From IMG/VR virus record IMGVR_UViG_3300025759_000458, positions 1-29,896 of that record: a stretch of DNA of 29,896 nucleotides. One strand, 5' to 3'. How positions within the stretch are numbered: the stretch's first letter is position 1; each line of letters begins with the position of its first letter. The DNA comes from a virus. The position numbers and the translations under genes were made by a program. Shown in pieces: positions 1 through 29,896 of this stretch. The notes under the pieces are model-generated. The model was not told the DNA's origin. It ran no database searches and worked only from the letters and a program-made list of their open reading frames with translations.

Positions 1-8
1 TCCACCAC

Positions 9-16
9 TATTTATA
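9..16 (-). promoter_or_regulatory. T4-type late promoter TATAAATA (minus strand)
   Basis: The minus strand reads TATAAATA, the T4 gp55-dependent late promoter element. It points left, out of the window, so it should serve a late gene just beyond the left edge. It lies directly after the tRNA-Leu gene. Confidence 0.6.
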
Positions 17-21
17 ATCAA

Positions 22-105
22 TACCGAGGACGGGACTCGAACCCGTATGTCCATAAGGACGGCAGATTTTAAGTCTGCTGCGTATGCCAATTCCGCCACC
101 TCGGC
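22..105 (-). tRNA. tRNA-Leu(TAA)
   Basis: The reverse complement folds as an 84-nt tRNA with a long variable arm, as expected for Leu. The acceptor stem is GCCGAGG/CCTCGGT with one G-T pair, the T loop is TTCGAGT, and the anticodon loop CTTAAAA carries anticodon TAA (window positions 69-71). No CCA is encoded. It has its own promoter at 118-145. It reads UUA, a codon favoured by AT-rich phages. Confidence 0.95.
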
Positions 106-117
106 GTTTGTTGCTAT

Positions 118-145
118 AGTATAGCACACACCGAGGTAGTGTCAA
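118..145 (-). promoter_or_regulatory. sigma70-type promoter for tRNA-Leu
   Basis: On the minus strand there is a -35 TTGACA (140-145), a 16-bp spacer, and a -10 TATACT (118-123), pointing at tRNA-Leu. The -35 hexamer includes the TGA stop of the upstream 489-aa gene, so the promoter is embedded in the gene end. Confidence 0.75.
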
Positions 146-1611
146 GGGGTTTCCATGTAGTAGTTGATTAGACCCTGTGATGCTACGATATCTGTAGTTG
201 GTGCCTTAGAACCAATCACATTTATCTTAACCTTTCCACTATTCGTCATTCTATAATCAACGTCACCCTGAGGCCATTTACGATCATTTAGATTTGCTTG
301 CCAATAGTTCTTCCCCGCTAAAATTTTGGCCATATCTTCATTGGCACCCTTCGAGGCATTAAACTCCTTTGCAATTTCCCTACAGAAAAATGCGGTGACA
401 GACTTGGGTAAGTTTTTGACAACAACAGAATCAACGCCCGAATACTTCTCAATAGCAGCAACTACTTTTCTAGTAGTAGGAGTTGCCTTTCCTTGTCGCA
501 ATGGCTCATATACATCGTCATAGGGATTTCGGATTTGCGCCTTAGAAAATTTCAATACTTTCCTAATACCATATTCATAAATTATAGGTTTTGCTTTTCC
601 TTTTGGTCCACCTTTTTTCGCTATTGCTTCAGTTACTCCAAGAGATTCTGCAACTTTAACTAGATCTTTCAATGGAGAATTTGACAATGTTTTTGAAGGA
701 ACCGACAATGCCTCAGGCATTAAGTTAGTAAAGAAGGATGCAGCAGCACCCTTTCCGTATTTGTTAGAGACTGGAATAATAGAACCATCTGCCATACAGA
801 AAAATACATCCACTCCACTGAATGCAGGATCGGTAGGAACACAAAAACGTGAAACCTTTCCTTTACCACTTAAAATGTTTGGATGAAATGCCCTTGTAGC
901 ATAATTAGACATACCAATCAATCCTGTTATGACCTCTCCTGCATATTTACCAAGTTGGTTCATTTCGTTTTTTGGTATGGATTCATTCCACTCAAACCTA
1001 TTCCATTTCTTACTCTTTTGATACTTTCTAAAATCTTCGGTGATATAGTCTGGTACTTTAGGGTTGTCATCAAGACCCTTTACCATAGATGCAGCGATCT
1101 GATCGGCAGATGTGAATGTTCTACATTCTACATCTTGAGTTCCATATCTTACTTTTTCTAATTTACCACCCAGAATTAGTGTTTCGGCCCGAACACCCAG
1201 AGTCTCAGACCCTGTAGGTCTATTCATAGCAGAAGCCGAAACTTTACCAGATTGTCCCTGCTTACCAGCGGCACCACCAAACTCTGTTGACTTGGACATA
1301 TAAGATGCCAAGATTTCATATTCTGTTTTTTCATTACCATAAAAACCATTATAGAATAGTTTACCAGTAAACCTAGAAAGTTTCTTAACTGCCGCCGCTC
1401 TCTTTTGCTTTGTGTTTACGTCCTTCTTGAGAATCTCGGTATCTTTGTTACCAACACGAAGAACAATTCCACTTATCTTGAATTTTTTGCTAGTGGTTGA
1501 ACCATCAGCATCTTTTTCCATGATAAAGGAATGTCCTTCACTGAACAATCTGATCAGTGTTTCGATTCTCCCATCTCTTTGTTTGAGTTGGGTAAGTCCG
1601 AGAGCAGCCAT
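142..1611 (-). CDS. hypothetical protein, 489 aa
   Basis: I do not recognise the family. The ATG at 1611 has a clear Shine-Dalgarno (AGGAGAT) 5 nt upstream and follows the stop of the 550-aa gene by 13 nt, so both belong to one minus-strand unit. The protein is soluble and basic, without membrane segments. A central stretch (about residues 266-300) holds the motif PVSNKYGKGAAASFF, and there are lysine/glycine-rich segments around residue 330. It lacks the MKxFxxYLxE start of its neighbours. Given the neighbours it could be a virion protein or a packaged enzyme, but nothing in the sequence decides this. Confidence 0.8.
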   Translation of the reverse strand: MAALGLTQLKQRDGRIETLIRLFSEGHSFIMEKDADGSTTSKKFKISGIVLRVGNKDTEILKKDVNTKQKRAAAVKKLSRFTGKLFYNGFYGNEKTEYEILASYMSKSTEFGGAAGKQGQSGKVSASAMNRPTGSETLGVRAETLILGGKLEKVRYGTQDVECRTFTSADQIAASMVKGLDDNPKVPDYITEDFRKYQKSKKWNRFEWNESIPKNEMNQLGKYAGEVITGLIGMSNYATRAFHPNILSGKGKVSRFCVPTDPAFSGVDVFFCMADGSIIPVSNKYGKGAAASFFTNLMPEALSVPSKTLSNSPLKDLVKVAESLGVTEAIAKKGGPKGKAKPIIYEYGIRKVLKFSKAQIRNPYDDVYEPLRQGKATPTTRKVVAAIEKYSGVDSVVVKNLPKSVTAFFCREIAKEFNASKGANEDMAKILAGKNYWQANLNDRKWPQGDVDYRMTNSGKVKINVIGSKAPTTDIVASQGLINYYMETP

Positions 1612-1624
1612 TTAATATCTCCTA

Positions 1625-3277
1625 TCAGCAGTCCCACTTACGAAGGGCTAATGCCTTACGAGTTGGTCTGCCCTTTTCGTCCTTCATTGGACCAGGCATT
1701 CCACCCATTCTAGCACAGAACGACTTGCGTCTCTTCGCTGCCTTACCACCCTTGCTCTTCTTCGCTTGCTCTGCGGAGACGGGTGCTTTGAGATCGCTAC
1801 CGGGGTTCTCACGCTCGTAGGATGCTCTCCCTGCTGCGTTGAGTCCACCCTCCTTGTTCTTCCCCTCTTTACGCTGCCACGCAGCAGACGCTTCTCCTAC
1901 GTCCTCCTGACCAGGCATATCTCTACGCTTGGTGACGGTAGTCTTGCCGCCTGGTCCAACGGATCGAACCTCGTAGCCTATCTTCTTCTTGGGATCGAGT
2001 TTGACCTTGATCTTATCCTTCTTCTCTTCTTCTACCTTTCTCTTACGCTTTCCCTTGCCACCTGTGGTGAGAAGTTTGAGCATGAGAGCAGGGTTCTTGA
2101 ATGTGCCTTTTTCTAGTCCACCTTTAGGCATCTTGAGTTCATCGAGTTCGACATCTTCCCTCTTGAGATCAGTCTCCTCGAACTTGAGACTGTTGAGAAG
2201 ACCCTTTTGTGCCTTCTTCTTGAAGACCTCTAACTTGCCTTGGTTGACTGCACGACCAGACTGGAGCATCCATACATTTCCGTCGTAGAGGAAGTATGAC
2301 ATCATGTTCCAGTCGCCGAGTTTCTTGCCCTTGTTTAGAACCTCTCGGAACTTACCTGCCGACTCATCAACCTGTTCGACATCTTCCTTGAAGGTGTTGC
2401 GAATGGTTCCCTTTCTGTCCTCGATACCAATGGTAACATTGACACCGACTTCCTTACGCATCATCTTGACGATGGCGGGAAGCATGTTTCGCATCTTGGT
2501 GTTCTCTTGCTTGATCACCTTGTTGTTCTTGATGGCAACAACGGTGAAGGGCCCGTCCATGTCGGTAAGACCCTTGACGATATCTTTTGCCTTTGCTTCT
2601 TCGAGTTCGACAGACTCTTCTGTCTTCTTTCTCGCATCAATCATTCTTTGAGCAGCACGACCAGCGGCAGAGGTATCAGGAGTGCTACGCATCTTATCGA
2701 GCCTCTCCTTCTCTCGCTTCATGGCTGCCTTCTCGGCGTCGGATGGAGCCTTATACTTGAAGTCAACACCCATACGCATGGCGGGCTTGACGGCTTCGGT
2801 ATTGTACCCTGCCTTGCGATCCTTATCTATCGATCTACTGACTGCACGACTTCGGACGAGTTCCTTGTGCTTTGGGTTGTTTGGATCGGCGGGCCGCTTA
2901 GTTCCTACTCGATATCTACTACCAGAATCGGCGTTTACATTAAATGCTTTTTCTCTTCTCTGGGCCCTGGCTACCTTTCTCTGAAGAGATCGTCTTGCTA
3001 CGTTCTTTTCAGAAGCGGGCAGATCCTTTCTATTTGAAATAGCAGCACCGATTCTACCCGCATCCTTAGAACTAACGTCTTCATTGGTTCCATCACAACC
3101 ACAACCCTCCATTAACTTATCATGGTTCGCCACAGCATACTTCTCTGCTGCTGCTTTGTCCTCGAATGTCTTAACGGTTTCTCCGTCCTTATCGACAACA
3201 ACAAACTTACCATCTCGTTCAACGGCGTGATCACGGGGATCCATTTTTTCATTTAGGTAATCGGTGAATGATTTCAT
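1625..3277 (-). CDS. putative head-packaged polyprotein with DUF6321-like C-terminus, 550 aa
   Basis: The N-terminus MKSFTDYLNEKM resembles the capsid-targeting peptides of T4 internal proteins (MKTYQEFIAE in IPII/IPIII), which end in the gp21 prohead-protease site (L/I)xE. Further (V/L)xxE junctions occur at VELEE-A (228), VEQVDE-S (306), VELDELKMP (377-384) and EDVGE-A (463), between what look like separate small domains. The last about 88 residues (SFCARMGGMPGP, then GRPTRKALALRKWDC) match the DUF6321 type seen in T4-like marine phages, from memory. The protein is highly lysine/arginine-rich, fitting DNA contact inside a head. Packaging and cleavage are inference. Confidence 0.82.
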   Translation of the reverse strand: MKSFTDYLNEKMDPRDHAVERDGKFVVVDKDGETVKTFEDKAAAEKYAVANHDKLMEGCGCDGTNEDVSSKDAGRIGAAISNRKDLPASEKNVARRSLQRKVARAQRREKAFNVNADSGSRYRVGTKRPADPNNPKHKELVRSRAVSRSIDKDRKAGYNTEAVKPAMRMGVDFKYKAPSDAEKAAMKREKERLDKMRSTPDTSAAGRAAQRMIDARKKTEESVELEEAKAKDIVKGLTDMDGPFTVVAIKNNKVIKQENTKMRNMLPAIVKMMRKEVGVNVTIGIEDRKGTIRNTFKEDVEQVDESAGKFREVLNKGKKLGDWNMMSYFLYDGNVWMLQSGRAVNQGKLEVFKKKAQKGLLNSLKFEETDLKREDVELDELKMPKGGLEKGTFKNPALMLKLLTTGGKGKRKRKVEEEKKDKIKVKLDPKKKIGYEVRSVGPGGKTTVTKRRDMPGQEDVGEASAAWQRKEGKNKEGGLNAAGRASYERENPGSDLKAPVSAEQAKKSKGGKAAKRRKSFCARMGGMPGPMKDEKGRPTRKALALRKWDC

Positions 3278-3420
3278 TTCTTCTTGTCCTTCTTATAGGG
3301 AACTACACGGTCGTCCATCGCATCATCTGAGTTTTCTGCATCGAGGGCGCGTTCGCTTTTCTCTCTTCGCTTCTTCTCTTCTGGTGTCTCGTCATCGTAA
3401 TACTCTAGAAAACTTTTCAC
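3274..3420 (-). CDS. small protein with capsid-targeting-like N-terminus, GTG start, 48 aa
   Basis: This gene uses a GTG start that overlaps the TGA stop of the 902-aa gene (GTGA), preceded by a Shine-Dalgarno GAGAGG 6 nt upstream. Its stop overlaps the ATG of the 550-aa gene. The product starts (M)KSFLEYYDDETPEEKK, close to the MKxFxxYLxE peptide of the flanking genes, and the rest is very charged with a KKDKKK tail. Position between two putative head polyproteins and the N-terminus suggest another packaged internal protein. It is easily missed because there is no usable ATG. Confidence 0.68.
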   Translation of the reverse strand: MKSFLEYYDDETPEEKKRREKSERALDAENSDDAMDDRVVPYKKDKKK

Positions 3421-6125
3421 TTAGGGCCTCTCAGTCTCATCCGAAGATCTCGCATCTTTCGTGGCTTGGTGTTGCCAGGCTTTCCTGCTTTGTCTGCCTG
3501 AAACTTCTTGACATAGGATGCTCGCTCTTTGTCAGTTGATGGGAGTCTTACGCCCGCCACTGTCTTGCGAGTTGGGTTGTCTCGGTGCTGTCGATCACGC
3601 TCCTGTGCGGCAGTCATATCCTCAACACCTTCTCTGTTATTGAGCATTTCTTTATCTCTTGCGGCGCGGCGATCGATCGAATCTCGACGAGCCTTCTCTC
3701 GACGGGCTGCCTCAATATCACCTGCACTCTTCTTGGTTGGACGGCCTGGATTGTGAACATTCTTTGGTGTTCTGGCGGCTAGAATCTTTGCTGCTCTCTT
3801 GGCACTGTCAGCCATTCCCTCATCAACGCCATGCTCAACATGATCTTGGACATCTCGAACAAATGTAAGTTTAGCATCTCTACCCTGTGTATACAACTTA
3901 GTGACACCAGTTTTCTTGTCTTTGATGTAACGATAACTTGTCCCTTTCATACCACTCTTCGATTTCTTTTTGTTCCCAAATGCGCCTGGGTTTTCTCTGG
4001 CATACTTCAAGATGGCGTCAGCACCTGCACCCTCATCAACTCCATGCTCAACATGATCCTTTGTGAGTCGAGGGTTTGATAAATTGCGAGAATCGTATGG
4101 TTTGGTTCCCTTTTTGCGAGCAGTCTTGATGAGTCTACCAATGTCTCTTGCTTTGATTGGGAGTTTCGCACCATCTTTATATGTGTCGGAACCTTTATAC
4201 TTGACCATTACTTTACCGCCAGGTCCGCGATCTCGTTTACCCTTACCAGTGACCGTTCCTGTTGAGTCCCCAGCAGAGTCATACTTGATTGCTTCACCTA
4301 CGGTAACGCGATCCATTGGACCCTTGAACATTGCACCCTTGTCGTTCTTGATGTGGACATTCTTACCATCAATCTTTACGACCTTACCCTTGACACCAGA
4401 ACCACCTTTAGTGGCGTGTCCGAGGTGAACGGTATCACCGACCTTTGCTTCACCTAACTTACCCTTTGCTTTCAATAGACCCTTTGCTCTCTTCCGAAGG
4501 TCGGCTTCGCTGTGGTTACCATCAATACGAGAAAGATTATCAACTACCTTTTTTCTCGCCTTACTTTCGTAGGACTTCAGTGTCTTGGGTGAGAGTTCAT
4601 CAATCCGTTCGACATCTTCCCTCTTAAGTTCTGGTTCTAGTTTGTTCTTGCGAGCATCGAGACGAGAGAGTGCTGCAACCACGCCCTTTGCGGACTTGTT
4701 AGTCTTAGGGGAGTGTCTGCCAGTGTTGAGATCACTCTGGACTTGTCCTCTTCTATTGTAAACATACCTACGAAGAGTGTCTGTCGAGAGTTCATCAAGA
4801 TCAACCGATTCTACACGACTTGCAGCCTGTCGTTTTCGTGATCGCGTCATGTGACCTTCGGCACCATCAGTATCACCTCTGCGGAGTTTACCATGAGCCT
4901 TGAGATCTGCTCGACGAGATCCACGCTCTAGAGCGGCACCGATGACTGGATCCTTTGCTCGACCCCTCTTGTCCTTCTCGGGCATCTTGAGTTCATCAAC
5001 CTGTTCGACTGACTCATACTTGCTGCGGATACCATCTTTACGTTCCTGTTCGATCTGCTTGGCACGGGCCGCTTGATCCTTCTTGACCTTAGCATAATAC
5101 GCCTTCATAGAAGGGGTGTTCTGTGCTGCTTTCATACCACCGTAGGTAGTCTTGAGAGGGTTCTGGTGTGCTGGTCCTTCTCCAAGATCCTCGCCTGGAT
5201 GATCATGCTCAACGTGATCGTAGTGTGCTTCTCCTAGATGGATCTCTAGGTCGTCTGTAGAGACTCTCTGCTCGATCCCATGCTCGAACATGACATCGTA
5301 CCAGTCGATGTCACCGAACTCGTCAGGAGCAGCGTGCTGCGAGTGAATGGGGTTGCCGTGACCGAACTCAGCGTGTTCAACGTGTGTGGCACAATAGTGA
5401 GTACCCTTTGGATACTTACCATGTAGTTTGGTGATTCTCTTCTTCTTTGCCTCACTGAGATCGAGATCAATCAACTCTTCAGCAATCTCAGGTCCAACCT
5501 CTTCGGCAGATTCTTTGGTAGTCCAACTACCACCCATTGCCTTATACTTCTTAGATGCCCATGCGTTAGCGTAAGCAGAAGGATATACATCGAACTTAGC
5601 ACGGGCCTGAGCCTTTGCTTTAGACCACTTGCCTGGATCAGTGGGAACATTCTTCTCGTTGAGAACATCTTCGTTCAACTGTTCCATGATCATATCGTTT
5701 AAAAATTCTTTTGCTGATTTCATATCTCGATCTTCCTTCTTAATTCTATTAGACACGTTGATTGGTTTATTACCTGTACCTGGCCTATCCTGTTGAGGAT
5801 CTTGTGCTTTCTTACGCTTGACGGCATTTGCAATTGCATTCTTTCCACCCTGAGAACGGAGTTTAGCAGCCTTCTGCTTTGAGAGACACTTTGGTTTTCC
5901 CTCACCAGGCTTACTGTCTCCACATTCACCAACTCTTTCTCCTTTGGTGTTGTATCTATCCCAGCCAGGCTTTCCGCCAGCAGACTGAGAATGGAACCAC
6001 TTTCCGAGTCCAGAGTTTCTATAAACCTCTTCTACGGACTCGCCAGGAGTATCTTTTTTATACTTCTTCAAGAGTTTCTTAGTTCCGAAGAATCCTGCTC
6101 CAGCAGGTTTATCTTTTTCACTCAT
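3417..6125 (-). CDS. putative multidomain head-packaged polyprotein with DUF5872-like N-terminus, 902 aa
   Basis: Residues about 38-125 (GLGKWFHSQSAGGKPGWDRY, later CLSKQKAAKLRSQGG) match the DUF5872 type. At residue 135 an internal MKSAKEFLNDMIMEQLNE looks like a capsid-targeting peptide. Domains then follow, separated by (L/I/V)xE-A/G junctions: LSE-A at 226, LGE-A at 299, LGE-G at 316, LGE-A at 559, VGE-A at 611. Recurrent linkers are VEQVDEL, VDLDEL and VERIDEL (about 373, 442 and 506) and DHVEHGVDEG (twice, 690 and 761). Residues 229-298 contain a His-rich module (HYCATHVEHAEFGHG, WYDVMFEHGIE); 560-608 look like a small beta-barrel (KVGDTVHLG, GKVVKIDGKNV). Charge and linkers fit a protease-cut cargo protein. 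Function of the parts is unknown. Confidence 0.8.
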   Translation of the reverse strand: MSEKDKPAGAGFFGTKKLLKKYKKDTPGESVEEVYRNSGLGKWFHSQSAGGKPGWDRYNTKGERVGECGDSKPGEGKPKCLSKQKAAKLRSQGGKNAIANAVKRKKAQDPQQDRPGTGNKPINVSNRIKKEDRDMKSAKEFLNDMIMEQLNEDVLNEKNVPTDPGKWSKAKAQARAKFDVYPSAYANAWASKKYKAMGGSWTTKESAEEVGPEIAEELIDLDLSEAKKKRITKLHGKYPKGTHYCATHVEHAEFGHGNPIHSQHAAPDEFGDIDWYDVMFEHGIEQRVSTDDLEIHLGEAHYDHVEHDHPGEDLGEGPAHQNPLKTTYGGMKAAQNTPSMKAYYAKVKKDQAARAKQIEQERKDGIRSKYESVEQVDELKMPEKDKRGRAKDPVIGAALERGSRRADLKAHGKLRRGDTDGAEGHMTRSRKRQAASRVESVDLDELSTDTLRRYVYNRRGQVQSDLNTGRHSPKTNKSAKGVVAALSRLDARKNKLEPELKREDVERIDELSPKTLKSYESKARKKVVDNLSRIDGNHSEADLRKRAKGLLKAKGKLGEAKVGDTVHLGHATKGGSGVKGKVVKIDGKNVHIKNDKGAMFKGPMDRVTVGEAIKYDSAGDSTGTVTGKGKRDRGPGGKVMVKYKGSDTYKDGAKLPIKARDIGRLIKTARKKGTKPYDSRNLSNPRLTKDHVEHGVDEGAGADAILKYARENPGAFGNKKKSKSGMKGTSYRYIKDKKTGVTKLYTQGRDAKLTFVRDVQDHVEHGVDEGMADSAKRAAKILAARTPKNVHNPGRPTKKSAGDIEAARREKARRDSIDRRAARDKEMLNNREGVEDMTAAQERDRQHRDNPTRKTVAGVRLPSTDKERASYVKKFQADKAGKPGNTKPRKMRDLRMRLRGPK
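5721..5739 (-). promoter_or_regulatory. internal ribosome binding site and start inside the 902-aa gene
   Basis: The minus strand reads GAAGGA followed 9-10 nt later by the in-frame ATG of residue 135, where the peptide MKSAKEFLNDMI begins. An internal start here would give a 768-aa product whose capsid-targeting-like peptide is at its true N-terminus, leaving the DUF5872-like part only on the long form. Confidence 0.45.
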
Positions 6126-6142
6126 TTATAATCTCCTGAATA

Positions 6143-6150
6143 TATGTATA
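6143..6150 (-). promoter_or_regulatory. possible late promoter TATACATA
   Basis: On the minus strand TATACATA differs from the T4 late element by one base. It lies 18 bp before the ATG of the 902-aa gene and just after a terminator, where a promoter for the large-protein block would be expected. The one-base difference makes it tentative. Confidence 0.4.
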
Positions 6151-6152
6151 AA

Positions 6153-6180
6153 AATTTGGGTGGCCGAAGCCACCCAAATT
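6153..6180 (-). terminator. intrinsic terminator with UUCG tetraloop
   Basis: A perfect 12-bp stem AATTTGGGTGGC/GCCACCCAAATT encloses a TTCG loop on the minus strand and is followed by a T-rich tail (TTTTTATAC). The C(UUCG)G loop is typical of T4-like terminators. It overlaps the stop of the 129-aa gene and ends that operon. Confidence 0.85.
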
Positions 6181-6569
6181 CAACTCTGCGTGATCTTTAA
6201 GATACGCTCTGTCTGTAATTCTACCTGTGCGGTTCTCTGTGCGCCAGGCCAATATAAGTAATCTTTGTCCCCGTTCTTCTTCAGATTGATGAGAAGTGGA
6301 AGAACTAACTGCTCAATCTCGTTCATCTTTGCCTTGAGTAGTTCATCATACTGTGCTTTTACGGCACCAGCACCCTCGCAGGTACTATTCATCTCAACAA
6401 TCAATTGTAGTTTATCTTGAATGGCTGCAATCTGCTCTGGTGTAACTTGCTCTTCTGAAGTAGCACCACCAATAAGATCCTTTAGTTCGTCTTCATTGAC
6501 TGCCATAAAACCAAAGGACTGATTACTATCAAAACCATCCATGAAATCTGGATCTTTATCTGCCATCAT
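6180..6569 (-). CDS. conserved phage hypothetical protein, 129 aa
   Basis: Two ATGs occur in tandem at the start; the gene overlaps the preceding 89-aa gene by 4 nt (ATGA), so they are translationally coupled. The first 55 residues are acidic (KDPDFMDGFD, VNEDELKDLIGG), the middle is helical, and the C-terminus contains the motif YLYWPGAQRTAQVELQ, which I believe recurs in marine T4-like phages without known function. A helical, soluble, acidic protein is all that can be said. Confidence 0.8.
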   Translation of the reverse strand: MMADKDPDFMDGFDSNQSFGFMAVNEDELKDLIGGATSEEQVTPEQIAAIQDKLQLIVEMNSTCEGAGAVKAQYDELLKAKMNEIEQLVLPLLINLKKNGDKDYLYWPGAQRTAQVELQTERILKITQS

Positions 6570-6835
6570 TTAAACCTTTCTGAAATGTTTGTATTCTTTT
6601 TTTGATTATCAAGTTGTTTTACAACTTCATCTGAGATATTAATTGGTGGACCTTCTAAATTCCATTTTCCATTTTTTCTCTTGAACAGATTGTAGTCTTT
6701 TTTGTCAACCCAACGTCCTTCTATACCTAACATACTGATCACTTCAATTTGATCATCTTTAACATCCTTGACAACTACAGTTTCAAGTGTGTTGCGATCG
6801 AGTGCAAATTTTCCTGGCTTGAAGTCGAGTTCCAT
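6566..6835 (-). CDS. hypothetical protein, 89 aa
   Basis: The gene starts with MELDFKPGKFALDRNTLETV and has a run of short beta-type segments (ETVVVKDVKDDQIEVISMLG) suggesting a small barrel, followed by a charged tail. It overlaps the end of the deaminase-like gene by 61 nt and the next gene by 4 nt, as usual in this compact operon. I do not recognise the family. Confidence 0.7.
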   Translation of the reverse strand: MELDFKPGKFALDRNTLETVVVKDVKDDQIEVISMLGIEGRWVDKKDYNLFKRKNGKWNLEGPPINISDEVVKQLDNQKKNTNISERFK

Positions 6836-7194
6836 GTGTATTCCAATCCCACAATACCTTCAGGGGTTGTGTAATGTATGCCTTTAAATAATGCCTGACA
6901 CCAAGGTAAACAAAGACAACAAGGTTTGGCGATTCTCATCTCGCCAAACCTGTTGAACCTAAAGTTATATAGGTGAAGATTTTTACGCTGTTCCGTTTTC
7001 AGGAGTGCATTTAGTTCGCTGTGCATTTCCGAATAACGGTATCCGATAGCCTTTGCAATCGGATGCGTTTTGTATTGATTAGTACCAACCGAAAGAACCT
7101 CACCCTTTGAAACGATGATCGAAACATGCTTCTTCTTTCGATCCAAATTCATACAAAGAGGTTTTGCAATATCAATCAGTTTCTCTAGACACAT
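6775..7194 (-). CDS. dCMP/cytidine deaminase-like protein, 139 aa
   Basis: The zinc-dependent deaminase signature is present: HSE at residues 58-60 (the HAE position, with the proton-shuttling Glu) and PCCLC at 91-95 (PCxxC). Such proteins deaminate deoxycytidine nucleotides and feed the dUMP/dTMP pool. The version here is short and lacks the extra zinc and allosteric parts of T4 dCMP deaminase, so the substrate is uncertain. I placed the start at the ATG at 7194; the longer frame would cover most of the 60-aa gene upstream. The C-terminus overlaps the 89-aa gene by 61 nt. Confidence 0.75.
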   Translation of the reverse strand: MCLEKLIDIAKPLCMNLDRKKKHVSIIVSKGEVLSVGTNQYKTHPIAKAIGYRYSEMHSELNALLKTEQRKNLHLYNFRFNRFGEMRIAKPCCLCLPWCQALFKGIHYTTPEGIVGLEYTWNSTSSQENLHSIATHLKL

Positions 7195-7354
7195 AACTGT
7201 AGGGCCGTTTCGGTACAAGAGTAGTAACCCACTGCTGCACGACTTGACTTGCCATTTGCTCTGCGGTGATATCATGATCTACCGCGAACTCCACCAATGC
7301 GTTCAACTTCTCATTTGAAAGTGGAACATTGACTGTAAGGTAATGATCAGGCAT
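7172..7354 (-). CDS. hypothetical small protein, 60 aa
   Basis: It begins MPDHYLTVNVPLSNEKLNAL at an ATG (an in-frame TTG sits just upstream) with an AGAGG ribosome site about 9 nt before. The pattern of a short strand followed by two helices (LNALVEFAVDHDITAEQMA) is reminiscent of ribbon-helix-helix or other small DNA-binding folds, but this is only a guess. It overlaps both neighbours slightly. Confidence 0.62.
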   Translation of the reverse strand: MPDHYLTVNVPLSNEKLNALVEFAVDHDITAEQMASQVVQQWVTTLVPKRPYSYVSRETD

Positions 7355-7751
7355 CAATTGCCACCTCTCGTACCTTGAGTTGCTTCTTCTTATCTGCTTC
7401 TTCCTTCACCAGAAGAATCGCCTCGATGTGAACTTGATCGCGGACACTTTCATGTTGTCGTCTTTGCCAAGCATTCAGTGCCGAAGACTCCCACTTATAT
7501 TGATTAGGTCGTGCATCATTTACATCATTACCTTCTGCACGCTTGACTGCACGGGCCGTTGCCCACGCCATGTTACTCAATACATTGGAATACTTTTCCA
7601 TATCACCACCAGAAAGAGTAAGGACTGCTGCTTCCAGAACTGCACAATCAAACTTCCAGCCCTCACATGGGTCCGCCTGTGGAGCCTGTGTTCCTGCAAC
7701 GCTAAGACCCACAGCAAATCCAAGAAACGTACCAACACTAAATCGATTCAT
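7347..7751 (-). CDS. exported hypothetical protein with signal peptide, 134 aa
   Basis: The N-terminus MNRFSVGTFLGFAVGLSVAG is a typical signal peptide (short basic start, hydrophobic core, small residues near 25), so the product should be exported or membrane-anchored. The mature part has two cysteines near the start (CEGWKFDC) and a charged helical tail ending in KKKQLKVREVA. An exported phage protein could act at the envelope (lysis timing, superinfection exclusion), but no motif proves that. It follows the tRNA-Asn gene by about 24 nt. Confidence 0.72.
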   Translation of the reverse strand: MNRFSVGTFLGFAVGLSVAGTQAPQADPCEGWKFDCAVLEAAVLTLSGGDMEKYSNVLSNMAWATARAVKRAEGNDVNDARPNQYKWESSALNAWQRRQHESVRDQVHIEAILLVKEEADKKKQLKVREVAIDA

Positions 7752-7774
7752 ACCGAATCCTTTCTAAAAATGAA

Positions 7775-7847
7775 CTCCCGCGGCTGGACTCGAACCAGCG
7801 ACTTGGTGGTTAACAGCCACCCACTCTACCAACTGAGTTACACGGGA
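7775..7847 (-). tRNA. tRNA-Asn(GTT)
   Basis: The reverse complement is a 73-nt tRNA with acceptor TCCCGTG/CGCGGGA (one G-T pair), D arm AACTCAGTTGGTAGAGT, anticodon loop CTGTTAA (GTT at 7812-7814) and T loop TTCGAGT. No CCA is encoded. It forms a pair with tRNA-Arg, 20 nt away. Confidence 0.96.
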
Positions 7848-7867
7848 AACACTGCCCTCCGAAGGAA

Positions 7868-7941
7868 CACGGGCGGCAGGACTCGAACCTGCGACCTGCG
7901 GATTAGAAGTCCGCTGCTCTATCCAACTGAGCCACGCCCGC
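7868..7941 (-). tRNA. tRNA-Arg(TCT)
   Basis: A 74-nt tRNA on the minus strand: acceptor GCGGGCG/CGCCCGT, D arm GCTCAGTTGGATAGAGC, anticodon loop CTTCTAA (TCT at 7905-7907), T arm GCAGG TTCGAGT CCTGC. It reads AGA, a codon that phages use more than many hosts do. It starts 5 nt after the stop of the 43-aa gene and is probably cut from the same transcript. Confidence 0.96.
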
Positions 7942-7946
7942 TCTAC

Positions 7947-8078
7947 TCATCGCATCTTCTTACCGTTACCACGGCGAGAAGTTCTAGCAGGCGCGTTACC
8001 CTTCTTCCTCTTAGGTCGTCGAGGGCGTCCCACGTTCATACCACGGAATTCATCCTTTGCACGAAGACTCTTAGCCAT
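7947..8078 (-). CDS. small very basic protein, 43 aa
   Basis: The frame MAKSLRAKDEFRGMNVGRPR continues with PKRKKGN and ends NGKKMR, about 40 percent Lys/Arg. The start has AAGGATTAATA upstream. It sits between the Sm-like gene and the tRNA pair. High charge suggests nucleic-acid binding, possibly as a small host-takeover or DNA-condensing peptide; no family is recognised. Confidence 0.65.
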   Translation of the reverse strand: MAKSLRAKDEFRGMNVGRPRRPKRKKGNAPARTSRRGNGKKMR

Positions 8079-8090
8079 TATTAATCCTTA

Positions 8091-8423
8091 TCAGTTAGAG
8101 AGTTTAAGACCAGCAGCATCCACGATACCGTCACCAGCAGGACCATTCTGCGGAACAACAAGTCCCGAACCAAACTGGCTGTTGTAATGGTTGAACAGTT
8201 CTTCGTGAAGACCAAGAACAAACAAAACAAAATCTTCTGGAACATCAATACCACTAGTAGCAACATCAGTATAAGGCATATAGGGCATGAGTCCTACAGA
8301 TCCCTCACCAGTAGGAACGAGAATCACAGGCTTATCGATGTGAGTCGTTCCATTTTCATTGATGGTACACTTTCCAATCAGTTCCTCACCACTCTTAAGT
8401 CGAACAAGTTTCACTTCACTCAT
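8091..8423 (-). CDS. Sm-like fold small protein, 110 aa
   Basis: The N-terminus VKLVRLKSGEELIGKCTIN, followed by TTHIDKPVILVPTGEG, has the alternating strands and the GEELIG turn typical of Sm/Lsm-like barrels in T4-like cyanophages. Residues 60-85 (DFVLFVLGLHEELFNHYNSQF) form the conserved helix after the barrel. Such proteins may bind RNA, but the phage family has no proven role. It overlaps the downstream part of the 45-aa gene by 4 nt (ATGA) and shares its promoter at 8573-8600. Confidence 0.72.
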   Translation of the reverse strand: MSEVKLVRLKSGEELIGKCTINENGTTHIDKPVILVPTGEGSVGLMPYMPYTDVATSGIDVPEDFVLFVLGLHEELFNHYNSQFGSGLVVPQNGPAGDGIVDAAGLKLSN

Positions 8424-8557
8424 TTTTTAGAATCCTTTTTGTTTGAGTTTTTTGGTTGTTTCTTTTTACCGAAAATCGCTTCATAGTTTTCGTCGTATTT
8501 CTTGCGGTCTACGGGTCTATACTTGGAACCCTTACCCGCCGCATGTTTATCACCCAT
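8420..8557 (-). CDS. conserved small basic phage protein, 45 aa
   Basis: It reads MGDKHAAGKGSKYRPVDRKK, then YDENYEAIFGKKK and a lysine tail. The GxGSKYRPVDRKKYxxNYExIFG pattern recurs as a tiny gene in many myoviruses as I remember it, with unknown function. It is the first gene after a strong sigma70 promoter (8573-8600), with GGAG 10 nt before the ATG, so early expression is likely. Confidence 0.7.
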   Translation of the reverse strand: MGDKHAAGKGSKYRPVDRKKYDENYEAIFGKKKQPKNSNKKDSKK

Positions 8558-8572
8558 AATTTTCACTCCAAT

Positions 8573-8600
8573 ATTATACAGGGTACAGTGAATAAGTCAA
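8573..8600 (-). promoter_or_regulatory. sigma70-type promoter for the 8557-to-7172 operon
   Basis: On the minus strand: -35 TTGACT (8595-8600), 16-bp spacer, -10 TATAAT (8573-8578), about 15 nt before the 45-aa gene. It lies in the divergent gap with the plus-strand 69-aa gene. Confidence 0.8.
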
Positions 8601-8643
8601 GTCATATACATAGTATATATTAGGGTATTCTCAGGAGCATAAA

Positions 8644-8853
8644 ATGAACTATCGAGGAATAAAAGACGTACAGTCAGGAGCAAGTGCAGGTTTCAAGGCC
8701 TTCTACAACGGTGAAAGTGCGTCTAAGACTGTATCCTTCACTAGTAGAGCAGGTGAAGTTGTGACCGGTCTTAAACTAGAGCCTGGCGTTATTCTCCCAG
8801 TCGAATCAAGAGAAGTATCATCTGCGGACGCAGGAGTCTTTGGACTATATTGA
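8644..8853 (+). CDS. hypothetical protein, 69 aa, lone plus-strand gene
   Basis: The ATG has CAGGAG 7 nt upstream. The product MNYRGIKDVQSGASAGFKAF is uncharged and beta-rich (SKTVSFTSRAGEVVTGLKLE, then GVILPVESREVSSADAGVFG), which looks like a small structural or decoration-type protein rather than an enzyme. It is monocistronic: a strong stem-loop terminator follows 23 nt after the stop. No clear late element is visible upstream; TATATT at about 8614-8620 could be a -10. Confidence 0.7.
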   Translation: MNYRGIKDVQSGASAGFKAFYNGESASKTVSFTSRAGEVVTGLKLEPGVILPVESREVSSADAGVFGLY

Positions 8854-8875
8854 ATTTGTGTGACCCCCGTCGCAC

Positions 8876-8913
8876 GAAAGCCCGCCGATGACTTCACACA
8901 TCGGCGGGCTTTC
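8876..8913 (+). terminator. strong stem-loop terminator
   Basis: A 15-bp perfect stem GAAAGCCCGCCGATG/CATCGGCGGGCTTTC with an 8-nt loop. The AAAG...CTTT ends give a short T run on the plus strand, ending the 69-aa gene; it may also stop transcription from the other side. Confidence 0.8.
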
Positions 8914-8972
8914 ACTTGTTCAAATGGGACTCAGGGTTATTGTATACCTGAAAAGAATAGGGCGATCGTACA

Positions 8973-9218
8973 ATGTCTGTAGTAACCTATTCCCACCACT
9001 CCATACATCCCGCTAAGGATCATCTCATACAAGCATTTCTGCATCATACGGACAGGTCGCTAAACCATTTGGAGTTTGCACTATCCCCGTTCGCGGAGGA
9101 TTATTATGCGAGTCCCGTGCAAGGGGTAATTAATCCCTTACAAATTAGTTTTCGTTTCGCTTGCCCCACGGACATGCTGGTCCGAGGAGGAGAAGAGTCG
9201 GCACCCAGAGTCCAATGA
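8973..9218 (+). CDS. doubtful ORF, 81 aa
   Basis: The frame MSVVTYSHHSIHPAKDHLIQ is open over 81 codons and reads like protein (HLEFALSPFAEDYYASPVQG), and no minus-strand frame covers 8915-9144. Against it: there is no Shine-Dalgarno, the codons (ATA, CTA, AGG, TCG) differ from the neighbours, and the last 25 codons lie antisense to the 59-aa membrane gene. If it is not coding, this is a 230-nt stretch with only a small hairpin (9116-9143) visible. Confidence 0.38.
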   Translation: MSVVTYSHHSIHPAKDHLIQAFLHHTDRSLNHLEFALSPFAEDYYASPVQGVINPLQISFRFACPTDMLVRGGEESAPRVQ

Positions 9219-9324
9219 AGATCCCACGGGTTGCGTCAGTCTGGTAAACGTGGATCGAATAAAAGATCGAAACGATTGCCAGAACATAAAAGATTTGATT
9301 CAGAATTCCAAAGAGTTTACTCAT
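9145..9324 (-). CDS. small two-helix membrane protein, 59 aa
   Basis: It starts MSKLFGILNQIFYVLAIVSI, giving one hydrophobic helix (about residues 3-23), and has a second (GIFIGLWVPTLLLLG, about 35-50) before a short polar tail. It follows the Mom-like gene by 2 nt with AAGGA upstream and is surely co-transcribed with it. It should sit in the inner membrane. The function is unknown. Confidence 0.7.
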   Translation of the reverse strand: MSKLFGILNQIFYVLAIVSIFYSIHVYQTDATRGIFIGLWVPTLLLLGPACPWGKRNEN

Positions 9325-9326
9325 TA

Positions 9327-9929
9327 CTATTTTTCCTTGTTCCATTGAACGTTAAGAGTTTTATCATACACCATTAGGTAACGGTGCTTCCTACTTCTGT
9401 CTCGCCACTCACCTTCGAGTCCACTCATCTTTCCTCTAGAGTGTTTGACGAAACTACCATCTTCTTGCTTGATCCAGAAATCCTTCTTGGGATCAGAGAG
9501 TCCATAGTAACCAAAGTTAGACGCCCTGTAAATAGTTCCTTCGTGGAAATCCGAATCAGCATAACTTAATACTGCTCGCACTTCACAACTTTGCCGCAAC
9601 TTCCGCAGACATTTTGCCACGAACCATGACGCCAGATTCCTTTCAGAACTCTGTGGTGTCGGGTGCAAACACAACCGCGAGAGTTCAAAGAGTCCTTGCT
9701 GTTCCGTTCGCTTGAGTCCGAACGCCGACTGAGCGAGTTCTGGGACTGGAAGACCAGTGAAGATACAGACTCCAAGAGGGCCTTCAGCGGAGATGGGTTC
9801 ATCACGAAACAATCCATAGTTGTAACCACTTTTGAATCCCTTGGAATGATCCTTCAGGTAGTGGTACTTGAGAAGTAGTTGTGCGGCTTCTTTCTTACCG
9901 ATGGGTGAGATTGTGAAGTCACTTTTCAT
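9327..9929 (-). CDS. Mom-like DNA modification (acyltransferase-type) protein, 200 aa
   Basis: The pattern matches the Mom family of GNAT-like enzymes: AAQLLLKYHYLKDHSKGF near residue 15, LGVCIFTGLP at about 50-60, FELSRLCLHP at about 80-90, SERNLASWFVAKCLRKL next, and VLSYADSDFHEGTIYRASNF at about 120-140. Mu Mom converts adenine in DNA to N6-carbamoylmethyladenine and so blocks restriction enzymes. I chose the ATG at 9929 because the longer frame runs into tRNA-Gly. The family call is from recognised motifs; the exact base modification here is inference. Confidence 0.75.
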   Translation of the reverse strand: MKSDFTISPIGKKEAAQLLLKYHYLKDHSKGFKSGYNYGLFRDEPISAEGPLGVCIFTGLPVPELAQSAFGLKRTEQQGLFELSRLCLHPTPQSSERNLASWFVAKCLRKLRQSCEVRAVLSYADSDFHEGTIYRASNFGYYGLSDPKKDFWIKQEDGSFVKHSRGKMSGLEGEWRDRSRKHRYLMVYDKTLNVQWNKEK

Positions 9930-9931
9930 AA

Positions 9932-10002
9932 AGCGGGTGGAGAGAATCGAACTCTCATGATCAGGTTGGAAACCTGACGTAATGCCTTTATACGACACCC
10001 GC
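9932..10002 (-). tRNA. tRNA-Gly(TCC)
   Basis: A 71-nt tRNA on the minus strand: acceptor GCGGGTG/CACCCGC, anticodon loop TTTCCAA (TCC at 9968-9970), T loop TTCGATT. It lies 2 nt upstream of the Mom-like start, so processing of a shared transcript would free both. Confidence 0.94.
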
Positions 10003-10008
10003 TATGGG

Positions 10009-10040
10009 GTCGGGTGGGGAGCATTCCCCACCCGACGTTT
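10009..10040. terminator. 12-bp stem-loop between the winged-helix-like gene and tRNA-Gly
   Basis: GTCGGGTGGGGA/TCCCCACCCGAC forms a perfect 12-bp stem with a 4-nt loop. A T run (GTTTT) follows only on the plus strand; on the minus strand, where the genes lie, no T run follows, so it may act as a processing or stability element rather than a true terminator. Confidence 0.6.
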
Positions 10041-10059
10041 TGGGTCTGATCAATAAAGA

Positions 10060-10332
10060 TCAGAGAGCGTAGCGGTTGCCCTCGGCGTCGAAGCCGTAGG
10101 TGCGGTCGCCAGGATGCACATCATCCATGAAGTAGCGGGTCATACCAGTCGAGGTGGTCTCGCTGGTGATCTCCCAGTTACCGAAGGCCTCGACCTGCGA
10201 ACGGATGTCGCTGATGGTGGCTCGGAGGTTACCGACACCGAATCGTGCCTTCGCCTCGTTGGGAGTGAGTCCCTTGCCGCTGGCAAGGTAGTTCATGACA
10301 CGACGCTTCTTGGTGAGAGTGTTGCTAGACAT
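10060..10332 (-). CDS. winged-helix-like DNA-binding protein, 90 aa
   Basis: Starting at the ATG at 10332 (AGGAATC upstream), residues 4-50 (LTKKRRVMNYLASGKGLTPN, then EAKARFGVGNLRATISDIRS) show the helix-turn-helix layout of small winged-helix domains: an opening helix, the LTPNEA turn and a recognition helix. The C-terminal part (MTRYFMDD...GDRTYGFDAEGNRYAL) gives the wing and a strand. It is probably a transcription regulator or DNA-binding accessory factor. It has its own consensus promoter at 10408-10435. Confidence 0.72.
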   Translation of the reverse strand: MSSNTLTKKRRVMNYLASGKGLTPNEAKARFGVGNLRATISDIRSQVEAFGNWEITSETTSTGMTRYFMDDVHPGDRTYGFDAEGNRYAL

Positions 10333-10407
10333 TACGCTGATTCCTATTGACTGGACAAAGAAGAAGTAAGTGTTGTGCGTACCAGTCCTTCGCACTCGAC
10401 TTTGTAT

Positions 10408-10435
10408 ATTGTATCCGAATCTGGTTGGTTGTCAA
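10408..10435 (-). promoter_or_regulatory. sigma70-type promoter for the winged-helix-like gene
   Basis: -35 TTGACA (10430-10435), 16-bp spacer, -10 TACAAT (10408-10413), minus strand. It lies 22 nt beyond the terminator of the upstream ncRNA unit. Confidence 0.8.
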
Positions 10436-10456
10436 CCCTTTGATTCGGTTTTTCTC

Positions 10457-10486
10457 AAAAAGTTGCGGGTGGCGAGTCCGCGTAAC
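10457..10486 (-). terminator. intrinsic terminator of the ncRNA unit
   Basis: On the minus strand GTT-GCGG pairs with CCGC-AAC (2-nt bulge, 9-nt loop), followed directly by TTTTT. It ends the RNA started at the 10668-10695 promoter. Confidence 0.65.
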
Positions 10487-10661
10487 GCCAGGGTTTGACC
10501 TAAGATCCCTAAACTTGGATGCCTGTTGCTTGTTCCGAGAAGGTCGAACGATCTCGGGCTGAACTTATGTCAGCGGGACTCATTTACATAAATCATAATA
10601 AAAAGAGGCAACATATTGGTCATTTAAGGGATCTTAGTCATGGGTTTGTCTCCACTTGTCA
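10457..10661 (-). ncRNA. candidate new structured ncRNA, about 205 nt
   Basis: There is no substantial ORF here, yet the unit is complete: a perfect TTGACA-16-TATAAT promoter just upstream, an intrinsic terminator at the end, and a long-range stem that closes about 145 nt (TAAGATCCCT at 10501-10510 with AGGGATCTTA at 10627-10636, extended outward to about 14 bp with one bulge). Inside are two adjacent hairpins, GCTGA/TCAGC with a 7-nt loop and CCGAGA/TCTCGG, plus TGCCT/AGGCA. A tiny frame MTKIP after GGAG exists at the 5' end. It is not a tRNA. It could be a regulatory or decoy RNA like the T4 stable RNAs; function unknown. Confidence 0.65.
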
Positions 10662-10667
10662 GATAGT

Positions 10668-10695
10668 ATTATAACATACATCGACTCGTTGTCAA
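10668..10695 (-). promoter_or_regulatory. perfect consensus sigma70 promoter for the ncRNA
   Basis: -35 TTGACA (10690-10695), 16-bp spacer, -10 TATAAT (10668-10673), minus strand. The -35 contains the stop codon of the 189-aa gene. All 12 hexamer bases match the consensus. Confidence 0.85.
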
Positions 10696-11261
10696 CCCAC
10701 CTGAAGAGAATGTTCCCAGTTTTTTTCGAGATACCAGTTAGGCACTTCGCTGTGCTTCCAAGAGGCAATTGCCTCTTTCTCTTTCAGGTAATACTGCCTA
10801 TAGGCAGAAACTGCATTCTTAGGCACCTTGCAGTAGTCAGGCATAGCCTGTGCAAATGGTGTCATCGTGAAGCAGTCTAGGATCCCGTGTGGTGCGTTCT
10901 GTTGACACCAGTCGAGGATGTCCTCGGATGCATGTCGGCGTCCGTAGCGACGGGTGTACTCGTTGCAGAGAGCGATCCCGTGATCAACCAACCACCAGTA
11001 GTTCGCTACGTTCTCACGCGCCCAGATAGTGCATGGGTGGTTCACCATCGTGGAGCGATACAGTAAGAACTCATGGGTAGGATGAACCCATGTCTTGATT
11101 CTTCTGCCATTCTTAGACAGCCTAATCGTTTCGTGTCCATCCAATACTCGATGAACAGTCGAAAGCATTTGGGCAGTTTCAAGAGGCATTTTTACCACAT
11201 GCTTGTCACACATTTGTTGTGCCGCAAGCCATGGATTCTCAGACAATACAAAGATGTTCAT
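10692..11261 (-). CDS. conserved phage protein with CDKHVVKM motif, 189 aa
   Basis: It starts MNIFVLSENPWLAAQQMCDK followed by HVVKMPLETAQMLSTVHRVL, a pattern I recall from a widespread family in tailed phages. Other recognisable parts are HPCTIWARENVANYWWLVDH (mid) and the C-terminal AMPDYCKVPKNAVSAYRQYY. Conserved His, Lys and Glu residues suggest an enzyme acting on nucleic acid or nucleotides, but no activity is known to me. The start follows the stop of the 55-aa gene by 2 nt. Confidence 0.8.
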   Translation of the reverse strand: MNIFVLSENPWLAAQQMCDKHVVKMPLETAQMLSTVHRVLDGHETIRLSKNGRRIKTWVHPTHEFLLYRSTMVNHPCTIWARENVANYWWLVDHGIALCNEYTRRYGRRHASEDILDWCQQNAPHGILDCFTMTPFAQAMPDYCKVPKNAVSAYRQYYLKEKEAIASWKHSEVPNWYLEKNWEHSLQVG

Positions 11262-11263
11262 TT

Positions 11264-11431
11264 CTATTCCGTAAGAAAATAGGCGAGATCGTTTTCACTC
11301 ATGGTTTCACGAAGTCCATCGAAGTCAACCTTATAAAAAGTCTTACCTTCTACTTCCTGAACCTCTACGATTTTACCAACTCGTTTACTGTTGGCATGAA
11401 TCACTTGTTCATTTAGATTATAGTTACTCAT
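11264..11431 (-). CDS. small SH3/KOW-like barrel protein, 55 aa
   Basis: The frame MSNYNLNEQVIHANSKRVGK goes on IVEVQEVEGKTFYKVDFDGL and ends AYFLTE. Alternating short strands with the G-K-I-V turn fit a small SH3-like barrel as in KOW proteins. Its ATG overlaps the stop of the 75-aa gene (ATGA). Confidence 0.68.
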   Translation of the reverse strand: MSNYNLNEQVIHANSKRVGKIVEVQEVEGKTFYKVDFDGLRETMSENDLAYFLTE

Positions 11432-11655
11432 CGTTTTTTACCTTTACGCTTTGCTTTCATGTGTTCAAAGTCATGATACTTGTCACGATCCATTGGGAGA
11501 AGTCCCGCAAGGGTTTTCATTATAGTAGCAAGTTCACGATAGTCAATCAGATCGAGTAGATATTTTTCATATCCAATCACCGCTGCCTCACTGGCTTCAA
11601 CAACACTCTGGACCCACTGCTTCTGTTCGGGGTTCTGATCGGCTTTGTAGTTCAT
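11428..11655 (-). CDS. hypothetical helical protein, 75 aa
   Basis: The start MNYKADQNPEQKQWVQSVVE has a strong AGGAGGG ribosome site 5 nt upstream. The product is all-helical with a basic tail (HMKAKRKGKKR). It lies partly over the end of the 101-aa gene (59 nt). No family is recognised. Confidence 0.68.
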   Translation of the reverse strand: MNYKADQNPEQKQWVQSVVEASEAAVIGYEKYLLDLIDYRELATIMKTLAGLLPMDRDKYHDFEHMKAKRKGKKR

Positions 11656-11902
11656 CACTACCCTCCTTTGCGGATTCAAACAGACACGGCGTTTCCGCGT
11701 CCGTCCTCTTTATGTATTCCGCAGCCTCCCTGAAAATCTCAGAGAGTTCTTCGAGGGTATCGGCGTCGAACCCGTCAACCATACTATCCACATTAAAGTT
11801 GAACAGACAAGCACGCCAATGATTGTGATTCTTTACGAGTTCGATTCGAGGAGTTCCACAACCAACGTAATCCCAAGGCAATCTAAAGGTAGGTGTAAAC
11901 AT
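11597..11902 (-). CDS. hypothetical protein, 101 aa
   Basis: I took the ATG at 11902, which has GGA 9 nt upstream; a longer frame would overlap the upstream membrane-protein gene. The N-terminal half (MFTPTFRLPWDYVGCGTPRI, then ELVKNHNHWRACLFNFNVD) is beta-rich, followed by a helix (LEELSEIFREAAEYI) and a low-complexity C-terminus overlapping the next gene. Function unknown. Confidence 0.62.
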   Translation of the reverse strand: MFTPTFRLPWDYVGCGTPRIELVKNHNHWRACLFNFNVDSMVDGFDADTLEELSEIFREAAEYIKRTDAETPCLFESAKEGSDELQSRSEPRTEAVGPECC

Positions 11903-11903
11903 A

Positions 11904-12149
11904 TCAATCATTCCTTTCATCAATACGTCGGACAAGTTCATCGTAGTCTGCGGCACGATCTCGTTCAATACGACCGATCTCATCGTCACGTTCCCACTGG
12001 TTTTCTCTGTCGCGGGCCGAGACGCACATGAGAGCAATGGCAATTCCTGCAAAGACGTAGAAGAGATTCATTTGATCAGTCTGCTGCCCGTAAAAGGCAA
12101 GACCACCAAAGATCACGGCAAGATTACTTGTATTTGTAAGTTTCCACAT
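11904..12149 (-). CDS. membrane-anchored protein with charged tail, 81 aa
   Basis: Residues 8-42 form one or two hydrophobic helices (LAVIFGGLAFYG; LFYVFAGIAIALMCV), and residues 45-81 are a very charged helix (RDRENQWERDDEIGRIERDR). Similar layouts (membrane helix then charged tail) recur at 13567 and 19699. It should sit in the inner membrane with the tail in the cytoplasm. Role unknown. Confidence 0.68.
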   Translation of the reverse strand: MWKLTNTSNLAVIFGGLAFYGQQTDQMNLFYVFAGIAIALMCVSARDRENQWERDDEIGRIERDRAADYDELVRRIDERND

Positions 12150-12153
12150 TAGA

Positions 12154-12420
12154 TTAATCTCCTAGTTTTTCGATGTTAGGGGTAAAGTCAATAACAGTAG
12201 TAAGATCGAATGAACGCCAACCGTTCTTTTCGATATCCCAGACAACCAAACGATTTCCTTCATTGAGATCCTCTGGTGCCATCTTCTCTCGAACGAGAAC
12301 TTCAGGCGCCCATGTGCAATACATGACACGCAGAAGATCGTTGCTCTTCTTCTTGAAGATCACTCGACAGATGCCTTGTTCTAGTTCTGTGATCAAATCG
12401 GCTGGAGTATAAGTTGGCAT
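12154..12420 (-). CDS. DUF2693-like small protein, 88 aa
   Basis: The order VIFKKKSNDLLRVMYCTW, then RLVVWDIEKNGWRSFDLTTV, matches the phage DUF2693 type: strand, LRVMxCT, then VVWDxExxGWRSF near the end. This family is common in T4-like phages and has an SH3/Sm-like feel, with no known activity. Its ATG overlaps the stop of the 48-aa gene by 1 nt (TGATG). Confidence 0.72.
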   Translation of the reverse strand: MPTYTPADLITELEQGICRVIFKKKSNDLLRVMYCTWAPEVLVREKMAPEDLNEGNRLVVWDIEKNGWRSFDLTTVIDFTPNIEKLGD

Positions 12421-12566
12421 CAGTTGTCCTTGTTCTTCTTCAGCATCTTCTCACGAATACGCTGATTCTCTTTTCGTGTGATTTCCATTTGTTCATCCCT
12501 TGGGATTTGCCTCTTGGTAAAAGACTTTGCGGTTTCCCTTGGTACGCGATTCGGTCGCTGGTTCAT
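12420..12566 (-). CDS. small basic helical protein, 48 aa
   Basis: It reads MNQRPNRVPRETAKSFTKRQ and ends REKMLKKNKDN. The ATG overlaps the stop of the DUF4406-like gene (ATGA) with AAGGAATTC upstream. It is highly basic, with a single predicted helix. No family recognised. Confidence 0.62.
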   Translation of the reverse strand: MNQRPNRVPRETAKSFTKRQIPRDEQMEITRKENQRIREKMLKKNKDN

Positions 12567-12916
12567 CGTGAATTCCTTTCATGATCCTCTCGCGGGATCT
12601 CGTAGTAACGTTTCAGGCCCCAGTGTCTTGCTAGCGCCCGTTCCCAACATGCCCCTTTACTGAATTGAAACCCTGACATCAGATAGATGGCATCACATGA
12701 ACGAAGGGCTTCCACATCTCTGCTTGCAGCCTCTTCGTAGTCATACTCTCCCACCTGATCTGGTTCTATGCCAGCGTCACGATCCATCGCGGCTGGATTC
12801 ACAACATCCCAACCATCTGCACGCAACTGCTTTTCCTTTGCGTCGAATGCTTCCCAGTTTAGATTAGGAAGTCCGCTCATTGGTCCAGCAACATAAATTT
12901 TTAGTTTCTTACTCAT
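12563..12916 (-). CDS. DUF4406 / nucleoside deoxyribosyltransferase-like protein, 117 aa
   Basis: The N-terminus KLKIYVAGPMSGLPNLNWEA is the classic DUF4406 start (xIYVAGPMSG.p..N), followed by WDVVNPAAMDRDAG and then the D-x-x-x-L-x-x-CDAIYLMSGFQFSKGACWE block. These resemble the Rossmann-like nucleoside 2-deoxyribosyltransferases, so a nucleotide-salvage or nucleotide-sensing role is likely. I chose the ATG at 12916 (GGA upstream). tRNA-Ile ends 13 nt upstream. Confidence 0.82.
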   Translation of the reverse strand: MSKKLKIYVAGPMSGLPNLNWEAFDAKEKQLRADGWDVVNPAAMDRDAGIEPDQVGEYDYEEAASRDVEALRSCDAIYLMSGFQFSKGACWERALARHWGLKRYYEIPREDHERNSR

Positions 12917-12929
12917 TACAAATTCCAAG

Positions 12930-13002
12930 TGAGTCGGGGGAGACTCGAACTCCCGAAAATAACGTTATAAGCGTTACTGCTGATGCCATCCGCTTCCGAC
13001 CC
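12930..13002 (-). tRNA. tRNA-Ile(TAT)
   Basis: 73 nt on the minus strand: acceptor GGGTCGG/CCGACTC, anticodon stem TAACG/CGTTA with loop CTTATAA (TAT at 12967-12969), T arm GGGAG TTCGAGT CTCCC. It decodes AUA directly. The D stem is imperfect (GCGG/CAGC). It has its own consensus promoter. Confidence 0.88.
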
Positions 13003-13011
13003 GTTTCATAT

Positions 13012-13039
13012 ATTATAGACTCTTCTCCACGAATGTCAA
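13012..13039 (-). promoter_or_regulatory. perfect consensus sigma70 promoter for tRNA-Ile
   Basis: -35 TTGACA (13034-13039), 16-bp spacer, -10 TATAAT (13012-13017), minus strand, 9 nt before the tRNA. It lies within the last codons of the 85-aa gene. Confidence 0.82.
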
Positions 13040-13270
13040 GCGAGTCTTCTTGTTATTTACATGACCCTCTTCATTCTTGGTGAAGTAGTTCGACTTCTGG
13101 CGATCATCATCATGTCCAAGACGATAGTTCAACCCAGTAATGTTGTCACCCATCTTTGCTCGGTTACCAACATGAATGGCAATAGAAGAAATCAGATGCG
13201 AAGCAATAGTCATTGCTTCCTCTTCATCAGTGCCTAGTGGGATATCAATATGCAGTCTATATTCACTCAT
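13013..13270 (-). CDS. hypothetical protein, 85 aa
   Basis: From the ATG at 13270 (8-nt overlap with the 105-aa gene): MSEYRLHIDIPLGTDEEEAM, then a helix (TIASHLISSIAI) and GDNITGLNYRLGHDDDRQKS. The strand-helix-strand layout suggests a small alpha/beta fold. A pocket of acidic and His residues is visible but no known motif. Confidence 0.65.
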   Translation of the reverse strand: MSEYRLHIDIPLGTDEEEAMTIASHLISSIAIHVGNRAKMGDNITGLNYRLGHDDDRQKSNYFTKNEEGHVNNKKTRLTFVEKSL

Positions 13271-13580
13271 CAACAATTTCCTTTCCAATGGAAGATACAC
13301 GATACGCGATTTGAATAAATTCTTCTGGTGTCACTCGGGCCATATGATTCTTACCTTTAGCAAAGGGAACACTGGCGCCATCTGAGTCTTGAACTGTAAC
13401 CTGAACATTAGGTATGGAGAACAGATCAAGAAAATCATTGTGGTATGTTTCGGCTTCAACGTTATCACAGTCCTGATCGATACCCCAAGAGGCAGTGATA
13501 CTATATGCGTTATCAAAAGTTAAAACAATTGATGTACGACCACTCTGTAGTTCAACGTTGAATTCACTACTCATCGTCAT
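13263..13580 (-). CDS. hypothetical protein, 105 aa
   Basis: It begins MTMSSEFNVELQSGRTSIVL; starts at the ATG at 13580 or 13574 are both possible. The product is beta-rich (SIVLTFDNAYSITASWGID; VQVTVQDSDGASVPFAKG) with a C-terminal helix, looking like a small sandwich or barrel. It overlaps the 34-aa gene by 14 nt and the 85-aa gene by 8 nt. Confidence 0.65.
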   Translation of the reverse strand: MTMSSEFNVELQSGRTSIVLTFDNAYSITASWGIDQDCDNVEAETYHNDFLDLFSIPNVQVTVQDSDGASVPFAKGKNHMARVTPEEFIQIAYRVSSIGKEIVDE

Positions 13581-13671
13581 TCTTCCTTACGATTGTAACG
13601 TATACAAGAAGAATTGATACGGCTAGTAGCAGTAGATCATATGATTCTTGTTCCAACTTAGAGAACCTCAT
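13567..13671 (-). CDS. single-helix membrane mini-protein, 34 aa
   Basis: MRFSKLEQESYDLLLLAVSI, then LLVYVTIVRKNDDE: a short polar start, one hydrophobic helix (about residues 12-27) and a charged end. It is the first frame after a perfect promoter (13713-13740). Upstream there is no strong Shine-Dalgarno (ACACTA), so confidence is moderate. Confidence 0.5.
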   Translation of the reverse strand: MRFSKLEQESYDLLLLAVSILLVYVTIVRKNDDE

Positions 13672-13712
13672 TAGTGTTTTTAGTATTAATCATTGAAACC
13701 GCTACAAGGGTA

Positions 13713-13740
13713 ATTATAACGCCAAAAGAAAATCTGTCAA
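13713..13740 (-). promoter_or_regulatory. perfect consensus sigma70 promoter
   Basis: -35 TTGACA (13735-13740), 16-bp spacer, -10 TATAAT (13713-13718), minus strand. It drives the 34-, 105- and 85-aa genes. It fills most of the gap 13672-13787. Confidence 0.85.
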
Positions 13741-13787
13741 GTAAAACTTAGATTTTTATGGTATTCTGAGTGTAAGGGGAGGATGAT

Positions 13788-14063
13788 TTAATCATTTGAA
13801 TTATCAAAGAAGATATCTTCATTATTTTCGTTTACTTTATGTTCAATGATTTTAAATGAGGGGATCTGTTTCTTTGGATTTTCTTGTGATAACTGTGTGA
13901 GGTATCTTTGAATATTCATACCTGCTTGCATTTCACTACCAAAGTCACCAAAGATACGCTCTGTATAGATCGTTGCCTCTAGAGCAGGGTTGCCCGCTTG
14001 TTGGGAGGTGTCTGTAAGACTACCATAACAAACCCAAACACGATATACTGATTTTACAGCCAT
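13788..14063 (-). CDS. hypothetical protein, 91 aa
   Basis: MAVKSVYRVWVCYGSLTDTS is followed by an acidic, polar stretch and ends with DIFFDNSND. AGGAGAAAATGA lies before the ATG. A mixed alpha/beta pattern with one conserved-looking helix (GMNIQRYLTQLSQ) is all that is visible. Confidence 0.65.
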   Translation of the reverse strand: MAVKSVYRVWVCYGSLTDTSQQAGNPALEATIYTERIFGDFGSEMQAGMNIQRYLTQLSQENPKKQIPSFKIIEHKVNENNEDIFFDNSND

Positions 14064-14082
14064 TCATTTTCTCCTATTCTAT

Positions 14083-14325
14083 TTAGACGATGGAGATTAT
14101 GCCTTCGCAAGAATAAGCCAAATCATTCAATTGGTTTAGATCAATATTGTCTTCATCGTTCCAGAAGAGTTCAATCGAGTGCGTGTCACCACGATGAATG
14201 CCTCCTGCTTCGATGATGGGATCACTGCTACGAAGGATGTCAACGAAAGACATCTTCAGTTCATAGAGACCTTGTTCAAACTTGTTTCGTTCGTCTCGTC
14301 TATTGAAAGTAAAACCTGCTTGCAT
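14083..14325 (-). CDS. hypothetical protein, 80 aa
   Basis: From the ATG at 14325 (TTGGAG upstream): MQAGFTFNRRDERNKFEQGL, then YELKMSFVDILRSSDPI and a polar, acidic C-terminus. A longer frame exists but would enter the terminator stem at 14348. The fold looks mixed helix/strand; no family recognised. Confidence 0.62.
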   Translation of the reverse strand: MQAGFTFNRRDERNKFEQGLYELKMSFVDILRSSDPIIEAGGIHRGDTHSIELFWNDEDNIDLNQLNDLAYSCEGIISIV

Positions 14326-14347
14326 TTGATGCTCCAATAAAAGAATC

Positions 14348-14377
14348 GCCAGAGGGGATCTTACGATCCCCCCTGGC
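14348..14377 (-). terminator. intrinsic terminator
   Basis: GCCAG-GGGGATC pairs with GATCCCC-CTGGC (13 positions with one mismatch, loop TTAC), followed on the minus strand by GATTCTTTTATT. It ends the 72-aa gene's transcript; its T-rich tail also carries the ribosome site of the next gene. Confidence 0.7.
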
Positions 14378-14382
14378 ATATG

Positions 14383-14601
14383 TCACCTTCGGTTAACGCG
14401 GAAGGCGGTTTCGATCTCTCGGTAGAGAGAGTCAGTGGGCTTAAGCCACTGGTTTTGATGAGAGTTGATATCGACGATGCTCGTCTTACCATTCTCATCC
14501 GTGGCTTCGGTGATATACCAGATGGTATCACCATGCTCCATCAGGTAGGTCACCTGAGTGTAGTGGTGCCGAACCACGGTCTTTTCAAAAACGCTAGACA
14601 T
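14383..14601 (-). CDS. hypothetical protein, 72 aa
   Basis: MSSVFEKTVVRHHYTQVTYL: a run of strands (TYLMEHGDTIWYITEATDEN; KTSIVDINSHQNQ) and a final helix. ATAGGAGAC lies 6 nt upstream. Conserved aromatic/His residues could form a small binding site, but there is no recognisable motif. Confidence 0.65.
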   Translation of the reverse strand: MSSVFEKTVVRHHYTQVTYLMEHGDTIWYITEATDENGKTSIVDINSHQNQWLKPTDSLYREIETAFRVNRR

Positions 14602-14655
14602 GATATGTCTCCTATGCGTTTTGATCGATTAGGAGAGAAACGTTCTCTCCATGTC

Positions 14656-14814
14656 TCATCCCACCCAGCAAATCTCGGAGGGATTGTTGTTCCACTTCTT
14701 TCGATCCTGCTTAGGAGACTTATCTCGTCCCCAAGTCTTGGCTCGATTAGAAGGACGCGCCTTGTCGCCACGCCATTCCTTCTTTTCCTTTTTCATACGC
14801 TTTCGACGTTCCAT
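14656..14814 (-). CDS. small basic protein, 52 aa
   Basis: MERRKRMKKEKKEWRGDKAR, then SNRAKTWGRDKSPKQDRKKW: extremely rich in Lys, Arg and Trp. It overlaps the end of the 122-aa gene by 22 nt. An 8-bp GGAGAGAA/TTCTCTCC hairpin (14632-14650) follows the stop. Charge suggests nucleic-acid binding. Confidence 0.62.
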   Translation of the reverse strand: MERRKRMKKEKKEWRGDKARPSNRAKTWGRDKSPKQDRKKWNNNPSEICWVG

Positions 14815-15161
14815 AGAATCCTCGAATCTTCGGGGTCTTGACGAAGGGTCATGATGGCATGATAGTCATCACTACCAAGGTTCTCATCGACCCACTTGTC
14901 TTCGTCTTCTTCGGTCAAACCTTCAGGCATGGAAAGAAGAGTCCATTCACCACCAAATTTGGTGATATCTTTGAAGTAGATATCTCGCCAAACCTTAGGC
15001 TGTTGCCTAGTTGCTTCGACTAGATTCTCTACGGCACTGAACGTCGTTTCGTTCGGGGTCCACGACCAATAGCGATAGCCGTACTCTTCTTCTACTAGAA
15101 TTTTAATCTCTGTTGAAATCATCATGTTTCCGTCTGGTGTGTATATCGTTGCTGTGAACAT
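14793..15161 (-). CDS. hypothetical protein with leaderless start, 122 aa
   Basis: The ATG at 15161 lies exactly 6 nt after a TATAAT -10 box, so the mRNA should begin at or next to the AUG; no Shine-Dalgarno is possible. The product MFTATIYTPDGNMMISTEIK is beta-rich in the first 60 residues (EYGYRYWSWTPNETTFSAVE) and acidic later (GLTEEDEDKWVDENLGSDDY). Unknown family. Confidence 0.68.
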   Translation of the reverse strand: MFTATIYTPDGNMMISTEIKILVEEEYGYRYWSWTPNETTFSAVENLVEATRQQPKVWRDIYFKDITKFGGEWTLLSMPEGLTEEDEDKWVDENLGSDDYHAIMTLRQDPEDSRILWNVESV

Positions 15162-15167
15162 GTATGT

Positions 15168-15195
15168 ATTATACCCTAAATCTCTCATGCGTCAA
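15168..15195 (-). promoter_or_regulatory. sigma70-type promoter giving a leaderless mRNA
   Basis: -35 TTGACG (15190-15195), 16-bp spacer, -10 TATAAT (15168-15173), then ACATAC and the ATG at 15161. The -35 falls inside the last codons of the 123-aa gene. Confidence 0.78.
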
Positions 15196-15556
15196 GAGCA
15201 TACTCCGACATATATTCATAACCAGACTTATCCTTGAGATACTCTGTCATGTTGTCTTCCATTTGCTTTGCCATTGCTGGTGAGTTCTTGGCAGTCTCTA
15301 CATCCTTGAGAAAATAACCCTCTTGCATGAGTTCTTCCCAACGCTGTCTGGCATGAGACTGCACAACGTCAACAACACTCTCGGTATGGCCCATCATGAA
15401 CCGAACCTTCTCGCCGTTCAGCATATAGATAATGATTCTATAATGCTGTCCGTCCTTACCACAAAGAAGGTAAGTAATGCGAGTATCCCACGAAGGGAGA
15501 AATGGAGTATACTCCATTTCAAATGGAGTTGCTTCGTATCCTGCTTCTTCGTTCAT
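15185..15556 (-). CDS. hypothetical protein, 123 aa
   Basis: MNEEAGYEATPFEMEYTPFL starts 10 nt after the stop of the 109-aa gene, with GAGG upstream. Residues 25-55 are strands (TRITYLLCGKDGQHYRIIIY), followed by a long helical part (VVDVVQSHARQRWEELMQEG) that ends acidic. A perfect 20-bp palindrome covers codons 13-19. Unknown family. Confidence 0.68.
   Translation of the reverse strand: MNEEAGYEATPFEMEYTPFLPSWDTRITYLLCGKDGQHYRIIIYMLNGEKVRFMMGHTESVVDVVQSHARQRWEELMQEGYFLKDVETAKNSPAMAKQMEDNMTEYLKDKSGYEYMSEYALDA
15500..15519. repeat. perfect 20-bp palindrome
   Basis: AAATGGAGTATACTCCATTT is its own reverse complement, and a third half-site AAATGGAGTT follows at 15520. It lies inside the start of the 123-aa gene (coding EMEYTPF), so it could be an operator or recognition site within coding DNA. 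Confidence 0.6.
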
Positions 15557-15566
15557 TCATCAATCC

Positions 15567-15896
15567 TCAAAAGGGCATGTCGGAGCGGAGCAGAAGATCT
15601 TCGTCTTCTCGGCGCCCCTCCTCACGGAGACGGCGGGCGGATTCGACGGCTTGGGCAAACGTCTCAAGCCACTGGTCCTCAACACTGAAGTGTTCTCGCT
15701 CCATGGCGCAGTTGCTCATGAAGATCTCTTTCGCCGCTTCCATCGAGATCGGAGATTCGACGGCAGGATCTTCCGTCCGCACGGCGAGCATGAACTGAAT
15801 GTCCACTCCGCCCAAGATGTCAACGCACCCGTTCGTGGTGATCAGGAGATCCATCACGCCAGTGACGGGAATTCGGTGTAGTACGGTTTCGGTCAT
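15567..15896 (-). CDS. hypothetical protein, 109 aa
   Basis: I took the ATG at 15896 (MTETVLHRIPVTGVMDLLIT), 5 nt after the stop of the 99-aa gene; longer frames would run through that gene. Residues 1-50 form strands (ITTNGCVDILGGVDIQFMLA), then helices (MEAAKEIFMSNCAMERE; WLETFAQAVESARRLREEG) and an acidic tail. Unknown function. Confidence 0.65.
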   Translation of the reverse strand: MTETVLHRIPVTGVMDLLITTNGCVDILGGVDIQFMLAVRTEDPAVESPISMEAAKEIFMSNCAMEREHFSVEDQWLETFAQAVESARRLREEGRREDEDLLLRSDMPF

Positions 15897-15901
15897 GGTG
15901 T

Positions 15902-16201
15902 TCACCATCCTTCGTTGGAGTCGTGGCGGGACACAGCGTCCCATGAGGGTTCGATCGGATCCCATCCGCCGTCGTAATCATCATCGTTCGATTCGGTGGA
16001 ATCGTACTTAGAATTTTCTCGCTCGACGCATCCGTCAAGGTAATCACCGAGTTGCGCCTTGGTGAAGATTCCGTACTCCGCCCAGTGATCGAGATCATCG
16101 GTGAGGAGGAAACCGCCCGCAGCATCGCGGTTGATCATCTTGATATAGTGACGGAGATCGACGGCATCGGCAGTGGTCTGGTTCTTGGATCGGTCGTTCA
16201 T
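15902..16201 (-). CDS. hypothetical acidic protein, 99 aa
   Basis: MNDRSKNQTTADAVDLRHYI, then a helix-turn region (LTDDLDHWAEYGIFTKAQLG) and a polar acidic C-terminus (ESNDDDYDGGWDPIEPSW). The ATG is preceded by AAGGACAACTGATC, a leader also seen before the 75-aa genes at 16444. DNA-mimic-like charge, but no proof. Confidence 0.65.
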   Translation of the reverse strand: MNDRSKNQTTADAVDLRHYIKMINRDAAGGFLLTDDLDHWAEYGIFTKAQLGDYLDGCVERENSKYDSTESNDDDYDGGWDPIEPSWDAVSRHDSNEGW

Positions 16202-16216
16202 GATCAGTTGTCCTTG

Positions 16217-16444
16217 TCAGGTAGTGAAGTTATCGACGACACGCGGCGCATCGTAGAGGGTAGTGGTGCCGATCGGTTCGCAAGAATTGATCTTGACTCC
16301 ACAATCGGATTCGCCACGCTGGAGATCGTTCCGTACCAATTCGGTGGCAGAGAATGCGCCATCAGCGGCGACGATGTAGAGGCATCCGTATTCGCAACCA
16401 CGAAAGTCGGCACGGATCGAGAAGAGGGTAAGCGTATCGTTCAT
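16217..16444 (-). CDS. hypothetical protein, 75 aa
   Basis: From the ATG at 16444 (GGAGGACAACTGACC upstream): MNDTLTLFSIRADFRGCEYG, then CLYIVAADGAFSATELVRND. It follows the stop of the next upstream gene by 2 nt. Small alpha/beta pattern; no recognised motif. Several longer overlapping frames here are artefacts of high-GC codon use. Confidence 0.6.
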   Translation of the reverse strand: MNDTLTLFSIRADFRGCEYGCLYIVAADGAFSATELVRNDLQRGESDCGVKINSCEPIGTTTLYDAPRVVDNFTT

Positions 16445-16446
16445 GG

Positions 16447-16674
16447 TCAGTTGTCCTCCGTGAAGATACCGCGAGCGGTACAGAAATCTTCCCAGTTTTC
16501 GTGGGTGATCGTGGAATCGGGGGTGAGACACATCGCTGCTGCGACATCCTCGCTGATGATCTCTTCCCACGCATCCGCAGTGTTGACGAGAACGAAGATC
16601 CGCTTCCCGTTGTCGTCGCAGACGAGGACTTCGAGATGATCGGTGATCGGGTAGTTGTTGACGATGTTGTCCAT
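16447..16674 (-). CDS. hypothetical acidic protein, 75 aa
   Basis: MDNIVNNYPITDHLEVLVCD is the first gene after the promoter at 16724-16751. Strands (LEVLVCDDNGKRIFVLVNTA) are followed by helices with many acids (AWEEIISEDVAAAMCL; NWEDFCTARGIFTEDN). Net charge is strongly negative. Function unknown; anti-host or DNA-mimic roles are possible for such early acidic proteins. Confidence 0.65.
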   Translation of the reverse strand: MDNIVNNYPITDHLEVLVCDDNGKRIFVLVNTADAWEEIISEDVAAAMCLTPDSTITHENWEDFCTARGIFTEDN

Positions 16675-16723
16675 GTTTGGTTTCCGTTAGGACCAGTGAG
16701 TCGTCCCCCGCTGGGACATCCCT

Positions 16724-16751
16724 ATTATACCATACTCAGGCAGGAAGTCAA
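16724..16751 (-). promoter_or_regulatory. sigma70-type promoter for the 16.7-15.6 kb operon
   Basis: -35 TTGACT (16746-16751), 16-bp spacer, -10 TATAAT (16724-16729), minus strand. Confidence 0.8.
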
Positions 16752-16787
16752 CCCATCGAGGGAATATTCCCAAAATTGGGGATAAAT

Positions 16788-16796
16788 TGTGGATAA
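16788..16796 (-). promoter_or_regulatory. DnaA box (TTATCCACA)
   Basis: The minus strand carries the perfect bacterial DnaA box TTATCCACA in the 200-bp gap between the methyltransferase stop and the 75-aa gene. About 50 bp away lies TATCGGACATT (16847-16857), close to TATCGGACGTT beside another DnaA box at 22524. The rest of the gap holds only the AAAAAC/GTTTTT inverted repeat near 16817-16832, which could be a weak terminator for the methyltransferase. Confidence 0.6.
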
Positions 16797-16874
16797 CTTT
16801 TAGTGGCTATTTGACGAAAAACGGGGGTTTTTGGCTTGACTGGCATTATCGGACATTATGCTCCGTCCATCCAC

Positions 16875-17609
16875 TCATTTTTCAAAAATTGACTCTAGAT
16901 TCGTAACCGATTCGATTCTATCTTTTGCCATATTGAAATACTCATCGTTCATCTCAATTCCGATGAATGACCGACCACAATTTCTACAGGCAACGCCTGT
17001 TGTTCCGCTGCCCATTGTATTGTCAAGAACAACTTCGCCTTCATTCGTGTAAGAACGAATCAACCATTCCATAAGGTCAACTGGTTTCTGTGTTGGGTGA
17101 AGTCCACGCTCTTGTTTAAATCTCAATACGGAAGATGGGTAACGAGTTCCTGTATTATTAATTGGCGTTTCCTTGTTTTGTGTAATTGACCCTGCTTCTC
17201 CACCAGAACGATTTGAGTTCCATTTGTATGGTTTTCCCTTTTCCATTTGGGGATTGTAGGTCGGTGCTTTTCGATAAAACACAAGAATATCTTCGTGCTT
17301 CTTCATAGGCATAATAGACGCTTGAAACGGATTGGTTCCATTTGGTTTTTCCCACACCAAAGAATAACGAAAGTTCTTCAGATTGGAATGTGCCAGAACA
17401 GTTGTGAATGGTTGTGCGGCAGTAAGAACCATCGCACCATTCTCCTTACAGATGCGATTGTATTCTTTCCAGAGTTCATCTAGAGGTAGAATACTATCCC
17501 ATTTACAAGCCGTAGTACCATATGGCAAATCAACACAAACCATATCAATACTATTGTCTGGAATCTCCTGAAGAATATCCATACAGTTTCCATGACGAAG
17601 ATCTATCAT
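16875..17609 (-). CDS. DNA methyltransferase (beta-type N6A/N4C), 244 aa
   Basis: Motif IV is DLPYG (residues 27-31, the DPPY position) near the N-terminus and motif I is DNTMGSGTTG (196-205) near the C-terminus, the order of beta-class amino-methyltransferases. The target-recognition part lies between (residues 85-170). It uses S-adenosylmethionine to methylate adenine-N6 or cytosine-N4 in DNA. Its ATG overlaps the stop of the PD-(D/E)XK gene by 4 nt, so both form a type II restriction-modification operon in which the methylase protects phage DNA. Confidence 0.88.
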   Translation of the reverse strand: MIDLRHGNCMDILQEIPDNSIDMVCVDLPYGTTACKWDSILPLDELWKEYNRICKENGAMVLTAAQPFTTVLAHSNLKNFRYSLVWEKPNGTNPFQASIMPMKKHEDILVFYRKAPTYNPQMEKGKPYKWNSNRSGGEAGSITQNKETPINNTGTRYPSSVLRFKQERGLHPTQKPVDLMEWLIRSYTNEGEVVLDNTMGSGTTGVACRNCGRSFIGIEMNDEYFNMAKDRIESVTNLESIFEK

Positions 17610-18214
17610 TTAAACATCTCCAATACTCGGCTTTCACACATTTTTCTCTCTTCATGAATAAAGTAATCACAACCAGCCTTCCTTCCACCCATTTGAGTAT
17701 GCATGGGTCTCATGTAAAAGTCAAATCCACGATTGTCATTCCAGCCTTCGTGTCCTCGATAATTATCTACAACCTTATTCAATTCTTCAATCAAGGACTT
17801 GTATTCTTTTCGCTTGGTTTCTTTTAAAATATCACATCCTCGAAAGATTGTCGTCTCATTATATTTATCACTACAGAAGACGTAGATATACTCTGGTTTC
17901 GGTAAGCCGCTATTGAAAGTTGGCGCATATCCTTTACTAGACTTACATTCGACATAATAATTTTCATCATCACAACGAAAAATCAAATCAGGAGAATTCT
18001 GCGTACCACATGGCTGGAAAATAAATTCACCATTCTTCAGATTCGGAATATCATTAAACCGATCTTTCTGTTGCACCTTTTTCACGGATGATTCAGTCAA
18101 ACCAGCATGAATAAAGAGATTTCTTATCACTCGTTCGTGTTCACCTGTCTGATTTGAAACAAATCCTTCCTTGAGGATTTTTTCAAATAGTTTTTTGATC
18201 GTTGACTTACTCAT
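17606..18214 (-). CDS. putative type II restriction endonuclease (PD-(D/E)XK), 202 aa
   Basis: The catalytic motif is visible as SPDLIF (P75, D76) followed 12 residues later by VECKS (E89, K91), the PD-(D/E)XK signature. The block YAPTFNSGLPKPEYIYVFCS and then TTIFRGCDIL after it resembles type II restriction enzymes. Translational coupling to the methyltransferase strongly supports a restriction-modification pair. The recognition site cannot be read from sequence. Length (about 200 aa) fits small orthodox type IIP enzymes. Confidence 0.78.
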   Translation of the reverse strand: MSKSTIKKLFEKILKEGFVSNQTGEHERVIRNLFIHAGLTESSVKKVQQKDRFNDIPNLKNGEFIFQPCGTQNSPDLIFRCDDENYYVECKSSKGYAPTFNSGLPKPEYIYVFCSDKYNETTIFRGCDILKETKRKEYKSLIEELNKVVDNYRGHEGWNDNRGFDFYMRPMHTQMGGRKAGCDYFIHEERKMCESRVLEMFK

Positions 18215-18740
18215 TAGTTTTTCCTATAAATTCTTCTGCTGTCATCGAATGTTTCGCCTGATTACAGGCTACACAAGAAGGAACCAAATTCTCTTTGAGA
18301 GAAGTACCGTTCCTACAAAGAGGTGTCATGTGTTCTATATGACGATCCTGTTTTTCGATCATTTCACAAGAACAATAGTAGCACCGCCAGGGATCTATGT
18401 CAATAGAAATCCAATACTCCTCTAGTTCATTTGTAGATTTCCAGTCGATCGCCGCGTCACGTTTCCTTGCTCGTTTGGCATGATCGTTAGCCTTCACTTT
18501 GTCTGGATTTCTCTCTTCCCATGCTTTACGGTTCCGTCTGACTCGATCTTGATTGCGTTCACTCCATGCTTTTCTGGATTTACGGATATGCTCTTTGACT
18601 TCTGGTCTACTCTTATACTTCTTCTGACGAGCAGACACACATACCCTACACTGATGAACATGACCATCGGCCATTTTCTTGTCTTTCGGGAAATCCTCTA
18701 AAGACTTGGTTTTACCGCATATTTTACACGTTTTTTCCAT
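18207..18740 (-). CDS. HNH endonuclease with N-terminal zinc finger, 177 aa
   Basis: Residues 5-34 form a CxxC...CxxC zinc ribbon (CKICG, CRVC). The middle is a basic, repeated helix (ERNQDRVRRNRKAWEERNPD), and the C-terminus is an HNH core: WRCYYCSCEM, then HIEHMTPLCRNGTSLKENLV and PSCVACNQAKHS. Such enzymes are usually free-standing homing or nicking endonucleases in phages. It overlaps the restriction gene by 8 nt, so it may be a third part of that operon or a mobile hitch-hiker. Confidence 0.85.
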   Translation of the reverse strand: MEKTCKICGKTKSLEDFPKDKKMADGHVHQCRVCVSARQKKYKSRPEVKEHIRKSRKAWSERNQDRVRRNRKAWEERNPDKVKANDHAKRARKRDAAIDWKSTNELEEYWISIDIDPWRCYYCSCEMIEKQDRHIEHMTPLCRNGTSLKENLVPSCVACNQAKHSMTAEEFIGKTNE

Positions 18741-18900
18741 CTCGTTTTTCTACCCTGATCGGTCGACCCCATGCATTCTCTGCCCACTCATACTTTTTTC
18801 TCTTCTCCGGTCGCTTTTTTTTCTCCACGGCCAGCAATTTTTTCAGCAGCATAATACTTTCCTCATGCCGCCGAATCTGCTCAATGATTAGTTCTTCCAT
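18724..18900 (-). CDS. small basic coiled-coil protein, 58 aa
   Basis: MEELIIEQIRRHEESIMLLK continues KLLAVEKKKRPEKRKKYEWA: one long heptad-like helix, then a basic segment. It overlaps the HNH gene by 17 nt, and its ATG shares a base with the stop of the 47-aa gene (TGATG). Unknown function. Confidence 0.6.
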   Translation of the reverse strand: MEELIIEQIRRHEESIMLLKKLLAVEKKKRPEKRKKYEWAENAWGRPIRVEKRDGKNV

Positions 18901-19043
18901 CAATCACCAATCCTAAATTCATCGAGATCGCCCTCTTCCAACTCATCACACTCATCATAGAGGTTCGAGAGTTTCGTCTCTTGATCCCAGTAACAATTCA
19001 TGTAGTTCTCGCGTGCCTTTTCAATCGCTTCGTCTCTAGACAT
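18900..19043 (-). CDS. small acidic protein, 47 aa
   Basis: From the ATG at 19043 (GGAG 9 nt upstream): MSRDEAIEKARENYMNCYWD, ending DELEEGDLDEFRIGD. Net charge is strongly negative; the fold is helical. It overlaps the end of the metalloprotease gene by 8 nt. Confidence 0.6.
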   Translation of the reverse strand: MSRDEAIEKARENYMNCYWDQETKLSNLYDECDELEEGDLDEFRIGD

Positions 19044-19443
19044 TGCCGCATCTCCAGTATTCATCGGCCAGTTCGTATTGCAGTTGATTCGCTTCTCGTT
19101 CGCCTTCGCCCTTCCAGTGTCCGCGTTCCCACTGCCACAAGTGTACGCATTCGTGGAAGATCGTAGCGAGCATATCGCGTACCGACTGATCGACTGCGAT
19201 GTCAATCACATAATCGACACCACCCTGATCCCACTCATAACATTGACCGTAACACTCGATATCCTTGTACTGCCGTGCGTTCGTGGTGATCCTGATATCC
19301 TCATGTTCATCATCGAAGTCGTTGAGTTGCATGTTGTATCGATTCAGGAACCATCGAATGGCATTGACGATCATGATACCCTCATCCTTCGTACAACCCG
19401 ACTGGGGATACCCGATAATGTAGTTCTTTTTCACGTTCTTCAT
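19036..19443 (-). CDS. HExxH zinc metalloprotease-like protein, 135 aa
   Basis: The motif FHECVH (H97, E98, H101) with a downstream EREANQ (E117) is the SprT/minigluzincin-type zinc site: two His and a Glu ligand plus the catalytic Glu. The N-terminal 90 residues contain strands (GGVDYVIDIAV) typical of this fold. It may cut host or DNA-bound proteins, or be an SprT-like remodeller. No signal peptide, so it acts in the cytoplasm. Confidence 0.75.
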   Translation of the reverse strand: MKNVKKNYIIGYPQSGCTKDEGIMIVNAIRWFLNRYNMQLNDFDDEHEDIRITTNARQYKDIECYGQCYEWDQGGVDYVIDIAVDQSVRDMLATIFHECVHLWQWERGHWKGEGEREANQLQYELADEYWRCGNV

Positions 19444-19607
19444 TGGTCTTCCGTAATATCGATGATTACAGGGATTTCGTAGTTGAATTCATCAGACGAC
19501 TTGTAGAAGTTATACAAGACATCTCCGATACTGGCGCCATCGCCATTCCATTCAAAGAGTTCAGATGGATCCGAATTCATTTCGTATTTGATCGTGTAGT
19601 TTTTCAT
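19440..19607 (-). CDS. hypothetical acidic protein, 55 aa
   Basis: From the ATG at 19607 (MKNYTIKYEMNSDPSELFEW), it ends with IPVIIDITEDQ. Its start overlaps the stop of the 31-aa gene by 1 nt and its stop overlaps the metalloprotease start by 4 nt. It is acidic, mixed alpha/beta; nothing recognisable. Confidence 0.62.
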   Translation of the reverse strand: MKNYTIKYEMNSDPSELFEWNGDGASIGDVLYNFYKSSDEFNYEIPVIIDITEDQ

Positions 19608-19702
19608 CAGTCTTGTTCCTTGATAACCACGAATAACAACCCTGCACATGCAACCAAACACAGAATGCATGTAATCAAAACCAGTGTTTCTTCCCCACTC
19701 AT
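19607..19702 (-). CDS. single-pass membrane mini-protein, 31 aa
   Basis: MSGEETLVLITCILCLVACA, then GLLFVVIKEQD: one hydrophobic helix with three Cys and short charged ends. Start and stop overlap the neighbours (ATGA; TGATG), as expected for a real gene in this operon. Confidence 0.6.
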   Translation of the reverse strand: MSGEETLVLITCILCLVACAGLLFVVIKEQD

Positions 19703-19911
19703 CGTCGATACCCCCGTGATGCCATTCGCTTCATTCGCTTCTGCTCCGTGCGTCGATCGATTCTGTCGTCGATCTGATTGAACACATTGTAACAGACGAA
19801 CATGATGAGTGCAAGGGTGCCAACGATAATATATGGAGCGATTTCTGTCATTGCCTGTTCCTTTGCGGCGTCGATTGCGTAGTTACTAATGATGTTGTTG
19901 AAGTGTGCCAT
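19699..19911 (-). CDS. membrane-anchored protein with basic tail, 70 aa
   Basis: One hydrophobic helix (PYIIVGTLALIMFVCYNVF) lies between a polar N-terminus and a strongly basic tail (DRRTEQKRMKRMASRGYRR). The ATG at 19911 (MAHFNNIISNYAID) is possible; the ATG at 19851 (MTEIAPYI) has the better ribosome site (AAGGA, 7 nt). The 170-nt gap upstream (19912-20082) holds only imperfect repeats of GATCT and GGTTCC. Confidence 0.62.
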   Translation of the reverse strand: MAHFNNIISNYAIDAAKEQAMTEIAPYIIVGTLALIMFVCYNVFNQIDDRIDRRTEQKRMKRMASRGYRR

Positions 19912-20082
19912 GTGGCTTTTCCGAAAAAAGGTATTTGGGGTCAAAAATATCCCCGGAGAATTTTTGGGATTTGGAGTCCCGTGAAAGTTTCTGAGAATCC
20001 CTCCGAGAAGAAAATAGGGACCGATCTGCTAGCGATCTGGAACCGTAGGGAACCTAGATCGCGTGGCACTGTTTATATGGTA

Positions 20083-20439
20083 TCAGGCAGTCTTCACCTG
20101 CGGCACCTCGACGGCATCACCCACCACATCCTCGCAACACTCGGCGACGACATCCTTCGGCGCATTCTGAGAGTTACGATACGCTGCGAGTTCTGGCACG
20201 CTATAGATGCCACGCTTGACGACGCGAGTCTTATCCTTCACGATCCATGCAGGCGCCCATGCGATACCATGATCGTTGGCGATGTCCTTGAGATCCTTGC
20301 GGGAGAACTCCGTGGTAGTCATGCTACCAATGGATTCAGCAATGCAGTGAATGAATGCCTGCTGCTTCGGCTTGAGGTTGGTATAGAGGGAGGGATCGAT
20401 GTCGCTCATGAGAGTAATGTTGTTGTTCTGTTCGTTCAT
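20083..20439 (-). CDS. stand-alone paralogue of the CobS-like N-terminal domain, 118 aa
   Basis: Residues 22-84 (LKPKQQAFIHCIAESIG, then RKDLKDIANDHGIAWAPAWI and RGIYSVPEL) align by eye with residues 3-62 of the CobS-like ATPase (LTPKKQAFVDACRAAG, RSDLNAVANSMGMKYAPGWL, RGWFIVPGL). So a single-domain copy of the ATPase's N-terminal module exists about 1 kb away. It lacks the ATPase core and may compete for or bridge the same partner. The fold looks like a small helix-turn-helix-like module. Confidence 0.75.
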   Translation of the reverse strand: MNEQNNNITLMSDIDPSLYTNLKPKQQAFIHCIAESIGSMTTTEFSRKDLKDIANDHGIAWAPAWIVKDKTRVVKRGIYSVPELAAYRNSQNAPKDVVAECCEDVVGDAVEVPQVKTA

Positions 20440-20456
20440 GTGATTCTTGTCCTTTT

Positions 20457-20720
20457 TCAGTGTGATTCGAGGGCGTCAGTGATTTCCGCAGCCCAGTGAC
20501 TATAATCGGTAATGATTTGTTCTTCTTCTTCGGTGAGGTACGTTTCCCCTACGAGGCCCATCATAAGAATGGTTTCTCCAATACGCCATATCTGTATGGC
20601 GGCTTCGATGACACGATCGCTCAATGCTTGTACTTCGGGGTCTTCTGGGTCGATGGTTTCCATCATCTGGACCATGACGTTCAGTTGATCTGAGATGTCG
20701 GTAGTGTTATCTACTTTCAC
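20457..20720 (-). CDS. hypothetical acidic helical protein, GTG start, 87 aa
   Basis: The best start is a GTG at 20720 whose GTGA overlaps the stop of the 58-aa gene, with AGAGGA upstream; the same GTGA coupling is used at 3420. The product (M)KVDNTTDISDQLNVMVQMM is acidic and fully helical (PEVQALSDRVIEAAIQIWRI; LTEEEEQIITDYSHWAAEI). Unknown function. Confidence 0.65.
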   Translation of the reverse strand: MKVDNTTDISDQLNVMVQMMETIDPEDPEVQALSDRVIEAAIQIWRIGETILMMGLVGETYLTEEEEQIITDYSHWAAEITDALESH

Positions 20721-20893
20721 AGTGCGAAGTCCTCTTCGTAAGTGTTGATCGGCTCGGGTTCGATGCCCGTGCAGTGGTAGCAATCGCAGGTAGTGGTGAT
20801 GACCATGCCGCTCGGGGGCAATCCATCGTAATTGTCTTCAATCGCGGGATCGAGGTCAGGGTTGGTTGAGAGATCGATATACGGCTGTCGCAT
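20717..20893 (-). CDS. small acidic Cys-containing protein, 58 aa
   Basis: MRQPYIDLSTNPDLDPAIED continues NYDGLPPSGMVITTTCDCYH: three Cys and a His (CDCYHC) close together could bind a metal, but only half of a zinc finger is present. TAGGAGCATTCAC lies before the ATG. It ends coupled to the next gene. Confidence 0.6.
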   Translation of the reverse strand: MRQPYIDLSTNPDLDPAIEDNYDGLPPSGMVITTTCDCYHCTGIEPEPINTYEEDFAL

Positions 20894-20917
20894 GTGAATG
20901 CTCCTAGAGGAATGAAA

Positions 20918-20990
20918 TGGTCCCGCTCGGACTCGAACCGAGGACTGTCGGCTTAAAAGGCCGCTACTCTACCGACTGAGTTACAGGACC
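20918..20990 (-). tRNA. tRNA-Lys(TTT)
   Basis: 73 nt on the minus strand: acceptor GGTCCTG/CGGGACC with discriminator A, anticodon loop CTTTTAA (TTT at 20955-20957), T arm CTCGG TTCGAGT CCGAG. It lies 6 nt after the stop of the CobS-like gene and is probably cut from its transcript. Confidence 0.95.
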
Positions 20991-20996
20991 GGGGGA

Positions 20997-22358
20997 TCAG
21001 AAGGGCGACGTTTCCGCAGCGGTGGGATTGAACTGGTTCCAGAAGTCGGGATCCAGATTGACGGCTTCAGCAGTGACGTGCCACTTTCGGCGCTGCTCGT
21101 CCCAGCGGGCGCCACGGTTCTTCACTTCGTCCTTCTGGCTGAAGGAAGTGTCGAGGTACATAACCGTCGAGGGATCGAGGGTCGAGGCATCGACGCTGGT
21201 ATCGATGGTATCATCGAGTTTCGCGTAGAAATCGCGGAAGGCGGTCTTCGTATCGTCGTCGAAGCGGTTCAGTGCCATGTCGATGGCAGTCTCACGCGAC
21301 TGGAAGATGGCGAACGCCTTGACCACGTTTTCGAGTCGTCGGGTGGTGATGATCTCATCAATGGCACCTTCGCGGAATGCTCGGCGGATCATGTCTGCCC
21401 ATTCCGTGAGACGACCAGCGAAATCCTTGTCTTCGCATCCGAGACTCTTCATCTTCTTGAGGAGAATCCGCTTCTCGGTACTCTTCGGAGCGTACTCCTG
21501 CTCCAGAGTCCAGTCGAATCGGTCGAGCATGGCTTCGTTCATGATGTTGGTTCCTGCGAACCTACCATCATCGGAGCCCTTGCCCTTCGTGTTCGCAGTG
21601 GCGAAGATCGTGAAACCAGCAGCGGGCTGGACCCACTCGTTGATCTTCTTCAGGTAGATACCCTTCCCTTCGAGAACCGACTGAAGACACATCATCAGAT
21701 GCGTACCGAGGTCGATCTCATCGAGGAGGAGAACCGCGCCACGTCGCATGGCGTTGACCACGGGACCATCCTGCCAGACAGTCTCGCCGTTGATCAGGCG
21801 GAATCCACCGAGCAGGTCGTCTTCATCCGTGGCGCTGGTAATGTTCACTCGGAAACACTCACGATTGAGATTCGCACAGGCTTGCATGACCATAGTGGTC
21901 TTGCCGTTACCAGACAGACCAGTGACGTACATCGGAGCGAACAGACCACTCTTGATGACCGTTTCGACGGTATCATGATGGCCCCAAGACACATAGGTCT
22001 TGAGTCGATCAGGCACGAGGCTGGTAGCACCAGCAGTCATCCCACGAATCGCGGACAGTTCCGCCACGGGGGCATCGTTACCCTTCGGAGCAGTCGCAGC
22101 AGCAACCCGTTCGGCAGCAGCATCGACCGCAGCAGCAGTAGCGGGCGAGTCGATGACGACACCCGTATCGTCGAGACCAGGCACGATGAACCAACCACGA
22201 TCGTGGCGGAAATCACTGTTCTGGACGAGCCAGCCAGGAGCGTACTTCATGCCCATGCTGTTGGCGACGGCGTTGAGGTCGCTACGCTTCGCAGGGCTGG
22301 CAAGACCAGCGGCTCGGCACGCATCGACGAACGCTTGCTTCTTCGGGGTGAGTTTCAT
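20997..22358 (-). CDS. cobS: CobS-like AAA+ ATPase, 453 aa
   Basis: Start at the ATG at 22358 with GGAG upstream. Residues 3-62 form the small N-terminal module; a low-complexity Ala/Pro linker follows; the ATPase core has Walker A GLSGNGKT (147-154), Walker B LLLDEID (210-216), and the FATANTKGKG sensor region near 252-261. This is the MoxR/CobS branch, cobaltochelatase small subunit in bacteria, and a core gene of T4-like cyanophages. It presumably works with the divergent CobT-like VWA protein. Whether it makes B12 or remodels protein complexes in the virion life cycle is unproven. Confidence 0.88.
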   Translation of the reverse strand: MKLTPKKQAFVDACRAAGLASPAKRSDLNAVANSMGMKYAPGWLVQNSDFRHDRGWFIVPGLDDTGVVIDSPATAAAVDAAAERVAAATAPKGNDAPVAELSAIRGMTAGATSLVPDRLKTYVSWGHHDTVETVIKSGLFAPMYVTGLSGNGKTTMVMQACANLNRECFRVNITSATDEDDLLGGFRLINGETVWQDGPVVNAMRRGAVLLLDEIDLGTHLMMCLQSVLEGKGIYLKKINEWVQPAAGFTIFATANTKGKGSDDGRFAGTNIMNEAMLDRFDWTLEQEYAPKSTEKRILLKKMKSLGCEDKDFAGRLTEWADMIRRAFREGAIDEIITTRRLENVVKAFAIFQSRETAIDMALNRFDDDTKTAFRDFYAKLDDTIDTSVDASTLDPSTVMYLDTSFSQKDEVKNRGARWDEQRRKWHVTAEAVNLDPDFWNQFNPTAAETSPF

Positions 22359-22413
22359 TATCGGAATGCTCCGTTGAGGTCTGGATTTCGAGGGTCGGTC
22401 CCTCGACACGTCA

Positions 22414-22441
22414 ATTATACCATATTCATCGTCCAAGGCAA
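22414..22441 (-). promoter_or_regulatory. sigma70-type promoter for the CobS-like gene
   Basis: -35 TTGCCT (22436-22441), 16-bp spacer, -10 TATAAT (22414-22419), minus strand. The same TTGCCT -35 is used by the divergent CobT-like promoter, so the pair may be tuned alike. Confidence 0.75.
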
Positions 22442-22523
22442 CCCATTGATCCAATATAAAGCCCAGATTGGTGAGATTTTGTCGTAAATACCTGCCAAAT
22501 AGGGACTTATGGGTCAAAAAAAG

Positions 22524-22532
22524 TTATCCACA
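22524..22532 (+). promoter_or_regulatory. DnaA box 1 in the cobS-cobT gap
   Basis: A perfect TTATCCACA, followed at once by AGGATATCGGACGTT. The 393-bp gap 22359-22750 also holds both promoters, a second DnaA box and a nested inverted repeat (GTCAAAAAT/ATTTTTGAC at 22627-22658). Together this looks like a replication-origin or DnaA-controlled region. Confidence 0.65.
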
Positions 22533-22671
22533 AGGATATCGGACGTTGGAGCGGGTCCGACTATAGAAGGAACGCGCCCGCACGCACGCGAATAGCATAA
22601 AATTGGCTGATTGTCAACCGGATTTCGTCAAAAATGGGAAAAATAGTCGATTTTTGACCAAATTTCCCGAG

Positions 22672-22680
22672 TTATCCACA
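22672..22680 (+). promoter_or_regulatory. DnaA box 2 in the cobS-cobT gap
   Basis: A second perfect TTATCCACA in the same orientation, 148 bp from the first and 37 bp upstream of the -35 of the CobT-like promoter. An AT-rich stretch with GGGAAA/TTTCCC and GTCAAAAAT/ATTTTTGAC repeats lies directly beside it. Confidence 0.65.
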
Positions 22681-22716
22681 ATTTACCCACATTTTGAGAA
22701 ATATCTTCCGTATGGG

Positions 22717-22744
22717 TTGCCTTGGGCGCTGGATATGGTATAAT
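22717..22744 (+). promoter_or_regulatory. sigma70-type promoter giving a leaderless cobT-like mRNA
   Basis: -35 TTGCCT (22717-22722), 16-bp spacer, -10 TATAAT (22739-22744), then exactly 6 nt (GTATGC) and the ATG at 22751. Transcription should begin on the start codon. Confidence 0.78.
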
Positions 22745-22750
22745 GTATGC

Positions 22751-24871
22751 ATGAGCAACACGAAAACCATCCTCGCGGGTCTCCTCGCAACCGAGAATCT
22801 CTCGGTTGTGCATGATCCAGCCGCCCAGACTGCTTCCTTCGATCTCAAGAATCGAGTTCTTACCCTGCCAGTCTGGCAGGATATGTCGAACAGTCTGTAC
22901 GATATGCTGGTCGGTCACGAAGTGGCGCACGCCCTGCATACTCCGTGCGATGGTTGGAAGGATAACATCGAGGAATTGTCTTCGATGCATGGTCTTCCCT
23001 ATGCCCTCGTCCAGCAGTATGTGAACGTGGTCGAGGATGCACGAATCGAGCGATTGATCAAGAAGCAGTTCCCCGGACTGCGCCGCGATTTCCTCGATGC
23101 CTATGTGGATCTCATGAACCGCGATCTCTTCAGCCTCGAAGGTCGATCAATCTCCGACCTCGGTCTCATCGACCGTCTGAATCTCGAATTCAAGGTAGGT
23201 ATCCATGCTGGCGAGACGATTCCCTTCGCCCCTGCTGAAGTGCAGTGGATTGAGCGAATCAAGGGCGCCGATACCTTCTCCGATGTTCTCGACATCGTGA
23301 ACGACCTCCTCGCGTCGATCATCGACGATAACGAGGAGCAGGAGCAGGAGCAGGAATCCACCGAATCCGAATCGGGTGAGGGCGAGGGCGATGATACTGC
23401 GCCCGAGTCTTCCGACGATTCGGGCGACGATTCGGGTGAGGATCAGCAGCAGGGCTCCGGTTCAGCCGGAGACGACGACACCGAAGACGGTGCCGATGCT
23501 GATTCCTCGCCCGAAGCGGGCGACGATGCATCCGACGAAGATTCTCCTGCCCAGCAGGGTACGAACGTGCCTGAGTCGATCACCGAATCCGCCTTCTCGA
23601 AGGTTGCGGATGCTATGCGAGACGAAAATGGCGCAACGTATGATCAACGCGAGCAGACTCTGAAGCGAGTCGATCTCGATCGACATATCATCGACTACAA
23701 GCGGTTCCATCGTCTTCTCTCGACCTCGCTGCTGGTGAATGCGGCGAAGGAAACGAGCGATAGGGAATGCCGCCAGTTCATCGTCCGATCCAAGCCCACC
23801 GTGAATGTACTGGTGAAGCAGTTCGAGATGAAGAAGCAGGCTGATGCCCACAAGCGAGTCCAGATCTCCAAGTCGGGTGTCCTCGACACCGTGAAGATGA
23901 TGAACTACAAGTGGTCCGAAGATGTCTTCCGCAAGACTGCCACCATCCGCGATGGTAAGAACCACGGTCTGGTCATGTTCCTCGACTGGTCTGGTAGCAT
24001 GTGCGACCAGATTACCGAGACGATGGAACAGGTGATGCAGTTGGTTCTCTTCTGCAAGAAGGTTAACATTCCGTTCGAGGTCTACGCCTTCTCCAGTGCC
24101 ATGCCGCACGAATTCGATAAGGATCGTACTGAGAAGGAAGATAACGAAGCGTATGCTGCTACTGACTACCGTTTCTCCCTGCTGAATCTCTTCTCCAGCC
24201 GCATGAACAAGCGAGAACTCGACGCTGCTATGCCGCAGTGCTACGCCCTCGCCAAGTCGCAGACATGGAACAATCGAGATCCGCTGCCGACCGTGGGACG
24301 CGAGTTCGGTCTCGGTGGTACGCCCCTGAACGAAGCGATTCTTGCTGCCATCGACATCGTTCCTTCCTTCAAGAAGAACAACAATGTCCAGATTGTGAAC
24401 AGCGTTTTCCTCACGGACGGTAGCGGTAACGGGATGCACGTTCCTTACAACGGTACGCTGAAGATCGAGGGTGACCGCATCGGAACCCGCGTCAACCAGC
24501 AGGGTGCTACCAATCTGCTCACGAAGATGCTTCAGGAGCGTACTGGTTCCAAGGTCGTTAACTTCTTCCTCGCCGACTGGACTCCTGCGAAGTTCGAGCG
24601 CCACTCCTACTACTACTTCCGCGACCACGATAAGATGTACGCGGGACTCGAAACGTGGAAGTCGGATAACTACGCCATCGCCACGAGCGATCAGATGGGA
24701 TGGGACGAACAGTACCTGATCCGTACCGTCAAGATTGACACCACCGACGCCATGGACAGCGTGAAGGACACCGATACCACTGCCAAGAAGAAGAATGCCT
24801 TCCTCAAGAGCATGAAGGGTCGATCCACCTCCCGAGTCGTCCTCAACCGCTTCATCGACATGATCGCCTGA
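22751..24871 (+). CDS. cobT: CobT-like zinc-peptidase / VWA-domain protein, 706 aa
   Basis: Start at 22751, fixed by the promoter that leaves no leader. Residues 1-190 carry a zinc-peptidase-like site HEVAH (56-60) with VVEDAR supplying E95 as third ligand. A very acidic linker (about 195-290, mostly D, E, S, G) follows. Residues about 405-600 are a VWA domain with the MIDAS motif DWSGS (D412, S414, S416) and later GGTPLNEAI. This is the CobT-type partner of MoxR/CobS ATPases. Peptidase plus VWA in one chain suggests an ATPase-driven remodeller rather than a plain B12 enzyme; that reading is inference. High GC codon use matches the CobS-like gene. Confidence 0.87.
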   Translation: MSNTKTILAGLLATENLSVVHDPAAQTASFDLKNRVLTLPVWQDMSNSLYDMLVGHEVAHALHTPCDGWKDNIEELSSMHGLPYALVQQYVNVVEDARIERLIKKQFPGLRRDFLDAYVDLMNRDLFSLEGRSISDLGLIDRLNLEFKVGIHAGETIPFAPAEVQWIERIKGADTFSDVLDIVNDLLASIIDDNEEQEQEQESTESESGEGEGDDTAPESSDDSGDDSGEDQQQGSGSAGDDDTEDGADADSSPEAGDDASDEDSPAQQGTNVPESITESAFSKVADAMRDENGATYDQREQTLKRVDLDRHIIDYKRFHRLLSTSLLVNAAKETSDRECRQFIVRSKPTVNVLVKQFEMKKQADAHKRVQISKSGVLDTVKMMNYKWSEDVFRKTATIRDGKNHGLVMFLDWSGSMCDQITETMEQVMQLVLFCKKVNIPFEVYAFSSAMPHEFDKDRTEKEDNEAYAATDYRFSLLNLFSSRMNKRELDAAMPQCYALAKSQTWNNRDPLPTVGREFGLGGTPLNEAILAAIDIVPSFKKNNNVQIVNSVFLTDGSGNGMHVPYNGTLKIEGDRIGTRVNQQGATNLLTKMLQERTGSKVVNFFLADWTPAKFERHSYYYFRDHDKMYAGLETWKSDNYAIATSDQMGWDEQYLIRTVKIDTTDAMDSVKDTDTTAKKKNAFLKSMKGRSTSRVVLNRFIDMIA

Positions 24872-24891
24872 TCCGCTCATAATCAGGCACG

Positions 24892-24918
24892 AAAACCCCT
24901 TAGAAATAAGGGGTTTTT
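24892..24918 (+). terminator. intrinsic terminator after the CobT-like gene
   Basis: AAAACCCCTT/AAGGGGTTTT stem (10 bp, 6-nt loop) followed by TTTG. It separates the early-type CobT-like gene from the late block. Confidence 0.88.
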
Positions 24919-24947
24919 GTTTGCATTCACACATTGCCCTGCTATGG

Positions 24948-24955
24948 TATAAATA
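24948..24955 (+). promoter_or_regulatory. T4-type late promoter TATAAATA
   Basis: Perfect TATAAATA 16 bp before the ATG of the 95-aa gene; the start of the plus-strand late block. No -35 is needed for this promoter type in T4. Confidence 0.8.
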
Positions 24956-24971
24956 CCTACGGAGATTCACT

Positions 24972-25259
24972 ATGAAACAATCGAAACCAGACTATCCCAT
25001 CCTAGAGGTGATATGGATAGACGCCGAGGAGTATGGCGAGACTGGTTGGAATTCCACCAAAGAAATACTCAGAGAAGCCAAGAAGCCATGCCCTAAGATG
25101 CACAGTCTAGGCTACTGCATCCACAGAGACGATGATCACGTTACCCTCCTCTCCACATGGAATAAAGAGTCATGCTCGACTATCGAGAAGATCCCTCTTG
25201 GATTCATCCATAAGATTACAGAACTCACCGCTAAGGAACTACCCGATGCCAATCTATGA
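24972..25259 (+). CDS. conserved phage hypothetical protein, 95 aa
   Basis: From the ATG at 24972 (CGGAG 7 nt upstream): MKQSKPDYPILEVIWIDAEE, then GLYG-like MHSLGYCIHRDDDHVTLLST. The V.WxDAe..GW / S.GY / LLST-W pattern recurs in many phages and seems to be a small beta sandwich. It is the first gene of a late transcript. Confidence 0.72.
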   Translation: MKQSKPDYPILEVIWIDAEEYGETGWNSTKEILREAKKPCPKMHSLGYCIHRDDDHVTLLSTWNKESCSTIEKIPLGFIHKITELTAKELPDANL

Positions 25260-25536
25260 ATACACATGCAATAAGTGCAATCATGTCCATGATGCCGTTC
25301 GATCCGTTGATAATCGAGATTCCCCCATTGAATGTCCCGAATGTGCATCTATGGATTCCATTAAGAATGTAACAGGGGCTATGGGTGCTGTTGATACGAA
25401 ACTGACGCCTGACAAGGCTACTGGCGGTCAATACTCGGAATTGATGGATAAAATGAAACGTGGTACGCCTAAAGCATACCATGAGACGTTAGATCGATCA
25501 TCCAGTCGTAATGGTTCCATCTGGGGAAATAACTAA
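25246..25536 (+). CDS. FmdB-type zinc-ribbon protein, 96 aa
   Basis: The start MPIYEYTCNKCNHVHDAVRS and IECPEC place four zinc Cys at 8, 11, 30 and 33, the FmdB/CxxC family pattern. It overlaps the previous gene by 14 nt with GGAA upstream. The C-terminal half is polar and flexible. In bacteria FmdB is a putative regulator; in phages the role is open. Confidence 0.85.
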   Translation: MPIYEYTCNKCNHVHDAVRSVDNRDSPIECPECASMDSIKNVTGAMGAVDTKLTPDKATGGQYSELMDKMKRGTPKAYHETLDRSSSRNGSIWGNN

Positions 25537-25603
25537 GGTTATCTCCCATTCACAATACATTACCCCCATTTATCAACACATTTCCCCACCCCTCCCCACA
25601 CAC

Positions 25604-25611
25604 TACAAATA
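25604..25611 (+). promoter_or_regulatory. possible late promoter TACAAATA
   Basis: One base from TATAAATA, 17 bp before the ATG of the 109-aa gene, at the end of a 75-nt stretch (25539-25613) with no G on the plus strand. Confidence 0.4.
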
Positions 25612-25628
25612 TAGGGTTTTAGAATACA

Positions 25629-25958
25629 ATGAAGTACCTACACACATATGAGTTTGATAGTTGCATCTTTACCAAGAAGGGTCAGGCTGCTGTTCGTAAG
25701 GGTGAATTCATTAGTGCAAAGAAGTTATACAAGTATACCATTCCCTATGAAATACAGCGTTTTAATAAGATTATCCATGATATTTCTTTTTTGAGACACA
25801 AGCACATGATCATGGTTTCTCCTCCTTGTATTCCCTACGTTAAAGCATATCTTTCTATTCGTGGACTCACTGGCATTAACATTGTAAATGTGCGTAAGAT
25901 TGGGCGTGATAAGTTTATCTCTTCGTTGGAACGTAAGGGCTTTAAGATTCATACATAA
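25629..25958 (+). CDS. hypothetical protein, 109 aa
   Basis: MKYLHTYEFDSCIFTKKGQA: basic, mixed alpha/beta (FRHKHMIMVSPPCIPYVKAY is the hydrophobic core), ending GFKIHT. The ribosome site is weak (AGGG 10 nt away). No family recognised. It precedes the capsid-targeted genes by 3 nt. Confidence 0.7.
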   Translation: MKYLHTYEFDSCIFTKKGQAAVRKGEFISAKKLYKYTIPYEIQRFNKIIHDISFLRHKHMIMVSPPCIPYVKAYLSIRGLTGINIVNVRKIGRDKFISSLERKGFKIHT

Positions 25959-25961
25959 GTT

Positions 25962-26132
25962 ATGAGATCATTTAAGCAATATCTGAATGAAGTTTCTCCA
26001 CCTGGCTTCAAAGGTACAGTCAAGGCGATGAAGAAGCACAAAGAGATTGACAATCCATATGCTTTGGCATGGTACATGAAGAACAAGGGCTATAAGTCAA
26101 ACTACGATGCTGATGGTAGGAAGAAGAAATGA
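25962..26132 (+). CDS. small capsid-targeted-type internal protein, 56 aa
   Basis: MRSFKQYLNE fits the T4 capsid-targeting peptide with a LNE cleavage point, and the rest (EVSPPGFKGTVKAMKKHKEI, then NPYALAWYMKNKGYKS) is a short conserved marine-phage internal module. It is missed by length cut-offs. Its stop overlaps the next ATG (ATGA). After cleavage about 46 residues would remain inside the head. Confidence 0.8.
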   Translation: MRSFKQYLNEVSPPGFKGTVKAMKKHKEIDNPYALAWYMKNKGYKSNYDADGRKKK

Positions 26133-27565
26133 AAGCGTTCAAACAATATCTCGGCGAGAAGATTGACCGTGATTCCTTTCGGAAACACTGGAAAAAGGCA
26201 CCCATTCTGACTACGGGTGGTGGCGACTTGAAGAAACGTGCTGCTTTCTGGAACTCATACTTTAAGCACTTTGAAAACAAATATGGAGAGATTCCAAATC
26301 GCATCAAGAATGCCATGCAAATGGCAGACATGAAACCCAATCCAACTATCACATACAAAGGTCGAAAGTTCTCCATGCGAACTGGTATGGATGAGATGGA
26401 TCTTCTGTATCATGTGCTGAACGAAAGTGTAACAGATCTACATGAAGCCCGTTTCGTGAATGTCAAGGGGTGGGCAAATGGTCAGAAGAGAAAACTTGTT
26501 CTATGGAAACCCAAGGCTAGTCATGACATTAGACCATACCACACTCAGCATCTCGTAAACAATCCAAAGGACTATGGTCTGAAGGAAGAGGACTTCCTGA
26601 AAGTCTTGGCAAGATCCTATGGGTTTGATCCCGAGGACATGGAGACACTGCGTGCGTTGGATGGTATTAAATCTGGTAAATATGATCGTGATAAAGACAT
26701 CGACAACTTCATGTACGGTCAAGGATGGGCCCGCATTGTGTTGAATGATGGAATAGGTTCTATCGAAGGACCAATCAAGGCGAATCTACACTCCGCTGCG
26801 AAACTCATCGCAAAGAAGTATACATGGTCGCAGATTGACTTCATGGAAATCGGTGACGTTCTCAAGGATAACGCCGAATCGATCGGCGATGAGGACACAT
26901 GGAAGAGTTATCTCAAGACAGGTAGAGTTCCAAAGCGAACCACCATTGGCTCTACAATGGCACGATTCCGCGAACACGTTGATCTATCAGAGGCATACAG
27001 AGGTGACATGCTCATTGGGTGGGTGGACCCCAAGAACAAACTAATCCTACACCCCGAGGGTGGTAGAGGATGGAAGTTCCACACTCAGGTTCTCACCAAC
27101 AAGATGTCGGCAGAAGAGTTCCGCAAGTTCCAGCCAAACAGAATCGGTGTGGGTATCGCAAATGATATGGTCAAGTTCGTGAAGAGTGGTGACATGACCG
27201 AAGCACAACTCAAGCACATCATTGACAAGTCATACGAAAACATCTACAATGCACTCAAGGCAGGTAAGTCTGATGGTGACTATGATACTGAGTTGAATCT
27301 AGAGAAAGCAGGATGGGTGAAGGTCCGCATTGATAGAAAACCCAATGGTCGTTCTTCTGTTCTTGGTGATCTCGATCGATGCCAAGCAGCAGCGAAGGTG
27401 ATTGACAAGAAACTCGGTGGTTGGCAGGGTATCAACACCGATCAGTTCTGGGTCAGGGATGGGGGCACAATGGTTGCAGATGAGAAGACATGGGACACAT
27501 ACGTCAAGACAGGTCGAGTGCCAAAGCGAACTGATATTGGTAGAACAATGTCACAGTTTAGATAA
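26129..27565 (+). CDS. capsid-targeted-type protein with duplicated domain, 478 aa
   Basis: The N-terminus MKAFKQYLGE is capsid-targeting-like (LGE site at 10). Further sites LHE-A (104-107) and LSE-A (286-289) lie exactly at the borders of two homologous units: 107-288 (GWANGQKRKLVLWKP, TWKSYLKTGRVPKRTTIG) and 289-478 (GWVDPKNKLILHPEGG, TWDTYVKTGRVPKRTDIG). Cleavage would give pieces of about 96, 182 and 190 aa. The shared YxKTGRVPKRTxIG-x-TM-x-xFR end is diagnostic of the duplication. Enzymatic role unknown. Confidence 0.82.
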   Translation: MKAFKQYLGEKIDRDSFRKHWKKAPILTTGGGDLKKRAAFWNSYFKHFENKYGEIPNRIKNAMQMADMKPNPTITYKGRKFSMRTGMDEMDLLYHVLNESVTDLHEARFVNVKGWANGQKRKLVLWKPKASHDIRPYHTQHLVNNPKDYGLKEEDFLKVLARSYGFDPEDMETLRALDGIKSGKYDRDKDIDNFMYGQGWARIVLNDGIGSIEGPIKANLHSAAKLIAKKYTWSQIDFMEIGDVLKDNAESIGDEDTWKSYLKTGRVPKRTTIGSTMARFREHVDLSEAYRGDMLIGWVDPKNKLILHPEGGRGWKFHTQVLTNKMSAEEFRKFQPNRIGVGIANDMVKFVKSGDMTEAQLKHIIDKSYENIYNALKAGKSDGDYDTELNLEKAGWVKVRIDRKPNGRSSVLGDLDRCQAAAKVIDKKLGGWQGINTDQFWVRDGGTMVADEKTWDTYVKTGRVPKRTDIGRTMSQFR

Positions 27566-27567
27566 AC

Positions 27568-27663
27568 CCTCAGGCTGGCACTATGGCAGGTAGAGTGTTT
27601 TTGATAGCATTCCCATACGCCTATTCTCTGCGCCCCACGGAGAGTGTCAGTCTGAGGTTTTTT
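27568..27663 (+). terminator. long stem-loop terminator or structured RNA
   Basis: CCTCAGGCTGGCACT (27568-27582) pairs fully with AGTGTCAGTCTGAGG (27643-27657) using two G-U pairs, then TTTTTT. The 60-nt loop can fold further (CTCT/AGAG and GGCAG/CTGC). It ends the 478-aa gene's transcript but is unusually large for a plain terminator. Confidence 0.7.
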
Positions 27664-27702
27664 ATTTGTATACATACTTTACTGAACAACAGGAGCATCC
27701 TC

Positions 27703-28329
27703 ATGGAAGTATCACGAAAAGTAACTGAACAAGATCTACAAGAGCGTAGTGACCACGAAGAGAGAGAACTTCATTTATATGCTGATAACCACGCTGATCT
27801 ACACAGACAGCGTACTTCTATGGTTCACAAGAACCTTCGTAACAAGATGGCTTCTGGCACCTACGACAGCAACAAGGCACACCGTGCCTTCGTACACGTT
27901 GCCAAGGATGCTGCTGGACGTTACGACAAGGAACACAATGCAAAGGGTGGCAGGACATTCAACAAAGATCACATTCACAACGTCGCCAAGAAGATGAGAG
28001 ATCGGTTTGAAGACGAAGCAAAGAATGGTGAGCATGATCACCTCCTACACAAGAAGCATCAGAAGAAGACTAAGAGCGAAGACGTAGAACTAGACAACGA
28101 TGCAATCCTTGAAACAGTAGAACTCACACAATACGAAGAGATCGCACTACGCATTATCGAAGACAGACAAGTCAGACGATTCGACGACCTTATTGAAGAA
28201 GAGATCCTAGAAGAAGGTATTGAAGTAGAACTAGACGAAGATGCCGTAATCGAGAAGATGATTGAAGCAGGATACAGTGACGAAGAAATCGCAGAAGCAA
28301 TCGAAGAACTACAAATAACTGAAGAGTGA
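27703..28329 (+). CDS. acidic-tailed virion-type protein, 208 aa
   Basis: From the ATG at 27703 (AGGAG 7 nt upstream): MEVSRKVTEQDLQERSDHEE. Residues 1-125 are basic and His-rich (DHEERELHLYADNHADLHRQ; HIHNVAKKMRDRF), residues 130-208 strongly acidic (EEEILEEGIEVELDEDAVIE). The SEDVELDND linker resembles the VELDEL linkers of the head polyproteins. It is likely a virion component in the late block; no fold recognised. Confidence 0.75.
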   Translation: MEVSRKVTEQDLQERSDHEERELHLYADNHADLHRQRTSMVHKNLRNKMASGTYDSNKAHRAFVHVAKDAAGRYDKEHNAKGGRTFNKDHIHNVAKKMRDRFEDEAKNGEHDHLLHKKHQKKTKSEDVELDNDAILETVELTQYEEIALRIIEDRQVRRFDDLIEEEILEEGIEVELDEDAVIEKMIEAGYSDEEIAEAIEELQITEE

Positions 28330-28361
28330 GAAACGAAAAATAGAATACATGTTGTGAATGC

Positions 28362-28381
28362 GGGAGGGCTTCGGCCCTCCC
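28362..28381 (+). terminator. intrinsic terminator with UUCG tetraloop
   Basis: GGGAGGGC-TTCG-GCCCTCCC followed by AATTTC. The loop matches the minus-strand terminator at 6153-6180. It ends the 208-aa gene just before a new late promoter. Confidence 0.8.
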
Positions 28382-28390
28382 AATTTCATA

Positions 28391-28398
28391 TATAAATA
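28391..28398 (+). promoter_or_regulatory. T4-type late promoter TATAAATA
   Basis: Perfect TATAAATA, 19 bp before the ATG of the 127-aa gene, directly after the UUCG terminator. Confidence 0.8.
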
Positions 28399-28417
28399 TA
28401 GTAACAAGGAGAAAGTT

Positions 28418-28801
28418 ATGCAACCAGGCCCATTTAACAACAGAGACAGCAGACTTTATAACGATATCGAAAAGATGCTCGGCGAACTCAAGATGCCCAA
28501 GAGTCCAAATAATAAGAAGATTAAGAGTAACGAAGAAGTCGAGCATGTCGAAGAGGCAGTCAGCACCACTCTCAAGTTCAAGAAGGATACAGTCGCCAAA
28601 AAGGCTGGTGGTAAGAAGGTGTCTGGTGGTTACAAGTTTGAGTTCAAAAACGACAACGAAATGATGAAGTTTATGGACAAGCACGCCGATAGTATCGCAG
28701 AAGATACCGAGGTCGAAGAAGGCAAGTTAGTCGATCGTATTATGCGAAAGCGTAAGCAAATGAAAAACAAGGGGACTATCCCCGGATCGGATGGTTATTG
28801 A
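28418..28801 (+). CDS. lysine-rich virion-type protein, 127 aa
   Basis: From the ATG at 28418 (AAGGAG upstream): MQPGPFNNRDSRLYNDIEKM, then LGELKMPKSPNN, which repeats the (D)ELKMPK peptide of the 550- and 902-aa proteins. The middle has a beta-like stretch (TTLKFKKDTVAKKAGG; GGYKFEFKNDNEMMKFMDKH), the end is basic. LGE-L and VEE-A type sites suggest processing. Late promoter control supports a virion role. Confidence 0.75.
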   Translation: MQPGPFNNRDSRLYNDIEKMLGELKMPKSPNNKKIKSNEEVEHVEEAVSTTLKFKKDTVAKKAGGKKVSGGYKFEFKNDNEMMKFMDKHADSIAEDTEVEEGKLVDRIMRKRKQMKNKGTIPGSDGY

Positions 28802-28802
28802 A

Positions 28803-28997
28803 ATGGATATGAGGAACTTCTTTGGTTGGGTTCAAGGAGTTAGGTCAAATGGGGCAGGCAAAGACAACTATCAGGCTGCCCAAAACATGACTGGTGAGAT
28901 GTCAAATAAAGGTTGGAGGCCCGAGGCTAAAAGCGTCGAAGACGTATACAAAAATATGCAGGGTTTAGGTAAACCAGTTGACAAATCTACAGAATAA
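28803..28997 (+). CDS. hypothetical protein, 64 aa
   Basis: MDMRNFFGWVQGVRSNGAGK continues to a helix (SVEDVYKNMQGLGKPVDKST). An in-frame ATG at 28791 overlaps the previous stop and could also be used. Its last codons contain the -35 of the next promoter. Small and soluble; no family recognised. Confidence 0.65.
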   Translation: MDMRNFFGWVQGVRSNGAGKDNYQAAQNMTGEMSNKGWRPEAKSVEDVYKNMQGLGKPVDKSTE

Positions 28998-29005
28998 GGT
29001 ATAAT
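28978..29005 (+). promoter_or_regulatory. perfect consensus sigma70 promoter giving a leaderless mRNA
   Basis: -35 TTGACA (28978-28983), 16-bp spacer, -10 TATAAT (29000-29005), then exactly 6 nt (ATTTAC) and the ATG at 29012. The -35 lies inside the 64-aa gene. Confidence 0.82.
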
Positions 29006-29011
29006 ATTTAC

Positions 29012-29686
29012 ATGATGTATCAAGGTAACTTTACGCACGATATCGTGGAGGACATCGAGCCTCTTTCGACATCGCAAGATGAAACAGGTCGGTTCTACAA
29101 TACGCCACATGGCAAAATGGCAAGTGTGACGACCGTAACAGGCTGGGAAAAGCAGAAGTTCTTCGCAAAGTGGAGACGGGAAAACCCCGAAGAGTCTAAG
29201 CGTGTGTGTTCACGCGGCAACTATCTCCACGATGCGATTGAACAGTATCTTCTCAACAACGAGGTGTCAGAGGATCAACTGCCAGGTGGCAGTAAATATC
29301 TCTTTGCACAGATGAAAGAAAGTCTAGACAAGATCAACAACGTTCGTGCCTTGGAGGCTCCTCTATGGAGTCAGGCTACGTCTCTCGCTGGTCGGGTTGA
29401 CTGTGTTGCTGACTACGAAGGTGAACTATCGATTATCGACTTCAAGGGTTCAACCCGCAAGAAGAGAATCCGAGACATCGACAACTACTTCATGCAGGCT
29501 ACTGCTTATGCGATCGCATGGCAGGAGCGAGTGGGACAGCCAGTGAATCAGATTGTGATTCTCATTGCTTCGGAGGAGGGAACCAATCAGGTTTTCAAAT
29601 CTACTCCACAACTACATACAAAGCCTCTATTACAGGCGATTAAGAAGTATAACGAACACTTCGCTCAACAGGGTCAACTATGGTAA
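29012..29686 (+). CDS. RecB/Cas4-like PD-(D/E)XK nuclease, 224 aa
   Basis: The chain has SRGNYLHDAIEQYL (H73, the RGxxxH motif), then LAGRVDCVADYEGELSIIDF with D130 and D143-x-K145, and QATAYA (162-167), the full Cas4/RecB-type nuclease set. Such enzymes are common in T4-like marine phages and annotated as exonucleases for DNA degradation or recombination. The gene starts at a leaderless ATG and its stop region overlaps the next gene (ATG at 29680). Confidence 0.85.
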   Translation: MMYQGNFTHDIVEDIEPLSTSQDETGRFYNTPHGKMASVTTVTGWEKQKFFAKWRRENPEESKRVCSRGNYLHDAIEQYLLNNEVSEDQLPGGSKYLFAQMKESLDKINNVRALEAPLWSQATSLAGRVDCVADYEGELSIIDFKGSTRKKRIRDIDNYFMQATAYAIAWQERVGQPVNQIVILIASEEGTNQVFKSTPQLHTKPLLQAIKKYNEHFAQQGQLW

Positions 29687-29896
29687 ACTTCACTTCCTTT
29701 CTCAATGAGAGTAAGAACACACACCTTACTCACGCAGCCGATCTAGTCTTCGAGGGTTATGCGAGAACTAATCTGGCTGTGAACTTCATTGAGAGCGTGG
29801 CTACCATGCTGGAAGGAAACTCCAAGTCTAAACTCAACGTCACACGCAAGTGGGACGGCGCACCCGCAGTGTTCGTGGGGATCAACCCAGAGAACG
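29680..29896 (+). CDS. capsid-targeted-type protein with KWDG motif (DUF6267-like), partial
   Basis: Only the first 72 residues are in the window. MVNFTSFLNESKNTHLTHAA starts with a capsid-targeting-like peptide (LNE-S), followed by a helical part and VTRKWDGAPAVFVGINPE (K57, D59, G60). KxDG is motif I of the DNA/RNA ligase and capping-enzyme nucleotidyltransferases, and the start resembles DUF6267 as I remember it. Later ligase motifs would lie beyond the edge. Confidence 0.75.
   Translation, partial: MVNFTSFLNESKNTHLTHAADLVFEGYARTNLAVNFIESVATMLEGNSKSKLNVTRKWDGAPAVFVGINPEN

Follow-up and report, generated by a model that had tools for sequence, protein, structure and literature searches.

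The window, i.e., the entire virus record of 29,896 bases, carries two divergent genes whose spacer contains three DnaA boxes; the equivalent spacers of two relatives, G015 and L164, contain two each. The initial annotation had described the genes as cobS-like and cobT-like, an identity borne out by their matches to phrog_249 and phrog_459, respectively. We take phage CobS and CobT to be a MoxR-like ATPase and its VWA-type partner. The two perfect boxes reported in the same orientation in this spacer were also found, starting at 22524 and 22672 (148 bp from start to start). Absent from that first description were a third perfect box, the partners spaced 2 bp from the perfect boxes, and the promoters of which these pairs form part. 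The features are listed in Table 1.

Table 1. Positions of genes, DnaA boxes, promoters and other elements in the window
Feature	Position	Strand	Remarks
Small-gene cluster behind second module, first gene	16450-16674	minus	75 aa, no family match
Second intact module	16724-16798	minus	TTATCCACA-2-TTATCCCCA, then TTGACT-N16-TATAAT
Weaker partner box TTATCCCCA	16777-16785		2-bp spacing from perfect box 16788-16796
Third perfect DnaA box TTATCCACA	16788-16796	minus	only perfect box of the contig outside the spacer
cobS-like AAA+ gene	20997-22358	minus	phrog_249, E 8e-101; Pfam AAA_5
cobS promoter	22414-22441	minus	TTGCCT-N16-TATAAT; mirror image of cobT promoter
DnaA box 1 TTATCCACA	22524-22532	plus	perfect; ~80 nt upstream of cobS promoter, in opposite orientation
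Conserved non-coding core	22533-22610		AAGGATATCGGACGTT ... GACTATAGAAGGAACGCGCCCGCACGCACGCGAATA-CATAAAAT; between box 1 and module
GTCCGATA motif	22537-22544	minus	adjoins box 1
Nested inverted repeat	22627-22668		
Arms GTCAAAAAT / ATTTTTGAC	22627-22635 / 22650-22658		
Arms GGGAAA / TTTCCC	22636-22641 / 22663-22668		
Promoter module upstream of cobT	22670-22744	plus	75 nt: box pair, spacer, -35, -10
DnaA box 2 TTATCCACA	22672-22680	plus	perfect
DnaA box 3 TTACCCACA	22683-22691	plus	2 bp downstream of box 2, same direction
cobT promoter	22717-22744	plus	TTGCCT-N16-TATAAT, TATGG before -10; strong sigma70-type
cobT-like gene	22751-24871	plus	phrog_459 (annotated as peptidase), E 3e-184

Some further features of the record were noted. 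Only 6 nt separate TATAAT from the ATG at cobT (22739-22751), at an exonuclease gene (29000-29012), and at a gene at 15.2 kb (15168-15161, minus strand), so the messages of all three may be leaderless; similar gaps of 6 to 8 nt precede cobT in many relatives. ARAGORN predicted a tRNA-Ile with the anticodon TAT, which is unusual in bacteria, at 12929-13002 (minus strand), and this tRNA is not among the above-threshold Rfam tRNA matches. A Mom-like DNA modification protein (9330-9998, minus strand) shares 60% identity with a protein of Roseobacter phage CRP-212, all other matches being far more distant, which could hint at the host.

Perfect DnaA boxes occur three times in the window against 0.32 expected, a number reached in none of 100 dinucleotide-preserving shuffles. 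Boxes with one mismatch occurred at chance frequency (9 against 7.25 expected), and what stands out is therefore the perfect boxes and how they are arranged. Boxes 2 and 3 belong to a promoter module upstream of cobT, of which a second intact copy faces a cluster of small genes. The two modules are 73% identical over 75 nt and share a common layout, consisting of TTATCCACA, two bases, a weaker box, a spacer, and GGGTTGNCT-N16-TATAAT with TATGG ahead of the -10 hexamer. In both, the start of the first box lies 45 nt before the -35 hexamer, and the cobT pair spans approximately -79 to -60 if transcription is assumed to start 7 nt after the -10. As expected for a DnaA-regulated sigma70 promoter, consensus DnaA boxes are thus located upstream of a sigma70-type promoter. 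The cobS and cobT promoters form a 33-nt inverted repeat with 91% complementarity; the cobS promoter also aligns to the module profile, but its box positions are degenerate, as in a decayed copy, and TTTACGWCA occupies the site equivalent to the box. Besides this decayed copy, the profile detected a complete module twice in each of three sequences (the window, G004, and G007); the second module is present in G004, G007, and G001. Just upstream of the second module, G004 carries a gene with a weak ParB-like match (L020:8361-9401, E 2e-4), the place of which is taken by other genes in the window.

Searches with the CobT protein retrieved four contigs of 84-92% identity that cover the spacer. Conservation of the boxes in relatives, a point raised by the initial annotation, was confirmed in the spacer alignment of close relatives, where the boxes vary within the DnaA consensus. 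Box 1 is identical in all aligned close relatives (four to five counted). The pair reads TTATCCACA then TTACCCAC- in the window and L016, and TTTTCCACA then TTATCCACA in L015 and L017, while both boxes are perfect in L018; the box 3 position is hence a perfect TTATCCACA in L015, L017, and L018. Each aligned relative retains at least one perfect box in the pair, and the changes either stay within TTWTNCACA or are mild. Across G001 to G007, wherever a promoter closely follows a box, the distance from box to -35 is 45 or 34 nt, according to whether the box is the first or second of the pair; no distance was imposed in this search, but the regions were taken from relatives. The exception, G006, has a 10-nt deletion that brings the spacing to 35 nt, a change of about one helical turn, and L016 has lost 10 nt between the box pair and the promoter. 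In G002 and G003, cobT and cobS are again divergent, and it is cobS rather than cobT that the module faces. The fixed spacing between box and promoter is found in the window clade, in G001, and in G002/G003, and is absent in L164, G015, and G017; among close relatives, inheritance of a duplicated module from a common ancestor may account for part of it.

To look beyond close relatives, we used two panels of loci chosen by protein similarity (157 loci, 1.317 Mb). Of these, cobS and cobT are divergent in L043, L044, L045, L047, L048, L049, L050, and L164. Their spacers hold 7 perfect boxes in 3,994 bp, compared to 12 in the remaining 1.313 Mb, a 192-fold higher density in divergent spacers; on this frequency check, too, the outcome favours the initial annotation. 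Counted by lineage, a perfect box occurs in three of seven divergent lineages versus 0.45% expected for each (P ~3e-6, from the panel's own background rate and with lineages treated as independent). The possibility that the boxes are products of chance plus inheritance, without function, could draw on the chance frequency of one-mismatch boxes, yet it is strongly disfavoured by this enrichment, by the lineage count, and by the retention of perfect boxes in all close relatives, and we consider it scarcely credible. Tandem pairs, i.e., a perfect box with a near-perfect partner 2 bp away, were found within the 157 loci only in L048, L049, and L164, always in the divergent spacer, and none was detected in the 136 other panel loci that contain both genes and were not scored as divergent. 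No consensus box is present in the spacers of L043, L044, L045, and L047. The boxes of L164, G015, and G017 lie in the same spacer, but no promoter is found at the module distance; the gap between box and promoter parts is ~92 nt longer in L164. The divergent cobS/cobT lineage (L043, L044, L045, L047, L048, L050, L164, and the window) is set apart from cyanophage-like phages with both genes in the same direction. A scan of viral contigs for the box spacing returned 11 stretches, among which L006, L007, L008, L010, L011, and L014 lack the module and were discarded as chance matches, as were L120-L123; the search for a similar spacer in isolated phages likewise gave only chance matches.

We then considered which protein could bind these boxes. 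A phage-encoded DnaA was discarded, as none was found in 11 related contigs: the DnaA C-terminal domain (PF08299) is absent from these contigs, whose completeness is unknown and which are possibly fragments, while the same profile was detected in 10 of 14 control genomes. Because no DnaA gene was found in the related contigs, host DnaA is the likely ligand and the natural candidate for these boxes. DnaA of Thermotoga shows its best paired binding to two same-direction boxes when they are 2 bp apart (PMC10316083), which is the geometry of the box pair described here. When bacterial genomes were scanned for a sigma70 promoter preceded by tandem boxes, 33 stretches were returned, many of which adjoin apparent dnaA or rpmH/rnpA genes (names judged by eye from the N-termini). 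Another DNA-binding protein, from phage or host, might instead recognize a motif that merely resembles a DnaA box: DnaA binding is a prediction from the sequence, and the site equivalent to the box at the cobS promoter reads TTTACGWCA. We regard this as improbable, since the boxes use the full nine-base DnaA consensus and vary largely inside it, the head-to-tail pairing at 2 bp is known for DnaA, and the like arrangement in bacterial genomes is found mostly at dnaA/rpmH regions. Even less support can be given to the idea that the boxes stage DNA entry or titrate DnaA. A published discussion of another phage (PMC13250531) describes an injection stop signal that contains repeats and DnaA boxes, but those found here are too few for titration and form part of promoter modules at two locations, making such a role very unlikely.

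The spacer contains additional elements. Its most conserved stretch is the core next to box 1, with 92-96% invariant columns in two 25-nt bins versus ~45-70% in most others. Equivalents of this core occur in the distant relatives L044, L045, and L048/L049, and in L044 and L045 without boxes; the part at 22559-22605 is kept down to relatives with ~37% CobT identity. Read on the minus strand, that part comprises TTGACA-17-TATTCG, a GC-rich near-palindrome, and then a pyrimidine-rich tract. TTGACA-17-TATTCG is a candidate leftward promoter, the -35 of which is kept in several lineages while its -10 is poor. A structured RNA was rejected, as the spacer gave no Rfam match at E values up to 1, the core folded no better than shuffled sequences, and no pair was changed on both sides. 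Matches to the core pattern in L124, L128, L129, and L131-L136 were attributed to chance. The GTCCGATA motif is present only twice in the window, next to box 1 and in the second module (16847-16854, minus strand), both times beside DnaA boxes, and recurs in the spacers of G004, L164, G017, and G014. As for the AT-rich nested inverted repeat of the initial annotation, its arms are present, but four close relatives do not preserve their pairing and the AT content is only moderate: the best 60-nt window of the spacer reaches 67% AT, a value equalled or exceeded at 6% of window positions. A cruciform or hairpin element was thus rejected given the loss of pairing in relatives.

These elements bear on the first of two roles proposed initially for the boxes, a replication origin or control of the divergent pair. 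As an origin, the spacer would be where host DnaA opens the DNA or loads a helicase for the first rounds, before phage-directed replication. Such an origin would account better than the promoter module for box 1, for the core, and for L164, G015, and G017. Three additional, more distant lineages retain boxes in the spacer without a fixed promoter distance, and the conserved non-coding core and the GTCCGATA motif accompany the boxes. The GC-skew check proposed in the initial annotation gave a divided answer. In G015 (135 kb), the cumulative skew has its minimum after the maximum at 127.0 kb, with the boxes at 127.5 kb, but in G017 (119 kb) the minimum is at 25.5 kb and the boxes are at 2.5 kb. 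Skew follows the coding strand in both genomes and was set aside as origin evidence, being confounded by gene direction. In addition, there are only two or three boxes, with moderate AT-richness and a non-conserved inverted repeat, a second module occurs at an ordinary promoter 6 kb from the spacer, and four divergent lineages have no boxes. We therefore view an origin as possible but doubtful.

Promoter control gained the most from the analysis, with a fixed-spacing module that is repeated at another gene cluster. We prefer transcription control because of this repetition, the fixed spacing, the deletion of one helical turn, and the occurrence at two loci, although our confidence that host DnaA acts here mainly on transcription is only about even. 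Starting from the boxes, the module and its copies, their spacing, and their conservation as observed, the cobS-cobT spacer would be a control region responsive to host DnaA. The protein would bind the same-direction pair cooperatively and, acting on RNA polymerase, would most likely activate from upstream rather than repress. Expression of cobT in this phage, of cobS in the G002/G003 lineage, and of the second small-gene cluster would then follow the level or nucleotide state of host DnaA, probably from early promoters. DnaA is known to activate or repress promoters, including those of nrdAB and lambda (PMC8203912). Against transcription control stand the boxes of L164, G015, and G017, which lie away from a promoter, box 1 and the conserved core, which the module leaves unexplained, and the lineages without a consensus box (L043, L044, L045, and L047). 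A lambda-like combination, in which DnaA at the spacer would activate a phage promoter and the transcript, together with the conserved core, would open the first phage origin, appears rather unlikely; phage replication would in that case be tied to the initiation state of the host.

T4-like phages are regarded as independent of host initiation factors. The present results suggest that one T4-like group reads or uses host DnaA, a protein thought not to be needed by such phages. If so, phage gene expression or first-round replication would respond directly to the replication state of the host, and a promoter with paired DnaA boxes would make the unexplained phage CobS/CobT pair accessible to experiment. 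Our literature search, limited in scope, turned up no earlier account of DnaA boxes in T4-like phages. DnaA boxes are already noted in other phages (PMC11512268, PMC13250531), in one case for origin prediction (PMC11512268).

Several known systems resemble the one described here. T4-like cyanophages have homologous genes, with 33-37% CobT identity, but their cobT and cobS point in the same direction (136 panel loci, most by direct reading). In lambda, as far as the account cited in PMC8203912 goes, host DnaA stimulates the transcription that activates ori-lambda. Both phages would thus have host DnaA boxes in a control region for lytic growth, where DnaA is thought to contact RNA polymerase in lambda. 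Of the elements of a lambda-type, transcriptionally activated origin, boxes and a promoter are present in the spacer, with no origin located. Lambda is nonetheless a different type of phage, whereas the tandem pair with 2-bp spacing upstream of the -35 and the two promoter copies are particular to the present case, and no phage initiator or origin is known at the cobS-cobT spacer. Bacterial rpmH-dnaA/oriC spacers are also divergent, with 2-bp tandem boxes upstream of a sigma70 promoter and an AAA+ gene on one side, but the phage spacer has no dnaA gene, no obvious unwinding element, and fewer boxes. Finally, in the E. coli nrdAB and dnaA promoters (PMC8203912), which are of the sigma70 type, DnaA boxes likewise occupy positions close to the -35 or farther upstream; those promoters serve chromosomal genes, while the genes concerned here are phage cobT/cobS and a cluster of small genes.
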